DNA from: Bdellovibrio sp. 22V
GTDB lineage: Bacteria; Bdellovibrionota; Bdellovibrionia; Bdellovibrionales; Bdellovibrionaceae
Length of the DNA: 64,000 nt
Direction of reading: 5' to 3'
Assembly: GCF_030169785.1 (NCBI RefSeq)
Contig: NZ_CP125854.1
Span: 3,348,001 to 3,412,000, forward strand
Positions 1-64,000 of this stretch are shown here, one piece after another. Both the position numbers and the translations under genes were made by a program. The notes below the pieces were generated by a model that did no database searches, had not been told where the DNA came from, and saw only the letters and a list, made by a program, of their open reading frames with translations. Position 1 is the stretch's first letter, and each line of letters begins with the position of its first letter.

Positions 1-925
1 TATTGATAACATTCAAACGATAGAACAAATCTTGACGGAATCCGCCTTTTTGCACCATCTCTTCCAAGTTTCTGTTTGTCGCGGCGATAATACGCACGTC
101 GACTTTCATGTCTTCCGTCGCACCTACACGGCGGATCACACGTTCTTGGATCGCACGAAGAAGTTTTACTTGAATCGTCAACGGCAACTCACCGACCTCA
201 TCAAGGAACAAGGTACCGCCATCCGCGACTTCGAAAAGACCTGACTTGTCAGCCACAGCGCCCGTGAACGAGCCTTTTTTGTGACCGAACATCTCTGATT
301 CCATCAAATTTTCAGGAATGGCACCGCAGTTCACCGTTACGAACGGACGGTCTTTCAACGGACCGTTATAGTGAATCGCTTTCGCCACAACCTCTTTACC
401 TGTTCCCGACTCTCCCGTGATCAAAACGTTTGTTGGCGTTTGTGACACACGTTTCACCATATCATAAATGGAGTGCATAGCAGGAGAATTCCCCACCATG
501 TTTTGGAACGAGTATTCTTTAACGAGTTCTTTTTTAAGAGTTCTATTTTCTACTTCGAGATTGCGAGAGCGAAGAGCGTTTTGGATGTTGAGACGAACTT
601 CGTCGATCTTAAACGGCTTCGTCAAATAGTCGTAGGCACCCATCTTCATGGCTTCAACCGCAGTTTCCGTTGTACCGAAAGCTGTGATCAACATGAACAC
701 TGTGTCTGGGTAAGTTTCTTTGACGTGTTTCAGAAGCTCAATTCCCGTCACATGCGGCATCTGCAAGTCCGAGATGATCATGTCGAAGGTTTTTTTCGTA
801 AGAAGGTCTTTTGCCTTTTGGCCATCCTCAGCCAAAGTCACTTCATAGCCTTCTTTTTTAAGCATGATCTCTAAAAACTCGCGGATTGATTCTTCGTCAT
901 CGACAACAAGAATTCTCGACTTCAT
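1..925 (-). CDS. pilR: PilR-like sigma54 response regulator (3' end cut by window edge)
   Basis: The reverse strand from an ATG at 925 reads as an NtrC-family activator; about 308 residues lie in the window and the rest of the AAA+ domain and the HTH are off the left edge. The receiver domain (about residues 1-120) has the acidic pair VVDDEE and the phospho-acceptor Asp near residue 53 (IISDLQMP). The AAA+ sigma54-interaction domain shows Walker A GESGTGKE and the sigma54-contact loop GSFTGA, a known variant of GAFTGA. It lies 36 bp after a six-TM sensor kinase and closes a pilB-pilC-pilS set, so PilR, which classically activates pilin transcription with sigma54, is the best name. No pilin gene is in the window. 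Family assignment is near certain; the PilR name rests on context. Confidence 0.9.
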   Translation of the reverse strand, partial: MKSRILVVDDEESIREFLEIMLKKEGYEVTLAEDGQKAKDLLTKKTFDMIISDLQMPHVTGIELLKHVKETYPDTVFMLITAFGTTETAVEAMKMGAYDYLTKPFKIDEVRLNIQNALRSRNLEVENRTLKKELVKEYSFQNMVGNSPAMHSIYDMVKRVSQTPTNVLITGESGTGKEVVAKAIHYNGPLKDRPFVTVNCGAIPENLMESEMFGHKKGSFTGAVADKSGLFEVADGGTLFLDEVGELPLTIQVKLLRAIQERVIRRVGATEDMKVDVRIIAATNRNLEEMVQKGGFRQDLFYRLNVIN

Positions 926-961
926 TATGCGCTCCCACATCCTGTGTTAAAATCCATTCTC

Positions 962-2542
962 TCAGTTTGCTCTCGGAAAAGTCAAAATAAACTCAGTACC
1001 TACGCCCACTTCACTCTCGACGAAGACCTGCGCCCCGTGCCCCTCAAGAATCTTGTGAGTCACAGCTAGACCAAGGCCCGTGCCTTTAGGCTTCGTCGTA
1101 TGAAATGGTTCAAACATTTTCTTTTTCGTCACTTCACTCATCCCGCAACCTGCATCGCGAATACGCACATGGATTTCTTTCTCAGAGGCCATCGCTTTCA
1201 CGGAAAGTTTAGGTTGCTTGGATTCGTTCATCGCCTGGTAAGAGTTGATAATGATATTCAAAAAAGCCTGTTTCAATTTATCACGACGACCCAAGATTTT
1301 TAATCCCGCATCGTATTCACGCACTTGCTCGACGTCAGCACGCACCTGATTGTTCATCGTCATCGAATCCATCACTTCCGTCAAAAGCGCCGAAAGATCC
1401 ACGGGATCGGTAGGCGGAGTTTCAGGACGTGCGTAATCCAAGAACTCCGTGATGAGATTGTTCAAGCGATCAATTTCCCGCAAAACGATTTTCATTAGCT
1501 TGCGATCGTCTTCATTTGTCACGGTTTGCGTCAGCATTTCAATGCTGCCGCTGATACCCGCCAAAGGATTGCGAATCTCGTGTGCGATGCCCGCCGCAAG
1601 ACCGCCGACCGCCGCCAACTTTTCGTTTTGGCGCGCACTGTACTCAAGCTGGCGAATCTTCGTTAAATCATCAAAAAGCGAAATCAAAAGATGGGACTGC
1701 AATTCGGGGCTGTAAATCTTCGAGACTGTCATACCCAGAATTTTGCTGTCACTTGCACCTGCCGCCGTGTACTTCACGTCCGCTTTCACAATGCCGTTGT
1801 CGGGCTTCAGCATTCCCGGAAAAAGCTGAAACCAATTTGTTTGCGTTAAGTCGTTAATATCCAGGATCGTGTGCGCCGCTGAGTTCGCCTTAACAACTTC
1901 ACCGCTTTCCGTAAATGAAACCATTCCGCTTGGAATATTTTCGACAAGAACTTCGTTCAGCTCTTGTGCGGAACGCAGGCTTAAACCTGTCTTTGTCAGT
2001 TCGCTGCCGACGGTCTGAAGTTGTTCACTCAAGTAACCTGAAAGACCCGCGACAGAGAAAAAGGCGATATTATTCAACGCGAGAAGGAAAAAGAAATTCA
2101 GCGCTTTCATCTCTGGCGAAAAGACCGCCGCGACGGAAAAGAAAATACTGGTAAAAAGAGCCAGCGTCACAGCGCCTACGCCACGACAAGCGATACCTGC
2201 CAGCAGAATATTCACAAGGTGCAGAAACAAAAACAATGACTGACTGATACCTGAAAAATAAATCAAAAGAGAAATAAAAAGAGAATCTAAGACAAAACCA
2301 AAGAAAAGCCAGAACGGCTTTTCCAAAAGTTTTTCCCAGAATGTCACCCAAACAAGATGACAACCCAGAGCTACGGTGAGGACTCCGTAGAACGGTCCCA
2401 GTATCGACCAATTGATGAAACCTTCTTGGACGATGCTGGAAATAACACTGATCGCGAGAATCAAAACAAAAAGGTTGAGGCGAACGAACTCCACCAACAA
2501 CCCTTGATTTTTATTGTTCTGCAAAGCAAAACTCAGTCGCAT
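962..2542 (-). CDS. pilS: PilS-like membrane sensor histidine kinase
   Basis: A 526-residue sensor kinase. The first ~180 residues are hydrophobic and form about six transmembrane segments with very short loops, as in PilS, which senses pilin within the membrane rather than through a periplasmic domain. A PAS-like region follows (about 190-290). The HisKA box is LAAGIAHEIRNPLAG, with the phosphorylated His near residue 320. The HATPase_c domain has an N-box near NIIINSYQAM and a G-box GTGLGLAV. The ATG at 2542 follows the pilC stop with no gap, so the two genes are translationally coupled. The cognate regulator is probably the receiver protein immediately downstream. Confidence 0.9.
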   Translation of the reverse strand: MRLSFALQNNKNQGLLVEFVRLNLFVLILAISVISSIVQEGFINWSILGPFYGVLTVALGCHLVWVTFWEKLLEKPFWLFFGFVLDSLFISLLIYFSGISQSLFLFLHLVNILLAGIACRGVGAVTLALFTSIFFSVAAVFSPEMKALNFFFLLALNNIAFFSVAGLSGYLSEQLQTVGSELTKTGLSLRSAQELNEVLVENIPSGMVSFTESGEVVKANSAAHTILDINDLTQTNWFQLFPGMLKPDNGIVKADVKYTAAGASDSKILGMTVSKIYSPELQSHLLISLFDDLTKIRQLEYSARQNEKLAAVGGLAAGIAHEIRNPLAGISGSIEMLTQTVTNEDDRKLMKIVLREIDRLNNLITEFLDYARPETPPTDPVDLSALLTEVMDSMTMNNQVRADVEQVREYDAGLKILGRRDKLKQAFLNIIINSYQAMNESKQPKLSVKAMASEKEIHVRIRDAGCGMSEVTKKKMFEPFHTTKPKGTGLGLAVTHKILEGHGAQVFVESEVGVGTEFILTFPRAN

Positions 2543-3760
2543 CTATTGCACAACCTCGGCCATATTGAAGATCGGAAGATACATCGCGATCACCAGAACG
2601 GCGATAATACCGCCCAATACAACCATCAAAAGAGGCTCAAGAAGTGACGTCATGGCTTTAACCGCCGTCTCAACTTCATCTTCATAGAAGTCCGCGATTT
2701 TACCCAACATGATGTCGAGCGTACCGGATTGTTCACCGATGGAAATCATTTGCACCACCATCTCGGGGAACGCCTTTTCTTTTCCAAGAGGAGCTGCGAA
2801 AGTACGACCGGCAATGACCGATTCTTTCGAACGCAAAAGACTTTGTTCGATCACGATATTACCCGCCGTTTTTGAAGAGATATCAATCGCCTCGATAAGA
2901 CCCACACCCGAAGACAGAAGCGTCGACAAAGTTCGAGTCAAACGCGCAATCGCTGACTTCTGCACCACTTCGCCAAACACCGGAGCGCGCATAATAAATC
3001 TATCGAAGGAATCTTTACCGCTATCCGTATTAAGCCATTGCATGAAAGCAAAAGGGCCGACAATCAATGCCGCCAGGTAAATGTACCAGTTGTTAATCAT
3101 CGAGTTACTGAGGGTCACCACCATCAGTGTCAAAGCTGGCGGTTCTTTTCCTGACGACGAGAAAAATTCCATGAACTTGGGAATAATGAATACAAGAATA
3201 CCCGCGATAACGATCATCGCCACACAGATGATCACCATCGGATAGACAAGCGCCCCTTTTACTTGCGATTTAAGTTTTTCAGATTTCTCCATATAAGCGG
3301 CCAAACGCTGAAGAATGCCGTCCAAGATACCGGCTTCTTCTCCGGCCTGAATCATATTGACGTAAAGTTTATCAAACACATTCGGCACTTGCGCCATCGA
3401 GTCCGCCAAACGACGACCTTGTTCAATCGAAGTTCTGACTTGCGCCGAAGCTTCTTTCAATAGTCCGGGACGAAGACCTTCCGAAAGAATCTTCAAAGAA
3501 TCCACCACCGGAATACCGGCATTGATCAAAGTTGCAAACTGACGCGTGAAAACCTGCAAGTCTTTCCCCTTCACACGCGGAGCAAACAAACTGGCACTTT
3601 TACCCGCCGCAGGACGAGACGTTCCGAATTGCACAACTCGAACTGGCAGCAACTGCTGGGCTCTAAGACGAATGATCGCTTCTTGCTGAGTCGCTGCTTC
3701 GATTTCGCCTTGAACCATCTGGCCCGTGGCGTTCTTTGCTTGATATTGGAACTTTGCCAT
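2543..3760 (-). CDS. pilC: Type IV pilus inner-membrane platform protein PilC
   Basis: 405 residues, the usual length for the PilC/GspF family. Two T2SSF repeats are visible (about 70-190 and 270-395), each ending in hydrophobic segments (for example VIICVAMIVIAGILVFIIP and a C-terminal membrane segment). The glycine-rich GIPVVDSL and EEAG-type motifs of the family are present. PilC forms the membrane platform that couples the cytoplasmic ATPases to pilin insertion and removal. The N-terminal MAKFQYQAKNATGQMV is the typical PilC start. It sits between the PilT-like gene (1 bp gap) and pilS (0 bp). Confidence 0.95.
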   Translation of the reverse strand: MAKFQYQAKNATGQMVQGEIEAATQQEAIIRLRAQQLLPVRVVQFGTSRPAAGKSASLFAPRVKGKDLQVFTRQFATLINAGIPVVDSLKILSEGLRPGLLKEASAQVRTSIEQGRRLADSMAQVPNVFDKLYVNMIQAGEEAGILDGILQRLAAYMEKSEKLKSQVKGALVYPMVIICVAMIVIAGILVFIIPKFMEFFSSSGKEPPALTLMVVTLSNSMINNWYIYLAALIVGPFAFMQWLNTDSGKDSFDRFIMRAPVFGEVVQKSAIARLTRTLSTLLSSGVGLIEAIDISSKTAGNIVIEQSLLRSKESVIAGRTFAAPLGKEKAFPEMVVQMISIGEQSGTLDIMLGKIADFYEDEVETAVKAMTSLLEPLLMVVLGGIIAVLVIAMYLPIFNMAEVVQ

Positions 3761-3761
3761 C

Positions 3762-4805
3762 TTAGATACCTACCTTCTTCAGAAGTTGATCAAGATTGTC
3801 GGGATCTCTGGATGCTTCGAAGGCATTTTTCAGATCTACACGACGACGAATAAGGTGCTGCAATAAAGATTGATTGAGGGTCAAGATGCCCGAGTTTTCC
3901 GGCGAGTGAGTCAAAAGATGCTCAAGACCTTTCATGTCCTCTTCTTCGATCAAGGCGCGCACTTGCGGCTTCATCAAAAGAACTTCATGAGCGAAAACTT
4001 TTTCCCCGGAAAGTCCCGCCACAGGATATTGTCCCGAAGCCAGACTAAGAATTTCCGCCAAACGAGGCGCGCCGTGCTCTCCATATTTGTCACCTAAAAC
4101 GGACAAACAACGGCGAAGAGCATTCGTTACCGAGGGAGCCTTCATAGAATAAACGACAAACGTTCCCTGCTCCGCCAACGCGAGCGCTTCAAGAAAACTT
4201 TCATCGTCGCCAAAACCTTCATAGACAACCATATCCACGCCCGCCAAAAGACTTTCTTTTTCTTCAGGCTTGGAGAATTGTCCGTTATGATACATGTAAC
4301 AGGCTTTCGCTTCTTTCACTTGCGGAAACGCATGGCGAGAGAACACCACTCCAACGAAAGATTTTTCTTCCGAAAGTTTTTGCAGAATACGATGCAAAGC
4401 CCACACTTGTCCGGCTTCACCTGGACCGGAAAGCAGCACGAGCCCCTTCATGCGCGTACACGTTTCAAGAAGTGACGGCGGAATCGGAATTTCTTGTCTG
4501 CCACCGTCCAAATCCATATCCAAGACCGCTTTCATTGTCGTGTCTTGCTGAAAGAATGAAAAACCGATACGGACACTTTCAAAAGACGTCTCGCCTTGCA
4601 CAACACCTGTTGTATCAAGCACTGCTTTTTGTTGAGTGCTAAGAAGACTTTGTTGAAGAAGATTCCACTCCGTCACCAAAGCGGGAGAACTGCGTAAACT
4701 CGCCCACCCTGCAGAGCCGCGAATGCGCGGTTCACTGCCGACGACAAATAAAAACTCTTCCGCCTTCTTGGCTTTTGCTTGCAAGAGAAGTTCCGTCAAA
4801 CTCAT
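3762..4805 (-). CDS. PilT-like protein with a degenerate ATPase site
   Basis: 347 residues, the length of a normal PilT, and in the place of pilT between pilB and pilC. The fold is recognisable: a C-terminal segment HEVLLMKPQVRALIEE matches the PilT stretch around HEIM...AIRNLIRE, and TLNQSLLQHLIRRR matches TLDQALQDLVRRG. The catalytic motifs are gone. The Walker A position reads LLSGPGEAGQVWALH, without the GK(T/S); the Walker B region reads DMVVYEGFGDDESF where PilB has DIVLVGEIRD; the His box reads GTFVVYSMKA. This looks like a PilT paralogue that cannot bind or hydrolyse ATP in the usual way and may act as a structural or regulatory partner. There is no frameshift and the reading frame is intact. 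Its start overlaps the pilB stop by one base. Confidence 0.85.
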   Translation of the reverse strand: MSLTELLLQAKAKKAEEFLFVVGSEPRIRGSAGWASLRSSPALVTEWNLLQQSLLSTQQKAVLDTTGVVQGETSFESVRIGFSFFQQDTTMKAVLDMDLDGGRQEIPIPPSLLETCTRMKGLVLLSGPGEAGQVWALHRILQKLSEEKSFVGVVFSRHAFPQVKEAKACYMYHNGQFSKPEEKESLLAGVDMVVYEGFGDDESFLEALALAEQGTFVVYSMKAPSVTNALRRCLSVLGDKYGEHGAPRLAEILSLASGQYPVAGLSGEKVFAHEVLLMKPQVRALIEEEDMKGLEHLLTHSPENSGILTLNQSLLQHLIRRRVDLKNAFEASRDPDNLDQLLKKVGI

Positions 4806-6508
4806 TATGTGTCCTTCACTGATGCATTGAGTACTTCTTCGATTGTTGTCACGCCTCTTTTTAGTTTTAACAAAGCACTACGGCGCAGAGTTCGCATCCC
4901 TTGCTCGCGCGCAAGATAACGAAGCTGACCCGTGGAAGCACCTTTAAGAATCGCTTCCTTCATTTTTTCGTTCATGTGCATAAGTTCGAAGATCGCGGTA
5001 CGACCTTTAATACCCGTGTTATTGCAGTTCGCGCAGCCTTTGCCGCGGAAAAGTTTGTAATCACCGACTTCCGCTTGCGGCACACCGAGGTTCAACAATG
5101 TTTGCGCGGGAACTTCGACAGGCGCTTTGCAGGATTCACACACTTTACCGACAAGACGTTGTGCGACGATCAAGTTGACCGTTGAAGTAATAATATACGG
5201 AGCCACACCCATCTCTGTCAGACGAATCACCGTCGACGGAGCATCGTTGGTATGCAGAGTACTTACGACCAAGTGACCTGTTGAGGCCGCTTTGAACGCG
5301 ATCTCGGCCGTTTCCAAGTCACGAATCTCCCCCACCAGGACGATGTCAGGGTCTTGACGAAGAAAAGACTTCAGGGCATTCGCAAAAGTCAGATCAATGT
5401 CAGGATTCATTTGCACCTGATTGATACCTTCTAAGTTAAACTCCACCGGATCTTCCGCTGTGGAAATATTCACATCCGGCTGATTGAGATCGGCTAAGGC
5501 AGAGTAAATCGTATTCGTCTTACCGGAACCCGTTGGGCCCGTGATAAGCACCATGCCTTGAGGCAGATTGATATTGGATTTGAAAAGTTTCAGATCGTCT
5601 TCCTCAAAACCCAGCTTCGTCATATCCAGCTGAAGGTTCGATTTATCCAAAAGACGCAAAACAACTTTTTCACCCCACAATGTCGGCAGAACGCTCACAC
5701 GGAAATCCATTTCTTTCCCTTTAGAGGTTCTTACTTTCAAACGGCCGTCTTGAGGACGGCGTTTTTCCGCAATGTCGAGCTTAGACATGATCTTGATACG
5801 CGAAGCGATCGCAGCACCCGTTCCCGCAGGAGGCGCCGTCGCTTCCACAAGATTACCGTCAATACGGAAACGCACGCGGTATCTTTTTTCGTAAGGTTCG
5901 AAGTGAATATCAGATACTTTTTTACGAATGGCGTCTGTCAAAATCGAGTTTACGAATTTAACAATCGGCGCATCATCCAGCGGACCATCCTGGTCAATGA
6001 TCTCTGCCGTCGGACTTCCGATGGAAAACTCCTCGTCCAAATCCGCCGCGTTCATGGAGTTTAGTGACTTCGTGCTGATACTGCCGCCATAGTATTTTTC
6101 AATACCGGAAACAATCGCACTCTCTGTTCCAACAACAGCTTGAATGCGGCAGCGAGTGATAAAGCGCAAGTCTTCTTTAACAATGATATTACTAGGATCG
6201 GCAAACGCGACGACCAACGTGGTCCCCGCTTTTTGCAATGGGATCAAAGTATTTTTCTCACAGACATCTTTAGGAATAAGAGCGATAACGCTTTGATCGA
6301 TTTCGAAAGTATTGACCTCAACACCGGGAACCGCAAAGTGCTTCTCAAGTGCGCGAAGGATTTGGTTTTCCTTAAGAAAACCCAATTGAATGATCGCACC
6401 TGTCAGTTTCTGGCCGGATTTTTTTTGTTCTTCAACAGCAACAGCCAGCTGATCAGGTTTGAGCAAACCTTGCTTAACTAAGATTTCACCAATTTTGAGC
6501 GAAGACAT
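4805..6508 (-). CDS. pilB: Type IV pilus assembly ATPase PilB
   Basis: 567 residues with the full PilB architecture. An N-terminal T2SSE_N (MshEN-like) domain occupies about residues 1-150, followed by the RecA-like ATPase domain. Walker A is GPTGSGKTNT, the Asp box/Walker B region is QDPDIVLVGEIRDLETAE, and the His box is GHLVVSTLHTND. A zinc-binding tetracysteine is present (CESC ... GCANC). PilB hydrolyses ATP to drive pilus extension. The ATG at 6508 is preceded by GGGGAG five bases upstream. The MshEN-like N-terminus can bind c-di-GMP in some family members; that is not shown here. First gene of the pil operon. Confidence 0.96.
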   Translation of the reverse strand: MSSLKIGEILVKQGLLKPDQLAVAVEEQKKSGQKLTGAIIQLGFLKENQILRALEKHFAVPGVEVNTFEIDQSVIALIPKDVCEKNTLIPLQKAGTTLVVAFADPSNIIVKEDLRFITRCRIQAVVGTESAIVSGIEKYYGGSISTKSLNSMNAADLDEEFSIGSPTAEIIDQDGPLDDAPIVKFVNSILTDAIRKKVSDIHFEPYEKRYRVRFRIDGNLVEATAPPAGTGAAIASRIKIMSKLDIAEKRRPQDGRLKVRTSKGKEMDFRVSVLPTLWGEKVVLRLLDKSNLQLDMTKLGFEEDDLKLFKSNINLPQGMVLITGPTGSGKTNTIYSALADLNQPDVNISTAEDPVEFNLEGINQVQMNPDIDLTFANALKSFLRQDPDIVLVGEIRDLETAEIAFKAASTGHLVVSTLHTNDAPSTVIRLTEMGVAPYIITSTVNLIVAQRLVGKVCESCKAPVEVPAQTLLNLGVPQAEVGDYKLFRGKGCANCNNTGIKGRTAIFELMHMNEKMKEAILKGASTGQLRYLAREQGMRTLRRSALLKLKRGVTTIEEVLNASVKDT

Positions 6509-6557
6509 TGTGGCTCCCCTAGACTCTAAATGTATATTAGGGTGCCGTTTTTTGTAA

Positions 6558-7394
6558 CTAGACCGAGGGAGAGTTTTCTTTCAAAAAGTGAATCCAGCTT
6601 TCGCGGATCTCCTCCAGAGACTGAAAGTCGTTCACCTGCAGACGCTTCATCCAGAGCTGCGTGATCGCCGTCGCGATCGAAACAGGATGCAAAACTTTAA
6701 GTTCCGCTTTCTCCGCCTCTTCGAGCAAAAGATTCTGCGCCGGCAAGAGATTCAAATCCAAAGCGTAACCGCTTCTTTTCATAAAATTGAAATACGAAAG
6801 ATCCGTCAACAAAGACTTTTGTTTGGAAAGATCCACGGAGTTTACAATAAGCCCCGCGCTCACCGCCTGCATCGTCAGTTCTTCAGGGGGAAGAATCGTA
6901 AACCGAATCCCGATCTGCGAGTGCGAAAGGATTTCCTGTTGTCGCTGCAATCGCGCCGTTTCACCGACTAAAAAAATCTCGGAGCATCCCATTTGCGCAA
7001 CAACAAAAGCAGCAGCGCGAGCCTCTTCATTATCGCCCACGATAAAAGCCGGCGCCCGAATATCCAAATCACGAGCTTCGCTGACAAGAACGGTGCGCAT
7101 CGCTTCGTACAATAAAATTCGGGGATACCAGGTTCCGTCCTCTTTAAAAAACGAGTCCAGGCATTGAATCAAACGCACTTGCGTCGGCAAAACTTTGAGT
7201 TGCGGAAGAATCCGTTCAGAAAGAGCCGACGCGACTTTCACCGCCGAAGCCCCGTCCATAAGATCGAATGCAAATTCAGGATGAGTCTCGAGTGTCCAGT
7301 CCCAGCCCTTCTGCTTGGCGAGCCAGCGGAAGTACTGAATTAAAGGACCTTCCCCTTGCGCGCGAAACTCAACGATTTTGTGGGTGCTCATCAA
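6558..7394 (-). CDS. Shikimate-dehydrogenase-like protein, catalytic half degenerate
   Basis: 278 residues. The C-terminal half resembles the NADP-binding half of shikimate dehydrogenase: AFIVGDNEEARAAAF with MGCSEIFLVGET corresponds to the AroE GAGGAARAV ... EVTIVNRT stretch, and GYALDLNLLP followed by LLLEEAEKAELKV matches the region after it. The N-terminal substrate half lacks the family's NVT(I/V)P.K block and a clear ..NT..GDNTDG block, so the shikimate-binding Lys and Asp are not visible. It is either a diverged family member with another substrate or a pseudoenzyme. It overlaps ribF by 26 bp and lies 49 bp upstream of pilB. A weak hit by eye; 'AroE-fold hypothetical' is the safe reading. 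Confidence 0.6.
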   Translation of the reverse strand: MMSTHKIVEFRAQGEGPLIQYFRWLAKQKGWDWTLETHPEFAFDLMDGASAVKVASALSERILPQLKVLPTQVRLIQCLDSFFKEDGTWYPRILLYEAMRTVLVSEARDLDIRAPAFIVGDNEEARAAAFVVAQMGCSEIFLVGETARLQRQQEILSHSQIGIRFTILPPEELTMQAVSAGLIVNSVDLSKQKSLLTDLSYFNFMKRSGYALDLNLLPAQNLLLEEAEKAELKVLHPVSIATAITQLWMKRLQVNDFQSLEEIRESWIHFLKENSPSV

Positions 7395-8316
7395 AATACT
7401 TTCGGGCTTGCGCCATGTCTTTTTGAATTTGGTTCTTCAGCTCTTCGATTCCCGAAAATTTCGCTTCATCCCGCAAGAAGTGCAAAAGATAAACTTCGAC
7501 CTCCACGCCGTACAGGTGCGCATCGAAATCAAACAGGTGCGACTCGATTTTGACAGGCCCCTTGCCGTTTTCCTGAAACGTCGGATTGACCCCGATATTC
7601 GTGATCGACGGATGCATGTGACCACCCACTTTCGTGAGCGTACAATACACTCCCAAACGCGGCATAAACTCAACATCAGGATGAATGTTTGCCGTCGGAA
7701 CGCCGATTGTGCGGCCTCTTTGAAAACCTTTTTCCACGTGACCGCGCACGTAGTAAGTACGGCCCAAAAGCTCGTTGGCTTTTTCGACTTCGCCTTTTTT
7801 TAATTCTTCACGAATGCGCGTCGAAGAAACGACCGAACCCTGATACTGAAACGGCGGAATGATAATCAAACGAATGCCTTTTTCGGCGCAGTATTTTTCC
7901 AGGAAGGGAATATTGCCGGCACGATCCGCTCCGAAAGAAAAATCGTGGCCTACCACCAAAGTTTTCGGATGCAGATTTTTAACGATGTATTCGTCGAGGA
8001 ATTTCTGCGGCGAAACTTGCGAAAACTCCTTCGAGAAGTTCTCGATAATGACGTACTCAATGCCCCGTTGTTCGAACTGCTCTTGCTGGTCTTGGAGGTC
8101 AAAAAGGCGATAGGTCGCTCTCTCTGGATGAAGAACTTTCACAGGGTGTGGATGAAAGGTATACACGACCGATGGAACGCCAAAGTACTGGGCCTCGCGA
8201 ACCACGTTTTCGACTAGCTGTTGATGCCCTAAATGAACGCCGTCAAAGTTGCCTATAGTGACCACCGAGGCCGCGAGAGGAGAGTTTATTTCTTGGACGC
8301 CTTTTAAGATATGCAT
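7369..8316 (-). CDS. ribF: Bifunctional riboflavin kinase / FAD synthetase
   Basis: 315 residues from ATG 8316. The N-terminal FAD synthetase domain has the nucleotidyltransferase signature TIGNFDGVHLGHQQL and a later VVSSTRIRE. The C-terminal riboflavin kinase domain has RGRTIGVPTANI and GVYCT. The enzyme converts riboflavin to FMN and FMN to FAD. A TTG three codons further upstream (8325) has a GGG at a better ribosome-binding distance and could also be the start. Divergent from the CHASE2 kinase, leaving about 70 bp between them for two promoters. Confidence 0.95.
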   Translation of the reverse strand: MHILKGVQEINSPLAASVVTIGNFDGVHLGHQQLVENVVREAQYFGVPSVVYTFHPHPVKVLHPERATYRLFDLQDQQEQFEQRGIEYVIIENFSKEFSQVSPQKFLDEYIVKNLHPKTLVVGHDFSFGADRAGNIPFLEKYCAEKGIRLIIIPPFQYQGSVVSSTRIREELKKGEVEKANELLGRTYYVRGHVEKGFQRGRTIGVPTANIHPDVEFMPRLGVYCTLTKVGGHMHPSITNIGVNPTFQENGKGPVKIESHLFDFDAHLYGVEVEVYLLHFLRDEAKFSGIEELKNQIQKDMAQARKYFDEHPQNR

Positions 8317-8388
8317 ATTTTTCAATATACCCTTTTCTACGCTTCTCGGTAAGGCCTTTTAATAGTTGAAATTTTTAATAAATTTGCT

Positions 8389-10254
8389 ATGTTGCGACGC
8401 GTGCAAAAGGCCTCATTTCAGCATCTCAAATTTCGCCTCGAAGTGCTACTTCGATTCTTTTCTCGACGCCGAGGATTCTGGCTGCGTGGCCTGCTATGCT
8501 GGGCTATTGGATGTCTGGCTCTTTCCAACGATGAAATCACGTCTTACGACCAGCGCTTTCAACTGCGTGGAGATCAAAAGACTTCTTCACAAATCGTTCT
8601 AATCACGATTCGCCAATCCGACTTCGAAAATCTTTATGATACACGCACCAACTTCATGGAAAACCTGAGTGAGGTGACGGATATCACGGACAGCTTCTTC
8701 TGGAATAAGCCGATCTGGTCGGAACTTTTGCTGCGAATTTTACGTCAAAACCCAAAATCCGTGGGTGTGACTTTGTACTTTGGCGACAACGTCGGAACTG
8801 TGCGCCTCTCCCCTGACGAACAAAAAATCTTTTTAGATCCCCGTGTCGTGTGGGCTTCAACGACAAACAGCTTAGAAAGAATCCTTACTCCCGTCTTCAC
8901 CAATCGCGAGCATAACAACTTGGGTAACAACGAAGTTCGCCGTGACGAAGACGGAGTTGTTCGCCGTGTTTTCCCGCAAAGAGCTGAAATGCCGCATTTG
9001 GTGGAAAAGATCACCTCTAAAAAATTCCCGACGACACTGGCGGGACTGCCGATTAATTACCGCGGTTCGAGTCGTGTCTTTGCTCAATACTCTTTGAGCG
9101 AGATCATGTATGACGAAATTCCTGCCGATGCTTTCGCTGACAAAATCGTTTTGATCGGTGCGGAAACTTCTTCAGCGCCGATGTACATGACACCCATGGG
9201 AACTCTTTCGCGCACGGAGATCTTAGCGCACGTCACAGACACGGTTCTTGGCGACAAATGGATCCAGCGTCTTTCGTTCTGGTGGTACGCTTCGGGATTC
9301 TTTGTCTTGATGTTGTTGGCGGTCTTCTTGATCACAACCTACCCGCAGTCCGTCGCGTTGTTTTGTATTTTGTGGATCGGAACTTTACTGGCGGCTCTTT
9401 CCGCCTGGGTGTTTGATACGTTCTATTTCTGGTCGCCGGCATTTTCTCCCTTTGTTCTTTTAGGCGCCTCCTGGATTATCTTTATCGGCTATCAGGCGAC
9501 TAAGATCGAAAAGAAAAACTTCCGTTTGCAACAAGAGCAGCAGTATTTGCAGGAACTTGAACAACTCAAGAACAACTTCGTCAGTTTGATTTCACACGAT
9601 CTCAAAACGCCGATTGCAAAGATTCAAGCGATCGTCGATCGTTTGATGACTCAACATCACGAAGAAGAATTGGGACAAGATTTACGCTCGTTGCGCCTTT
9701 ATAGCGACGAATTGCACAGATATATCCAGTCCATCCTCAAAGTTTTGCGTGTTGAATCGCGCGACTTTAAGATCAATACGGAAGTTGCGGACATCAATGA
9801 AGTCGTCGAACAAGCCCTGCAGTTGCTGCAGCCTCTGGCGCGCGAAAAAGGCATTCAGATTCATACTTCGCTGGAGCCGATGTTCTCTGTCGAATTTGAT
9901 ACGACCCTGATCAAAGAGGTCGTGATCAACTTAATTGAAAATGCGATCAAGTACACGCCTGCCGGCGGGCAAATCGAAGTGATCTCTCACGAGTCGGACG
10001 AATTCGTTCACGTGATGGTGAAAGACACCGGCGAAGGCATTAAGCCCGAAGACATGGAAAAAGTCTGGGGTAAATTCACGCGTGGAAGCGACCAGGATTT
10101 AAAAACTAAAGGAACGGGATTGGGACTTTATCTCGTTAAATATTTTATCGAACTTCATGGCGGCAAAGTGAAGATGGAAAGCACCGTAGGCCAAGGCACG
10201 ACGGTTTCTTTCACTTTGCCGTTGGATACAGAAACGACTGAGGTGTTGGCATGA
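8389..10254 (+). CDS. CHASE2-domain membrane sensor histidine kinase
   Basis: 621 residues. A basic N-terminus precedes one hydrophobic segment (about 28-45). A CHASE2-like extracytoplasmic domain follows (about 50-300; SSQIVLITIRQSDF, ADAFADKIVLIGAE). A cluster of three membrane helices (about 302-375) and a coiled linker come next. The kinase core has NNFVSLISHDLKTPIAKIQ with the phospho-His, N-box INLIENAIKYTP, G1 DTGEGI and G2 GTGLGLYL. CHASE2 kinases sense unknown extracellular or envelope cues. The stop overlaps the start of a sigma54 response regulator by four bases, so the two form a two-component pair. No strong Shine-Dalgarno is visible; GTG codons just downstream are possible starts. 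Confidence 0.9.
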   Translation: MLRRVQKASFQHLKFRLEVLLRFFSRRRGFWLRGLLCWAIGCLALSNDEITSYDQRFQLRGDQKTSSQIVLITIRQSDFENLYDTRTNFMENLSEVTDITDSFFWNKPIWSELLLRILRQNPKSVGVTLYFGDNVGTVRLSPDEQKIFLDPRVVWASTTNSLERILTPVFTNREHNNLGNNEVRRDEDGVVRRVFPQRAEMPHLVEKITSKKFPTTLAGLPINYRGSSRVFAQYSLSEIMYDEIPADAFADKIVLIGAETSSAPMYMTPMGTLSRTEILAHVTDTVLGDKWIQRLSFWWYASGFFVLMLLAVFLITTYPQSVALFCILWIGTLLAALSAWVFDTFYFWSPAFSPFVLLGASWIIFIGYQATKIEKKNFRLQQEQQYLQELEQLKNNFVSLISHDLKTPIAKIQAIVDRLMTQHHEEELGQDLRSLRLYSDELHRYIQSILKVLRVESRDFKINTEVADINEVVEQALQLLQPLAREKGIQIHTSLEPMFSVEFDTTLIKEVVINLIENAIKYTPAGGQIEVISHESDEFVHVMVKDTGEGIKPEDMEKVWGKFTRGSDQDLKTKGTGLGLYLVKYFIELHGGKVKMESTVGQGTTVSFTLPLDTETTEVLA

Positions 10255-11663
10255 TGAACAAACTCCATACTCTTATTGTAGACGACGAAGCTGAATTGCG
10301 CCGCTCGGTGATTTCGATTCTAAAATCGACGATGCCTGAAATTGAATTTACGATCGACGAAGCTTCCACAGGAAAAGAAGCGTTGGACAAAGTAAAACAG
10401 CAACAATGGGATCTTGTCTTGATGGACGTCAAAATGCCCGAGATGAACGGTCTTGAAGCTTTGACAGCGATTAAAGAACACGATCCGCGCACGTTCGTCG
10501 TTTTGATGACAGCGCATTCAAACTTGCATGATGCGGTTCTTGCAATCAAAGAAGGCGCTTACGACTATGTCGAAAAACCTGTTCAGCCGCAACTCTTGGC
10601 AGAGATCGTGCGTAAAAGTTTGGAAGCTCGCGACCTTGTTTCCAGTCTGGCCCTTTCTAATCCAGTTTTTGACGACGATATCGAAAGCGAGTTCGTAGGC
10701 GGCTCTTCGAAAATGAAAGAAGTCTTTAATCTGATTTACCGTCTGTGCAAAGTGGACACCACAGTGCTTGTACGCGGTGAAAACGGAACCGGCAAAGAAC
10801 TTGTGGCGCGCGCAATCCATTTCAACTCCCCTCGCAAGTCCGGCAGCTTTGTTGCCATCAACTGCGGCGCCATTCCAGAAAGCTTGATGGAAAGTGAGCT
10901 TTTCGGTCACGAGAAAGGTGCTTTCACCGGCGCTGTCGAAAGAAAAATCGGTAAGTTCCAAATGGCGAACAACGGAACGTTGTTTTTGGATGAAATCGGC
11001 GAGTTGAAGCCTGACATGCAGGTAAAACTTCTGCGCGTCCTGCAAGAGCGTAAATTCACTCCTGTAGGCAGCACCCGCGAAGTCAAAACCACGACACGTA
11101 TTATCGCAGCCACAAATCGCAATTTAGAAAAAATGATGGAAGAAGGAACTTTCCGTGAAGACCTTTTCTATCGTTTGAATGTCATGCCGATCTTCTTGCC
11201 GCCGTTGCGTGAACGCACGGATGATATTGAAGCTTTGGTGCAAAACTTCATTAAAAAATTCTCCAAGCAACACGGTCGCGTTATCAACGGTGTTACACCG
11301 GAAGCTTTGGATTTATTGAAGTCCTATCGCTGGCCTGGAAACATCCGTGAACTTGAAAACGTGATCGAACGCGCGTTCATTGTTGAAAACGACCATCAAA
11401 TCACGGCTGATTCATTGCCAGAGTCGATTAAGCTTGCTCCGAAAGGTGATGGCGACAAAACGGCAAGCGTCGGTTACTCGGGGCCTTTGGATTTTGACGC
11501 TTTCAAAGAAGAGATGGAAAAAGAATTTATCGTCAGCGCCTTGAAAGCCAACAATGGCCGTATCAATCAGACTGTGGCGCAAGCGAATATTCCAAAGAAC
11601 ACTCTTTTGCGCAAGATTCGTAAATATGGAATTAACGTAAAAGATTTTACGAACGAAGAATAA
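10251..11663 (+). CDS. NtrC-family sigma54-dependent response regulator
   Basis: 470 residues and complete. Receiver domain (about 5-125) with VDDEAE and phospho-acceptor near D59 (VLMDVKMPEMNG). AAA+ domain with Walker A GENGTGKE, loop GAFTGA that contacts sigma54, Walker B GTLFLDEIGEL and the RWPGNIREL sensor region. A Fis-type HTH at the C-terminus ends NTLLRKIRKYGI. It overlaps the CHASE2 kinase by four bases, so the kinase is its probable partner. Targets unknown. Its 3' end overlaps the convergent GT9 gene by 17 bp. Confidence 0.95.
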   Translation: MMNKLHTLIVDDEAELRRSVISILKSTMPEIEFTIDEASTGKEALDKVKQQQWDLVLMDVKMPEMNGLEALTAIKEHDPRTFVVLMTAHSNLHDAVLAIKEGAYDYVEKPVQPQLLAEIVRKSLEARDLVSSLALSNPVFDDDIESEFVGGSSKMKEVFNLIYRLCKVDTTVLVRGENGTGKELVARAIHFNSPRKSGSFVAINCGAIPESLMESELFGHEKGAFTGAVERKIGKFQMANNGTLFLDEIGELKPDMQVKLLRVLQERKFTPVGSTREVKTTTRIIAATNRNLEKMMEEGTFREDLFYRLNVMPIFLPPLRERTDDIEALVQNFIKKFSKQHGRVINGVTPEALDLLKSYRWPGNIRELENVIERAFIVENDHQITADSLPESIKLAPKGDGDKTASVGYSGPLDFDAFKEEMEKEFIVSALKANNGRINQTVAQANIPKNTLLRKIRKYGINVKDFTNEE

Positions 11664-12741
11664 ATCCAGCTGTGCGGAGGACTTCCTCCGCCGAAATGCC
11701 TTTCATGCATTCGTGCGTTTTAATCGGACAGACCTTGTGGCCATGCTTTCCGCAAGGTCGGCACTTCAAGCCTTCCTTCTGCACGACAAAACTGTCTGCG
11801 GACCACGGACGATAACCAAATTCTAAAACAGTTGGACCGAAGACAGCAATCAACGGCGTTTCACAAACAGCGGCAAGATGTGTCGAAGCACTGTCATTCC
11901 CAATGACCAAAGCCGCTCGCGCGATCAGTTGCGCAGACTCGATGATTTTGGTTTTCCCTGCCAAAGATTCTGAACCTGGAATGGCGGCGGCGACTTTCTC
12001 TGCTAGCGCTTCTTCTCCGGGGCCGCCCATCACATAGACTTGAAAACCTTTTTTCTGCAGGGCTCTGCCCGTTTCAATAAAGCCTTCTTCCGTCCAGCGT
12101 TTCGTCGCCCACACACTGCCTGGGAATATCAAAACAGCTTTACCCTCTTCGAAGCCTCGCAAAGAGTATTTACTTTTTAACGATGTATAAATATCGCCAA
12201 GCTCCAAGACTTGGTGGCGCAAACTCATCGATGCCCATTTCGGAGGCGCTGAAAGCAGACCGTGCTCTTTGGGAGCGTAAGGTTTTTCGAAGCTGAGGTA
12301 TTCGACAAGATCTTTTTCTAATTGCGGATCTTCCGATTTCAGTAAGCTCAATTGGCGTAAAGCATCCGGAAGTTGCAACTGTCTTTTGTTTCTTTTAGAG
12401 AAAACAAAAAAGTTCCAACCCTTGTCAAAACCGATTTTATGATTTGCTTTGATTTGCGTGCAAAAAAAAGCGGTTCGCAACGATTCATGCGGAGAAATCA
12501 GATTATCGACTTCAACAAAACGAAGATGTTCAACAATCTTCGCATAAGAGTCTTTATTGCCTTTTTCAATTTCAAAAACTTGATCAACCAATTTGGTCTT
12601 AAGGAAAAAGTCACCGAAGCCTTTGCGACAGACAAGAGCTAATTTATGTTGTGGCCATAGATCCCGAGTCTTCTTGAGAAGCGGGATTGAGAGAAGGAGG
12701 TCTCCCAAAAAGGCTGTTTGCACAACTAGATTCAAGGCCAT
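11647..12741 (-). CDS. GT9 family glycosyltransferase (heptosyltransferase-like)
   Basis: 364 residues. Hallmarks of ADP-heptose:LPS heptosyltransferases: N-terminal FLGDLLLSIPLLKK, a mid-protein PGSVWATKRW as in WaaF, and the donor-site block GNDSASTHLAA followed by VFGPT. Near the C-terminus is a Cys-rich segment (CRPCGKHGHKVCPIKTHEC). It probably adds a heptose or related sugar to the LPS core on the cytoplasmic face of the inner membrane. Its ATG (12741) lies 98 bp inside the preceding GT9 gene; a later start would delete the GDLLLS motif, so the overlap is probably real. Exact sugar and acceptor unknown. Confidence 0.85.
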   Translation of the reverse strand: MALNLVVQTAFLGDLLLSIPLLKKTRDLWPQHKLALVCRKGFGDFFLKTKLVDQVFEIEKGNKDSYAKIVEHLRFVEVDNLISPHESLRTAFFCTQIKANHKIGFDKGWNFFVFSKRNKRQLQLPDALRQLSLLKSEDPQLEKDLVEYLSFEKPYAPKEHGLLSAPPKWASMSLRHQVLELGDIYTSLKSKYSLRGFEEGKAVLIFPGSVWATKRWTEEGFIETGRALQKKGFQVYVMGGPGEEALAEKVAAAIPGSESLAGKTKIIESAQLIARAALVIGNDSASTHLAAVCETPLIAVFGPTVLEFGYRPWSADSFVVQKEGLKCRPCGKHGHKVCPIKTHECMKGISAEEVLRTAGFILRS

Positions 12742-13825
12742 GAATAATTTCCTCTAACGAGACCTGATCGTAGCACATAATGGTTTTTTCACAAGTCCTC
12801 TTCCAGCACGGGCTGCAAGGGCTTTTTGTGAGTATTTTTGTGCCTCGATCATAGAGATCAATCTCTTGCGCGCAGGTCGGACCGAACCATGCAATCACTT
12901 GTTTTTTCTGAGCGATGGCCATGTGCATTCCGAGACTGTCTCCGGTAATAACAACATCACACGCAGCGACACTCACAAGTCCGTCGCGCAATCCTGATTC
13001 GGTCGCTGATGAAATGACCGGTAATCCGTGGCCGATTTGTTGGTTTCTTTCCGTGTCTTCGGGGCCGCCGAGCAGGACAATCTCTGCCGTCGGAAAATCC
13101 TGAAGAATGCGTTCAATAAGTTCACGATGATACTTTACCGTGAGCTTCTTATAAGCAATCACATTGCTGCAGCCTGTATTCAGACCAATCAGAATACTTT
13201 TACCGCGCGCATTCAACCACTGCTGACGGCGTAATGCCATCTCGCCTTCTTCCGTCGCAGAAAGAGGCAACCAATAGTCGTCACGTTGAAACTCCCCGAG
13301 CTCCAACGCTTCGACCATCAACTGCGTTTCAGCTTTTTGATTCACAAAAAACTTTTTATGATTATCTAAACCCAGCTCCCACAGCTCTTGCGCCGCCGGA
13401 GTCGCCGGCACGATCGCCCCCGTGCGAGGATTTGCCGTAAAACCATACAACTGATCAATCACCGTTCTTTTTGCGATACCAATGGCCTTTAGGGATTTAT
13501 CAATAACAAAGCCGACTTCAAACTCTAAAGCACCTAGCTGTAAAAGATCTTCTTCCTTGCTTGTTAGAACGCGATCAATTGCCGGATGATTTTTGAGAAG
13601 ATGATGTGCCGGAGCATCCGTCACCCATGTGATCATGGAACTTGGATATTTTCTTTTAATGGCCTTTAAAAGACTTGTGCTGCGAACCACCGCTCCGAGC
13701 GCACCTAAGTGAACAATCAAAATTGAAATCTGAGGGATATCCATTTGCGAACATGAGGAATCGCAGTGTTCATTTTTCGCGCAAGGCTTGTATCCGTTAA
13801 AATGCCGACAATCTTTTATGGCCAT
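12644..13825 (-). CDS. GT9 family glycosyltransferase with N-terminal Cys motif
   Basis: 393 residues. A short Cys/His-rich leader (CRHFNGYKPC, then CDSSC) precedes the GT9 fold, which starts at ILIVHLGALGAVVRST. The donor-binding block is TGDSLGMHMAIA followed by WFGPTCAQEIDLY, and a Cys-rich patch (SPCSPCWKRTC) follows. The conserved GD of the other enzyme's GDLLLS loop is GA here (GALGAVV). The leader could bind metal or Fe-S; no function is established from the sequence. The last ~33 residues lie in the overlap with the downstream GT9 gene and look unstructured. Probably acts with its neighbour in LPS core or another surface glycan. Confidence 0.82.
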   Translation of the reverse strand: MAIKDCRHFNGYKPCAKNEHCDSSCSQMDIPQISILIVHLGALGAVVRSTSLLKAIKRKYPSSMITWVTDAPAHHLLKNHPAIDRVLTSKEEDLLQLGALEFEVGFVIDKSLKAIGIAKRTVIDQLYGFTANPRTGAIVPATPAAQELWELGLDNHKKFFVNQKAETQLMVEALELGEFQRDDYWLPLSATEEGEMALRRQQWLNARGKSILIGLNTGCSNVIAYKKLTVKYHRELIERILQDFPTAEIVLLGGPEDTERNQQIGHGLPVISSATESGLRDGLVSVAACDVVITGDSLGMHMAIAQKKQVIAWFGPTCAQEIDLYDRGTKILTKSPCSPCWKRTCEKTIMCYDQVSLEEIIHGLESSCANSLFGRPPSLNPASQEDSGSMATT

Positions 13826-13927
13826 AGTCTTATTCTAAGCCATTGTCTTAGGAAGACGGAGATCCGTTGTGCTTTTCCCGACCTTTGTCGGAAAAAGCGA
13901 CCGCTATTTATTCCGATAAGTCAGCGA

Positions 13928-15055
13928 ATGAAGATTGAAAAAGAGCAGGTCCAGCTTCAGGCGTTTCAACTCACTTCCTCCGGCGACGGAGGCGTCCTGA
14001 CTCTATTGTCTTCCCGTAAAAACTTTCGCTTAAACAGTCTGCAGACTTCTTATCTAGATGTGCTTCGCAATTCGGGCAGCATCGAAGGTCTTATTCAGTT
14101 TTTTCTGGGGCAAGGATGGCTTGTCAGCTTTCGCGAGCTCTATCAGCTTTTGGATTTCCTCGTGAGCGAAGGAATTCTGCTAAATCCTTCTTTTCGCGAG
14201 TACTTTCTGAAGTTTGCTCCGCAGAATCTGCAATTTTCTAATTCCACTTTCGAAACAAAGATGCAAACGGGCTCTCTCAACCCGCAAGATTTGCCGTTCT
14301 TTCGCTCTTTGGAACCGGAGCTTGCGAAGTTTCTTTTAAAAGGGGCTGAAAAGTTTTCCGTGCCCGCGCAAATGCGGATCACGCAAACAGGAAAAATGGA
14401 GCGCGATCTTTTCATAATGATGAAAGGGCAAGCTGCGATTTACCGCGTGATGGATGAAAAGCACCGTCAGATGATTTCGCTTTTAAATAGCGGCGCGATT
14501 TTTGGTGAGCGTGGATTTCTTTTGAATCAACCTCGTTCAGCCGACGTGATCACAACCCTGCCGTCGGAAATTTTGCGTGTTCGTTACTTGCCGGAATTTG
14601 ATCAACTGATCAAATCTGAAAAAGCACAAAGCTTGCAACATCGTTTCTGGGTTTTGCAGGCTTTGCAATCCTCCGCGTTTTTTAAAAATCTTCCCAGTGA
14701 CAGTCTGGACAGTTTGATTTTCTCAGGCCGCATGGTGCAGGCGCCAGCGCACCAAGTCTTGTTTCAAGAGGGACAACACGGCAACACCTGTTACATCCTC
14801 ATCCAGGGCAACGTTGTAATCAGCCAACGAGGAAAAAATATCAACGTCCTGGGCCAGGGCTCCGCTTTCGGAGAAATCTCACTCCTCATGAGCGGCGGCC
14901 AAAGAACCGCCACCGTCACCACACAACAAAACTCAGTCCTTCTCGAAATCCAACAAACCGATTTCTACCGAGTCCTCTCCCAAAACCTTATCCTAGCAAA
15001 AGAAATCGAATCCCTAGCAGCCCAACGCCTCCAAAACGACACCACCCGCCGCTAA
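13928..15055 (+). CDS. Protein with two cyclic-nucleotide-binding domains
   Basis: 375 residues from ATG 13928; an upstream in-frame start at 13766 would run antisense through the divergent GT9 gene and adds no recognisable sequence. Residues 1-130 are of unknown fold. Two cNMP-binding domains follow: one with FGERGFLLNQPRSADV, one with FGEISLLMSGGQRTATV. Both keep the Arg of the phosphate-binding cassette, so both could bind cAMP, cGMP or a related nucleotide. There is no HTH, so it is not a CRP-type transcription factor; it may be a regulatory subunit. Codon choice changes over about the last 60 codons to almost exclusively A/C-rich codons. The gene ends one base before a 24-bp inverted repeat. 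Confidence 0.85.
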   Translation: MKIEKEQVQLQAFQLTSSGDGGVLTLLSSRKNFRLNSLQTSYLDVLRNSGSIEGLIQFFLGQGWLVSFRELYQLLDFLVSEGILLNPSFREYFLKFAPQNLQFSNSTFETKMQTGSLNPQDLPFFRSLEPELAKFLLKGAEKFSVPAQMRITQTGKMERDLFIMMKGQAAIYRVMDEKHRQMISLLNSGAIFGERGFLLNQPRSADVITTLPSEILRVRYLPEFDQLIKSEKAQSLQHRFWVLQALQSSAFFKNLPSDSLDSLIFSGRMVQAPAHQVLFQEGQHGNTCYILIQGNVVISQRGKNINVLGQGSAFGEISLLMSGGQRTATVTTQQNSVLLEIQQTDFYRVLSQNLILAKEIESLAAQRLQNDTTRR

Positions 15056-15056
15056 A

Positions 15057-15243
15057 AGGTGCCTGCTTCTTTTTTCTGGCTACACCGGGCCAAAGCCCAT
15101 CACCGGTTTACCTTGTCCGGTTCGCAGATCCGAATATCGAATTCACAGTGAGCTCTAAAAAAGAACAAGGCCGAATCGCACGATTCAGCCTTTGGAAATT
15201 TAGATTTTGATGCGCTATTGCCAGAAAAAAGAAGCAGGCACCT
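15057..15243. repeat. 187-bp unit bounded by perfect 24-bp inverted repeats
   Basis: 15057-15080 and 15220-15243 are exact reverse complements over 24 bases (core GGTGCCTGCTTCTTTTTTCT). The unit fills nearly the whole gap between two convergent genes: it starts one base after one stop codon and overlaps the last bases of the other stop. The interior has no ORF but holds a terminator-like hairpin. The arrangement resembles a REP/MITE-type non-autonomous element, or a very large bidirectional terminator. No transposase is nearby. Confidence 0.7.
15167..15192. terminator. Bidirectional hairpin between convergent genes
   Basis: Arms AAGGCCGAATCG and CGATTCAGCCTT pair over 12 positions with one C/A mismatch. 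A-rich sequence lies to the left (AAAAAAGAACAAGG) and T-containing sequence to the right, so it could terminate transcription from either convergent gene. It lies inside the 24-bp inverted-repeat unit. Confidence 0.6.
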
Positions 15244-16393
15244 ATTTTCCGGGTTTGATTGAGACTACTTCGGAGACGAGGGTGCCGATTTTGATTTTGG
15301 CTTCGATGCGCAGGACGTATTTGCGGTCATCGTCAGAGAGCCAGATGTAGTTGTCGCCGATGGGCTTGAGCTTTCCTTTAAGGACGATGTTCGGTTTGAT
15401 GACGATGGCTTTCATAGGGCCGAGGTTCGTGTCGAGGACTTCGCGACGGATGGCTTTGCCGGAGAAAACGAGATTTTCGTTATCATTGCCGACACGGAAT
15501 GAATATTCTTTCCCCGTTTCCCATTGGAAGTTTCGCATGTAGTAAATCGCGCTGTACACGTTTTGCGTGAACGGAAGGATATCCCACTGCTGTTTTTTCT
15601 CTTCCTCGCCGTTCTCTTTTGTGACTTTCTTTTCCCAGAAGGTCGCGGTGTTCTTTTCATTGTCGAAAAGCATTTTCGCTTCACGCAGCTGACCGGATTC
15701 CTTCACGTGCAATTGGAATACGCTCGGCACCAAGGTTTCAAAATCGACGAAAGTTTCCACGCGGTCTTCAACACTATAGAATGACGAGAATAACGAACTC
15801 GTTTTGATCTCGATTGCGAAAGTGTAGGACTTGCGATTGTTGACCATCGAGAATGGTTCGACCTTCATTTTCAATTCACCAGCGGAGACTTTGAAATAAT
15901 GCACATCATGCACCACTTCTTCCCCGACGCGGAATGGATCTTTTAAAGGACGACGCCCGTCAAATCCTGCGTCGTCTTCAAGCTCCGGCTGGCGACGAGT
16001 CGCTTCGGAAGCTTTAGCTTCGACCGCTTTTTTATCTTTGCTCGGCGATTTTTTTGCTTCTTTTGCCGGAGCTTTTACGGGAGTCGTCTTTGCAACCGTT
16101 TCCGTTTTTTTTGCGGATTCTTTTTTTACTGACTTCGTCGACGTAGATGTTTTCGCTGGGATGGCAGGTGCTGGCGTGGGAGCCGGCACCGGAGTTGTTT
16201 CTGGAGCAGGAGTTGTTTGTCCGTCGGCAGCAGTTTCTTCAGGCGCTTCTGTCGGTTTTACGATCTGTACGGCAGATTCAAACTCTTCATTCTTTTTTAG
16301 CTGATCCGCCTTTTCGTACTTCAAAAGTGAAGACGAACAAGACATCAAAAAAAGAACTGAAAAAAGAGAAATTAAACGCGCTGCGAACGTCAC
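15242..16393 (-). CDS. DUF3108-type lipoprotein
   Basis: 383 residues from GTG 16393. An ATG five codons upstream (16408) is possible, but the GTG has GGAAGGA six bases ahead, shares one base with the lpxL-like stop and begins a textbook lipoprotein signal (TFAARLISLFSVLFLMSC, Cys at the lipobox). A long Pro/Ala/Lys/Glu-rich linker (about 40-130) spans periplasm or wall. The C-terminal domain from DPFRVGEEVVHDVHYFKV looks like DUF3108, a beta-rich domain of unknown function. Last gene of the lipid A operon, which hints at an envelope role. The linker's low complexity makes it variable between strains. Confidence 0.8.
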   Translation of the reverse strand: MTFAARLISLFSVLFLMSCSSSLLKYEKADQLKKNEEFESAVQIVKPTEAPEETAADGQTTPAPETTPVPAPTPAPAIPAKTSTSTKSVKKESAKKTETVAKTTPVKAPAKEAKKSPSKDKKAVEAKASEATRRQPELEDDAGFDGRRPLKDPFRVGEEVVHDVHYFKVSAGELKMKVEPFSMVNNRKSYTFAIEIKTSSLFSSFYSVEDRVETFVDFETLVPSVFQLHVKESGQLREAKMLFDNEKNTATFWEKKVTKENGEEEKKQQWDILPFTQNVYSAIYYMRNFQWETGKEYSFRVGNDNENLVFSGKAIRREVLDTNLGPMKAIVIKPNIVLKGKLKPIGDNYIWLSDDDRKYVLRIEAKIKIGTLVSEVVSIKPGK

Positions 16394-17274
16394 TAAAAAT
16401 CCTTCCATCTACGATGCACCCACATCCACTGCTCCGGGTGTTTACGAACAATTTCTTCCAACTTGTCGTTAAATGCCTGGGTCATGTTTAAAGTGGTCTG
16501 ATCCTTATCATCAGTCACCATGGAGGAAGTGTCTATAGCTGGTTCAATAACAACATGCAGTTTTTTGTCATTTCCTTCATAGGTATAAATCGGCAGAACC
16601 GGCGACTTTGTCTTTTGCGCGAAAAGCGCTAGACCATAGGCCGTCCCCGTTCGTTTGCCAAAAAACGTGGTGGCAATGCCGAAAGGTTTTCCCATGTATT
16701 GATCCAGCACAAAAACCAGCGCCGCATTTTTCTTAAGAGCTTTTAAAATTTCAAAGGCGTTATTGGGACCGTGAGCGTCGATGTACTTCACGCCTTTTGC
16801 TCCCCGCACGGAGAACCAAAGGTCATCGAACCATTTTGTTTTAAAACGTTTTGTGATGATGAAGATCTCTTGCCCCTTCATCGAAATGGCATTGGAAGCT
16901 AAATCGCCGTTACCCAGATGCAGGCTTAGAAAGAACATGCCTTTGCCGCCGGCACGCGCTTTTTCGATATTATCCCAGCCCTCGAAAACAACATTCTTGT
17001 CGATCCACTCAGGCGTTACGGAGGGAATAAAAAAGAACTCTGCGAAATTATAACCCAGCTGATAGACTGACTCGCGACCCACTTGATGCTTTTTTTTCTC
17101 GTCCCATTCGGGAAAAGCGATATTGAGATTGTCCTGCACAATCTTTTTGCGAAAGCCAAAAACATCGTACCACAGAAATCCCACCCAAGCGCCGGACTTG
17201 CGCAGCCACGTCCTTGGAAACAGGGAGCTGAAAAAAACCATGAATTTAACGAAGAACTTGATGAATAATTTCAC
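16393..17274 (-). CDS. LpxL/HtrB-type lipid A late acyltransferase
   Basis: 293 residues of the lysophospholipid/lipid A acyltransferase family. A hydrophobic N-terminus anchors it to the inner membrane. The catalytic H-x4-D motif is HLGNGD (about residue 118), and the substrate-binding DQYMGKPFG with TTFFGKRTGT follows. The C-terminal HPEQWMWVHRRWK is characteristic of LpxL/LpxM. It adds secondary acyl chains to lipid A. It overlaps lpxK by 29 bp, in one operon with lpxK, lpxB and lpxA. LpxL versus LpxM cannot be told apart by eye. Confidence 0.88.
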   Translation of the reverse strand: MKLFIKFFVKFMVFFSSLFPRTWLRKSGAWVGFLWYDVFGFRKKIVQDNLNIAFPEWDEKKKHQVGRESVYQLGYNFAEFFFIPSVTPEWIDKNVVFEGWDNIEKARAGGKGMFFLSLHLGNGDLASNAISMKGQEIFIITKRFKTKWFDDLWFSVRGAKGVKYIDAHGPNNAFEILKALKKNAALVFVLDQYMGKPFGIATTFFGKRTGTAYGLALFAQKTKSPVLPIYTYEGNDKKLHVVIEPAIDTSSMVTDDKDQTTLNMTQAFNDKLEEIVRKHPEQWMWVHRRWKDF

Positions 17275-18265
17275 TCAAACGTCCCTTCTTCCCTAGCTCG
17301 GCCACCTGCAAAGAAGCGTTCCATAACTGAGAGGGGTCAGACATGAGATGGCGAAGTTTGACGGCGTCTTTTTCCGTCGTCACAAGATACTTCGCTTGAG
17401 ATTTGCGGAACTCTTCCTCGATATTTTTCACATCTTGTTGCGAATACTGATGATGATCGCGGAAGTGCATACTTTTTTTAGAGACCGTTCCAATCTCTCT
17501 CATCATTTTTTCAAACACATCGGGACGAGCAATCGCGGACACCAGGAATAACTCCTGATCGCGCAACTCTGTGACACTCTTTAACTCGTCCGTTTTTGCA
17601 TTGCGAAGATTCTTAATCTCGTACCCGAAATAAAGAATTTCTTTGTTCTTCGGTAAGCGCTCTTCCAGAGCCTTTAAATCGCTTTCAGGCGCAAGATTGC
17701 ATTTCGTCAGAATAAGCACATCGGCCCGCTCAACACCGGCCCACGACTCACGCGCACGCCCCTCAGGAACGACGGCGTAGTTATCCAGATTCTCTGTCGC
17801 ATCAAGAATGACGATATTCAGATCGCGAAAAAGTTTACGATGTTGAAAACCATCATCGACAAGCAGAAGATCGTATTTTTCCTTAGACACCGCATATTCA
17901 GCCGTTTGCCATTTGCTGGGACCGACATACACGGCTACATCAGGATTGGCTTGCGCCAACAAAACAGGCTCATCGCCGTAGTAACGGGCTGCGTGCGGAT
18001 GATCGACATCGACACGTACCGGTGACTCGGCATCCGCTCTGTAAGAACGGCTGATCACTGCGACCTTTTTACCTTCTTGGACTAAAAACTTAAGACAGAA
18101 ATCCGTGATCGGCGTTTTTCCAGTTCCACCCACTGTCAAATTTCCAATGCTCACCACGGGCGTCGTCGGTTTATAAACCGCGAACATACCACGATCATAG
18201 AGAGTGTTTTTCACTCCCACGATCTGATCATAGAGAAAAGAGAAAGGGCGAAGGTACAGCTTCAT
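17246..18265 (-). CDS. lpxK: Tetraacyldisaccharide 4'-kinase
   Basis: 339 residues. N-terminal membrane-associated helix, then SIGNLTVGGTGKTP with the LpxK Walker A, followed by VISRSYR, GDEPVLLA and LLVDDGFQHRKL, all diagnostic of LpxK. The enzyme phosphorylates the 4' position of the lipid A disaccharide. Bdellovibrio bacteriovorus HD100 lipid A is reported to carry mannose in place of phosphates, so an intact kinase is notable: phosphate may be added and later removed or replaced. The start overlaps the lpxB stop by one base. Confidence 0.95.
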   Translation of the reverse strand: MKLYLRPFSFLYDQIVGVKNTLYDRGMFAVYKPTTPVVSIGNLTVGGTGKTPITDFCLKFLVQEGKKVAVISRSYRADAESPVRVDVDHPHAARYYGDEPVLLAQANPDVAVYVGPSKWQTAEYAVSKEKYDLLLVDDGFQHRKLFRDLNIVILDATENLDNYAVVPEGRARESWAGVERADVLILTKCNLAPESDLKALEERLPKNKEILYFGYEIKNLRNAKTDELKSVTELRDQELFLVSAIARPDVFEKMMREIGTVSKKSMHFRDHHQYSQQDVKNIEEEFRKSQAKYLVTTEKDAVKLRHLMSDPSQLWNASLQVAELGKKGRLSEIIHQVLR

Positions 18266-19413
18266 TAAACGAAAAACTCATCGAGGGCTTTCACCACTCG
18301 TTGAGTAGCTCCTTTGTCGCCAAGATATTGACGAAGCTGTCCAAGATCGGAAACGACTTGTGCTTTGTAAGCCGGATCCGTGATGTATTTTTCCAGCAAA
18401 GACGCCAGATGTTCCGGATTCACATCAGCTTGGAATCTTTCAGGCACAGCTTCTTTGTTCAAGATCAAATTCACCAAACCGAAATACTTTGTTCCGCGCA
18501 CGACAAGTTTTGCGAAAATACCCGTGAGCCACTTCATGCGATACATGATGACCATCGGTTTTTTCAAAAGACCGACTTGCAACGTCGCCGTCCCTGAAGC
18601 CACCAACATCATGTCCACAAGATGGATCATACGGAAAGGCTCGTCTTTCATCAGGATGTAAGGAAGACGGAAGTCTTCGAGATAATCCTGCATTTGTTCT
18701 TTCGAGAATGTCGGAGCCGTCAAAATCAAAACTTTAAGATTAGGAAACTTTTTGGATAACAAACGAGCCGTATCCAATTGGATTTGGAAATGCTGTTTTA
18801 ACTCTAAACGGCGACTTCCCGGCATCAGACCCAAAACGATTTCATCGTCACGAATGCCACATTGATTGCGATGAATCTTGAGATAGTCTTTATCGTCAAT
18901 CAAACGCTCATCGAGTTCATCTAAAAGAGGATGCCCGACAAATTCGCAGGGAACTCCGTGCTCTTCGTAAAAAGCGACCTCGAATGGGAATAGCACGAAG
19001 ACTTTTTTGCAGTATTTTTTGATCGTTTTTACGCGACCTTTACGCCACGCCCACACCTGCGGCGAAATATAATAAACAACCGGAATATCCATTGCATGAA
19101 GCTTTTTGGAAAGCATCAAATTGAACTCAGGGTAATCCATGACGATCGCTACTTTCGGACGGCGTTTTTCAGCTTCAGAAACGAGACTGTCAAACACACC
19201 TTTCAAATGACTGTACTGAGCGATGATTTCCGCTGCGCCAACGACAGCCATTTCTTCCGATTTTCCAAGACGTTCAAAGCCAAGGTTTTCCATGTCCTGA
19301 CTGCCGACGCCAAAAGCGTGAATCTTACGATTCTGCTTTTTCCAGGTTTCAAGAATTCTTTGCGCGTAAGTAACACTGGAGGCTTCCGCAGCCACGATCA
19401 ATACTTGATCCAT
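18265..19413 (-). CDS. lpxB: Lipid A disaccharide synthase
   Basis: 382 residues of the GT19 family. The N-terminal VLIVAAEASSVTYAQ matches the AGEXSGD-type start of LpxB. YYISPQVWAWRKGRVKTIKK, the FPFEVAFYEEHGVPCEFVGHPL stretch and LMPGSRRLEL are family signatures. It joins UDP-diacyl-sugar and lipid X at the inner membrane. It sits between the gnnA-like gene and lpxK with one-base overlaps on both sides, so expression is coupled. Confidence 0.96.
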   Translation of the reverse strand: MDQVLIVAAEASSVTYAQRILETWKKQNRKIHAFGVGSQDMENLGFERLGKSEEMAVVGAAEIIAQYSHLKGVFDSLVSEAEKRRPKVAIVMDYPEFNLMLSKKLHAMDIPVVYYISPQVWAWRKGRVKTIKKYCKKVFVLFPFEVAFYEEHGVPCEFVGHPLLDELDERLIDDKDYLKIHRNQCGIRDDEIVLGLMPGSRRLELKQHFQIQLDTARLLSKKFPNLKVLILTAPTFSKEQMQDYLEDFRLPYILMKDEPFRMIHLVDMMLVASGTATLQVGLLKKPMVIMYRMKWLTGIFAKLVVRGTKYFGLVNLILNKEAVPERFQADVNPEHLASLLEKYITDPAYKAQVVSDLGQLRQYLGDKGATQRVVKALDEFFV

Positions 19414-20336
19414 TAGCCCTCGATCATTCTGCGCACGTCTTCGATGGCTTGCAAAGCGATCAAACCGTCAACGCCAGTGACGACAGGTTTTTTATTATTA
19501 AGAACAGCATCAATGAACGCGTCGGTTTCTTTTTGGAGAGCATCTTCCTTGTTCACAGTCCACTTCGTGACTTTCACCAGTTCGTCTCCGCCAGGTCCTA
19601 CTTCCACTTTTTCAAGTTCGTGAGTTCCCGTTTGCGCAAAGAAAGTCGCGTCATCTTGAATCACACGGATAGATCTTTGCGTTGTCGGAGATACACGGCT
19701 GACATTGATAATGCCGTGAACGCCGTTTTTCATTTTGAAAGAAACTGAAGCCGTATCCAATTCTTTAGAAACCAGTTTGGAGCCGGAAGCGATCATGGAT
19801 TCAATCTCACTGCCGCTGAGCCAGAAAAGAAGATCCATATCGTGAATCATCAAATCGTGCAGAACGCTGACATCCGCGCCGCGCGCTTTGTAAGGCGCCA
19901 TACGCGTAAGTTCGATAGTACGAGGATTTTTAAGATGCTTTTTAAGTTCATTCACAGAAGGATTAAATCTTTCGATATGTCCTACTGCCAGCTTCACGCC
20001 GTGCTTTTCCGCCAAGGCCACAAGCTCTTCAGCCTGAGGGACCGTCGCCGTAATAGGTTTTTCCACGTTCACGTGAATACCGTTTTGCACGAACGTTTTT
20101 GCCAATTCATAATGGCTCAAGGTGCTTGCCGCAATCGTGACAAGGTCCACTTGACCGATCAAATCTGTCGGACGATGGAAGCTTTTAACTCCCAACTCCG
20201 CCGCGATTTTATCCGCTTGCGCAGGGAAATGATCACAAACCCCCACGAGTTCTACGTGAGGGTTGTTTTTGTACTTCTGCGCATGAAAATTACCAAGGTA
20301 GCCGACTCCGATGACGGCGCCACGTAACTTACTCAT
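19413..20336 (-). CDS. gnnA: Gfo/Idh/MocA oxidoreductase, probable GnnA (UDP-GlcNAc 3-dehydrogenase)
   Basis: 307 residues from ATG 20336, which overlaps the lpxA stop; a longer form from 20414 would read through the end of lpxA and is rejected. N-terminal Rossmann motif AVIGVGYLGNFHAQKY, then VNVEKPITATVPQAEEL with the family's EKP, and HDLMIHDMDLLFWLSG. Position is the argument for function: in Acidithiobacillus ferrooxidans gnnA and gnnB lie between lpxA and lpxB and make UDP-2,3-diamino-GlcN for lipid A. Bdellovibrio lipid A is known to contain 2,3-diaminoglucose. The aminotransferase partner GnnB is not in this window. The family is certain; the GnnA role is inferred. Confidence 0.8.
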   Translation of the reverse strand: MSKLRGAVIGVGYLGNFHAQKYKNNPHVELVGVCDHFPAQADKIAAELGVKSFHRPTDLIGQVDLVTIAASTLSHYELAKTFVQNGIHVNVEKPITATVPQAEELVALAEKHGVKLAVGHIERFNPSVNELKKHLKNPRTIELTRMAPYKARGADVSVLHDLMIHDMDLLFWLSGSEIESMIASGSKLVSKELDTASVSFKMKNGVHGIINVSRVSPTTQRSIRVIQDDATFFAQTGTHELEKVEVGPGGDELVKVTKWTVNKEDALQKETDAFIDAVLNNKKPVVTGVDGLIALQAIEDVRRMIEG

Positions 20337-21153
20337 CGTCTTGCCATCCTTTTGGACTTCTATCAACAGCGATACCACGTTTTGAAGAGCGGATAAAGTC
20401 GATGAAGTATTCAATGTTAGGACTCAATGTGCATTCTTGTTTAATGCGCTCGATACCTTCTTCTACCGTGTGCGAACCCATGATGATGATACGGATTGCT
20501 TTGTGCACATTCGAAATTTCTGCGCGATCGAAACCTTTACGAGCCAAACCGATTTTATTGGTTGCACGGATCGTCGCGTAAGTTCCTTGAGCGCGGCAGA
20601 ACGGAAGGACGTCTTTATTCACGATACTGCTGCCGGCGATGAACGCCATTTTGCCAACTTTAGTGAATTGGTTCAAAGCGGACATCCCACCGATGAAAAC
20701 ACCGTCAGCAATTTCACAGTGACCACCCAAGTGCGTGTTATTCGCCATGATCACGTTATTGCCCAGTTTGCAGTCATGCCCCACGTGAGTGTAGGCCATG
20801 AAATAGCAGTTATCGCCGATTTCTGTTTTTTTATCACCCTTGCTTGTCGCAAGGTTCACTGTCGTAAACTCACGGAAAGTATTGTTGTTTCCGATAATCA
20901 AACTTGTAGGTTCCCCTTTATAGGAAACGTCCTGAGGTGCACCACCAATAGCAGCACCCGGGCAAAAGTGATTGTTTGCGCCGATCTCGAGAATCCCATG
21001 ACGAGATCCCAAAGTGACATGCCCTTCTACGTACGTGCCTTTGCCGATTTTAACTTTACCTTGGATCAAGCAGTAAGGACCGATTTCCACATCATCGGCG
21101 ATTTCTACTTCTGGAGAGATAACACTGCTTGGATGAATTTTATAATTTGCCAT
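20329..21153 (-). CDS. lpxA: UDP-N-acetylglucosamine O/N-acyltransferase LpxA
   Basis: 274 residues. Left-handed beta-helix hexapeptide repeats occupy the first ~190 residues and a helical C-terminus the rest. The catalytic His is in THVGHDC, and MANNTHLGGH matches the next conserved His. Where E. coli has AVHQF this protein has ALNQF, replacing an active-site His with Asn. The first step of lipid A synthesis; with GnnA nearby, the acceptor may be the 3-amino sugar. Unlike the usual skp-lpxD-fabZ-lpxA order, lpxD and fabZ are absent here. Confidence 0.96.
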   Translation of the reverse strand: MANYKIHPSSVISPEVEIADDVEIGPYCLIQGKVKIGKGTYVEGHVTLGSRHGILEIGANNHFCPGAAIGGAPQDVSYKGEPTSLIIGNNNTFREFTTVNLATSKGDKKTEIGDNCYFMAYTHVGHDCKLGNNVIMANNTHLGGHCEIADGVFIGGMSALNQFTKVGKMAFIAGSSIVNKDVLPFCRAQGTYATIRATNKIGLARKGFDRAEISNVHKAIRIIIMGSHTVEEGIERIKQECTLSPNIEYFIDFIRSSKRGIAVDRSPKGWQDDE

Positions 21154-21193
21154 GAACTTCTTTACCTATCAGTGCGCATGCGCACAAAACGAA

Positions 21194-21219
21194 AAAAGGG
21201 CCTACTTAGAGGCCCTTTT
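21194..21219 (-). terminator. Rho-independent terminator between skp and lpxA
   Basis: Perfect 10-bp stem AAAAGGGCCT / AGGCCCTTTT with a six-base loop, followed on the minus strand by a run of T. It lies after the skp stop and before lpxA, so it would end or attenuate transcripts from bamA-skp and leave lpxA needing its own promoter or read-through. Confidence 0.75.
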
Positions 21220-21227
21220 CATTCTAA

Positions 21228-21728
21228 CTACTTTTCTTTTTCAAAGGCCGCGATCACTTCTTGAGTCAAATCAGCGTCCGGAGTTGCATAAAGCACCATT
21301 TGCGAATTTTCGATGACCATTGTGTAGCCTTTGTCTTTCGCAAGTTTAGCAATAACTTTTTTCATTTTATCCAAGATCGGAGCTGTCAATTCGCGCTCTT
21401 TCTTTTGGATTTCAACTTGGCTTTTGCCAACAACGTCACGGTACTTCAACATTTCTTCTTGGAACTCAGCTTGTTTTTTATTCAAAGCATCTTCGGAAAG
21501 AACAGACTTTTTCTTTTCCAAGTCTTCGCCCATTTTCTTCAAATCAGCTTCTTTCTTCTCAAGTTCTTTTTTCTTTTTGTTGAACTCGCCTTCCAATTCC
21601 GCTTTTGCTTTTTTACCAGCAGAAGTGGATTGAATAGCTTTTTGCATGTCTACGTAGCCAACCTTAGCTTCAGCATTTGCGAAAGAAGCTGCCAAGAGCA
21701 GGCTCATCGCGATCAACATTTTCTTCAT
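21228..21728 (-). CDS. skp: Periplasmic chaperone Skp/OmpH
   Basis: 166 residues. Signal peptide MKKMLIAMSLLLAASFANA, then the family start KVGYVDMQKAIQ and a long Lys/Glu-rich coiled-coil (about 45-110) that forms the jellyfish tentacles of Skp. The end returns to the OmpH body (KDKGYTMVIENSQMVLY). It holds unfolded outer-membrane proteins in the periplasm for BamA, encoded 32 bp upstream. Confidence 0.93.
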   Translation of the reverse strand: MKKMLIAMSLLLAASFANAEAKVGYVDMQKAIQSTSAGKKAKAELEGEFNKKKKELEKKEADLKKMGEDLEKKKSVLSEDALNKKQAEFQEEMLKYRDVVGKSQVEIQKKERELTAPILDKMKKVIAKLAKDKGYTMVIENSQMVLYATPDADLTQEVIAAFEKEK

Positions 21729-21760
21729 TAAAAATCCTCCTTAAAGGTTCTAAATCTAAA

Positions 21761-24154
21761 TTAAAATGATGGACCGATTGAGAATTCGAATACGGTCGCA
21801 TCTTGATAAAGCGGATCGCGGTTCAGCGGGAAGCCCCATTCAAAGCGCAAGACCCCGATCGGCGAATACCAGCGAATACCAAAGCCCACGTCAGCGTAGA
21901 AATTCTCTTCTGAAAGAACGTCGTCAGCTGCACCGGCGTCGAAGAATCCAGCACCCATGATGCCAGCTTCTTTCACCAAAGGGAACTGTAATTCTGTCTG
22001 GTACATCGCTTGTTGAGTACCCCCGTAGAATCTCATCGAACGATCGCGTTTTTCTTGATCGCTCATTCCCGGGTTTTCTGTTGTTAATTTGTCATAGACC
22101 TTTTGAGAGAACTTCATTTTACCAACGCGATAAGAGCGATAACCGCGCAGAGAATAAGGTCCACCCAGAAGGTACAATTCACTGAACGGCACCTCTTGCC
22201 CCTCAAGAGCGTCAATGCGAGCGTAAGTGAGGTTATTTCTCCACACTACATCCCAGAAAATATTTTTGTAATAGCGGAAAGTCGCGCTGCCGCGTGTGTA
22301 CTTTAAGTCACCACCTAGACCTGCGTACTCAAACGAACCGCTCGTATAGATACCTTTCGTCGGCATCTGACGGTCATTACGCGTGTCGTACTCAAGTGTC
22401 GCGGTCAAAGAACTTGTTACCCCTGAAGCTGACGCCAATGGGAACAAGTCTGGGTCCGTGATGAGCTCCCCTTTGGAGTCATACTTGTTCGACAACTCTG
22501 TATCATCGTATTTGTAGCGCAAGTAACCGCGTGTGTATTCCGCGATCGGATGACCGAAACGAATTGCTCCACCTTTGTGGTTTTCATCGTAGTCCGCACG
22601 GCCTGAGTTCGCACTTTGATAAATATCCGCACCGACAGACCAAAGAGTGTCACGGAAGTACGGCTCTGTGAACGACAAGCTGTAATAGCTTCCCGTATTA
22701 CTCAAGTTCAAAGAGGCACCCAGGTTCTGACCTTTACCCAAGAAGTTCGCCTGATTCACTGAGCCCTGCAAAGTGAAACCTTGCGAAGTTCCGTAACCGG
22801 CACCCAACTGGATTTGTCCTGTGTTTCTTTCTTTGACCGCGATATCAACGTTCATGATCTCCGTGCGCTCAGGATCAATCGACGTTTTGAAATTCACTTC
22901 TTCGAAGTAACCCAAACGCTGGATGTTTTCCAACGACTGACGACGGCGCGTTTCGTTGTAAAGCTCCCCTTCATTGATCTTCAACTCACGACGGATAACT
23001 TTATCACGCGTCTTGGAGTTGCCGACCATGTTGATCTTACCAAAGTAAACTTTCGTGCCCTTGTCGAACTCGAAGATCAAATTCACTTTGCGTTCTTTGG
23101 CATTGAACGCCGTACGAGGAATGACGTTGGCGTAAGCGTAACCAAGATCGCCGTACTTCGCCGTCAATTCACTGATGTCTTTTTGCAAAACATCGTAAGC
23201 AAAAACGCCGTTGTCATCGATCTTGATTGTTTCAAAAAGTTCTTGGCGCGGGAAAAGAATATCGCCGGCGAAATCCACTTCGCCCACATCGTATTGTTCG
23301 CCCTCTTCGATGCGAATCGTGATGTAGATGTTTTTCTTATCCGGAGTCACAGTGACTTGCGGACGATCCACCTTCGCTTGCACGTAACCTTGGTTCCAGT
23401 AAAGGAAACGCAAGATCTGCACGTCACGCTCAAACATCTCTTGCTTGTACTGACCAGAACCGCTCAAGCCGGAAAAGAAACCACCCTCTTGCGTGAGCAT
23501 TTTTGACTTCAGTTGCCCATCTGGAAGATGTTTGTTTCCTAAGAAAGTGATTTTCTTCACTTTCACTTTGTCATTTTCACGAACTTTGAAAACTAGACGA
23601 ACCGTTTCGTCTTTTTTAAGAATCTGTACTTCCGCTTCGACTTTCGCGAGGAAGTAACCTTTGTCTTCATAAAGTTTTTGGATTTTCTCAACGGCCTCTT
23701 TCACCTTCGCCATGTTGAGGAGTTGATACGCTTTAATGCCGGCAGCATCCGCAATGTCTTCCGACTTTACTTCGCTATTACCTTCATACGCGATCTCGGT
23801 GATAGACGGCTTTTCTAAAACTTTGTAAGTGAGCGTGACATCTTTGCCGGAAACTTGACGGTCGACTTCGATATCGTTGAAGAAACCGAGCTTAAACAAC
23901 GCTTCGACATCGTCACGAATGTGCGCGGCATTGTAGGTCTCTCCCACTTTGGAAGTGATCTTCGTAAGAATCGCGTCTTTTTCAATTTTGCGATTTCCAG
24001 CGACTTCGATATTTTTAATCGTAAGACCGGATGAGTTGGCAGCTGCTGCGACTTGCACAGGAGCTTTTGCTTTCGCGGTTTTCTTTTTCGCAGGCTGTGC
24101 CCAAACCGTTGAAGCTAAGGAAGTAATTAACAGTACACTGAGAAGCTTAATCAA
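21761..24154 (-). CDS. bamA: Outer-membrane protein assembly factor BamA
   Basis: 797 residues from the TTG at 24154. This start has GGGGA nine bases ahead and gives a clean signal peptide (IKLLSVLLITSLASTVWA); a TTG at 24211 would add 19 residues with no visible ribosome site. POTRA domains run from about 40 to 440 (NIEVAGNRKIEKDAI, ITEIAYEGNSEVKSEDI, KKITFLGNKHLPD, EVDFAGDILFPRQEL, KINMVGNSKTRDKVIRREL). The C-terminal Omp85 barrel contains LYLLGGPYSLRGYR, the VRGF-like lid motif with Arg. The protein ends in FEFSIGPSF with a terminal Phe. It folds beta-barrels into the outer membrane. Confidence 0.95.
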   Translation of the reverse strand: MIKLLSVLLITSLASTVWAQPAKKKTAKAKAPVQVAAAANSSGLTIKNIEVAGNRKIEKDAILTKITSKVGETYNAAHIRDDVEALFKLGFFNDIEVDRQVSGKDVTLTYKVLEKPSITEIAYEGNSEVKSEDIADAAGIKAYQLLNMAKVKEAVEKIQKLYEDKGYFLAKVEAEVQILKKDETVRLVFKVRENDKVKVKKITFLGNKHLPDGQLKSKMLTQEGGFFSGLSGSGQYKQEMFERDVQILRFLYWNQGYVQAKVDRPQVTVTPDKKNIYITIRIEEGEQYDVGEVDFAGDILFPRQELFETIKIDDNGVFAYDVLQKDISELTAKYGDLGYAYANVIPRTAFNAKERKVNLIFEFDKGTKVYFGKINMVGNSKTRDKVIRRELKINEGELYNETRRRQSLENIQRLGYFEEVNFKTSIDPERTEIMNVDIAVKERNTGQIQLGAGYGTSQGFTLQGSVNQANFLGKGQNLGASLNLSNTGSYYSLSFTEPYFRDTLWSVGADIYQSANSGRADYDENHKGGAIRFGHPIAEYTRGYLRYKYDDTELSNKYDSKGELITDPDLFPLASASGVTSSLTATLEYDTRNDRQMPTKGIYTSGSFEYAGLGGDLKYTRGSATFRYYKNIFWDVVWRNNLTYARIDALEGQEVPFSELYLLGGPYSLRGYRSYRVGKMKFSQKVYDKLTTENPGMSDQEKRDRSMRFYGGTQQAMYQTELQFPLVKEAGIMGAGFFDAGAADDVLSEENFYADVGFGIRWYSPIGVLRFEWGFPLNRDPLYQDATVFEFSIGPSF

Positions 24155-24234
24155 AGTTTCAATTCCCCAACGGGCCAGGCCCGGTTTTTTAAAAACTATA
24201 ACAGTTTTCAATACTTACAATTTGATTGGGGAAT
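24155..24234 (-). promoter_or_regulatory. bamA leader with possible pairing over the ribosome site
   Basis: On the minus strand ATTCCCCAA (24234-24226) can pair exactly with TTGGGGAAT (24170-24162), which contains the GGGGA that would serve the TTG start at 24154. Between them lies a second hairpin, CGGGCCTGGCCCG, just after an A/T run. If transcription starts upstream of 24234 the ribosome site could be masked. Read by eye; no promoter identified. Confidence 0.35.
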
Positions 24235-24307
24235 CGTAACTTAAGACCAAGGTCCTGTCAAAGAAGACGCGCTGCGCACGCCCTGTGGGAGAGGATTTTA
24301 ACTTCTC

Positions 24308-24991
24308 TTAGCTTTGCCATTGACCGTCTTTCATTCGGTAAACTTTTGGAAATCTTGTCGCGAAAGTCAGGTCGTGCGTGACGATGACAAGAGCGAGTTT
24401 CATCTCCTCTTTCAGTCGGAAAAACAGTTCTTGAATCTTGCCGCTCGTATGCGAATCCAAGTTTCCTGTCGGCTCGTCCGCGAAAAGAATCTTTGGATGT
24501 CGCACCAAGGCACGCGCAATGGCCACACGCTGCAACTCACCGCCCGAAAGCTGATTTGGGTAGTGTTCAAAACGCTCTGCCAAGCCCATGAACTCGAGCA
24601 AGTGCAACGCCTTTTCGCGCGCCGCTTTCAGCGACTCACCCGCCACACGGCAGGGAATCATGACATTTTCGAGAGCGGAAAATTCACTGAGCAAGTGATG
24701 GAACTGAAATACAAATCCCATCTCGGAATTGCGAAAGCGCGAGAGCTCCTCGTCACTCATCTCAAGAAGATTTCGGCCTTCACAATAAAGTTCACCGCGA
24801 TTAGGGCGGTCCAATGTTCCCATGATTTGCAAAAGCGTGCTCTTACCCGCGCCGGAAGAACCAAGAATCGCCAAAGCCTCGCCCTGCTTAATTTCTAAGC
24901 TGATACCACGAAGGATTTCGAGTTCGCCGGTGCCTTGCGAATAAGATTTATGAATATCAACGGCTCTTAGAAAAACATTGTCATCACTCAT
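24308..24991 (-). CDS. lolD: Lipoprotein-releasing ABC transporter ATPase LolD
   Basis: 227 residues. ABC ATPase with Walker [12 protein letters not shown]-loop [13 protein letters not shown] (the FQFHHLL stretch is typical of LolD), signature [15 protein letters not shown] and Walker [13 protein letters not shown]. It powers release of lipoproteins from the inner membrane to LolA. Overlaps lolC by eight bases. About 95 bp separate it from bamA. Confidence 0.95.
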
Positions 24992-26213
24992 TACGCAACC
25001 CTTCCACAGGATTCAATCGACCACCTCGACGAGCCGGAGCCAGCGTCGCGATGAAACAAATTAACAACGTCGCCACACAGATCGCGACCGAGTCGATCAA
25101 ACGGATGTTCAACTCAATGGAGTCTAAACGATAAACTTCGCCCGCAATCAATCCCAAACGGCTCTGTGCAAAAGCAAAAAGACCGCAGAGGATCGCGCCG
25201 AGAATAAAACCAAAGAAGATGCCAATGCCGCCCATGAAGAGACCTTGGAATGCGAAAATTTTAATAATATCTTTTTGCGAAAGACCGACCGTTTTGAGAA
25301 TCGCGATGTCTTTGTAACGACGAACGACATTTACAAACAGGGTCGAGGATATGTTGAAGGCCGCCACCAAAGTAATGATTAAAACGACAAAGAAAATGCC
25401 GGGACGCTCGACACTGACCGCTTCGAAAAGATTTTCGTTTGACTCGCGCCAATCGCGCACCCAGTACGGAGATCCCAAAACTCCACTCAGATTGAACGCG
25501 GCATCGCGCGCGTGATCAACGTCTTGGAAACGCAAGAGTAGTCCCGAGTAACGATCCCCGATATCCGCGACTTTTTGCGCGGCCATCAAGTCCGTCAAAA
25601 TGAATCGCTCATTCCATTCGTACTTGCCGAGATCCAAAACGCCTTGCAGTTGAAATTCGCCGACACGACGTTGAAATTTTGACGGATCAACTGTATCCGC
25701 AACGGGGACGACGACGCGAAAGCGATCTCCGACTTTGAGATTCATTTTTGTCGCGAGGCCTTTTCCAAGCATTGCCAAAGGCACTTCTCCGGGAGGTCCC
25801 CACTCGGCCGAACCACTGACGACACGATTTTTAAAATTAAGCACGTTGCCGACATGTTCCGTGTCGACTCCTTGAATCAGCACACCCGAGATTTTTCCCT
25901 GATGAGCTAAAACCGCTTCGATGAACACGAATCGCGTGCTGTCGACAAGTGTCGGTTCGGCTTTGCGAATTCTCTCGGTCAGTTCTTGCCAGTCATCAGG
26001 AAAGCGCGATCTTTTCACCACTTGCGCATGACCAGAAACATCGGCCATGGCATTTTTCAAAGTCGATTCAAACCCGCTCATCACAGCCATGGAAGCCACC
26101 AGAGCGGCGACTCCTAAAATCAGACCTAACATGGATAAAGGAGCCGAGCCCCCGAAAAGAGTCTTTCGGGACATCAAAAGCCGCCATGAAATCCACGCTA
26201 AAGATTTATTCAC
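24984..26213 (-). CDS. lolC: Lipoprotein-releasing permease LolC/LolE
   Basis: 409 residues. An N-terminal TM helix (about 22-45), a large periplasmic domain (about 50-270) and three C-terminal TM helices (about 275-400) match LolC/LolE. Family signatures are SMLGLILGVAALVASMAVMS and SMAVMSGFESTLK near the N-terminus and RRYKDIAILKTVGLSQ before the third helix pair. A single LolC/E-type gene is seen next to lolD, so the transporter is probably a homodimer (LolF-like) unless another copy exists elsewhere. The start overlaps the prfB stop by four bases. Confidence 0.93.
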   Translation of the reverse strand: MNKSLAWISWRLLMSRKTLFGGSAPLSMLGLILGVAALVASMAVMSGFESTLKNAMADVSGHAQVVKRSRFPDDWQELTERIRKAEPTLVDSTRFVFIEAVLAHQGKISGVLIQGVDTEHVGNVLNFKNRVVSGSAEWGPPGEVPLAMLGKGLATKMNLKVGDRFRVVVPVADTVDPSKFQRRVGEFQLQGVLDLGKYEWNERFILTDLMAAQKVADIGDRYSGLLLRFQDVDHARDAAFNLSGVLGSPYWVRDWRESNENLFEAVSVERPGIFFVVLIITLVAAFNISSTLFVNVVRRYKDIAILKTVGLSQKDIIKIFAFQGLFMGGIGIFFGFILGAILCGLFAFAQSRLGLIAGEVYRLDSIELNIRLIDSVAICVATLLICFIATLAPARRGGRLNPVEGLRNE

Positions 26214-27341
26214 GAAGGTTTGCTTTCTGAAGTCACTTGCGACTTCAAATACGCCATGATGAAGCCGTCCAGATCCCCGTCCATCACATCATCAACCTGA
26301 TTGGTTTCAAAATCAGTGCGATGATCTTTCACCATTTGATAAGGGTGCATAACATACGAACGAATTTGCGAGCCCCACTCATTGGCTTTTTTCGTGGCGT
26401 TGAGGGCGTCTCTTTCGGCATTGCGCTTTTCGATTTCCAATTCGTAAAGGCGCGCCTTCAACATCTTCATCGCCTTTTCACGGTTCTGAATTTGCGAACG
26501 CTCAATCTGGCACGAAACAACGATTCCCGTCGGGATATGATACATACGCACCGCAGAGTCGGTTTTATTGACGTGCTGACCGCCGGCACCGCTAGAGCGG
26601 AATGTTTCCACGCGAATGTCTTCGGGGCGCACTTCGATATTGATGTCGTCATCGACTTCAGCCCACGCAAAGACAGATGCAAACGAAGTGTGACGACGGG
26701 CATTCGAATCGAACGGAGAAATACGCACCAAACGATGAACTCCCGATTCCGCTTTCAAATATCCGTAAGCATAAGGGCCTTCGATCAAAAGCGTGCACGA
26801 CTTGATACCGGCGCCTTCGCCCTCGGTCATCTCCACCACTTGCACTTTGTAACCGTGCTTGTCGGCATAACGCGTGTACATGCGCAGAAGCATCTCGGCC
26901 CAATCGCAAGACTCTGTTCCGCCCGCGCCGGAGTTGATCGAAAGATACGCACTGTTGGCATCCAACTCGCCGTTAAGAACGCGCTTGAGTTCCAAATCTT
27001 GACCGTATTTTTCCAACGCCGTGACTTCGTTTTTCACTTCAAGAAAGCTGTCCTCATCGTGCGCTTCCATCGCCATTTCAAGAAGAACTTTAGAGTCGCT
27101 CAAACGATTGGCGAAAGAATCGAACTCCCCCACGGCTCTTTCAAGCAGGGTTTTCTCTTTGTTGATCTTTTGCATTTCAGCAGGTTTTTCCCAGATAGCC
27201 GGGTTCTCGGCTTGGATGGAAAGCTCGTCAAGACGCTTCTTTTTTTTATCTAAGTCAAAGATACCCCCGAAGTTCCGTTGAGAAACTTTCGAGAGCCGCG
27301 ATTCTACTTTTAATTTCGGATGATTCCGTAACGATAGACAT
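26210..27341 (-). CDS. prfB: Peptide chain release factor 2, programmed +1 frameshift
   Basis: RF2 is encoded in two frames. The zero frame starts at ATG 27341 and runs 28 codons to an in-frame TGA at 27257-27255. A +1 shift at CTT-TGA-C skips one base (27257) and continues from GAC to 26210, giving about 376 residues. The downstream part has the SPF codon-recognition motif (RISPFDSNARR) and the catalytic GGQ (SSGAGGQHVNKTDS). RF2 ends translation at UGA and UAA; shortage of RF2 favours the shift, so the gene controls itself. An ORF that appears to start at 27376 is an artefact of reading the wrong frame upstream of the shift. Confidence 0.96.
27255..27270 (-). promoter_or_regulatory. prfB programmed frameshift site
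   Basis: The minus strand reads GGGGGTATCTTTGAC: an internal Shine-Dalgarno-like G run, then the slippery CTT followed by TGA C. It matches the E. coli site in order and spacing. The upstream 28-codon peptide is encoded in frame 0 and the rest of RF2 in frame +1. Confidence 0.95.
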
Positions 27342-27348
27342 AGGCCCC

Positions 27349-27376
27349 AGTGTAACGAGCACGCGGGGGCTGTCAA
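27349..27376 (-). promoter_or_regulatory. Promoter of prfB (predicts a near-leaderless mRNA)
   Basis: Minus-strand TTGACA (27376-27371, full -35 consensus), a 16-bp spacer and TACACT (27354-27349, four of six -10 bases). Only seven bases (GGGGCCT) separate the -10 from the ATG at 27341, so transcription would start at or within a base or two of the start codon. It lies just after a terminator and so gives prfB-lolC-lolD its own start. Confidence 0.6.
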
Positions 27377-27420
27377 GAAAAAGGCCTCCGAGAGGCAGGG
27401 AGGGGATCGCTCTCGGAGGC
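27376..27420 (-). terminator. Rho-independent terminator upstream of prfB
   Basis: Perfect 11-bp stem GCCTCCGAGAG (27420-27410) / CTCTCGGAGGC (27394-27384), 15-base loop, then CTTTTTC on the minus strand. Ends the ybeY transcript and/or the candidate small RNA. The T run is followed directly by the -35 box of the prfB promoter. Confidence 0.85.
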
Positions 27421-27610
27421 ACCAACTAGGGAGAACACAAATTTTCCCTCTTACAATTGCGGTGCCAGCAAGGCTTTCTCGACTGATTGCGAAATAAATC
27501 TATCTTGAGGACGAAGCTTTCGGAGCCCCTGGGAATTTGCTCAAACTTTGGACGATTTTAGATGCGCAAAATGTCGTTTCAGAGAAGTTTTCAAGAATGA
27601 AGTGCCTCTT
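27384..27610 (-). ncRNA. Candidate structured small RNA with its own promoter and terminator
   Basis: A gene-free stretch after ybeY. TATATT (about 27623-27618) is a good -10; a transcript from about 27610 would begin with GAGGCAC (27608-27602), which pairs exactly with GTGCCTC (27422-27416) near its 3' end. Inside, AAACTT/AAGTTT encloses CGA-TTTT/AAAATCG, and TTGC/GCAA holds a loop containing GGCACC that could compete for the same GGTGCC. It ends in a strong terminator. Size (~225 nt) and 5'-3' pairing recall 6S RNA but I cannot establish identity; it could be the 3' UTR of ybeY. Confidence 0.4.
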
Positions 27611-27638
27611 CTGGAATATAAAAAGGCTTGAGGGAAAT

Positions 27639-28088
27639 TCAGCTAGAGAGTTTTTTCAAAAGCTTTTCAAAGACCGCATCTTGAAGGTCGAACATTTCTT
27701 TGGCGTCCTTCTCATTGGTCTCATGATCGTAGCCTAAAAGATGCAAAACTCCGTGGAGCAACATGTAGCCAAGCTCTTGTTGATAAGAGAGCTTGTGCTC
27801 TTTGGCTTGGCGCTTAAGAACCTCGGGGCAAAGCACGAGTTCCCCCATCGACGTGGGCTCCATAGAATCAAAGCTGAGAACATCCGTAGCGTAGTCTTTA
27901 CCGCGAAATTCGAAGTTCAGTTTTTGCGCGGGTTTTTTATCAAGAAAGACCAGCGTAAGTTCTTTCTTGGCATCCGTGGCCTTAAGAACTTTGCGCTTCT
28001 TGAACTCAGCGACAAGCTCTCCCATCCATTCCTGAATGAATTTGCGAGGCGCCGCATGTTTTGATTCGTTGATGATCACAAGTTGCAT
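27639..28088 (-). CDS. ybeY: Endoribonuclease YbeY
   Basis: 149 residues of UPF0054. The zinc-binding signature H-x3-H-x5-H is HGVLHLLGYDH near the C-terminus, preceded by YATDVLSFDSME with the family's VLSF. YbeY acts in 16S rRNA 3' maturation and 70S quality control. It follows the pgpH-like gene with a one-base overlap. In many bacteria phoH sits between these two genes; it is missing here. Confidence 0.94.
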   Translation of the reverse strand: MQLVIINESKHAAPRKFIQEWMGELVAEFKKRKVLKATDAKKELTLVFLDKKPAQKLNFEFRGKDYATDVLSFDSMEPTSMGELVLCPEVLKRQAKEHKLSYQQELGYMLLHGVLHLLGYDHETNEKDAKEMFDLQDAVFEKLLKKLSS

Positions 28089-30502
28089 TAAGAGCCTTGA
28101 GTCTGAGAGTGCGTCACATCACCAAGACCGCCCCCCGCACTGCGTGGATAATCGATGCGCTGGTGATAGATTCCCAATAGAATTCGCACGAAAGCCGCTT
28201 CCACTTTGGAAATGTCTTTGAGAGTTAGATTACACTCATCCAACTGCCCGTCCGAAAACTTTCTTTGAATGATGTTTCTGACAATGTTTTGCAAACGCGC
28301 CGGCGTCGGCTCATCCAAAGAACGCGCGGCTGCTTCGATACTATCCGCGAGCATACAAAGAGCGGCTTCGCGGAATTGCGGTTTCGGACCTGGATAACGG
28401 AAATCCTGATCGCTGATTTCTGGATCTTCTTCTTTTTTTAAGTCCAAAGCTTTGTTGTAGAAGTAAGAGATCAACGTCGTCCCGTGATGCTGAATGATGC
28501 CGTCGATGATCGGCTTACCCAGTTTAAACGCCGTTCCCATCTCCACACCGTCTTTCACGTGCGCGACGAGCAAAGTCTTACTCATGAACGGAGAAATATG
28601 GTCGTGCGGATTATGTCCCGGCTTTTGATTTTCGATAAAATAATTCGCGTGCTCCATCTTGCCGATATCGTGATAGTAACACATCACTTTACCCAGCAAG
28701 GGATTCCCGCCGATTTCTTCCGCCGCCGCTTCCACCATCGAACCGACCATCATCGAGTGATGATACGTTCCCGGTGCTTTCACGATCATCTCTTTGAGAA
28801 GCGGATGATTGAGGTTGCTCAGCTCGAGAAGTTTGACGTCTGTCGTGTAATTGAAAATCGACTCGAGCAGCGGAATGAACATCATCGCGACAAGAGCACT
28901 AAAGATACCGCCAATGAATCCTGCGGGAATTGCGAGAAGGATTTCTGAAATGCCGCCTTCTTGATCAAATCTCGTCATCGTTAAGATGAACGCAATCATC
29001 AAGGCATTGACAGCGCCCGTGCGCACGCCCGCAAAATACACGTCGTTCCGAGTTTTACAGTTGTAAACTCCGCGTGCCGCCGCGATACCGCCCACAAGAC
29101 TCACGAACATGAAAGCATAGTTGTAATCAACCATGATACCAAGACAGACCGAGAGGAACGCGGTGAAAAGCCACACGATCTCGCCGTAAGAGATGAGCAA
29201 ACCTACAAGCATCGGACCCGCCGCCACCGGAGCCGCATAAAGGAAAATCGCCGGAGGCAGGATGTGTCCCAGCTTCGACGCAAAAGCCGCGTCCGTCACA
29301 AAGAGATAAATCTTTGTGAAGAAGATCACACCAAAGGCGATCAACATCATCACCGACACGTCTTTAAATTCGATTTTCACTTTATTGATTGTGAAACGTT
29401 TGAGGTACGAGAAGAACACCAAAATCGCCACAGACAACATCAAGGCCATGGACAGCGACATAATATCTTTGCGTTTATCCGCGCGGATATTTTCGATCTG
29501 CTTAATGACGGCCATTTGAAACGGCTGCACCACAGAACCTTGAGAAATAATCGTTTGATTTTTCTTAATCGTAATTGTCACTGGGATCACAGCATCGCGA
29601 GCGGCTTCCCGGCGGGAAGCTGTCTCTTGCTTATTCAAAGTGAGATTAGGCACCAACAGGGATCTTGCGAAATAAAGCAGATTTGCCTGGTCACTCTCTG
29701 AAAAACGATTCAAATCTTTTTTAGAATCGAATTCAAAATTCTCAGGCGCTTGCAGATCGACGATCTCTTCCCGGTTGATCTGGAATTCTTTCCCTAGATT
29801 GTTCTTGTGTACGACACGCCCTAGAACGCTCATTTGATTTGCCGGAATAAAACGGTCCGGCGCTTCAGCGATTTTCTTATCGTACCACATTTCGAGGTTA
29901 CGGATCGCAATCGCCTCAATACGCGGGTTGAATTTAAGGTCAATCAGCCACTCAAACATGAAGTCTGAGACCATCACACCCAATTCTTTTTCAAATTGTT
30001 TCTTATGCTGAAAGAAATCCCGTACACGCGCGCGATAATCGGCCGGATTGGAAGGCCACTTTGTTTCGCGATAGTACGCACGCATCGTGCGGAAAGAGTG
30101 AATCAGATTAACGGAGACTCTTTCAAATACGTTCGTGTCGTAGTCGTAGACGACCGGAACGGAATACTCGGCCTTCAAGCGTTTTTCTTCCGTTGTCACC
30201 TCATCGGTCATTTCAAAACCGATCGGAGAAACAACGTCAAACTTCGCAACGTCACCGACATTAAAATTGTAGGGAATATCGAACTGATAAAAGATGGTGT
30301 AGCTTAGCAAAACGCAGTACAGGAAGATCAGCGCGGCACGACGAATGTAGAACTTCTCTTCCATGAATTGCACGATGCGGCCGAAGAAGGTTTTCTCCAG
30401 ACCAATAGAATCCACCCAGTCGAGAAATTTTAGACTGTGATCTTCGTAATTGACTCGAGTCGCGGGACTCTCGCCTTTTTTTGAATTCTTAGCTCGTTGC
30501 AT
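28088..30502 (-). CDS. 7TM-HD family membrane phosphohydrolase (PgpH-like)
   Basis: 804 residues. One TM near residues 57-75, a large 7TMR-HDED extracellular domain (about 80-340), a seven-helix membrane region (about 345-560) and a cytoplasmic HD domain. The HD site is visible: TYHHSMMVGSM, CYYHDIGKM, a later HNPHDHISP and IIQHHGTTLISYFY. In Listeria PgpH this family degrades c-di-AMP. Whether this organism makes c-di-AMP cannot be seen here, so the substrate is inferred. Operon with ybeY, as is common. Divergent from mazG. Confidence 0.88.
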   Translation of the reverse strand: MQRAKNSKKGESPATRVNYEDHSLKFLDWVDSIGLEKTFFGRIVQFMEEKFYIRRAALIFLYCVLLSYTIFYQFDIPYNFNVGDVAKFDVVSPIGFEMTDEVTTEEKRLKAEYSVPVVYDYDTNVFERVSVNLIHSFRTMRAYYRETKWPSNPADYRARVRDFFQHKKQFEKELGVMVSDFMFEWLIDLKFNPRIEAIAIRNLEMWYDKKIAEAPDRFIPANQMSVLGRVVHKNNLGKEFQINREEIVDLQAPENFEFDSKKDLNRFSESDQANLLYFARSLLVPNLTLNKQETASRREAARDAVIPVTITIKKNQTIISQGSVVQPFQMAVIKQIENIRADKRKDIMSLSMALMLSVAILVFFSYLKRFTINKVKIEFKDVSVMMLIAFGVIFFTKIYLFVTDAAFASKLGHILPPAIFLYAAPVAAGPMLVGLLISYGEIVWLFTAFLSVCLGIMVDYNYAFMFVSLVGGIAAARGVYNCKTRNDVYFAGVRTGAVNALMIAFILTMTRFDQEGGISEILLAIPAGFIGGIFSALVAMMFIPLLESIFNYTTDVKLLELSNLNHPLLKEMIVKAPGTYHHSMMVGSMVEAAAEEIGGNPLLGKVMCYYHDIGKMEHANYFIENQKPGHNPHDHISPFMSKTLLVAHVKDGVEMGTAFKLGKPIIDGIIQHHGTTLISYFYNKALDLKKEEDPEISDQDFRYPGPKPQFREAALCMLADSIEAAARSLDEPTPARLQNIVRNIIQRKFSDGQLDECNLTLKDISKVEAAFVRILLGIYHQRIDYPRSAGGGLGDVTHSQTQGS

Positions 30503-30630
30503 ATTCTTAGCGTGTGACCCTCAAAAAAACGGCACTTAGTCCTACCCTAACCCGTTTTGTGAAAATTGTCGAAATCACTGTTTAATTGTGCTAGCAATGA
30601 AGAGATTCCATAAGAAAGTCGAGGCTCTTC

Positions 30631-31467
30631 ATGGCACAAATTCCCTCTAACTTACGTCAAATTGAGTCCTTAGTCGAGATCGTATCGCGTCTGCGCGGGC
30701 CCGATGGTTGTCCTTGGGATAAGGAGCAAACTCATCAGTCTTTGACTCAGTACGCAATCGAAGAAGCCCATGAACTGGTGGAAGTTTTAGAGCATCCCTC
30801 GGAAGGCCCTGCTAAAGATCAAAAAATCAAAGAGGAACTGGGAGATGTTTTATTCCAAGTGGTTCTTCATTCGCAACTCGCATCTGAGCGTGGAGCTTTT
30901 ACTCTGCAGGACGTGATCGCTGCGATTTCTGAGAAACTCTTGCGTCGTCACCCGCATGTATTCGCAGGCGCGCAGGTCGCAGACACCGATGAGGTCATTC
31001 GTAACTGGGAATCGATCAAGAAAGCGGAGAAAGCCATGGCTGTTTCTTTGGATGGCGGCGTTTCGGAATCTCCGTATGCTTTGAACGTGCCTCCGCTCCC
31101 CGCTTTGCAACGCGCTTACAAAATAGGCAAACGCACCGAGAAATTGCAATTCGACTGGGATGACGCCGAAGGCGTGATGTTGAAAGTGGAAGAAGAGTTT
31201 GAAGAGCTGCGTGAAGCTTTGGAAGAAGGCTCTGAAGCTGAGATTGAACATGAACTGGGTGATGTCTTGTTTTCATTGGCGCAACTAGGACGTCATTTGG
31301 AAATGGAACCCGAACAAGTTTTGCGTCGAGCGAATCAGCGTTTTGAAGGTCGCTTCACGAAGATGATCGAACTTGCGCAACTTGCGGGGAAAGATTGGGG
31401 TTCGTTGACTTTGCCTGAGAAGGAAGAGTTCTGGCAGAAGGCGAAAGAGTTGTTGAAGAAGAAGTAG
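30631..31467 (+). CDS. mazG: Nucleoside triphosphate pyrophosphohydrolase MazG
   Basis: 278 residues with two MazG domains. The first has RGPDGCPWDKEQTHQSL, EEAHELVEVLE and EELGDVLFQVVLHSQLA; the second has EEEFEELREAL and HELGDVLFSLAQLGRHL. The E-x-x-E and E-x-x-D metal ligands are intact. MazG hydrolyses NTPs to NMP plus pyrophosphate and limits mutagenic or alarmone pools. ATG 30631 is preceded by GAGG at six bases. A single gene with its own terminator. Confidence 0.95.
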   Translation: MAQIPSNLRQIESLVEIVSRLRGPDGCPWDKEQTHQSLTQYAIEEAHELVEVLEHPSEGPAKDQKIKEELGDVLFQVVLHSQLASERGAFTLQDVIAAISEKLLRRHPHVFAGAQVADTDEVIRNWESIKKAEKAMAVSLDGGVSESPYALNVPPLPALQRAYKIGKRTEKLQFDWDDAEGVMLKVEEEFEELREALEEGSEAEIEHELGDVLFSLAQLGRHLEMEPEQVLRRANQRFEGRFTKMIELAQLAGKDWGSLTLPEKEEFWQKAKELLKKK

Positions 31468-31484
31468 CTTGAAAAAAAAGGAAA

Positions 31485-31511
31485 GAAAGAGGCTTCTTAA
31501 AAGCCTCTTTC
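31485..31511 (+). terminator. mazG terminator
   Basis: Perfect 11-bp stem GAAAGAGGCTT / AAGCCTCTTTC with loop CTTAA, followed by a T-rich stretch. A-rich sequence precedes it, so it might work in both directions for mazG and the small gene on the other strand. Confidence 0.8.
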
Positions 31512-31530
31512 TGGTTTTCATTTAACTATC

Positions 31531-31575
31531 CTAGTTATAGAAACAACAGACTAAATCTAGTTATAGAACAACAGA
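31531..31575. repeat. Tandem 19-20 bp repeat at the 3' end of a small gene
   Basis: CTAGTTATAGAAACAACAGA at 31531-31550 recurs at 31557-31575 with one A fewer. The right copy carries the stop codon and last codons of the 82-residue gene, so the left copy duplicates that gene end. It looks like slipped replication or a junction scar. Confidence 0.7.
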
Positions 31576-31809
31576 ATAAAAGTCCCAGACAAAACTTAAC
31601 GCAAATCCAGCCCAAATTATAAATTTAAAAATCGACGCTGTTTTTGGCACTGTATCTTTATATTCTCCCGTTGACCACGTAGCTATACCTACTGTCATCA
31701 AATTAAAAGCCTGCGCAGAAAACTCGGGAACTCCACTCAATTTCAAAGCCAAAGCAACTGGGATTATCCACAAAGGAAGACTTACATTTTTATTTAAAAG
31801 CGTTTTCAT
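31561..31809 (-). CDS. Small membrane protein, unknown
   Basis: 82 residues with two or three hydrophobic segments (LPLWIIPVALALKLSG near the N-terminus, a middle segment NLMTVGIATWS, and FKFIIWAGFALSFVWDFY at the end). No known family recognised. It starts one base after the stop of the glycine-zipper protein, so the two are co-transcribed. A small polytopic protein beside a pore-like secreted protein could be an immunity or accessory factor; that is speculation. AT-rich relative to neighbours. Confidence 0.6.
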   Translation of the reverse strand: MKTLLNKNVSLPLWIIPVALALKLSGVPEFSAQAFNLMTVGIATWSTGEYKDTVPKTASIFKFIIWAGFALSFVWDFYSVVL

Positions 31810-31810
31810 A

Positions 31811-32485
31811 CTACATGCCTCTTCTTAATCCAGGGTTAACGACGATATCTCTTTTCTTCTGAATCTTATCTTGAATCTGTTCGTTTGAACGGATGTCAAA
31901 ATCCCTGGGGACTCTAAATTTATCTTCAGTTTTGTTATCTTCCTTTTTATCGTCTTTGTTACACTCACGACTTGTCGAGCACGCTACTCCCCCCAGAGAG
32001 GCGCCAATAATTCCTCCTCCTATGGCTCCCACAGGTCCTCCCGCCAATCCACCCATCGTTGCACCACTAGCACCTGTCGAAATGATATCGCGGATACATT
32101 GGCCTACACAGGCATTATCTGAGTTTGCAACAACCTCCCATCTTTTTTTACCAGGACCAGTTTGCTCTTTTCTCTGAGACTCGGAATCTCCAGAAAGGAG
32201 GTTTGCGATTCTCTGTAGACGTGTTCTCTGTTTCTGATTATTTTCGTACTTCAAAAGTTCATTGGCCGGGCCTGCCACTCCTGCTGTCCATCCTAATTCG
32301 GAAGAACGTTCAAGAATATCTCGATAGACAAAAGAGGCTGCAAAGTTACCGTCTTTTTCCTGTATGTAAAGTGCCAGGTCCTCAACCGCCGCATACAGTT
32401 GGTTGGTAGAAATTTCCACTACTTCCTCTGCGCAGGACAGGCTCGCAACAAAGAAACATGCTAAGAATTGTAAAAAGAATTTCAT
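31811..32485 (-). CDS. Secreted protein with a glycine-zipper segment, unknown
   Basis: 224 residues. Signal peptide MKFFLQFLACFFVASLSCA; cleavage is expected near SCA-EE. A helical region follows (about 25-110). Around 145-170 is a glycine-zipper membrane-active stretch (ATMGGLAGGPVGAIGGGIIG), flanked by Cys pairs (CVGQC before, CSTSREC after). The C-terminal ~50 residues are highly charged (KDDKKEDNKTEDK). Glycine zippers occur in outer-membrane lipoproteins and in pore-forming bacteriocins. The SCA could also be read as a weak lipobox. Unknown family; paired with the downstream small membrane protein. Confidence 0.65.
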   Translation of the reverse strand: MKFFLQFLACFFVASLSCAEEVVEISTNQLYAAVEDLALYIQEKDGNFAASFVYRDILERSSELGWTAGVAGPANELLKYENNQKQRTRLQRIANLLSGDSESQRKEQTGPGKKRWEVVANSDNACVGQCIRDIISTGASGATMGGLAGGPVGAIGGGIIGASLGGVACSTSRECNKDDKKEDNKTEDKFRVPRDFDIRSNEQIQDKIQKKRDIVVNPGLRRGM

Positions 32486-32627
32486 AGTAACTCCTATTAA
32501 ATGGTTATTGCTGGAGTCCTATCGCAAACTTCATGACAACAAAAAATCACCTCTAATGGAATATATTGGAGTTGGCGTTTAATGAATCCCAGATCCCGGA
32601 TAATTGTCCGAAAACCAAGAAAACCAT

Positions 32628-33623
32628 TTAACGCTTTATATTCGTTTGTGTTTTATAGAGGTACTTATTGTGGTTACTGCAAAGCACCCGAAGATTTCCA
32701 GGATGATCAGATCCTCCCGCCCAGATGGGACGGATATGGTCGATTTCCAACTGCCATTTGGAAGTGCACTTTCTTCCCGTCTTTTTATCAACAAATTGGC
32801 AGCATGAATTTTTGCTTAGCAATGTTTTACGCGTGGCCGCTGGAATAGGTTTACGTCGAAGATCGCCTTCCAGACCATTTCCTACCTGGCCACTATTGAC
32901 TTGGTTTACCTCCCCGGTTTGGTTTTCATTACGGATTTGAATTTGATTAGCGCATTGTCTTTCATTAGAGTGTCGTTGTGGATTATTAGTCTTGCGATCT
33001 GCTATCTTCGTTTTCTGAACAATCACTTTATCGGCGAGATATTCAAAAACATCTGACCAACTTCCATTTGGCAGTGAATGCGACAAAAGCATTCGCATTT
33101 GTTCGAGCTTTTCCCATTGTGTTCTTGTGAAGCTCAGTTCAAGTCTTACTGACGCATCAGCCTGATGTTGCACTTTGCTGGCGGTCAGAACTTCCATGTT
33201 GAAAGCTTGCGCCACCAAAACTTGGGACTCTTCGAAGGACTTTCCCGCGAGGTGATTAAGTAACTCTCTTTTTTCATCGGTGTTTATTGAAATCTTCGCT
33301 TCCTTTTTGTTTTGACGAAGAGCTTTTTGGACAAGACTTACTAGAGATAAATTCAGTGCCCCCGTTTCCAACGCGGCACTCAGTTCAGGGATTTCTTTGG
33401 ATAGACGAGCGGCATCGATACGGCGCTGAGCACTCCCTGCAGAGTAACCAAGATTCTTCGTCAGGTACTCAAACAAACTTGGATACGCCATTTTGAGGTA
33501 AAGCTTTCGGCGCTCCACTTCTTGAATATGTTCAAGAATCACGGACAAAAGTTCACGCTCTTGTTTAACTAAAGATTTTAAATTTTGTTCGAGCTCTTCG
33601 TTTGATAGGAATTGAATCTTCAT
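32628..33623 (-). CDS. HNH endonuclease domain protein
   Basis: 331 residues from ATG 33623, which has GGAGG five bases ahead; an upstream start at 33650 would add nine residues without a ribosome site. An all-helical N-terminal region (about 1-200, beginning MKIQFLSNEELEQNLKSL) resembles the DUF222-type part of stand-alone HNH proteins. A low-complexity Asn/Gln-rich linker follows. The C-terminal HNH has LEIDHIRPIWAGGSDHPGNL and LCSNHN, with a zinc-type Cys (GRKC, LC). These are often found in mobile or expanded families. Target unknown. Confidence 0.85.
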   Translation of the reverse strand: MKIQFLSNEELEQNLKSLVKQERELLSVILEHIQEVERRKLYLKMAYPSLFEYLTKNLGYSAGSAQRRIDAARLSKEIPELSAALETGALNLSLVSLVQKALRQNKKEAKISINTDEKRELLNHLAGKSFEESQVLVAQAFNMEVLTASKVQHQADASVRLELSFTRTQWEKLEQMRMLLSHSLPNGSWSDVFEYLADKVIVQKTKIADRKTNNPQRHSNERQCANQIQIRNENQTGEVNQVNSGQVGNGLEGDLRRKPIPAATRKTLLSKNSCCQFVDKKTGRKCTSKWQLEIDHIRPIWAGGSDHPGNLRVLCSNHNKYLYKTQTNIKR

Positions 33624-34608
33624 GAGCGCCTCCGAGCTTTGGTATACCATCTATTTTAAAACCGGAATTTTTTGAACTTTTGAGCTGTGAAGATGTTTCT
33701 TGAATGCTCTCTATTTGATGCCCTCAAAATGCACTGAGAGCGTTTCGCTTAACAATTTTCAAAAAGATACACCCGGCCTCGTCTATGAGAAGAAGAGTTG
33801 ATATAAGCGATCCCGGGAAGCCGAAAAACACGTCAACAAAAAACTTCATTACATTTTTTCGACGCGACACTTATCACACTCATCACGGTAACACGATCAC
33901 CATGATTAGCAAGATCTGCCTTCACTGCCAAATGGAAGTAGAAACACGATAGTAATTTCGAAACGAAAATCCTTCGCAGCAATCATTCACTCAAAAAATT
34001 TTCACGGGCCCTTGTAGTGTCTCCACTGCTTAAGCCTTAGTTCGTTGCTGTTCTTCAACTCTTCGCTTCAACTTTCGCTCTATTCTTCTTTTATTTCGCG
34101 TTTTTATTTTGCATCTCTATTTCCCGCGTCTATCTTACCTTTCTATTCTCTATTCTCGATCCTCTCTCTATATTCTTCCTATACATTCTTCTTCTCCATT
34201 CTTCTTCTCGATCCTCCGTCTTCGCCCTAAATACGCTCCAACCAATGTGTTCATCCAGTGTATTTACCAACACGCCCGCCTCTGCTCTCCCCTCTCCTCC
34301 CCACTTCAAAAGAATCCGTACAAAAGTTCTGCACAAAGAAAGAACTTCCCAAAAGTACGCGCACTTAGCTCGCTATCAAACAAGGAATCTCCCGCAAACT
34401 GTCGACAACTTTGACGGAAGAAAAATTTTTAGAAAGTGATTGATTCTGCAAATTCCTGAAATTTCAAACACTTATCTTGTCTCAAAAAGAGATGACTTAA
34501 AAATTAAAAAACAAAATCAGGCAGTTATCGCAAATTTCAGTTTTTCGCCTTCTTGAACGAAACTGGTTCCATCACGAAGCATGGTGGGGCTCAGGAGGGC
34601 ATAACCGT
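33624..34608. other. Gene-free region of about 985 bp before the gliding cluster
   Basis: No ORF here has coding character. 33624-34040 holds nothing I recognise. 34041-34228 is a strand-asymmetric pyrimidine tract. 34229-34608 is AT-rich and must contain the promoter of the gliding operon, but no hexamer pair stands out. AGGAGGG at about 34593 is the ribosome site for the first gene. Confidence 0.6.
34041..34228. repeat. Pyrimidine-rich tract with internal direct repeats
   Basis: About 190 bp in which the plus strand is mostly C and T, broken by isolated purines. The 12-mer TTCTCGATCCTC occurs at 34153-34164 and 34205-34216, and TCTATTCTC-like units recur. Weak ORFs across it are low complexity and have no ribosome site. 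Confidence 0.75.
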
Positions 34609-35673
34609 ATGTTTAATCAAGTTGCACGCAAAGCAGTAATGATGGCTTCAGCTGTGGCAATGTTAGCTGGATGTAACAAGAGCACAGACTCTTTCTCTCT
34701 GTTGAAAGACGGTGCTGATTACAAACAGCAAGCGGTCTTCATCCCTAAGAAAATCGATATCCTTTGGGTGATCGATAACTCGGGCTCCATGAAAACATCT
34801 CAAGACAACCTTGCTTCGAATTTCCAAGCTTTTATTTCCCGTTTCAACCAATACAACTATGACTTCCACATGGCCGTGGTCACAACAGATGGATGGGAAA
34901 GACAATTCAACGCAAGTTCAGAGAAGGCTCGCATCAGGGACGGTGCGGTACTTCAAACGAACCCACGCGTTGAAACGCACTCAGGCGTGTTCGTCATGGA
35001 TAAGGCGACACCAAACTTGAGCAGCGTGTTCGAAACAAACATCAAGCAAGGAACGCTTGGTAACGGTGACGAACGTGCTTTTGAAAGTTTCAAGCAAAGC
35101 TTGCTGGATCCTTTCAACTCCAACTTCCGTCGCGCTGATGCGTTCCTCGCGGTGATTATCGTGAGTGACGAAGAAGACTATTCGGGATCTTCAACAGCGT
35201 TTGAGGATGCGAGCAAAAACTATCCGGTGCAAAATTACGTCGACTTCTTGAATAGCTACACTGATTTCGCAACAAACGGCAAAAACTACTCTGTAAACGT
35301 GATCTCTGTTCCAGATGAGGCTTGTAAAACGCAGCTTTCTACGGATGGTTTTGCACGCAAGATCTCCGTTCGTTTGCCAGAGTTGGCAGACTTGACGGGC
35401 GGTGTGAAGGCTTCATTGTGTTCAAACTTCGGTTCGACTTTGGAACTCATCTCAGACTCTATCATCCAGTTGTCAGCCGTGTTTAAACTGAGCCGTGAAC
35501 CGCAAGAAGATACAATCAAAGTCGTCGTTGACGGTGCGACAGTAGCAAATGACCCAGTCAATGGTTGGACTTACAACGCTTCGGACCTAACAATCACCTT
35601 CCACGGATCGTCCGTGCCTGGTGCAAACGCCAACATTCAAATCGACTACTATCCTAAGTCGATAAAACTCTAG
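34609..35673 (+). CDS. VWA-domain lipoprotein, CglB-like
   Basis: 354 residues. Lipoprotein signal with lipobox MLAGC (Cys about residue 22). A von Willebrand A fold follows: IDILWVIDNSGSM gives the metal-ion-dependent adhesion site D-x-S-x-S, and IIVSDEEDYSG supplies the distal Asp. It is the first gene of a cluster matching the Myxococcus Glt/Agl machine, where CglB, a VWA lipoprotein, is the surface adhesin linking the motor to the substrate. The parallel makes this protein the likely adhesin. Few cysteines compared with what I recall for CglB. AGGAGGG lies about nine bases before the ATG. Confidence 0.8.
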   Translation: MFNQVARKAVMMASAVAMLAGCNKSTDSFSLLKDGADYKQQAVFIPKKIDILWVIDNSGSMKTSQDNLASNFQAFISRFNQYNYDFHMAVVTTDGWERQFNASSEKARIRDGAVLQTNPRVETHSGVFVMDKATPNLSSVFETNIKQGTLGNGDERAFESFKQSLLDPFNSNFRRADAFLAVIIVSDEEDYSGSSTAFEDASKNYPVQNYVDFLNSYTDFATNGKNYSVNVISVPDEACKTQLSTDGFARKISVRLPELADLTGGVKASLCSNFGSTLELISDSIIQLSAVFKLSREPQEDTIKVVVDGATVANDPVNGWTYNASDLTITFHGSSVPGANANIQIDYYPKSIKL

Positions 35674-35684
35674 AAGGATTTTGT

Positions 35685-36302
35685 ATGGGTGGGGTACAAG
35701 CAGCAACAAGCACAAGTCAGTGGTATATACTTCGTGGGGAAATGAAATACGGTCCCTACGAGTATAGATCCCTGATCACGATGATCCAAAACAGTGAGCT
35801 CTTTGACTACAACTATGTGTGGGCTCCGCATTTGGAGAATTGGACATTGCTCGGTGATCTTCAGGAGTTTTCGAAAGACCGCCTTTGCCGTCTCATCGAA
35901 ACTAAAGACCATATCGCAGGTTCATTCAAAGACAGAAAGTGCCCGCGCGTGGATCTTACGACTCCGGTGTATGCGCACAACGATCACAACTTTTTTGACG
36001 GCCACACGTTGAGTGTGAGTGAAAACGGAGCTCTCGTTCTTTTGAACGATCCCCTTCTTCTTCCCGGCCAAAAAATCTTATTACATTTTAGAACATCTGA
36101 GGTGAATCCTCAGTCTTTCAACGTTCTTTGCGAGATTATTCGTAAGAATTATTCGAAGCAAAGACTCAACGTAAAATCCGGTTTGCATTATGCTGTTCGT
36201 TTCCTCTCGGTGCAAGACCAGGGCATGGCTCAATTAACAAAATGGACACGCGGTGGCGTTTCCAAGGAGGAAACAAATGGCATTCTTAAAGTTCATGAAT
36301 GA
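35685..36302 (+). CDS. GYF_2-PilZ protein
   Basis: 205 residues, cytoplasmic. Residues 10-60 look like GYF_2 (WYILRGEMKYGPYEYRSL), a fold that binds Pro-rich peptides. Residues about 85-190 look like PilZ: RKCPR fits RxxxR, and SVSENG sits where [D/N]xSxxG is expected. PilZ domains bind c-di-GMP. Lying second in the gliding operon, it may connect c-di-GMP level to the motor; a Pro-rich partner could be the Pro/Lys linker of the GltG-like protein downstream. The next gene starts inside its last nine codons. Confidence 0.8.
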   Translation: MGGVQAATSTSQWYILRGEMKYGPYEYRSLITMIQNSELFDYNYVWAPHLENWTLLGDLQEFSKDRLCRLIETKDHIAGSFKDRKCPRVDLTTPVYAHNDHNFFDGHTLSVSENGALVLLNDPLLLPGQKILLHFRTSEVNPQSFNVLCEIIRKNYSKQRLNVKSGLHYAVRFLSVQDQGMAQLTKWTRGGVSKEETNGILKVHE

Positions 36303-36978
36303 TTCCGGCTTTGTCGGTTGGTGCATTCTACTCGTGGGCATCGGCTCCCTAGTCCTAGTTGCCGAACGTGCTCGCGCTCTTTATAAAGATTACGGCATGA
36401 ACGTCGAAGAGTTCATGGGCAAAATCCAAAACCTCGTTTTGGCAAAAAAGCTCGATGAAGCGCTTTTGATGTGCGCGCAACTTGAGAAAAAACCATTAGC
36501 TAGCGCCTTCAAAACGATTCTTGAGAAAGCGGATCGTGACGATGATACGATCTTCCAAGCTCATGACATTGCTTTGAGTGAGAACGTGCCTCTTTATACA
36601 AAACGTCTGCACTATCTTTCGATGCTTGCCAACGTTGCAACTTTGCTTGGTCTTCTTGGTACAATCCACGGTCTTATCTTGTCGTTCCAAGCGGTAGCGA
36701 CAGCGGACCCTGCTCAAAAGCAAGCCTTGCTCGCGCACGGTATCTCGGTTTCGATGTATACGACGGCGTTGGGTCTTGCAGTGGCGATTCCAGCAATGGT
36801 GTTCTTCTCTTTCTTGACGGCTCGTCAAAACCAATTGATCGAGCAGATGTCAGAGAAGTGCTCTAAATTAACAGAGCTTCTTACAAGTGCTCACATCCCG
36901 AACCTGACTCGCCAAAACGTGTTCCCAGATCACGTGACAGCGCCAACGGCTCCTCCTCCAGGTACAAAAGCTTCCTAA
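36277..36978 (+). CDS. TolQ/ExbB/MotA-like motor subunit (AglR-like)
   Basis: 233 residues from ATG 36277, which has AAGGAGG six bases ahead; an upstream start at 36253 is less good. Three TM helices: about 12-35, and a pair within the C-terminal half with ATLLGLLGTIHGLILS and SVSMYTTALGLAVAIPAMV, the conserved proton-channel signature of TolQ/ExbB. With two TolR-like genes next to it, it forms the proton-driven motor of the Agl type. It overlaps the GYF-PilZ gene by 26 bp. The stop codon lies in the loop of a hairpin. Confidence 0.9.
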   Translation: MAFLKFMNDSGFVGWCILLVGIGSLVLVAERARALYKDYGMNVEEFMGKIQNLVLAKKLDEALLMCAQLEKKPLASAFKTILEKADRDDDTIFQAHDIALSENVPLYTKRLHYLSMLANVATLLGLLGTIHGLILSFQAVATADPAQKQALLAHGISVSMYTTALGLAVAIPAMVFFSFLTARQNQLIEQMSEKCSKLTELLTSAHIPNLTRQNVFPDHVTAPTAPPPGTKAS

Positions 36979-36989
36979 CGGAAGCTTTT
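36966..36989 (+). promoter_or_regulatory. Hairpin wrapped round the AglR-like stop codon
   Basis: Perfect 10-bp stem AAAAGCTTCC / GGAAGCTTTT with loop TAAC that contains the stop TAA. It lies between the TolQ-like and first TolR-like genes. It has no T run beyond the stem, so it may slow or partly end transcription or stabilise the upstream mRNA, giving more TolQ-like than TolR-like protein. Confidence 0.5.
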
Positions 36990-37026
36990 GGGTAGCGGTG
37001 GACCTTTATCAAGGATGGGATAATTT

Positions 37027-37569
37027 ATGAGACGCATTCGTAAGATTAAAGTAGATCATAATAGTGAGTTCGAGTTGGACTTAGCTCCCCTGCTCGCCGT
37101 GATGGTGAAGCTGGTGCCGGTTCTTCTTGTATCATCTGCGTTTGTGCAAATGATGGTGATCGAATCCGAACTCCCTCAGGTTGTTAACGAAGCTATTCAA
37201 CGTCAGGAACAAACTCCCACGCCTACGAATGTAGCAATGGAAGTTGATGCTGAAGGAATTCGCATCGTCATCACGGAAAAAGGCCAAGATAAAATCGAAA
37301 CGATTCCGATGAAAAACGGCGCATTCGATCTTGAGTCATTACACCAAAAGTTGATCGCAGTTAAAAAAGCGCATCCTGAAGTTTTCAAAATTGAATTGAA
37401 CCCCGACGGCAAAATCCCTTACGACCAGATCGTCAAAATTATGGATGAAGCCCGTCAGGCAAAAGACGTTAACGTCAAGTTTCCCGTTTTCGATACCAAG
37501 CAGGGTAAAAACGTGGAGACCAACTACATGTTTCCAGAAGTTGTCTTCGCCAACATGATGGAGGGCTAA
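37027..37569 (+). CDS. TolR/ExbD-like motor subunit lacking the channel Asp (AglX-like)
   Basis: 180 residues. One TM helix at about residues 17-40 and a periplasmic domain. The segment reads APLLAVMVKLVPVLLVSS: where ExbD has (F/I)D(V/M) and the paralogue downstream has TDM, this protein has LAVM, so the ion-carrying Asp is Ala, and a Lys lies in the helix. Together with the next gene it would make a mixed stator core. The C-terminal region (KIPYDQIVKIMDEARQAKDV) matches ExbD folds. Paired with the second TolR-like gene three bases downstream. Confidence 0.85.
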   Translation: MRRIRKIKVDHNSEFELDLAPLLAVMVKLVPVLLVSSAFVQMMVIESELPQVVNEAIQRQEQTPTPTNVAMEVDAEGIRIVITEKGQDKIETIPMKNGAFDLESLHQKLIAVKKAHPEVFKIELNPDGKIPYDQIVKIMDEARQAKDVNVKFPVFDTKQGKNVETNYMFPEVVFANMMEG

Positions 37570-37572
37570 GAT

Positions 37573-38070
37573 ATGTCACGCCGTCGTAGATTTGAGCCTA
37601 ATCTTAAAAAGAACTCGACGTTCACCTTGAACATCACATCGATGACAGACATGTTCACCATCATGCTTGTGTTCTTGTTGCAAACGTATTCAACGTCCGA
37701 CGTACAAATCATTCCTGAGAATGGCTTGCGTCTTCCGTCTTCTGCTTCCATGGTGAATCCTACAGAAGCAGTAAAGCTTTCTCTTTCGCAAGAGGGCTTG
37801 AAAATTGACGAGACAAAAATCGCGGATGTGAAGAACGCTGACTTTCTTCCCCAAGATCTAGAAGATAAAGATACAAACTTTATCAAACCGCTTTTCGCAG
37901 AATTAGATAAACTCGCGAAAAATTCTGCCGATAAAGCCCACATCAAGGAAGGCCGTATCCTTCTTCAAGCAGATAAGGAACTCCCTTACGCTACACTCCG
38001 CAAGGTTATGTATACGGCATCAATGGCAGGCTTTCCACAACTGAAACTTGTTACCATGGTTGGAGAATAA
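37573..38070 (+). CDS. TolR/ExbD-like motor subunit (AglV-like)
   Basis: 165 residues. TM helix at about 15-38 with TSMTDMFTIMLVFLLQ, which keeps the Asp that carries the proton in ExbD/TolR. Periplasmic domain to the end with ADKELPYATLRKVMYTASMAGF, the usual ExbD terminal motif. GGAGG eight bases ahead of the ATG lies within the end of the previous gene. Forms the motor with the TolQ-like protein. Confidence 0.9.
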   Translation: MSRRRRFEPNLKKNSTFTLNITSMTDMFTIMLVFLLQTYSTSDVQIIPENGLRLPSSASMVNPTEAVKLSLSQEGLKIDETKIADVKNADFLPQDLEDKDTNFIKPLFAELDKLAKNSADKAHIKEGRILLQADKELPYATLRKVMYTASMAGFPQLKLVTMVGE

Positions 38071-38074
38071 GTTT

Positions 38075-41000
38075 ATGATGCGCACAGTGATTCTGCTTCT
38101 GGCATTTCATCTCTTTTCAATGTACTGCTTCGCGGCTGAACAAAAAGGACTTCTGCCTGAAGTTCGTTTGAAAAACGGCAACGAAGAAGAAAACGAAAGA
38201 AAAGCTTTCAGCAGCGAGATTATGATTACACGCTCTGAAAACAAGGCTATTGAGTCACTGCAGGTAATCATCAAAAAGAAAAAAGGCTCTCGAGAAGAGG
38301 CCGACCTTTGGTATCGTCTTGCCGAACTTTACATGCGCCGTTCGAAATCAGGCCGCTTCTTTGACTTACACCAAGATACGAAACTTATGAAACTTTCACC
38401 GTTCCCAGTACCCAATGAAAAAGGTTCTGAAGCGGTGAAACGCGCTATTAAGATTTATACAAAAATTGAGCTCGACTTCCCGAACTTCAAACAAATGGAT
38501 GCCGTGCTCTTCAACAACGCTTTTGCAAACCAGCAAGTTGCCCAGTACAAACAGTCGGAACAGCTTTATCATAAACTTCTGTCTCGCTTCCCTAAGTCAC
38601 CTTTGATTGCCGACGGTACTTTGGCGGTGGGTGAGCTGCTTTATGATCAAGGTAAGTTTGCTGAAGCTTTGGAGCATTTCCTTAAAGTGGAAAAATTCCC
38701 AAACAGCCGTGTTTATTCCTACGGTATGTATAAAGCCGCTTGGGCTTACTACAATCTTCGCGATAGTGAAAACGGAATTAAAAAACTTGTCGAGGTTGTA
38801 AAAACAAATCCGCCTCTGCAAGACGGTGAAGTGCCAACAAACCGCCACAACCTGCGTCGCGAAGCTTTGCGCGATTTGACGGTTTTTATCGGCGACTCCT
38901 ACCCTGCTAACAAACTTTATTCTTTCTTTGAAGACATCACGACGGAAGATGAGCTGGGTCAGTCCATGGTTGACCTTGCAAAACTTTACGAATCACATAG
39001 CCGACACAAGGAAATGAATGTCTTTCTTGAAGAGTACATCGAAAAACGTCCTTCAGGTCCTGACGTTGTAAAGTCCCACTTGTTCCTTGTTGACGCCAAC
39101 GAGAACATGAAGAAACGTGACAAAGTGATTGAGCACTTACAAATGGCTTCCGATCACTGTAAGAAAGACGCCACGTGGAGATCTTTGCAAAAGCCTGAAG
39201 ATGCCAAAGTGGCTTGTGAAGAAGAGTTCCGTACCGCCAGTCTGGATATGGCCCGCAAGTGGTGGGAAATCTGGCTTAAGAACAAACAAAACGTTGCGTT
39301 CTCTGACTTAACGCAAAGACTTTTCAAATTGATTCTTGAAAATGACGACTCTGCAAAACCGGATCTTAAAACTCGTTTTGCTTACGGCGAGCTTCTTTTC
39401 CAATTGGAAAAATACGACGAAGCCAGCACGCAATATAAAATGGTCGGCGATAAAGCGACAGAAGAACCTCTGCGCCATGACGCCAACTATGCGGCTCTTT
39501 ATTCCAAAGAGAAATCCATTGAAAAAGGCAAAGATCCTTTGAAAGAAGCTGAGCGCAAAGAATTGGCCGCCAATTATTTGACGAAGCATCCGACGGGCAA
39601 GTTCTCGACATTAGTGAAATTTAAACTGGGTCATATCGCTTACGAAGAAAGCAACTATGCGGAAGCAGAAAAAATTCTTCAACCATTGGCTCAGCTTAAA
39701 GGCGCAGATAACGCTGATATCAAGAAAAAGTCGGAAGACTTGATCTTGGATATGCTGAACATCCGTAAAGACTATGCGGGAATTAAAGCCTTCTCGAAAC
39801 AAGTTATGACTTCTACAGGCGATGCAAGCCGTAGAAAGAACATGAACAAAATCATGGAAGAGGCGCATTTCACAGAGATTCAAGAGTTTGCTAAAGGCGG
39901 CGACAAAGATCAAGCATCGCAAAAACTTATCGCCTTCGCCAAAGAACATGAAGACTCAAAACTTTCTCAAGATGCTTTGTGGCAGGCCCTGAGCCTTCTG
40001 TATGCGGAAGGCAAAGTTTATGACGCCGCGGAACTATCGATGAAGTTCGTGCAAAAATATCCAGATGATAAGCGCAACCTTGACGCCTTGAAAGAGGCCG
40101 CTAAGGCTTATGCGGACGTCGGTCAAATTTCTAAATCCGCTGAGACTCTTTTGAAAATCGCGGATCTGGATAAAAAAGGCCGTAACACGCACCTTGAATT
40201 GGCAGCGGACATCTATCTTTTGGAAAAGAAAACAAAAGAGGCCCGTGCCGCTTACAATGGCATCTTGAGCGCGGCTGACAATAAAACATTGTCGCGAATC
40301 TATGGCAAACTTATGGATTCCTACAAAAACGAATCCCGCTCAAGCGAGCTTGAGAAGTTGCAAAATCAAATCTTGGCGAAAGGTATTGAGCCTTATACGA
40401 CAGAGATTATGATTGACCGCGCGAAAGCGCTTTTGGATTCCGGCAAAACAACGGCCGCATTTGATTTGGCAATGAAAGCGAACGGCCGCGACGTTTCCGC
40501 GGAAATCCGTGCAGAAGCCCGTTTGATCCAGGCGCGCATTCTTGAAAAAGAACTTGTCGCACAAAGCGTAAAAGCCCGTGAAGAAAAATTCGCGATGGTT
40601 TTGGCAATGAAAACGGAAAAACTGGATAAAGCTCACACGGCTTACTTCACAACGTTGAAAATGAGCAAAGACCCTTATCAACAGTTGGAAGCTATGCGCG
40701 GTATTGACCGTTGTTACGGAAACTTTATCGAGAGCTTGGAAACAATGCCCCTCCCCGCTTCTTTGAGCGCGGAAGATCAAACAGCTTTGCGTGCCGAGAT
40801 CGCCAAACTGACAACTCCGATTCAAGAGAAGAAGAACGAGAATGAGGCGAAACTTAAAGTCTTGGCGGCTTCCAAAGGTCAAGCGGCGACGACAGAGCGT
40901 GCGTTTGCTTCCATCCGCGTGGATCAAACGGTTCCGCCAATGGTGGCTTATCCTTCTGTAGAAAAGATGACAGCGTTCTTGCCTTCATCCGCAAATATGG

Positions 41001-41782
41001 ACATCGGCAGCGTGTCTCGCTTTGAGACGCGAACTCCAAAAGCTTGTAACAGATCTGCGGTGATGAGCGGACAAGTCACAAAATCGAACGCTCCGGAAAT
41101 TGCGGGAAATTGTTATTATTCTCGACAGTACGATACGGTGGAAAGATTGGGCCTTGAGCTTGCAAAACAGAAAGACGCGCGTGCCTTGGGTCTTTTCTAT
41201 GCCAGCCTTGGTGCGGAAGCCAAAGGCTATTCGGCGAAAGCGTTGTGGATGATTGAATCCGCTTTGAAGAACCAGCCAGAAGCTTCTCCGTTCGTGTACC
41301 AAAAAGCGCGTCTCGTTTATAGAGACGAAGGCTTGAATTCCGCAATGCCGTTTTTCGAAAAAGTTTTAGACATGCAAATGCCTTCAACAGAAATGAAAAC
41401 TTTCGCGGGAGTGAAGGCTTTCTCAGAGGGAGATTTTACGAAAGCAATTGAAAAATTGTCTTCTCTCTCTAAAGAACAGTTGTATACTTTGAATGTGGGA
41501 ACTCTTGTGAGCGAGTCATATGCTCAGAAGGGTGAAGTCGAAAAGGCATTGAGCACGATCAAAGATCTGCTTACCATCAAGAAGGACAACGCCGACTTCC
41601 TCTTACAACAAGCACACTTGTTTGAGACCTACAAGCAAAGCCCAACGCTCGCGTTGGACTCTTATGAAAAAGCGTTTAAAGCCAGTCAGCAATTGGATAT
41701 GCGTGATTGGTTAGGTAAGAAAATACAGTATTTGAAAACACAAAACAAAGTCGGTCAGCACGTTATCTCGGGAGACTTGTAG
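38075..41782 (+). CDS. Very large TPR protein, GltD/AgmU-like
   Basis: 1235 residues from ATG 38075 (GGAGA ahead); the TTG at 38048 lies in the previous gene. Signal peptide MMRTVILLLAFHLFSMYCFA, so periplasmic. The rest is nearly all TPR-type helix pairs, for example SPLIADGTLAVGELLYDQGK, DALWQALSLLYAEGKVYDAA and MKTFAGVKAFSEGDFTKAIE. Size, location and repeat content match GltD (AgmU), a periplasmic scaffold of the Myxococcus gliding machine. Placed just after the motor genes. Confidence 0.85.
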   Translation: MMRTVILLLAFHLFSMYCFAAEQKGLLPEVRLKNGNEEENERKAFSSEIMITRSENKAIESLQVIIKKKKGSREEADLWYRLAELYMRRSKSGRFFDLHQDTKLMKLSPFPVPNEKGSEAVKRAIKIYTKIELDFPNFKQMDAVLFNNAFANQQVAQYKQSEQLYHKLLSRFPKSPLIADGTLAVGELLYDQGKFAEALEHFLKVEKFPNSRVYSYGMYKAAWAYYNLRDSENGIKKLVEVVKTNPPLQDGEVPTNRHNLRREALRDLTVFIGDSYPANKLYSFFEDITTEDELGQSMVDLAKLYESHSRHKEMNVFLEEYIEKRPSGPDVVKSHLFLVDANENMKKRDKVIEHLQMASDHCKKDATWRSLQKPEDAKVACEEEFRTASLDMARKWWEIWLKNKQNVAFSDLTQRLFKLILENDDSAKPDLKTRFAYGELLFQLEKYDEASTQYKMVGDKATEEPLRHDANYAALYSKEKSIEKGKDPLKEAERKELAANYLTKHPTGKFSTLVKFKLGHIAYEESNYAEAEKILQPLAQLKGADNADIKKKSEDLILDMLNIRKDYAGIKAFSKQVMTSTGDASRRKNMNKIMEEAHFTEIQEFAKGGDKDQASQKLIAFAKEHEDSKLSQDALWQALSLLYAEGKVYDAAELSMKFVQKYPDDKRNLDALKEAAKAYADVGQISKSAETLLKIADLDKKGRNTHLELAADIYLLEKKTKEARAAYNGILSAADNKTLSRIYGKLMDSYKNESRSSELEKLQNQILAKGIEPYTTEIMIDRAKALLDSGKTTAAFDLAMKANGRDVSAEIRAEARLIQARILEKELVAQSVKAREEKFAMVLAMKTEKLDKAHTAYFTTLKMSKDPYQQLEAMRGIDRCYGNFIESLETMPLPASLSAEDQTALRAEIAKLTTPIQEKKNENEAKLKVLAASKGQAATTERAFASIRVDQTVPPMVAYPSVEKMTAFLPSSANMDIGSVSRFETRTPKACNRSAVMSGQVTKSNAPEIAGNCYYSRQYDTVERLGLELAKQKDARALGLFYASLGAEAKGYSAKALWMIESALKNQPEASPFVYQKARLVYRDEGLNSAMPFFEKVLDMQMPSTEMKTFAGVKAFSEGDFTKAIEKLSSLSKEQLYTLNVGTLVSESYAQKGEVEKALSTIKDLLTIKKDNADFLLQQAHLFETYKQSPTLALDSYEKAFKASQQLDMRDWLGKKIQYLKTQNKVGQHVISGDL

Positions 41783-41796
41783 TATGGAGGGTACAA

Positions 41797-42045
41797 GTGA
41801 AAACTTTCATCACAGCGATGATCGCTTTCATTCTCTTGGGAGCCGCGACTGCCTTTGCCAAACAAAGAACAGTCCGTAAAGTCCAGGAAGTAAATTTCGG
41901 TGAGATGAACCTTAAGGGGACGATTCGCAACCCTGACGGCGCCTATCTTGTGCAAAAAAGAGGTATCAAGTTTATGCCTCTTTACGATGTGCAAAAAGAT
42001 ATGGATGGCCGCATCCGTGAATCCGCTCTCTACTTGAATAACTAA
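41797..42045 (+). CDS. Small periplasmic protein of the gliding cluster
   Basis: 82 residues from GTG 41797 with GGAGG six bases ahead. Signal peptide MKTFITAMIAFILLGAATAFA. The mature part (~60 residues) has EVNFGEMNLKGTIRNPDGAYL, and the end is charged. The 'FGEMNLKGTI' phrase suggests a short beta-rich protein. No family recognised with certainty; its position between the giant TPR and GltG-like genes is that of GltE/GltF in Myxococcus. An AT-rich 7-bp hairpin (42040-42059) overlaps its stop. Confidence 0.75.
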   Translation: MKTFITAMIAFILLGAATAFAKQRTVRKVQEVNFGEMNLKGTIRNPDGAYLVQKRGIKFMPLYDVQKDMDGRIRESALYLNN

Positions 42046-42074
42046 TTTATTTATTAGTTTGACTGAGGTGTCAT

Positions 42075-43544
42075 ATGCTCACGTTGATTGTACGTCAGTC
42101 CTTGAAAAATGGGACTGCAAAAACCTGGAAGCTTCGTTCGAATAACACAACTCACACCTTCGGGTCTTCCCGTTTGGCGGATGTGATCTCTATCGCTCCC
42201 GGCACAAAAGGTATTCAAGGTCTTTTTGAGTACCGTGATGACCGCTGGTGGTATGTCAACATGGATCTCAATTCCAGCGCGAACGGCGGCATTTCTCCGG
42301 CGCTCTGCCTGGATTCGGAAAAATCCGTGGAGCTTGAAGACTGCGTTCTGCACTTCTCCCCTATCGAAAAGGAAACGGATCTTTATCTGCGCCTGGAAAA
42401 AGCCGGTAAAGAGCAACGGGATTCGCACAAGAAATTCCAGCTCTATATCGTAAAACAAGCCGGTAAAGTGGTAGAGACGAAAGTTCTGCCTTTGAATAAA
42501 AAATTTAAACCTTCCATGGCCGTGACACCGCTGACAATTGCGTGCACGCCTTCAGAAGAGTGGCAACGTCAAACTGTCGGCGATCTTGAAATCAGCCAAC
42601 GTACGGTTTCAATTGAAAACGCCGCAGCTCTGGCCCGCTTAACGGCCAGCCAATTGGTCGATGAAGATTCTAAAAAAGGTCTTTTCATCGTTCTTGGCGC
42701 GGCTTTCTTCTTGGTGACCGTCGGTATTTTCGCACCGAAGAGTCAGGACCTTGAAGTCGCGGCGGCTCCACCGAAAGTGGCGCAAAAAATTATTGTTAAA
42801 ACAGAACTCAAACCAAAACGTAAAAAAGCAGAATCACCAAAACCACAACAAGTGGTTGTGAAAGAAGCGGCTCCTGCGGCAGGTCCAAAAGTGGAAATGC
42901 CTACCAACGGCAGCCAAAGCAGGGTTTCAAAAATGATGAAGTCCTTGGCTGGTGGCCGTATCTCTCAATTGATCGGAAAAGTTTCCGCACAAGCAGCTAA
43001 AAGCGGCAACGTTGTTTTTGCTAACGGTGTAAAGGCCGGTAGCGGAGCTTCGGGTCGTGCTCTTGCAGCTGTAGGTGGTATGGAACGTTCCGGTCGTGAC
43101 TGGGGCAGCGAAGGAACTGGTAAAGGTGTTGTCATCTCCACTGCGGGTAAAGGTGGCGGTAACAGCGCTGCAGGAATGGGTGGTCTTGCTGCCGGTGGAA
43201 CTGGTAATGCCGGTGTTGGTTTGATTGAGGAAGAAGGCGAAATCACAGGCGGCTTGGACCGTGAAGTGATCGCGCAATATATCAAATCAAAATTGGGACA
43301 AATCCTTTATTGCTACGAACGTCAACTCAGCGCCAATCCCGATCTTTTCGGTAAAGTCGCTGTAAGATTCACCATCGGGCCCTCGGGCTCCGTTGAACAA
43401 CAACTAATTGGGGACACAACACTTAAGAACGCAACCGTTGAGGGATGTATATTGAATAGGGTTGCTGCATGGAAGTTTCCTTCTCCACAAGGGGGAACTC
43501 GCGTGCTCGTGACGTATCCATTCTTATTCAAAAGTACAAACTAA
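42075..43544 (+). CDS. GltG-type TonB-like protein: FHA-like head, TM, Gly-rich linker, AgmX C-domain
   Basis: 489 residues. The cytoplasmic N-terminal ~190 residues look FHA-like (THTFGSSRLADVISIAP, VELEDCVLHFSPI). A TM segment lies about 205-225 (LFIVLGAAFFLVTVGIFAP). A Pro/Lys-rich stretch (KPKRKKAESPKPQQVVV) and a Gly-rich, probably flexible linker cross the periplasm. The C-terminal ~100 residues (VIAQYIKSKLGQILYCYERQ ... VTYPFLF) are the AgmX/PglI TonB-like domain. In Myxococcus, GltG and GltJ connect the motor to the outer-membrane complex. Confidence 0.88.
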   Translation: MLTLIVRQSLKNGTAKTWKLRSNNTTHTFGSSRLADVISIAPGTKGIQGLFEYRDDRWWYVNMDLNSSANGGISPALCLDSEKSVELEDCVLHFSPIEKETDLYLRLEKAGKEQRDSHKKFQLYIVKQAGKVVETKVLPLNKKFKPSMAVTPLTIACTPSEEWQRQTVGDLEISQRTVSIENAAALARLTASQLVDEDSKKGLFIVLGAAFFLVTVGIFAPKSQDLEVAAAPPKVAQKIIVKTELKPKRKKAESPKPQQVVVKEAAPAAGPKVEMPTNGSQSRVSKMMKSLAGGRISQLIGKVSAQAAKSGNVVFANGVKAGSGASGRALAAVGGMERSGRDWGSEGTGKGVVISTAGKGGGNSAAGMGGLAAGGTGNAGVGLIEEEGEITGGLDREVIAQYIKSKLGQILYCYERQLSANPDLFGKVAVRFTIGPSGSVEQQLIGDTTLKNATVEGCILNRVAAWKFPSPQGGTRVLVTYPFLFKSTN

Positions 43545-43559
43545 GGCGGGGGTAATATC

Positions 43560-44303
43560 ATGTTGAAGAAAACACTTTTAATGTTCATCTTGGCTGCATC
43601 GCAAGCTTTTGCACAGCAAGGAACTGAGACTAAGCCGGCAACAGAGCAAAGAGGCAGCGACAAGTTGGACATCAAAAAACTAGAGCAAAAATATTGGGCC
43701 GCTAAAGACGATGACTTTAGCGTCGTACAAAATCGTCGTTACACAAAAGCGGAAAGATTCTATCTGAACCTGGCTGGTGGTGTACCCATCAATGACCCGT
43801 TCGGAACAGGCACGATCACATCAGCACAACTCGGTTATTTCTTTAATGAACGCTGGGGTGTGGATATTAACTACACGAACGCGGACATGAAAGATAACGA
43901 TAATACCAAACAGTTTATCGACGAGAACGGAACCGCACCGAACTACAACTTCTTTAAAAACTCGAAGATGTTGTCGGTTACGTACGTTCCCCTTTACGCA
44001 AAAATGAGCTTCGTTGACAAAGCCATCATCTATTTCGATATGGGCATCCAAATCGGTGTTGGTACAACGGACTACATCATTAAAAAAGAGGAAGGCGACG
44101 AGAATAAGAGCGCGATGAGCTACCAAATCGGTATCAATCAGCAAATTTTCTTCTCGGAGCATTTTGCGATCCGCGCGGACTTCATCAATAAATTTACGAA
44201 TGAAGACCGCTTCAAGTACAGCGCTATTGCACCAGATCGTGATCTTGGATCCAAGATGGTGAACGACACGCAACTTCTATTGGGGATCACATACTGGCAT
44301 TAA
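43560..44303 (+). CDS. Outer-membrane beta-barrel protein of the gliding cluster (GltA/GltB-like)
   Basis: 247 residues. Signal peptide MLKKTLLMFILAASQAFA, then a charged spacer. From about 65 a barrel with alternating aromatic strands (FYLNLAGGVPINDPFGTGTI, RWGVDINYTNADM, KAIIYFDMGIQIGVGTT, FAIRADFINKFT). The family resembles the myxobacterial 'outer membrane beta-barrel domain' proteins. Only one such barrel is here, while Myxococcus has two side by side (GltA, GltB). Confidence 0.85.
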   Translation: MLKKTLLMFILAASQAFAQQGTETKPATEQRGSDKLDIKKLEQKYWAAKDDDFSVVQNRRYTKAERFYLNLAGGVPINDPFGTGTITSAQLGYFFNERWGVDINYTNADMKDNDNTKQFIDENGTAPNYNFFKNSKMLSVTYVPLYAKMSFVDKAIIYFDMGIQIGVGTTDYIIKKEEGDENKSAMSYQIGINQQIFFSEHFAIRADFINKFTNEDRFKYSAIAPDRDLGSKMVNDTQLLLGITYWH

Positions 44304-44326
44304 TTTTCTCCATGGGTGGGGGATTT

Positions 44327-46447
44327 ATGTATAAGCCTTTAAAAATACTATTAGCGATTCCACTTCTGTGCGGCACGGCTTTGGCTGAGCCCGCACTGAC
44401 AGTGAAAAAATCAGGGCGACCAGCGGCGACAGGATTGAAAGTTAAATCCAGTTCTGTTCCAACCTTTGAGGTCTATCAGAAAAAAGTCGTCAAAGGTAAA
44501 GTCGAAGTCTTTAAAGTAAAAAACATTCCTTTGCTGGATCTCGGGGAAGAGAGAATTCTTGAAGCGCCAACGCTCAGTCCTCTTCGCCTCCCCGCTTCTC
44601 GTGACGTGAGTGTGGCAGAGGCAAAAAGACGTCCGTCTCCCTTGCCTTTGCAATTCAACGTGGCGCCTTACAACGTCACTGTGGAACCTGCAAAGTCCCT
44701 GACGAATGCGGAAGCTTTCAAAAAAATTCCAGACGTCAAAATCTTGAATCCGGTTCAAGAGCCTGTAACCCAAGATCCTTTGGTACAGTTGGCAAAACTG
44801 GATGACATGCAACCTAACGACTATAAACTCTTGCAGGCTTTGATTTTCCTGGAGATCCAAAAGAACTATGAACTTGCAATGGGCTTGTTCGCAGAACTTA
44901 TGGAAGATCCAGAGCACAGAATCGAAGCGCTTTATCACTATGCGATGACGGCGAAAGGTCTGGGTCTAAATTCAGAATTCCGCCAATACATGATCCAAGT
45001 GGCGCAAGAAACAAAAAACAAAGAATGGCAGCAGAAAGCAACGGAAGCCCTTGTTCAAAACATCAATGTTTTGGAAGTGTCTGACATCGCCTTTGTCGAT
45101 CCTCTTGTTATTAAGTACGAAATCGACGTTACAAAGAATGATGACTACCAATTGACACGTGCGAAGCACTATTCCGAAAAGGGCCAATTGGGACTTATGG
45201 AAGACGCTTTGGTTTATATCTCTGAAACGTCTCCCCGTTATCCGGAAGCTCTTTTGTTGAATGCGCTCTTCAACTACCGCCAAGGTAAAGTGGAAGATGC
45301 CGTTGTTCACTTAGACCGTTTGATGAAGGTCACAGAGGCGGATAAAACATCGCAAATCCGTTCTGTCGGTGCTTTGACATTGGCGCGCATGCAGTTCCAA
45401 AAGAGCGACTATAAAGAAGCCTTCCAATCTTATTTGAAGGTTGATAAGTCGAATCCTCTTTGGTTGCAAGCGATGGTGGAAAGCGCTTGGACACAGATCC
45501 TGGGCGAAGACTATGAAGGTGCGGCAGGGAACATGTTCTCTTTGCACACAGACTTCTTTAAAAACGCCTTTGCTCCGGAGTCTTACGTTGTTCGTACCGT
45601 CGGTTACTTGAACCTGTGCCAATACGGTGACGGTGTGCAAGTTCTCAACGAGATGAACAAGAAATACGCTCCTTGGAAAAAGAAGCTCGAAGACTACATG
45701 CGAACTCGTAAAGAGTCCGTAAATTATTACGACACCGTGAAAAACTGGTTGAAGAACTCAGACCTTAAAGAGGTCGACGGTCTTCCCCGCTCTTTCATCG
45801 TAGAGTTGGCTCGTCATCCGGCTTACATGAGCGTGCAAAAACAAATCAATAACTACGAGGACGAAATTCTTCGCTTCAACAAGATCGCTTTGACTTTGAT
45901 TAAGAAAGAGCGTGAGTTGATCGCGAAACAAAATGAAGCCAATAAACTATTGGCGGAGGCAAAACGCGGCATTAAAGGCAACAGCCCTTCTGAATCCGCG
46001 GTGCAAAACGTGCAAAGTGCCGAGAAAAAACTTTTGAGTTACCGCATTCAATACCATATCGCCAAGAAAGCCCGCATCTCGATTAAGAATTTGCGCGCGC
46101 AAGGCTTGGCTCGTATTGAAAAAGAGAAAACTGTTCTTCGCGCCCAGGCTTCCCAAGCGTTGCAATCACGCTTTGGCGAAATGCTTGCTAGCTTGAACAA
46201 AGTTCTCGATCAGAATGAGGTTCTGCAATACGAACTTTACTCTGGCGCCGGCGAACACATCCGCTACCAAATGGCTGGCGGTGACGTAAATACGAAAGAA
46301 CGCCCAGAACTGAAAGTTGAGAAAGAAAAAAGTCTGAACTGGAAATTCAAAGGTGAAATCTGGGAAGACGAAGTGGGCCACTACCGCTCTTCTCTTAAAA
46401 ATGTCTGCGCACAACAAGATAATGTCGCAGGTTTGTCTGAACAATAG
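44327..46447 (+). CDS. Periplasmic TPR protein, GltC-like
   Basis: 706 residues from ATG 44327, which has GGGGG ahead; the ATG at 44312 is within that ribosome site. Signal peptide MYKPLKILLAIPLLCGTALA. An unstructured region of ~130 residues precedes TPR-like repeats (YKLLQALIFLEIQKNYELAM, LLLNALFNYRQGKVEDAVVH, IRSVGALTLARMQFQKSDYK). A coiled-coil follows at about 525-640 (KKERELIAKQNEANKLLAEA). Position after the barrel matches gltC of Myxococcus. Confidence 0.8.
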   Translation: MYKPLKILLAIPLLCGTALAEPALTVKKSGRPAATGLKVKSSSVPTFEVYQKKVVKGKVEVFKVKNIPLLDLGEERILEAPTLSPLRLPASRDVSVAEAKRRPSPLPLQFNVAPYNVTVEPAKSLTNAEAFKKIPDVKILNPVQEPVTQDPLVQLAKLDDMQPNDYKLLQALIFLEIQKNYELAMGLFAELMEDPEHRIEALYHYAMTAKGLGLNSEFRQYMIQVAQETKNKEWQQKATEALVQNINVLEVSDIAFVDPLVIKYEIDVTKNDDYQLTRAKHYSEKGQLGLMEDALVYISETSPRYPEALLLNALFNYRQGKVEDAVVHLDRLMKVTEADKTSQIRSVGALTLARMQFQKSDYKEAFQSYLKVDKSNPLWLQAMVESAWTQILGEDYEGAAGNMFSLHTDFFKNAFAPESYVVRTVGYLNLCQYGDGVQVLNEMNKKYAPWKKKLEDYMRTRKESVNYYDTVKNWLKNSDLKEVDGLPRSFIVELARHPAYMSVQKQINNYEDEILRFNKIALTLIKKERELIAKQNEANKLLAEAKRGIKGNSPSESAVQNVQSAEKKLLSYRIQYHIAKKARISIKNLRAQGLARIEKEKTVLRAQASQALQSRFGEMLASLNKVLDQNEVLQYELYSGAGEHIRYQMAGGDVNTKERPELKVEKEKSLNWKFKGEIWEDEVGHYRSSLKNVCAQQDNVAGLSEQ

Positions 46448-46461
46448 AAAGGATTTTCAAG

Positions 46462-47115
46462 ATGAAACTCGCTAAAGCAATGACGACTTTGACTATCGGT
46501 GTTTTGATGAGCTTGCACACAACGGCTTTCGCACAAAATTCAGCGAAAGAAGGACTTGAGCGCATCAAATCGAATTTGAACAACTCCAAAGCCAATCTCA
46601 CTGAGTATGAAAAGAATCTGAAGACGGTGGAAGGCAATATCGCGGAAGTGAACAAGGCGAAATCTCAAGTTGAAGGACAACAAAAACAAGTTCTGCAACA
46701 AGTGGAAGAAAACAACCAGGCCTTGGGACGCATCGGCGGTCAGGAAAAAGAAATCCAACACTTGATCAACGATGAAAGAAATAAAATGGCGCAAGAGACC
46801 CAAAAGATTCAAGAGCTTGAAGCCATGATCGCGAAGATCAAAGAAAACCAGAAGAAACGCGAAATGAATATCTCGGACTATCAATTGCAGATCAACCAAT
46901 TGGCCGAAGAGAAAAAAATCTGGGGCTCCCGCGCCGCAAGCTTGAAAGAGCAAAACGACCAGGTGAACAAACAGCTGCGCACCCTTGCGAGCGAAGAGAA
47001 CGAATGGAAAGCGAAACAACGCGGTTATCAAGGTGAAGTAAAACGCTGGAGTAAAGAAGTCGAAAGACAACAGAAAATCAGCGACAGCTACAACTCTTTA
47101 GCTGAAGTGAAATAA
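46462..47115 (+). CDS. Periplasmic coiled-coil protein
   Basis: 217 residues. Signal peptide MKLAKAMTTLTIGVLMSLHTTAFA. The mature protein is a continuous coiled-coil rich in Lys, Glu and Gln (about 30-205; NLNNSKANLTEYEKNLKTVE, AEEKKIWGSRAASLKEQ). Last gene of the gliding operon, 14 bp after the TPR protein and followed by a terminator. No named family recognised; a structural spacer in the periplasmic part of the machine would fit. Confidence 0.75.
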   Translation: MKLAKAMTTLTIGVLMSLHTTAFAQNSAKEGLERIKSNLNNSKANLTEYEKNLKTVEGNIAEVNKAKSQVEGQQKQVLQQVEENNQALGRIGGQEKEIQHLINDERNKMAQETQKIQELEAMIAKIKENQKKREMNISDYQLQINQLAEEKKIWGSRAASLKEQNDQVNKQLRTLASEENEWKAKQRGYQGEVKRWSKEVERQQKISDSYNSLAEVK

Positions 47116-47140
47116 GAGTTTCTTCTAATTCCTCCATGCA

Positions 47141-47173
47141 GGGTCGTCCTATCCCGGGACGGCCCTTTTTTTT
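47141..47173 (+). terminator. Terminator of the gliding operon
   Basis: Stem GGGTCGTCC / GGACGGCCC (nine pairs with one G-U), loop TATCCCG, followed by TTTTTTTT. A classic intrinsic terminator. Confidence 0.92.
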
Positions 47174-47296
47174 GAGTTTTTTTACATTCATATTAGTAAA
47201 AATAGACTCAAGTCCCGACCAATTAAACCGAAAATTTATTTCACAAAAATATTTAGTTTCCTAAATAAATAAACAAAAAATGCATGAGGAATGTAT

Positions 47297-48940
47297 ATGA
47301 ATTCATCGTCTTTAAGTTCTTGGTTCAAAGGAATCAAAGGGAAGCTGCTCTTCGCGGCGGCTTTGCCCCTCGTTGGTTTCGGAACCGTTTGGTTGATTTC
47401 CCATTCGGGAATGAGCGGACTTGCTAAGGTCATTAGCAGCTCCAACAACGACGTCATCCCGAGTCTTCAGGGTCTCGGCCAGATCCGCACAGGACGTAAT
47501 AAGTTTGGTTATCAGGCTTACGCAGCTTTAAACTTCCGCGGCAACGCCGAGAAAAAAGCAGAGCGCCTAAAAATTGCTCGTGAGGCTATCGATGAAATTA
47601 AAAAAGGCATCGAGTTCTACGAGTCCTTCCCGTTTACGCCCGAAGGTGAAAAACTCTGGGCTCCTATGGCGCGAATTAAAGAGCCTCTTTTCGCCTCTAT
47701 GGAAAAAGTCGTAAAACTTCTTGAAGAAGGCAACTACGATGAGGCGCAAAACATTCTGGCGACCAACATTTGGGATTACGGCGTAATCATGAATGGCGCG
47801 ACGACATCTTCATTGAACTATTACAATGAGCGCGTAAAAGCTGAAACCTTGGAAGCCAATGAGTCCGTGAAAACAGCGAATACCATGGTTTTGACGGTCA
47901 CTCTTATTTCGTGTTTCTTGATTTCTGCAATTCTTTTATGGATTGCCTCACGTGTTTCCGCTTCCGTGGGTTCGATTGCAGAGAGACTCACTGGCGCCGG
48001 CAACCAAGTGGCTTCGGCGGTCGAACAATTGAACGAGGCTGGGAATTCATTGTCACAATCTTCAACGGAAGCGGCGGCTTCTTTGGAAGAAACTGTGGCG
48101 GCTTTGGAAGAGATGTCTTCGATGGTGCAAATGAATTCCGACAATGCCAAACAAGCGGCGGCTCTTTCGGCGTCTTCTCGTGACGCGGCTGAAACCGGCG
48201 AACGTGAAATTCAAACTTTGATTCAATCAATGACCGAAATCTCGAAATCTTCCAAGAAAATTGAAGAGATCATATCAGTCATCGACGATATCGCTTTCCA
48301 AACAAACTTGTTGGCTTTGAACGCTGCGGTTGAAGCCGCTCGTGCCGGAGAACAAGGTAAAGGTTTTGCGGTGGTTGCTGAGGCCGTTCGTGCCTTGGCG
48401 CAAAGAAGTGCCGCTGCAGCGAAAGATATTACGACTCTTATCAAGGACTCCGTTTCACAAATCGAGAACGGCAGTGAAATCGCTGATAAGAGCGGTACGG
48501 TTCTGAGCAATATCGTAAACTCCGTTAAAAAAGTCTCTGACTTGAATACCGAAATTGCGGCGGCAAGTTCGGAGCAAACGACAGGCATCCAGCAAATCAG
48601 CAAAGCGATGAATCAGTTGGATCAGGCCGCACAATCAAACGCCGCCTCTGCCGAGGAAATCGCGGCGACAAGTGGCGAGATCAACAACCTGGCGATGACA
48701 TCACAAAACCTGACGGTGGAGTTGAATACGATCGTTCTTGGCGCCTCCGAATTGCCTGCGGGACAGGTGATGGAAAGCAAGACGAAGGTCGCGCACAAGC
48801 CTGCGGCAAAGCCGACGGTGAAAAATAAAGTCATCCCGTTTAAGACAAAACCGGCCACTGCGAAGAAAAAAGATTCGCAAGACGTGATTCCCTTCGATGA
48901 GGATGAGCGCGCTAAGGTCGGAACAACAGACGGTTTTTGA
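47297..48940 (+). CDS. Methyl-accepting chemotaxis protein
   Basis: 547 residues from ATG 47297 (GAGGA six bases ahead; an ATG at 47291 abuts that site). TM1 about 13-33, a periplasmic helical domain to about 190, TM2 about 195-217, then directly the signalling coil without an obvious HAMP. The signalling tip is [20 protein letters not shown] and [20 protein letters not shown]. The tail ends [17 protein letters not shown], shared with the next gene. Also shared are the [13 protein letters not shown] start and near-identical cytoplasmic halves, so the two are a tandem duplication with diverged sensors. Confidence 0.94.
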   Translation: MNSSSLSSWFKGIKGKLLFAAALPLVGFGTVWLISHSGMSGLAKVISSSNNDVIPSLQGLGQIRTGRNKFGYQAYAALNFRGNAEKKAERLKIAREAIDEIKKGIEFYESFPFTPEGEKLWAPMARIKEPLFASMEKVVKLLEEGNYDEAQNILATNIWDYGVIMNGATTSSLNYYNERVKAETLEANESVKTANTMVLTVTLISCFLISAILLWIASRVSASVGSIAERLTGAGNQVASAVEQLNEAGNSLSQSSTEAAASLEETVAALEEMSSMVQMNSDNAKQAAALSASSRDAAETGEREIQTLIQSMTEISKSSKKIEEIISVIDDIAFQTNLLALNAAVEAARAGEQGKGFAVVAEAVRALAQRSAAAAKDITTLIKDSVSQIENGSEIADKSGTVLSNIVNSVKKVSDLNTEIAAASSEQTTGIQQISKAMNQLDQAAQSNAASAEEIAATSGEINNLAMTSQNLTVELNTIVLGASELPAGQVMESKTKVAHKPAAKPTVKNKVIPFKTKPATAKKKDSQDVIPFDEDERAKVGTTDGF

Positions 48941-48973
48941 TTAGAATTCGTTAACATATAAAAATTTATTTAC

Positions 48974-49009
48974 AACCCCCTCGACCTTCGCGGGGGTTTT
49001 TCTTTTTTT
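48974..49009 (+). terminator. Terminator between the two MCP genes
   Basis: AACCCCC / GGGGGTT stem with an 11-base loop region, then TTTCTTTTTTT. The second MCP therefore probably has its own promoter. Confidence 0.85.
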
Positions 49010-49105
49010 AGTCCTCTTGATTCATATCCTTAAATCTAGACTCTATCGTCTGCGTAACATTCCGAAAAATTCTCTGTAAATTTTCAAACAAGATTAGGAG
49101 CGCAT

Positions 49106-50740
49106 ATGAATTTAGCAGGTTGGTTCAAAGGAATTAAAGGGAAACTTCTCTTCGCGGCATTCTTGCCGATGATAGGTTTCGGTATCATTTTCGTTGTGGC
49201 TTTGCGGGGTCTGGATCGAACAAATTTGATCTTGGAAGATGCGCATAGCCTTATTATTCCCAATCTTATGTATCTCGGCGAGATGCGCCAGTCGCGCAAC
49301 AAGTTCGGTTATCAAACATGGAACGCTTTTGACGTCATCAATGATCCCGAAAATCTAACAAAGAAACTGAAGAGTGCAAGAGAAGGCATCGAAGAGTTTT
49401 CGACAAACTATACGAGCTATGTGAATGCCCGTTTCGCTCCAGGGGAAGCCGAAATCCACGATAAGGCGAAAGACACTGTTCCCCTTCTTATTAAAACAAT
49501 GGAAGAGATTGTCAGACTTATCGAAACAAAAGACCCACAAAAAATTGCTGAAGCTAAGCATCTTCTTAACACAAAGTTTCTTGAACAAAATGCCGTCGTT
49601 CGTGACTTCAACCGCGCGGTAGACAAACTCTATTCCGATCATGCGAAACACGATGCTGTCGAGGCGAAAGAAACTCGTTCCTATGTTTTCAATATGCTCA
49701 TTATGATCACTCTTGCATCAGCGTTTGCGATTTTCGGAGTTCTTCTTTGGGTCGCAGCACGCATCTCAAATTCAGTGAGCTCGATTGCGGGTCGTTTAAC
49801 AGTCGCTGGCGGCCAAGTTGCTTCTGCGGTTGAACAATTGAACGAAGCCGGAAATTCTTTGTCGCAATCATCAACGGAAGCGGCAGCTTCACTTGAAGAA
49901 ACGGTCGCGGCGCTGGAAGAGATGAGTTCCATGGTACAAATGAACTCTGACAACGCAAAACAAGCGGCCGCTCTTTCTGCTTCTTCGCGAGATTCCGCAG
50001 AACACGGTGAAAAAGAAATTCAAAGTCTGATTCAATCTATGACAGAGATTTCCCAGTCTTCTAAAAAGATTGAAGAGATCATCCACGTGATCGACGATAT
50101 CGCTTTCCAAACAAACTTGCTGGCTTTGAATGCGGCGGTGGAAGCGGCTCGTGCCGGTGAGCAAGGTAAAGGTTTCGCGGTTGTTGCAGAAGCCGTTCGC
50201 TCTTTGGCACAAAGAAGTGCCGCTTCAGCGAAAGACATTTCAAGTCTTATCAAAGACTCGGTATCACAGATTGAAAGAGGCAGTGACATTGCCGATCAGA
50301 GCGGTGCTGTTCTTACAAACATTGTGACGTCGATCAAAAAGGTTTCTGACTTAAACAACGAGATCGCAGCCGCCAGCGCGGAACAAACAACAGGCATCCA
50401 GCAAATCAGCAAAGCAATGAATCAATTGGATCAAGCATCACAATCCAATGCAGCTTCTGCTGAAGAAATCGCAGCGACAAGTGGCGAGATCAACAATCTT
50501 GCAGCCACGAATCAGAATCTAACTGTGGAACTAAACACATTGATTCTTGGTGGGAACCCGCACGTGGAAGCGCCTTCTGCTTCCACAGCGACTGCGACTA
50601 AAAAGTTCGCGGCACCAAAAAAATCCAATGTTGTGCAATTCAAACAGTCCAAAGAAACGATGAAGGTGTCAAAAGCTTCGGACATGATCCCGTTTGATGA
50701 AGATTCTCGCTCTAAGGTCGGGACGACGGACGGATTCTAG
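49106..50740 (+). CDS. Methyl-accepting chemotaxis protein, tandem paralogue
   Basis: 544 residues, ATG 49106 with AGGAG five bases ahead. Same plan as the preceding gene: [13 protein letters not shown] start, TM1, diverged periplasmic domain (about 35-190), TM2 near 195-218, no clear HAMP, and a cytoplasmic half almost identical to its neighbour. Same C-terminal [17 protein letters not shown]. The shared tail does not match the NWETF CheR-docking pentapeptide, so it may be a lineage-specific docking tag. The last 29 bp overlap murJ tail to tail. Confidence 0.94.
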
Positions 50741-52286
50741 AAACTTGTTCGCAGCTAAGTATCGCAGCGAAAGCAAAATATACGAGCACAGCGATAAAAA
50801 TCGTGACGAAGAGGGCTAGCACTTGCAGCCCTCTTCCTGTTAGAGCCATCAACAGCGAATAACTTTGCAGACTCACCGCCAAAGCGGCACACGCAACGAG
50901 AATTTTTCCAAGGGATTTTCCTACCCTCCCCCACTGAAACTGCAAGTTCCACACACGAAGGCCTGCCAACAAAATAACCGCATTTAAAAAAGCGCCGATC
51001 ATTCCCGACAGAATCAAACCGTTTAATCCGGAGTGCGCCATTAAAAGCGGCGCCAAAAGAATATGCACACTCAGACACAAACCCGAGACCACGGCGGGAA
51101 ACCACGTGTTCTTGATCGCATAGTAAAGCGGCATTAAAACGCGACTGCACGAAATCATCAGCAAGCTTAAGGCATAGATTTTAAGAACACCACTTGTCGC
51201 CGCGACGTCGGTGACTGTGAAGCGACCGCGCAAGAACAGGACTTCAATGATCGGCTCCGCTAGCACAAACAATCCGACCGCCGCCGGCAGAGCCAGGAAC
51301 AGATTCATTAGAAAGCTCTCTTGCGCTGTTTGCTGAAACTGCACCTGATTTTTTTGCGCGACGTACTCACTGAGTGTCGGTAGCAACGCCGCTCCTAAAC
51401 TGACGGAAATTAAAGAAAGCGGCAGCTCTAAAAGACGATCGGCCCAATAGATGTACGAGATGGAGCCCTCTGCCAAGGAACTCGCAAAATACAAATTCAC
51501 CAAGGTTGAAAACTGCAAAAGCCCCATGCCGATCAACCCAGGCAGCATATTGCGCAGAACTTTTTTCGTGTCCTCGGTGAAGATGTTGTGCAAACGAAAG
51601 TGTGGCAAATAACCGCGGCTGCGCAGTGCGATCCAAAGCAGCAGAGCCTGCAAAGCGCCGCCGACAAGCACTCCCCACGCCAGTCCATCCCCGATTTGCG
51701 GAAACCACGACGGCGGCATAAATGTAAAAATCAACATCGCGACATTCAGAAGTGCCGGAGCTAAAGCCGGAAGCCCGAAACTCCCCAAAGAATTTAAAAT
51801 CGCCATGAAGTACGCATATGAACAGACAAAGAAAATAAAGCCGAACATGATACGCGCCATGCGCACCGTGAGTTCCCACTTCGTAAGATCCAAGCTGTAA
51901 TCAGAGGCTAAAAGAAGACGAAGGATGTCCTCCGTAAACACGATCCCCAGAAGAGTCAGCGTCCCCAGAAAGATCAGCAGCAAAGTATAAAGCGCATTCA
52001 TGAGGTTTTGCGCGCGAGGACCGTGAAGGTCTTCGGCTCGGGCTTCCATAAAAACTGGAATAAAACTCACAGACAGGGAGCCTTCCCCGAAAAGACGGCG
52101 GAAGAGATTAGGAAGACGGAAAGCCGCGGTCCACGCATCGGTAATGCTTCTTTCAAAGAGAGCCCCCAGCGCCATGTCCCGCAAAAGCCCCAAGATGCGG
52201 CTCGTTAAGGTCCCAGAGGCCATAAAAAAAGCCCTTTTGAGGACCTTTTTGCGTTCTTCTTTTAATCCGCTTGCTTCCTGAGACAC
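50712..52286 (-). CDS. murJ: Lipid II flippase MurJ
   Basis: 524 residues, polytopic with about 14 TM helices. N-terminal [20 protein letters not shown] with the conserved Arg pair region, then [32 protein letters not shown] and LNPGSIS-like segments, all diagnostic of MviN/MurJ. It flips lipid-linked cell-wall precursor across the inner membrane. Faces rpsT (divergent) and overlaps the MCP 3' end by 29 bp. Of interest in a predator that remodels both its own and prey wall, but nothing odd is seen. Confidence 0.95.
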
Positions 52287-52341
52287 CCTATGTTAATCCC
52301 TTTGGTTCGTTTAAAAAGAAGATTACTGTGGAGGTTATCCC

Positions 52342-52605
52342 TTGGCAAATCATAAGTCTGCAGCAAAAAGAGCTCGTCAAGCTGTTCGCAAAACTGCTGT
52401 TAACAACGCTCGTAAGAGCACTGTAAAAACTGTTGAAAAAAACTTGGTTAAAGCAATCCAAGCTAAAGATGTAAAAGCTCTTCCTGAGTTGTTGAAGAAG
52501 TTCACTTCTGCAGTAATGAAAGCTACTAAATCTGGCGTTATCAAAAAAGAAACGGCTTCTCGCAAAATCAGCCGTCTTTCTACACGCGTTTCAGCTACTA
52601 AGTAG
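52342..52605 (+). CDS. rpsT: Ribosomal protein S20
   Basis: 87 residues from a TTG start at 52342 with GGAGG seven bases ahead. MANHKSAAKRARQAVRKT is the typical S20 beginning; the protein is Lys/Ala-rich and helical, ends TRVSATK, and binds 16S rRNA. The non-ATG start is also seen in E. coli S20 (UUG), where it serves autoregulation; the same is plausible here. Confidence 0.97.
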   Translation: MANHKSAAKRARQAVRKTAVNNARKSTVKTVEKNLVKAIQAKDVKALPELLKKFTSAVMKATKSGVIKKETASRKISRLSTRVSATK

Positions 52606-52610
52606 TCGGT

Positions 52611-52967
52611 TTAAATAAGTTCGGATTCAGTTCGCGCGGATACAAACGCGCGAATTTGTCTTTTGATAGCGAATTCGATCGAATTAAAGCTAAGACCATG
52701 GGTGACTCTGTCACCCTCTTTTTTTTGCGTTGAACGCACGATTCCCCGTAAGAAGACAAAGTCTCCACCGGGAACTTGAAAGCTCACGACAAGCTCATGC
52801 CCTTCCGTCAGAACATATTCTGTGGAAATGGACATACCGCCTTCCCCGATCTCACCCGATTCACACATAAAATAAGTGCCATCACAAAGGACACCGATTT
52901 TGCGTTTCATCGCGCGACGCGGATACTGACGACGGAAATAACCTTTATCTTCGTAAGCCTTGCTCAT
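52611..52967 (-). CDS. PilZ-domain protein
   Basis: 118 residues from ATG 52967. A stand-alone PilZ fold: YFRRQYPRRAMKRKIGV holds the RxxxR-type Arg cluster, and GEIGEGGMSIS sits where [D/N]xSxxG is expected, with the Ser replaced by Gly. FQVPGGDFVFLRGIVRS and GLSFNSIEF complete the barrel. It may bind c-di-GMP more weakly or not at all. Tail-to-tail with rpsT (five bases between the stops) and 33 bp downstream of holA. Confidence 0.8.
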   Translation of the reverse strand: MSKAYEDKGYFRRQYPRRAMKRKIGVLCDGTYFMCESGEIGEGGMSISTEYVLTEGHELVVSFQVPGGDFVFLRGIVRSTQKKEGDRVTHGLSFNSIEFAIKRQIRAFVSARTESELI

Positions 52968-53003
52968 CAAAGAACTTATCGGAATTTTGCAGGGAAAACT
53001 GTA

Positions 53004-54017
53004 TTAGTGCGCGAGCTGTGTGCCGCAGGTCTTAAGAACCATGTTCTCAAGCCAGATGTGACTGGACAATGGTGAAGACTTTAAGGCTTTGTCTGTCTCA
53101 CAAAGAACCACCAGCGTTTGTTCCAGCTTCTTTGCGGTCCAGAGACGGGCCTGATCGATATAACTTTCCAGGAAGTACGGCGGGATCTGTGCATAGTGAG
53201 CGAGCTTCGCGCCATGCAAGCCTTCATCCATACCACGCTTGAGAGTCAGCAAAATACGCACGTGACGAGCTACGAGGGAAACAATACCGATCTCGTTCTG
53301 CCCTTGATCCAAAAGATGCACCAGATGCTCCAGCGCTTTGACACGGTCGTTTTCACCAATGGCTTTCGTGAAGTCGAAAACGTTTTCTTCTTTCGAGCGC
53401 GACACGGCTTGTGCCACGTCCGCCATCTCGATACGGCGATTGCCGCCGACGAAATCGCCGAGCTTTTTTAATTCCGCTTCGATTTCGGTCAGATGATGTC
53501 CCACAAGCTTATGCAACAAGTGAATGGCATCGTTGCTGATCGTCAGCCCCAAAGACTGCGCGATGTAGTTGATCCACGAAGGAATCTGATTTTCGTAAGG
53601 CTTTTTAAACTCCACACACTCGGCTTTATCCAAGAGCATGCGGATTTGTTTCTTACGTTTATCCACGCGCGAAGCGAGAATCACAAAAACAGAACTGTCG
53701 ACAGGCGACTCAAAAAGAGTTTCCAACTCGGCCCATTCTTTGTCTGTGAGTTCTTGCGCCTCTTTAAGAATAATCAGACGACGAGCCGCCATCATCGGCA
53801 ACGTCTCTACCGCATCGCGAACGACCGTGATATCGGCGTCACTTGCATAGAAAAGACTGTAGTTAAAATCCACAGCGCCTTCGGTCAAAACAGCGTATTT
53901 AAATCTTTCAACGGATTGGTTGAGCAAGTAAGGCTCTTCCCCGAAAAGGAAGTACAACGGCGCTAACTGACCTTTTTCAAGATCACGGTAGAATTTTTGC
54001 GCGTCGATGAGTGCCAT
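53004..54017 (-). CDS. holA: DNA polymerase III delta subunit
   Basis: 337 residues with the HolA plan: PLYFLFGEEPYLLNQSVERF at the start, an AAA+-like domain with ILKEAQELTDKEWAELE, and the C-terminal collar (VSRSKEENVFDFTKAIGEND, IWLENMVLKTC). Part of the clamp loader. Follows lptE by 18 bp, an arrangement also found in E. coli. Confidence 0.93.
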   Translation of the reverse strand: MALIDAQKFYRDLEKGQLAPLYFLFGEEPYLLNQSVERFKYAVLTEGAVDFNYSLFYASDADITVVRDAVETLPMMAARRLIILKEAQELTDKEWAELETLFESPVDSSVFVILASRVDKRKKQIRMLLDKAECVEFKKPYENQIPSWINYIAQSLGLTISNDAIHLLHKLVGHHLTEIEAELKKLGDFVGGNRRIEMADVAQAVSRSKEENVFDFTKAIGENDRVKALEHLVHLLDQGQNEIGIVSLVARHVRILLTLKRGMDEGLHGAKLAHYAQIPPYFLESYIDQARLWTAKKLEQTLVVLCETDKALKSSPLSSHIWLENMVLKTCGTQLAH

Positions 54018-54035
54018 TCTGCTGCTTAAACCTTG

Positions 54036-54623
54036 TTAGAAATTCTCTGTAATACGATCATGGGCCTCGATCATAATGTCGTTCGCCATGACGTCAATGT
54101 TCTGCCTTCGCGCAGAAAGATTGTAAAGAGGATTTACGGAGTTAATACCAGCTTGCGTCACTTGAGGTGCTGCATAAGTACGCTCACCACTGAATGAGCC
54201 ACTCCATAGAACAGTTCCGTCAGCTTGACGAACCACGTTTACAGTTACGGTCAAAAGAATACGATATTCCGACGCAATCACTGTTCCATTAGGAAGATAA
54301 GGGGAGGAACCATCCCCCGCGACACGCTTTGCGCCCGGCAAATACGTCACAGAGTCGATCTGCCCGATCACTGCCACTTCAGAAAGAGAATTGTCCACGA
54401 CACGCGCAATACGCGAGCGTTGAAACTCCTGAATCAGCGCGTTCGTGAATCCGACTTCAATCCCCGGCTCCAAAGTTTTATTTTTGAAAACAGGAACTGA
54501 GATTTGCTTGTAGCCGCCAGGAATGCTGCGATTTGCAACACCAAAGGTATAGGCACATCCCTGAAGAGTCAGTCCAGAGACGAAAACCAGCGAAATGAGA
54601 AGGCCTTTAAAGATTGCGTCCAC
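54036..54623 (-). CDS. lptE: LPS-assembly lipoprotein LptE
   Basis: 195 residues from GTG 54623. A far upstream frame to 54749 would run through the divergent aminotransferase start and is rejected. Lipoprotein signal DAIFKGLLISLVFVSGLTLQGC with the lipobox Cys, then AYTFGVANRSIPGGYKQISV, ISVPVFKNKTLEPGIEVGF typical of LptE, and MANDIMIEAHDRI at the end. LptE plugs LptD in the outer membrane. No clean ribosome site lies before the GTG; a TATACT lies about nine bases upstream, so the leader may be very short. Confidence 0.85.
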   Translation of the reverse strand: MDAIFKGLLISLVFVSGLTLQGCAYTFGVANRSIPGGYKQISVPVFKNKTLEPGIEVGFTNALIQEFQRSRIARVVDNSLSEVAVIGQIDSVTYLPGAKRVAGDGSSPYLPNGTVIASEYRILLTVTVNVVRQADGTVLWSGSFSGERTYAAPQVTQAGINSVNPLYNLSARRQNIDVMANDIMIEAHDRITENF

Positions 54624-54667
54624 AACCCCAGTTGAGTATAAAATTGTATAGATATCAAGGAAGAAAA

Positions 54668-55834
54668 ATGACCTCGCACAATGATGATTACAGTTTGTTA
54701 GCGCCGGGCCCCGTGAACCTCCACCCTGAGGTGCGCAAAGCATTGGCACTGCCGATGATTCATCATCGCACTCCGGAATTCGATAAAATTTTTAAGCGTG
54801 TTTTGACCAACATCAAAAGTGTTTTTCAAACGCAAGAAGACGTTTTTCTTCTGACGGCGACAGGTTCAGGAGGAATGGAAGCTCTTCTCGTCAATATTTT
54901 GTCTCCGGGCGATAAAATTATTGCTATCGTTTCGGGCAAATTCGGTGAGCGCTGGGCCGAGATGGCGAAAGTTTACGGCGCCCAGGTGACGATCATCGAC
55001 GTTCCTTGGGGCGAGACCGTCAAAGTTTCTGACGTCGAAGAACTTCTTAAGAAAAATCCTGACACGCGCGCGGTTCTTTGTCAGGCGTGCGAAACGTCTA
55101 CGGCCGTGGCTCATCCTATCGAACAACTCGGTGCTTTGATTAAAAATTATCCAGAGACTTTATTTCTCGTTGATGCGATCACAGCTTTGGGCGCTTATCC
55201 TTTGCCGATGGATGCTTGGAACATTGACGGATTGGTTGCTGGTTCGCAAAAAGCCTTCATGCTTCCAACAGGCATGGCGTTTATTTCTTTTTCACAAAAA
55301 GCCTGGAAGATTATCGACAAGGCGACGTGCCCGCGTTTTTACTATGACATCCGTCGCGAGAAAAAAGCCAACTCGGGAGGAGAAACTTATTACTCTTCGA
55401 ACGTGGCCTTGATTCGCGCATTGGATGTTGTTTTGAATATGATCGCAGCACAAGGTTTAGAACAACTGTTTCACGAGATCCACCGTCGCGCCGAGCTCAC
55501 GCGCCGCTTTGGGCAAATGCTGGGCTTCACGTTATTTGCAAAATCTCCGAGTGATTCTGTGACCGCGCTGCGGGTGCCAGCGCACTTGGATGGCCAAAAA
55601 ATCCGTCTGCATTTAGAGCAAGTTCACAACATCACGATCATGGGTGGGCAAGATCAACTCAAAGGCAAAGTGATTCGCGTGGGCCACATGGGGTACATCC
55701 GCGATGCCGAGATGCTGCGTTTGATTGACTGCTTAGGGTATACTCTGCGCCACTTCGATCCGGACTCGATCACTTTGGAACATATTTCGAATATCTCTAT
55801 GGAAGCTAAAAACTGGTTGGAGCAAAATCCATGA
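54668..55834 (+). CDS. Class V aminotransferase (serine/phosphoserine type)
   Basis: 388 residues from ATG 54668 with AAGGAAG ahead; an upstream in-frame start (54614) would overlap lptE. Fold-type I class V: LAPGPVNLHPEV, ATGSGGMEALLVNILSPGD, PLP Lys in VAGSQKAFMLPTG, and HMGYIRDAEML near the end. It resembles alanine-glyoxylate/serine-pyruvate aminotransferases. The next gene is a 3-phosphoglycerate-dehydrogenase-like protein overlapping by four bases, so this one may do the phosphoserine step, as in some bacteria and archaea lacking SerC. Confidence 0.87.
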   Translation: MTSHNDDYSLLAPGPVNLHPEVRKALALPMIHHRTPEFDKIFKRVLTNIKSVFQTQEDVFLLTATGSGGMEALLVNILSPGDKIIAIVSGKFGERWAEMAKVYGAQVTIIDVPWGETVKVSDVEELLKKNPDTRAVLCQACETSTAVAHPIEQLGALIKNYPETLFLVDAITALGAYPLPMDAWNIDGLVAGSQKAFMLPTGMAFISFSQKAWKIIDKATCPRFYYDIRREKKANSGGETYYSSNVALIRALDVVLNMIAAQGLEQLFHEIHRRAELTRRFGQMLGFTLFAKSPSDSVTALRVPAHLDGQKIRLHLEQVHNITIMGGQDQLKGKVIRVGHMGYIRDAEMLRLIDCLGYTLRHFDPDSITLEHISNISMEAKNWLEQNP

Positions 55835-56817
55835 AAAAGAAAATTTTAGTCACGGATCGTTTTGCTCAAGACAGCTATCTGTACTTGCAACAGCACAGCC
55901 ATTTTGAAATCGTACGCGCGGATCATCCGCACCATCTGCCTTTGGAACATTTGGTGAGCGCCAATGCATTGCTCATTCGCAGCCGCACGAAAATCGACGA
56001 AGAGCTTTTGAAAAAAGCCCGTCAGTTACAGCTTATTATCACGTGCACAAGCGGCTTTGATCATATTGATCTCGAAGCGACCCAAAAATGGGGCGTGACT
56101 GTGATGCACACGCCGACAGCGAATATTGAATCTGCGGCGCAATTGACGTGGGGCCTGGTTTTAAGCTGCGTAAATAATATTTTTCAAGGCCACAAGATGG
56201 TGAAATCGGGCGAATGGAAACGCGATTTGATCACGGGTATTGAATTGAGCGGTCGCACTTATGGTTTGATCGGCCTTGGCCGTATTGGCTCGCGTGTCGC
56301 CGAAATCGCGCAGGCTTTCGGCATGAATGTCGTGGCTTTTGACCCCTATCAGGAAGACGAAGTTTTTGAACGCTTGCGCATTCCCCGCTTAAGTTACGAA
56401 GAGGTTCTAAAGACCGCTGATATTTTAAGCTTCCATGTGCCAAAAACTTTGGAAACAGAGCATATGCTCAACCGCTCGCATTTTGAATACATTCACCGCG
56501 GAATCATTCTTGTGAATACTTCTCGCGGTTCGATCATCAACGAGAACGATTTGTGCGAAGCCATTGAAAACGGTTGGCTGCGCTCGGTCGGTTTGGACGT
56601 TTTTGAAAAAGAACCTCTGGGAAGAAACTCCAAGCTTCTTACTTATCCGAATGTTGTTTTGACTCCCCATATTGGAGCAAATACGGAAGATGCGTTCTTT
56701 AAAGCGTCCCAGATCGCGGCTAATAAGCTTATGGCGTTCTTTGTCGATGGCTCCACTTCTGACACCCTCCCGCCAAGAGCGCCTTGGTATGGAGCGGCTC
56801 CATTTAAAGGCGAATAA
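55831..56817 (+). CDS. D-3-phosphoglycerate dehydrogenase-like hydroxyacid dehydrogenase
   Basis: 328 residues. NAD-binding GLIGLGRIGSRVAEIAQAFG with a DPYQ acidic end, and the catalytic set Arg (VNTSRGSIINENDL), Glu (DVFEKEPLG) and His (LTPHIGANTED). No C-terminal ACT domain, so a short form without serine feedback. Together with the aminotransferase it probably makes phosphoserine, but glyoxylate or other hydroxyacids are possible substrates. purA follows 51 bp later. Confidence 0.87.
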   Translation: MKKKILVTDRFAQDSYLYLQQHSHFEIVRADHPHHLPLEHLVSANALLIRSRTKIDEELLKKARQLQLIITCTSGFDHIDLEATQKWGVTVMHTPTANIESAAQLTWGLVLSCVNNIFQGHKMVKSGEWKRDLITGIELSGRTYGLIGLGRIGSRVAEIAQAFGMNVVAFDPYQEDEVFERLRIPRLSYEEVLKTADILSFHVPKTLETEHMLNRSHFEYIHRGIILVNTSRGSIINENDLCEAIENGWLRSVGLDVFEKEPLGRNSKLLTYPNVVLTPHIGANTEDAFFKASQIAANKLMAFFVDGSTSDTLPPRAPWYGAAPFKGE

Positions 56818-56868
56818 ATCTTGCCTCGCCTCCCCTCTTGAGAGACATTTTCGGGGGAGAGGTTCTTC

Positions 56869-58167
56869 ATGGCTGGTATTGTTGTTGTCGGAGCCCAATG
56901 GGGCGATGAGGGTAAAGGTAAACTCATTGACGTGTTCTCTGAAAAAGCGGACATGGTTGTCAGATACCAAGGCGGCGCCAATGCCGGTCACACCTTGGTT
57001 GTTAACGGTCAAAAAACAATTCTTCATTTAGTTCCGAGCGGTATCTTGCGTCCTGATACGACGTGCGTGATTGCTCCGGGCGTGGTGATCGACGTTTTTG
57101 GCATTCGCGATGAAATCAAAAAATTGAAAGACTCTGGTCTTTTGCAAAATCCAAAACAATTGATGATCTCGGATACGGCGACAATCATTCTTCCGTATCA
57201 CAAAGCTTTGGACGCCGCTCGCGAAGCTTCTTTGAGCGACGGTAAAATCGGCACAACAGGCAAAGGCATTGGCCCGGCTTACGAAGACCGCGCTTCCCGC
57301 CGCGCTGTTTTGTTCGGAGATATCTTTGACAAAAACACGTTGAGAGCAAAAATCGAACTCGCTTTGCGCGAGAAAAACTTCATGCTTGAAAACTACTACA
57401 AAACAAACGGTTTCAAGCTTGATGACATCATGGCGGATCTTGCAAAGGTCGCCGAAGAGTTGGCTCCGTACAGAACAAAAGATTCTTCACTGTTCATTAG
57501 TAAATCTTTGAAATCCGGAAAACGCGTTTTGTTTGAAGGCGCGCAAGGCACGATGTTGGACATCATGCACGGCACGTATCCATTCGTGACAAGCTCTTCA
57601 ACATTGTCCGCTAATGCGTGTGCAAGTGCAGGTATTGGCCCGATGAACATTCAAAAAGTCATCGGCGTTTTCAAAGCCTACACGACACGTGTAGGAAGCG
57701 GCCCCTTCCCAACGGAATTGCACGACGAAATCGGCAAGAAGATCCAAGCAGACGGTCACGAATTCGGCTCGACAACAGGGCGTGCACGTCGCTGTGGTTG
57801 GTTGGACTTGGTCGCTTTGAAATACGCGATTCGCGTGAATGGCATCACGAACTTGGCAATGATGAAATTGGATGTTCTCACAGGTCACGATCGCATTGGT
57901 GTTTGTACAGCGTATAAGCTCAATGGCGAAATCATCACAGAACTTCCGACATCTCCGTATGAGTTGGAAAAAGTAGAACCTGTGATCGAGTGGATTCCTG
58001 GTTGGACTCAAGATTTGACGAAAGTAAAAACACTTTCTGATCTTCCACGCCCAACAACAAACTACATCGATTATCTTGGCTCACAACTGGGTACACCGAT
58101 TGACGTAATTTCTGTCGGCCCGGGCCGCGAACAGACATTGTGGGTCAAACCTTTGTTCAATAATTAA
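56869..58167 (+). CDS. purA: Adenylosuccinate synthetase
   Basis: 432 residues. GAQWGDEGKGKLIDVFSEKA at the start is the GTP site, followed by RYQGGANAGHTL, IGTTGKGIGPAYEDRASRRA and FEGAQGTMLDIMHGTYPFVT, TTGRARRCGWLDL and the C-terminal ISVGPGREQTLW. Converts IMP to adenylosuccinate. GGGGGAGAGG lies six bases before the ATG. Complete. Confidence 0.97.
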   Translation: MAGIVVVGAQWGDEGKGKLIDVFSEKADMVVRYQGGANAGHTLVVNGQKTILHLVPSGILRPDTTCVIAPGVVIDVFGIRDEIKKLKDSGLLQNPKQLMISDTATIILPYHKALDAAREASLSDGKIGTTGKGIGPAYEDRASRRAVLFGDIFDKNTLRAKIELALREKNFMLENYYKTNGFKLDDIMADLAKVAEELAPYRTKDSSLFISKSLKSGKRVLFEGAQGTMLDIMHGTYPFVTSSSTLSANACASAGIGPMNIQKVIGVFKAYTTRVGSGPFPTELHDEIGKKIQADGHEFGSTTGRARRCGWLDLVALKYAIRVNGITNLAMMKLDVLTGHDRIGVCTAYKLNGEIITELPTSPYELEKVEPVIEWIPGWTQDLTKVKTLSDLPRPTTNYIDYLGSQLGTPIDVISVGPGREQTLWVKPLFNN

Positions 58168-58185
58168 GCACAGTTACGCTCTTTC

Positions 58186-58222
58186 TTCGAGGCTTTGCAC
58201 ACAGCTTAAGCAAAGCCTCGAA
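58186..58222 (+). terminator. Hairpin after purA
   Basis: Perfect 13-bp stem TTCGAGGCTTTGC / GCAAAGCCTCGAA with an 11-base loop. No T run follows, so it may be an mRNA-stability or Rho-assisted end. Confidence 0.5.
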
Positions 58223-58271
58223 AACCTCAAAAAAATCTTCAAAATTTTTTAAAAAACTGCAAGAAATCGTA

Positions 58272-58298
58272 TTGACTTTGTCCCCCTCTTACTACAAA
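58272..58298 (+). promoter_or_regulatory. Candidate tRNA promoter
   Basis: TTGACT, 15 bp, TACAAA, 23 bp before the tRNA-Lys gene. The spacer is a little short. It would serve the two tRNAs together. Confidence 0.4.
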
Positions 58299-58321
58299 TT
58301 AGCACTTCCTAAACGGACAGT

Positions 58322-58397
58322 GGTTCGCTAGCTCAGCTGGTAGAGCACTTCACTTTTAATGAAGGGGTCGATGGTTCGAATCCATCGCGAGCCACCA
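58322..58397 (+). tRNA. tRNA-Lys (anticodon TTT)
   Basis: 76 nt cloverleaf: acceptor GGTTCGC / GCGAGCC (one T-G pair), D arm GCTC...GAGC, anticodon stem CTTCA / TGAAG with loop CTTTTAA, T arm GATGG TTCGAAT CCATC, and encoded ACCA end. Confidence 0.97.
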
Positions 58398-58423
58398 TTT
58401 TAGTCTGTTTTATGTTCCTGCAC

Positions 58424-58499
58424 GTTCCCATCGTCTAGGGGCCTAGGACACCTCCCTTTCACGGAGGATACAGGGGTTCAAATCCCCTTGGGAACGCCA
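58424..58499 (+). tRNA. tRNA-Glu (anticodon TTC)
   Basis: 76 nt: acceptor GTTCCCA / TGGGAAC, anticodon stem CCTCC / GGAGG with loop CTTTCAC, T arm AGGGG TTCAAAT CCCCT, and encoded GCCA end. Lies 26 bp after tRNA-Lys, in the same transcript. Confidence 0.97.
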
Positions 58500-58516
58500 A
58501 ATTTGTAACTAAAAAT

Positions 58517-58548
58517 AAAAAACCCGAATCGAAAGATTCGGGTTTTTT
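58517..58548 (+). terminator. Terminator of the tRNA operon
   Basis: 14-bp stem AAAAAACCCGAATC / GATTCGGGTTTTTT with loop GAAA, followed by ATTTTT. Symmetric, so able to act in both directions. Confidence 0.93.
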
Positions 58549-58567
58549 ATTTTTACTCACAGTCTGT

Positions 58568-58588
58568 GTTTCCCAAGGGGACTTGAAC
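58568..58588 (-). repeat. Inverted partial copy of the tRNA-Glu 3' end
   Basis: The minus strand here reads GTTCAAGTCCCCTTGGGAAA, which matches the tRNA-Glu T arm and acceptor end (58476-58495) apart from one substitution and one inserted base. The copy is inverted relative to the gene and lies about 70 bp from it. No integrase is nearby. Confidence 0.65.
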
Positions 58589-58595
58589 TTAAAAG

Positions 58596-58795
58596 GTCGG
58601 CGCAAAAAAAATAAATCTCAAAGCTCGCGGCACGCGGCGTGCGCCGACACAGGGGTTCCTCGCCCTAGCAGGATGCTAGCGCGAGGGTGCCGAAGGCAGG
58701 GCGAAGCCCCGAGGCACAGGAAGTGCCGAGCCCCAATCCCCGCGAATCCACGCCAAAGCGAGTTGCAAGCGAAGCGAGCAACAAGCCAGCCCCAC
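58596..58795. repeat. GC-rich cluster of hairpins
   Basis: Base composition is clearly more GC-rich than its surroundings. Palindromes include GTCGGCGC (58596-58603) with GCGCCGAC (58641-58648); CCTCGC-CTAGCA / TGCTAG-GCGAGG (58658-58686, loop GGA); GGCAC/GTGCC; and GTTGC/GCAAC. REP-like. No coding signal; this is also the gap of about 300 bp between tRNA-Glu and the regulator. Confidence 0.6.
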
Positions 58796-58799
58796 CAAC

Positions 58800-59435
58800 C
58801 TACTTCCTCCGCAAACAAAACCGGCAAACCTCGCCACCCCTTGCGATGCAACTCTCCAACTTCACACTCATCCCGCCCGAAGCCTGTTCGATAAAGCGAA
58901 TATCAAAGCGACAAAGCTCCGGATGCTCTTTCGCGACCGAATGATAAACACAATTCGTCGCTTCAATCACAGCACCCTTGCGCAAATCACTTTGCTTCAA
59001 AGAAGCCCGATACCCCAATTCATTAAGCGCTTTGGCAATCTCCCCCATCAACTCTGCAGAAGCCCCCGATCCCTCAAAACGCGCTTTCATAGAAGCAGCC
59101 ACTTTATCCGCAAGTCGCTCCATCATCTTCGCTGTTTTTTGTGAGCCCATTTCTTCAGACAAAAGCTCAAGAATAATATTAGAAAGCCAAGAATACTGCC
59201 GCGGAAAAGTTTCGTTGCCTTTTTCAGAGAGTAAATAATAACGACGAGGCCGGCCGACTCCGCCTTTGCGGTCCTCAAAAGTCAGCAAACCCAAAGCGTC
59301 GACTTTAATCAAGTGCTCTTTTGCGGCTGTCTTCGTGACGTGAAGAAACTCAGCGAGTTCATCCAAAGTCGCGCCCGAACGATGATCGAGAAGATACTCC
59401 AGGATCTTTTTCTGATTCTCATGCAGTCCTATCAC
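58800..59435 (-). CDS. SufR-like winged-helix regulator with Cys cluster
   Basis: 211 residues from GTG 59435 with GGAGG six bases ahead. N-terminal winged HTH (LHENQKKILEYLLDH, TLDELAEFLHVTKTAAKEHL) and a wing with KGGVGRPRRYYLLSEKG. The C-terminal half has CVYHSVAKEHPELC (C-x12-C) and later CIARGGEVCRFC; similar Cys patterns bind an Fe-S cluster in SufR-type regulators. It probably senses redox or iron and controls itself and the divergent membrane gene. The 3' end is G/T-rich in its coding strand next to the hairpin cluster. Confidence 0.8.
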   Translation of the reverse strand: MIGLHENQKKILEYLLDHRSGATLDELAEFLHVTKTAAKEHLIKVDALGLLTFEDRKGGVGRPRRYYLLSEKGNETFPRQYSWLSNIILELLSEEMGSQKTAKMMERLADKVAASMKARFEGSGASAELMGEIAKALNELGYRASLKQSDLRKGAVIEATNCVYHSVAKEHPELCRFDIRFIEQASGGMSVKLESCIARGGEVCRFCLRRK

Positions 59436-59445
59436 GGGACACCTC

Positions 59446-59500
59446 CGCCCATTTAAACAATTTAAACAGTATTTACCATTTTAATACCTCGGGCGAGGAT
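59446..59500. promoter_or_regulatory. Operator-like repeats between the divergent genes
   Basis: ATTTAAACAATTTAAACAG is a tandem of TTTAAACA, and CCTCGGGCGAGG is a perfect 12-bp palindrome. They lie between the regulator and the membrane gene, where such a regulator would bind. By eye only. Confidence 0.4.
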
Positions 59501-59535
59501 ATGTAAAGAAACGAAATTCTCAACCAGGAGGACTT

Positions 59536-60066
59536 ATGGAAACCACGATAAAATCGACGTCTCTACCAAAGAATCATATTGAAACATCATCTCGCCCCTT
59601 ACTAACGGGAGTGATCACAGGACAAATCGCCGGCCTCATCATGGCTGTTGTTGTCATGTTAGTTTTCACGCTCTTTCTAGGAAAGAATCCCCTCTACCCT
59701 GTGCAAGTCATTGGCTCGATGCTTTTTGGTGAAGCGGCTCTACAGGGTTTTCATATCGGCGCTTTTTTTGCGGGACTTATTCTGCATCAGCTGGGCCCGT
59801 CTTTGCTTTGGGGTGTGGTGTATGGCGTTCTTGCTAAAAAGTTCTCTCCACAAACAACAGCATCGGCCCTTTATCTTGGCTTAGGTGTTGGCGTGATTTC
59901 CATGGTGGGACCTTATATTCTTATTCCCACACTGATGAATGCTCTTCATGGCGTTGACATCTGGAATCGCGAAGTTCCCATGTTTTGGGATTGGGCTGCT
60001 CATCTGGTTTTTGGCGCTTCTTTCGCGCTCTATCCCACAGTGGCGGGCTTTTTTAAAAAATCGTAG
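59536..60066 (+). CDS. Integral membrane protein, unknown
   Basis: 176 residues with four TM helices (about 22-48, 70-92, 95-130, 150-170). LLTGVITGQIAGLIMAVVVM begins TM1. GGAGG lies seven bases before ATG 59536. No family recognised. Divergent from the SufR-like regulator across 100 bp with operator-like repeats, so probably its target and tied to the same signal. Confidence 0.75.
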   Translation: METTIKSTSLPKNHIETSSRPLLTGVITGQIAGLIMAVVVMLVFTLFLGKNPLYPVQVIGSMLFGEAALQGFHIGAFFAGLILHQLGPSLLWGVVYGVLAKKFSPQTTASALYLGLGVGVISMVGPYILIPTLMNALHGVDIWNREVPMFWDWAAHLVFGASFALYPTVAGFFKKS

Positions 60067-60082
60067 TTCGTAGGAGGGACTT

Positions 60083-60110
60083 AACAGAGGCACAAGAACG
60101 TGCCTCTGTT
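60083..60110. terminator. Hairpin between convergent genes
   Basis: Perfect 11-bp stem AACAGAGGCAC / GTGCCTCTGTT with loop AAGAAC. No T run follows in either direction. Confidence 0.5.
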
Positions 60111-60129
60111 GACTTCCATGTGGCAGTGA

Positions 60130-60585
60130 CTACTTCTCGTTACTTCCACCAAACATCGTATTTCCGTTCGCCGTTTTCTCCGGCACATCCTGAATCACGT
60201 CAAAGTGCTCGACGATCTTTCCGTTCTCAACACGAAAAATATCCACAATGGCTTTACCACGATCTTTTTCGTTCTGTTTAGAATGAAGATGCAAAGCCAC
60301 GAGATCTCCATCGGCCAATGCACGGTGAATCACCACATGCGATTTTGGATTTTTCTTAAAGTAGTCTTCGAAGTACTCGTAAAAAGCCGCCGCTCCATTG
60401 GGAACGTACGGGTTGTGCTGAATGTATTTTTTCCCGATGTATTTCTTCGCCGCCTCACGAGGTTTGTGCTGATTAAATGCCATCTCGTAGAAATCGCGCA
60501 CGAGAACTTTGTTCTCTTCCGGAGTCGCCTTCGTCGTAAAAGACAACAGACAGATCACCGCCACAAGAGCAAATTGAGTTTTCAT
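60130..60585 (-). CDS. Secreted NTF2/SnoaL-like protein
   Basis: 151 residues from ATG 60585, with GGAGG six bases ahead; the frame extends upstream to 60642 without a ribosome site. Signal peptide MKTQFALVAVICLLSFTTKA. The mature part fits the SnoaL/NTF2 cone fold: VLVRDFYEMAFNQHKPREAA, KYIQHNPYVPNGAAAFYEYF and IVDIFRVENGKIVEHFDVIQ. Such proteins are often annotated as SnoaL-like polyketide cyclase; no specific reaction can be claimed. Confidence 0.82.
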   Translation of the reverse strand: MKTQFALVAVICLLSFTTKATPEENKVLVRDFYEMAFNQHKPREAAKKYIGKKYIQHNPYVPNGAAAFYEYFEDYFKKNPKSHVVIHRALADGDLVALHLHSKQNEKDRGKAIVDIFRVENGKIVEHFDVIQDVPEKTANGNTMFGGSNEK

Positions 60586-60679
60586 ATAAATCCTCCATTC
60601 CTTGAGGATAGACGACAAAAGCAGCCGCGAACAACACGTCAAATGCCAAAATGGAGCTTCAGCGAAAAGTATTGGTAAA

Positions 60680-60708
60680 AGTAAAAACCCGGATCTAGGC
60701 TCCGGTTT
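60680..60708 (-). terminator. Terminator after the small barrel gene
   Basis: Minus strand AAACCGGA...TCCGGGTTTTTAC: eight-pair stem with one bulge, followed by a T run. Confidence 0.65.
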
Positions 60709-60711
60709 AAT

Positions 60712-61386
60712 TTATTTCACGCTTCCGGAAATTCCGTTGAACATAATCCCGACCGAGAAGTACGAGCCGGAAAGATCTAATGTGTCAATGGAGGCGCTGG
60801 CGGAGCCCGAGCGGTCAAAGCCGTCGACTTTGTTATTTTCGATGCCGCCTTCGACGACGAAGTAGAATTTTTTGTAACCAATAGATAAGGATCCACCCAC
60901 CGCTGTGTAGGGAGAAGCGGCCCAGCCTTCACCGGCGGATTTTGTAAACTCGCCGTCTTGGCTTGCCGTTCTAACTTTCAATTTCGTGTTTGTTCCGCCG
61001 ACCCCAGCAAAACCGTCGAAACGCACAACATCGTTTCTGTACAAAGGAACGCGCGCCAAAAGCAACAAGGCATCCTGATCGACTTTTGCGCTGTAGTCAG
61101 TTGCAGAACTTGCGGGATTTTCTTCGACGTCGCCTAAAATCTTCGTATAGCGAACACCGACATCCAGGTATTTCATCGCAGGGTACGTGATCTCAACACC
61201 ATAACGGGAAACGCTGTCGATCTTTTTAAGACCTTGCGCCTCAATCACTTCATTGACGTTTTTAGGGTCGACTTTGGAATTCCCGGCGAACAAGCGAGCC
61301 TGAACAGGAAACTCTTTTGCGTGAGAAACGTTAAAAGAAAAAAGCACAGACACCAGAGCCGTCAACCCCACACTACCCTTGAACAT
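60712..61386 (-). CDS. Small outer-membrane beta-barrel protein
   Basis: 224 residues. Signal peptide MFKGSVGLTALVSVLFSFNVSHA. Alternating strands with aromatic ends (VSRYGVEITYPAMKYLDVGV, DALLLLARVPLYRNDVVRFD, KKFYFVVEGGIENNKVD) point to an OmpA/OmpW-like barrel. The last residues (GIMFNGISGSVK) do not end in an aromatic. No specific family recognised. Confidence 0.75.
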   Translation of the reverse strand: MFKGSVGLTALVSVLFSFNVSHAKEFPVQARLFAGNSKVDPKNVNEVIEAQGLKKIDSVSRYGVEITYPAMKYLDVGVRYTKILGDVEENPASSATDYSAKVDQDALLLLARVPLYRNDVVRFDGFAGVGGTNTKLKVRTASQDGEFTKSAGEGWAASPYTAVGGSLSIGYKKFYFVVEGGIENNKVDGFDRSGSASASIDTLDLSGSYFSVGIMFNGISGSVK

Positions 61387-61502
61387 GCAACCATCCTTGA
61401 AGATGATTTCAGGTTATGATCAGTGACATTAGCCCTCAAGTCCAATTCAGGTTCCGCGACCTTTAGCTTGAACACCGGAAGAAAATATCATCAAATGAAA
61501 GA

Positions 61503-61895
61503 ATGCAAAAACTAACGACATTCCTCATGTTTGAAGGCCGCGCAGAAGAAGCTATTCGTTTCTATATTTCTCTCTTCAAAAACTCTGAGATCAAAGATCT
61601 TAAGAAATACGGCAAAGAAGGTCCGGGAAAAGAGGGTTCGGTTCTGCATGCAACGTTCTCTCTGAACGGCCAGGAATTTATGGCGATCGATAGTTACGTG
61701 AAACATGCGTTTACGTTTACACCGTCTGTATCCATTTACGTCCAATGCGAATCGGAAGAAGAACTCACCACACTCGCGAATAAACTTGGCGAAAACGGAC
61801 AGGTTCTGATGCCTCTTGATAACTACGGCTTTAGTCAAAAGTTCACATGGGTGAACGACCGGTTTGGAGTTTCATGGCAGTTGAATCTTGCCTAA
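61503..61895 (+). CDS. VOC superfamily protein (PhnB-like)
   Basis: 130 residues. MQKLTTFLMFEGRAEEAIRF and YISLFKNSEI match the PhnB/glyoxalase-like group sometimes named 3-demethylubiquinone methyltransferase; DRFGVSWQL is its usual end. Metal ligands of true glyoxalases are not obvious. Faces a related gene tail to tail (12 bp apart), so the pair looks like diverged paralogues. Confidence 0.85.
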   Translation: MQKLTTFLMFEGRAEEAIRFYISLFKNSEIKDLKKYGKEGPGKEGSVLHATFSLNGQEFMAIDSYVKHAFTFTPSVSIYVQCESEEELTTLANKLGENGQVLMPLDNYGFSQKFTWVNDRFGVSWQLNLA

Positions 61896-61907
61896 GCATA
61901 GTGCAAT

Positions 61908-62411
61908 TTAAATCTGCGCGTCGCGATTGTTATTGTAAGCGCGCTCCAGTTCACGAATATCAATCTTCTTCATCTTAAAAAGCGCCGAGAGCATTCTTTC
62001 CGTACGCTCGGGCTCGGCATCGCTGATCATCGTCGCCATTTGTGCAGGCACGATCTGCCAGGACAAACCGTATTTATCACGAAGCCAGCCGCACTCTTCA
62101 ATGGCGCCGCCGTCGGCAGAAAGTTTTTCCCAAAGCGTGTCGATCTCTTTTTGATTTTCGCAATTCACCATCAGAGAGATCGCATGTGAGAATTGAAAAA
62201 CAGGGCCGCCATTGATCGCTACAAAATCCTGCCCCTCCAATTGAAAGTCGATGGTCATCACCGAACCCTCAGGCATTCCGGAAGCTTTCGCTCCTGATAC
62301 GCCATAACGAGCGACTTTTTTTATGCGTGAGTTGCGAAATACAGAAAGGTAAAAACGGACCGCGTCTTCGGCGTTATTATCAAACCATAGATTGGGAACG
62401 ATCTTCTGCAT
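61908..62411 (-). CDS. VOC superfamily protein (PhnB-like), paralogue
   Basis: 167 residues from ATG 62411 with AGGAGAG ahead; the frame extends to 62555 without support. MQKIVPNLWFDNNAEDAVRF, EGSVMTIDFQLEGQDFVAIN and DKYGLSWQIVP match the same group as the gene on the other side. The C-terminal SDAEPERTERMLSALFKMKK extension is common in the longer branch. Function unknown. Confidence 0.87.
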   Translation of the reverse strand: MQKIVPNLWFDNNAEDAVRFYLSVFRNSRIKKVARYGVSGAKASGMPEGSVMTIDFQLEGQDFVAINGGPVFQFSHAISLMVNCENQKEIDTLWEKLSADGGAIEECGWLRDKYGLSWQIVPAQMATMISDAEPERTERMLSALFKMKKIDIRELERAYNNNRDAQI

Positions 62412-62644
62412 AAGGCTCTCCTGTTGAGTCCAGAATAAAGCACAAACGAGTTTCAGAAGAATATGTACTTCGCCATCCTCCCCCCGGGAATTTCCAAATT
62501 CGGACCGGTAATTATTAAGGCCTATAGAGTGTGTGTTGCAAAAATGCGTACACATTCTGCGAAATACCGACGTAGCTATGTAACCTTAACTACATTTTCA
62601 CCTCTTGAACTCCGATAAATATTCAAGAGATTAAGGAGCTCATT

Positions 62645-62989
62645 TTGGTACGTCTTGTTTTAGTGCTATTGCTGTCATATTGCATGGGCGCGTGCACCTT
62701 ATCTGCAGAACTTTTGCAGCAAGCCAGCCAGTTTAAAGACGTTCCAGACGCGTCCTCTCCGGATTCATCCACTGTCGACGTCCCTGCCATCGTGACACGG
62801 GAGAAAGGCCATCTCGTGGCTCTTCCGCGCACGAGAGTTTATCTTACCGAGAGTGTCCCGGGTCTGACATTCGCGGCAAAAACCCTGGCCATGTCTAAGT
62901 TGGGCACGAGTGAAACGTCTTTGCAAAAACTTACGCAGTACAGTCGTGGCCGCCTTCGCGGCCGAGGACGCGCACATGCTCCGCACTAA
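62645..62989 (+). CDS. Short lipoprotein, unknown
   Basis: 114 residues from TTG 62645 with AAGGAG six bases ahead. Signal with lipobox-like LSYCMGAC. The mature part is acidic then basic, ending in an Arg/Gly-rich tail (YSRGRLRGRGRAHAPH) encoded by very GC-rich DNA that also forms a hairpin GGCCGC-CTTC-GCGGCC (62948-62963). No family known; the gene may be young or poorly conserved. Confidence 0.55.
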   Translation: MVRLVLVLLLSYCMGACTLSAELLQQASQFKDVPDASSPDSSTVDVPAIVTREKGHLVALPRTRVYLTESVPGLTFAAKTLAMSKLGTSETSLQKLTQYSRGRLRGRGRAHAPH

Positions 62990-63011
62990 AACGCGCCGTC
63001 GGGCGCGTTTT
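62988..63011 (+). terminator. Terminator overlapping the lipoprotein stop
   Basis: Perfect 10-bp stem AAAACGCGCC / GGCGCGTTTT, loop GTCG. Follows a second hairpin at 62948-62963. Confidence 0.8.
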
Positions 63012-63130
63012 ACCGCGGGCACAACCTCGCCCCTTTTCTTAATTAAATTTTCTTTGGTGATAATATTTTTGGATATTTTTGTTTCTAGATTGTTTTTTGT
63101 TTATTTGGCATTCTTTGGTTAGGAGAGGTT

Positions 63131-63676
63131 ATGTTTTTTAAGGATCTTGGTGATGGGTTTTCTGTTCGTGAGGTTTCTGCGGCGGAGTTGAGGGCTTGTT
63201 TGGCGCAAAATTTTGATTCTGTTTTTTCTAATAGGTTGGAAGTGGAGTCTGTGGCGGCTGAGAATGTGTCCAAGATGGAGAAGTTGGCTGAGCGGCGTAA
63301 AGCAGATCAGCGATTTACTTTGCGCATGGGTGTTTTCCATCAAGATCAAATGGTCGGATGGCATTTTGGTCACGCGACGGACGCTGAGACATACTATATG
63401 CAGAATTCTGCGGTATTACCTGAATACCGAGGCAAAGGACTTTATGGGGAGCTTCTTCACTGTGTGCTCGAAAAAGTAAAAATGGAGGAGTTTCAGGTCG
63501 TCACCAGCATTCATCATCCTAACAACCCTGCGGTTTTGATTCCGAAGTTAAAAGCAGGGTTCATAATAGCGGGGATGCATTTCCATGAGCGCTTTCGCTC
63601 CCTCGTCGAGCTTCGATATATTTACGATCAGGAGCGCCGTAAGAGGTTTCATCGCAGCCTAGGTTTGGAGTTTTAG
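63131..63676 (+). CDS. GNAT-family acetyltransferase
   Basis: 181 residues. GGAGAG lies before ATG 63131. Acetyl-CoA loop VLPEYRGKGLYGELL with the R-x-x-G-x-G/A motif and a later IHHPNNPAVLIPKLKAGF. Substrate unknown. The first ~60 codons are strikingly G/T-rich compared with the rest of the gene. The gap before it (63012-63130) is T-rich. Confidence 0.82.
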   Translation: MFFKDLGDGFSVREVSAAELRACLAQNFDSVFSNRLEVESVAAENVSKMEKLAERRKADQRFTLRMGVFHQDQMVGWHFGHATDAETYYMQNSAVLPEYRGKGLYGELLHCVLEKVKMEEFQVVTSIHHPNNPAVLIPKLKAGFIIAGMHFHERFRSLVELRYIYDQERRKRFHRSLGLEF

Positions 63677-63775
63677 GCAAAAATCGCGTTGCCACATTGC
63701 GCTATAAATGTCGAGGTCCAAGTAGGTCTGAAAAGGGTGAAAATTTGTCGAAAACCTGATAGATATTGGGGACCT

Positions 63776-64000
63776 ATGACAAATGCAAACAACACCCGTA
63801 CACCTTATAATCCCGTAAAACCTGATGTCCAACTTGCGAAGCAAGAAGAGACGATTTTGGATTTTTGGGATCAAGAGAAAATTTTTGCTCAGACTTTGGA
63901 AACTCAGGGCAAAAAGACATACAACTTCTATGACGGGCCTCCGTTTGCGACGGGTCTTCCTCACTATGGGCACTTGCTTGCCGGTGTTTTGAAAGACGTT
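63776..64000 (+). CDS. ileS: Isoleucyl-tRNA synthetase (cut by window edge)
   Basis: 75 residues are in the window from ATG 63776. The class I signature PHYGHLLAG (HIGH-type) and [12 protein letters not shown] are typical of IleS rather than ValS or Leu[16 protein letters not shown] is the usual beginning. TATAAA at 63712-63717 may be the -10. The rest lies beyond the right edge. Confidence 0.93.

Follow-up and report, generated by a model that had tools for sequence, protein, structure and literature searches.

A TolQ-like gene followed by two tandem TolR-like genes

We analyzed a stretch of 64,000 nucleotides from Bdellovibrio sp. 22V (NCBI RefSeq assembly GCF_030169785.1, contig NZ_CP125854.1, positions 3,348,001 to 3,412,000 of the forward strand), hereafter the window. 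It carries an operon in which the gene for a TolQ/ExbB/AglR-like ring subunit is followed by two tandem genes for TolR/ExbD-like subunits (Table 1). Both TolR-like proteins score above the Pfam ExbD/TolR (PF02472) cut-off of 25.4 bits; the TolQ-like, first and second genes all lie in one frame, with a gap of just 3 bases between the two TolR-like genes. The neighboring genes of the operon, coding for a VWA lipoprotein, a PilZ–GYF protein, TPR proteins, an outer-membrane barrel candidate and a coiled-coil protein, resemble the Agl/Glt clusters described for Bdellovibrio. Among these, the PilZ–GYF_2 protein is a candidate c-di-GMP sensor or regulator that may control the motor, and the 489-aa protein of the 42075–47115 segment has no match in Pfam. 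Just past the operon lie two tandem chemoreceptor-like genes (47291–48940 and 49106–50740), the signaling halves of which are very similar.

Table 1. Genes of the operon and key residues of the three motor subunits (positions in the window)
Feature	Position	Strand	Evidence or remark
CglD-like (gliding adhesin) VWA/MIDAS lipoprotein, head of operon	34609-35673	+	NCBIfam gliding_CglD 4e-13, MIDASAdhsBdello 2e-15, both below cut-off
PilZ + GYF_2 protein	35685-36302	+	PilZ 48.7 bits, GYF_2 32.8 bits; 3' end overlaps start of TolQ-like gene
TolQ/ExbB/AglR-like ring subunit, 233 aa	36277-36978	+	Pfam MotA_ExbB 91.8 bits; aligned to solved TolQ/ExbB chains
Thr129 of TolQ-like subunit, pore threonine (E. 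coli TolQ T145)	36661-36663 (codon)	+	
Thr163 of TolQ-like subunit, pore threonine (E. coli TolQ T178)	36763-36765 (codon)	+	
First TolR/ExbD-like subunit, 180 aa, without pore Asp	37027-37569	+	Pfam ExbD 74.3 bits
Asp18 (gac) of first subunit, position -6	37078-37080	+	Asn in Asp-bearing relatives
Ala24 (gcc) of first subunit, at the proton-carrying Asp site	37096-37098	+	Sequence and alignment
Lys28 (aag) of first subunit, position +4	37108-37110	+	Conserved in family f1 only
Second TolR/ExbD-like subunit, 165 aa, with Asp26	37573-38070	+	Pfam ExbD 60.2 bits
Asp26 (gac) of second subunit, remaining proton-carrying residue	37648-37650	+	Sequence and alignment
Long TPR protein	38075-41782	+	TPR families
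Rest of operon: 489-aa protein, outer-membrane beta-barrel candidate, second TPR protein, coiled-coil protein	42075-47115	+	ORFs, Pfam

Aligned on the N-x-x-x-P-x-x-D motif region of ExbD/TolR, the first subunit reads L-D18-L-A-P21-L-L-A24-V-M-V-K28 and the second L-N20-I-T-S-M-T-D26-M-F. The position of the proton-carrying Asp (ExbD D25, TolR D23) is accordingly occupied by Ala24 in the first subunit and by Asp26 in the second, while the TolQ-like protein has both threonines of the proton-channel ring, with Thr129 and Thr163 as the equivalents of T145 and T178. An earlier sequence-only reading had described this very pattern, namely Ala for Asp with a Lys nearby in the first subunit and Asp in the second, and the open reading frames, coordinates and alignment agree with it exactly. 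It had also raised the prospect of an Asp elsewhere in the helix of the first subunit; across the 81 Asp-less loci described below, there is no conserved acidic residue from position -5 to +20 relative to the Asp site, which also rules out a misalignment masking a helix Asp. Asp18, at position -6, precedes the helix and is a feature absent from that reading. A sequencing or assembly error is ruled out by the occurrence of the Asp-less state in those 81 loci of separate genomes. The window genome as a whole codes for ten ExbD/TolR proteins, comprising two single canonical versions and four tandem pairs; the other three pairs have Asp in both members, and only the pair in the window is lopsided.

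Relationship to the Tol–Pal, AglRQS and E. coli systems

The names AglX and AglV, which the sequence-only reading had attached to these proteins, had to be abandoned. They denote the TolQ and TolR of the Myxococcus Tol–Pal system, where they sit in an operon with tolA, tolB and pal (PMC3169522); thus, although these are TolQ/TolR homologs with a motility label, they belong to a different operon from that of the window. Against the NCBIfam TolQ equivalog, the window TolQ-like protein scores 62.6 bits (cut-off 221), and against the TolR equivalog the two TolR-like proteins score 29.4 and 25.8 bits (cut-off 127.3). These scores, all below the cut-off, rule out membership of Tol–Pal, and the neighbors in the window are VWA, PilZ and TPR genes.

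The window cluster shares with AglRQS the combination of one TolQ-like and two tandem TolR-like proteins in the vicinity of adhesin, TPR and envelope genes; by tree and gene order, its first subunit is the counterpart of AglQ and its second that of AglS. Orthology to AglRQS was nonetheless rejected: in IQ-TREE phylogenies of the TolQ and TolR-like proteins, the window cluster groups with sister clusters, a second type of Myxococcota cluster (L207 and others) that is the closest clade to it in the TolQ tree and both TolR trees (SH-aLRT/UFBoot 99.9/100 for the first subunits). We label this type M2-like after PMC3169522, assuming the equivalence of the L207 type to the M2 of that study. In the TolQ tree, AglRQS is instead joined by the three other clusters of the window genome, L011–L013 (SH-aLRT/UFBoot 92.6/98). 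The first and second subunits form separate clades and, therefore, the pair predates the split of these lineages. Of the B. bacteriovorus HD100 genes, Bd0828–0838 were named as closest to AglRQS (PMC3169522), whereas the window cluster belongs with the second Myxococcus type. A predation defect has been reported for Bd0838, labeled 'AglS' (PMC6561027); it is not claimed here for the window operon, as the counterpart of this operon in HD100 may be Bd0828–0838 or one of the three other clusters.

The Myxococcota loci were reached via MglA, the query serving solely as an entry to named genomes. Myxococcus sp. CA023 carries both an AglRQS cluster (L215), the AglQ of which matches the published protein in length (162 aa) and residue (D28), and a second-type cluster (L207), with Asp in both subunits of each. 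Unlike the window pair, AglRQS has Asp in both AglQ (D28) and AglS in this strain and its relatives (L215–L217). The second-type clusters likewise have Asp in both subunits in the Myxococcia and Polyangia, and Asn in the first subunit in the Nannocystales. One record labeled Comamonas sp. KCTC 72670 (L127), the MglA of which shares 99% identity with the Myxococcus query, is probably mislabeled or contaminated.

With the E. coli ExbB–ExbD and TolQ–TolR systems the window proteins share the threonine ring, the Asp motif in the second subunit and an ExbD-like periplasmic fold. The difference lies in the inner chains: those of E. coli are two identical chains with two Asps, modeled as moving 36 degrees per proton (PMC12215075), whereas the window pair is lopsided.

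Conservation and losses of the first-subunit Asp

We searched 144 Bdellovibrionia genomes and read 110 syntenic loci. First, the pore-Asp site of the first subunit is occupied by Ala in 74, Ser in 7 and Asp in 29 of these, making 81 of the 110 Asp-less. Second, the Asp of the second subunit is present in 108 of the 108 loci where it was read, as are the T145-like threonine in all 110 and the T178-like threonine at every locus. Third, the TolQ-like, first and second genes are found once each, in constant order and strand, in all 108 loci with all three read. The Asp-less state spans the family of the window (f1) and members of four further families. A single origin within Bdellovibrionia is not rejected when the Asp-less rows are kept together (AU p = 0.56), so that many losses within this group are unneeded. 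In TM3 of the TolQ-like protein (36760–36765 in the window), a further Thr precedes the T178 equivalent in 77 of the 81 Asp-less motors and in all Nannocystales read; as a marker of the Asp-less state this 'TT' is only loosely linked, being shared by the Asp-bearing families f2, f10 and f11.

Between congeners, the dN/dS of the first subunit is 0.03–0.07, as low as that of the second, and dN in its TM segment is zero in five of seven congener pairs. The former value rules out a decaying gene, and because of both the first subunit can be taken as a kept, working protein. Thus, the absence of the proton-carrying Asp from one of the two tandem TolR-like subunits is, by alignment, tree and dN/dS, both ancient and selected.

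The Lys singled out in the sequence-only reading fared less uniformly: Lys28 is real and present in 61 of 61 members of f1, but it is not general to the Asp-less subunits, the others having Thr, Cys, Asn or Ala at +4. Its fixation in the window's own family could point to a changed ion or drive, with Lys28 or the threonines carrying the cycle, or with the complex being a regulated passive linker rather than a proton motor. However, Lys28 is found in no other Asp-less lineage, and the second-subunit Asp and both TolQ threonines never vary, a constancy for which a passive linker would have no need. We therefore regard this explanation as very improbable.

Outside Bdellovibrionia, the Nannocystales lost the first-subunit Asp separately: each of the 27 genomes that have the gene shows Asn instead (PVMNVM/PVMNIM), although the Asp of the second subunit and the two TolQ threonines are retained in their loci. 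Asn is also present at this site in L289 and L290, two more Myxococcota loci (genomes G278 and G181), which branch, with uncertainty, close to the root of the Myxococcota clade. In a tree of 121 first subunits, calculated with these sites masked, the supported branches force at least two losses of the Asp, and the shortest parsimony reconstruction has four changes. The losses are confined to the first subunit, with none in any second subunit read. Nannocystis-type genomes additionally code, away from these loci, for first subunits of the Asn type that have Asp at -6 (L263, L264 and L265); no TolQ or second-subunit match was found in the stretch around each of these. One further Nannocystis-type copy has an internal TGA (G169:C2:6129473-6129700).

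ExbD, TolR and MotB generally form homodimers. By analogy, the second subunit might form a normal homodimeric 5:2 channel, with the first forming either a non-conducting homodimer or homodimer complexes with TolQ, for anchoring or competition. The extra Nannocystis copies suggest that the Asp-less protein may indeed stand alone. Nevertheless, the presence of a single gene for each of the three proteins at every complete locus speaks against separate pores, as does the strong constraint on the TM segment of the first subunit, which is necessarily in the pore; moreover, a channel of TolQ with the first subunit only would have no pore carboxylate at all. Such a division into separate pores hence seems quite unlikely.

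Asp18 and the modeled structure of the pair

Position -6 of the first subunit showed a striking relationship with the pore site. Among the Bdellovibrionia loci, Asp is found there in 81 of 81 Asp-less versions, as opposed to 0 of 29 Asp-bearing ones, which have Asn; across all first-subunit rows, the corresponding figures are 40 of 69 with the pore Asp lost and 0 of 52 with it kept. Beyond Bdellovibrionia, an Asp at -6 is again seen only in Asn-type subunits, namely L289 and the solo Nannocystis copies. This pattern could mean that the acid has moved, with Asp18 at the cytoplasmic mouth partly replacing the lost Asp in proton exit or charge balance, such that each chain would keep one working carboxylate. 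However, the swap is not required, as Asn is retained at -6 despite the loss of the pore Asp in 26 of 29 Nannocystales rows, and the coupling reflects just two or three independent events, too few for a paired test to reach significance. Solved structures also argue against it: residues 8–18 of E. coli TolR are unfolded in the hydrophilic cavity of TolQ, with the pore helix starting from 19, and the TM helix of ExbD spans 21–42 (PMC12215075). Position -6 corresponds to TolR 17 and ExbD 19 and, therefore, lies outside the pore. Consistent with this, the helix of the first subunit in the AF2 model begins at residue 20, with low confidence in this region. Asp18 may aid proton exit or charge balance but is unlikely to replace the pore carboxylate, and the moved-acid explanation as a whole appears unlikely.

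The AF2 model of the first subunit (mean pLDDT 81, about 60 in the TM) displays the architecture of PF02472, with one N-terminal TM helix (residues 20–36) followed by a periplasmic α/β domain. We modeled the pair as the two genes read through the stop codon, using 33 sequences; the resulting model (pTM 0.69), in which the TM and linker are of low confidence, shows a strand at residues 42–44 of the first subunit. Both chains are spanned by the alignment with 8pek, a solved ExbD dimer (model 44..344, Z 7.3, rmsd 2.9), and the second subunit is matched by single ExbD domains with Z of 7.5–7.8; all of these Z values are below 8 and thus under the level that is safe on its own. At that level, the modeled pair and its alignment with 8pek are consistent with paired subunits. 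A search of the PDB with the sequence of the first subunit recovered no relatives, and a Foldseek search with the first subunit alone returned mostly unrelated folds, with ExbD 8vgc only at rank 22, and was given no weight.

A putative motor with a single pore carboxylate

Taken together, we moderately favor an obligate 5:1:1 TolQ:first:second motor with a single pore carboxylate, for which we infer the heterodimer, the proton flow and the step size. The products of the operon would form an energized motor in the inner membrane, of the ExbBD/TolQR/AglRQS kind, with a ring of five TolQ-like subunits around a single copy of each TolR-like protein. In the hydrophobic pore, the sole carboxylate would be Asp26 of the second subunit, opposite the TolQ threonine ring. 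The first subunit would make up the second half of the axle, and its residue at the Asp site (Ala or Ser here, Asn in Nannocystales) would always be neutral, equivalent to an always-protonated site. Protons would load onto and leave Asp26 alone and, with only this loading site, the two inner chains would be unable to alternate. If the motor rotates, each proton would turn it by 72 degrees (five per turn) as opposed to 36 (ten per turn), and a single pore Asp would preclude the doubly charged state that current schemes include. The sequence-only reading had held that, with a mixed dimer, the pore would contain just a single titratable Asp; our results support this consequence, with the mixed dimer itself still a predicted arrangement.

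A fixed 1:1 pair would suit the constant gene order, the 3-base gap and the separate ancient clade of each subunit. Two points count against the 5:1:1 motor: Asp-bearing first subunits from the other clusters of the genome could in principle be swapped in, and Asp18 coincides perfectly with the loss of the pore Asp in Bdellovibrionia. Furthermore, in the M. xanthus AglRQS motor, the AglQ D28N mutation alone abolishes proton conductance and movement, even with AglS present (PMC3858216); lopsided motors must, therefore, carry compensating changes. From its sequence, the Nannocystales Asn state is in effect this mutation, fixed. More tentatively, the lineages with such losses could represent a repeatedly evolved class of single-carboxylate 5:1:1 motors, taking one proton per 72 degrees with one chain locked in the 'protonated' state; we consider this possible, though short of probable.

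These observations bear on how motors of this family are understood to work. A 2022 review describes both AglQ and AglS as having the conserved Asp, leaves undecided whether they form homo- or heterodimers, and holds the ten-fold periodicity 'almost certain to be a universal feature' (PMC9389320). In current models, as summarized in 2025, two essential Asps alternate, with 36 degrees per proton (PMC12215075). The literature leaves undecided whether the Asp swap passes through a doubly protonated or a doubly charged state. In the open-access literature, we found no report of an ExbD/TolR-family motor naturally lacking one Asp. By comparison of sequences, entire families share the lopsided arrangement, which has at least two origins and conflicts with models in which two identical Asps take turns. 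A one-Asp motor would directly test the questions of the intermediate state, the heterodimer and the step size: its genetically distinct subunits can be tagged separately, its step size should double and the doubly charged state should be impossible. If the proposed motor is correct, alternation between two Asps would be inessential to the family, and a neutral–neutral intermediate would suffice.
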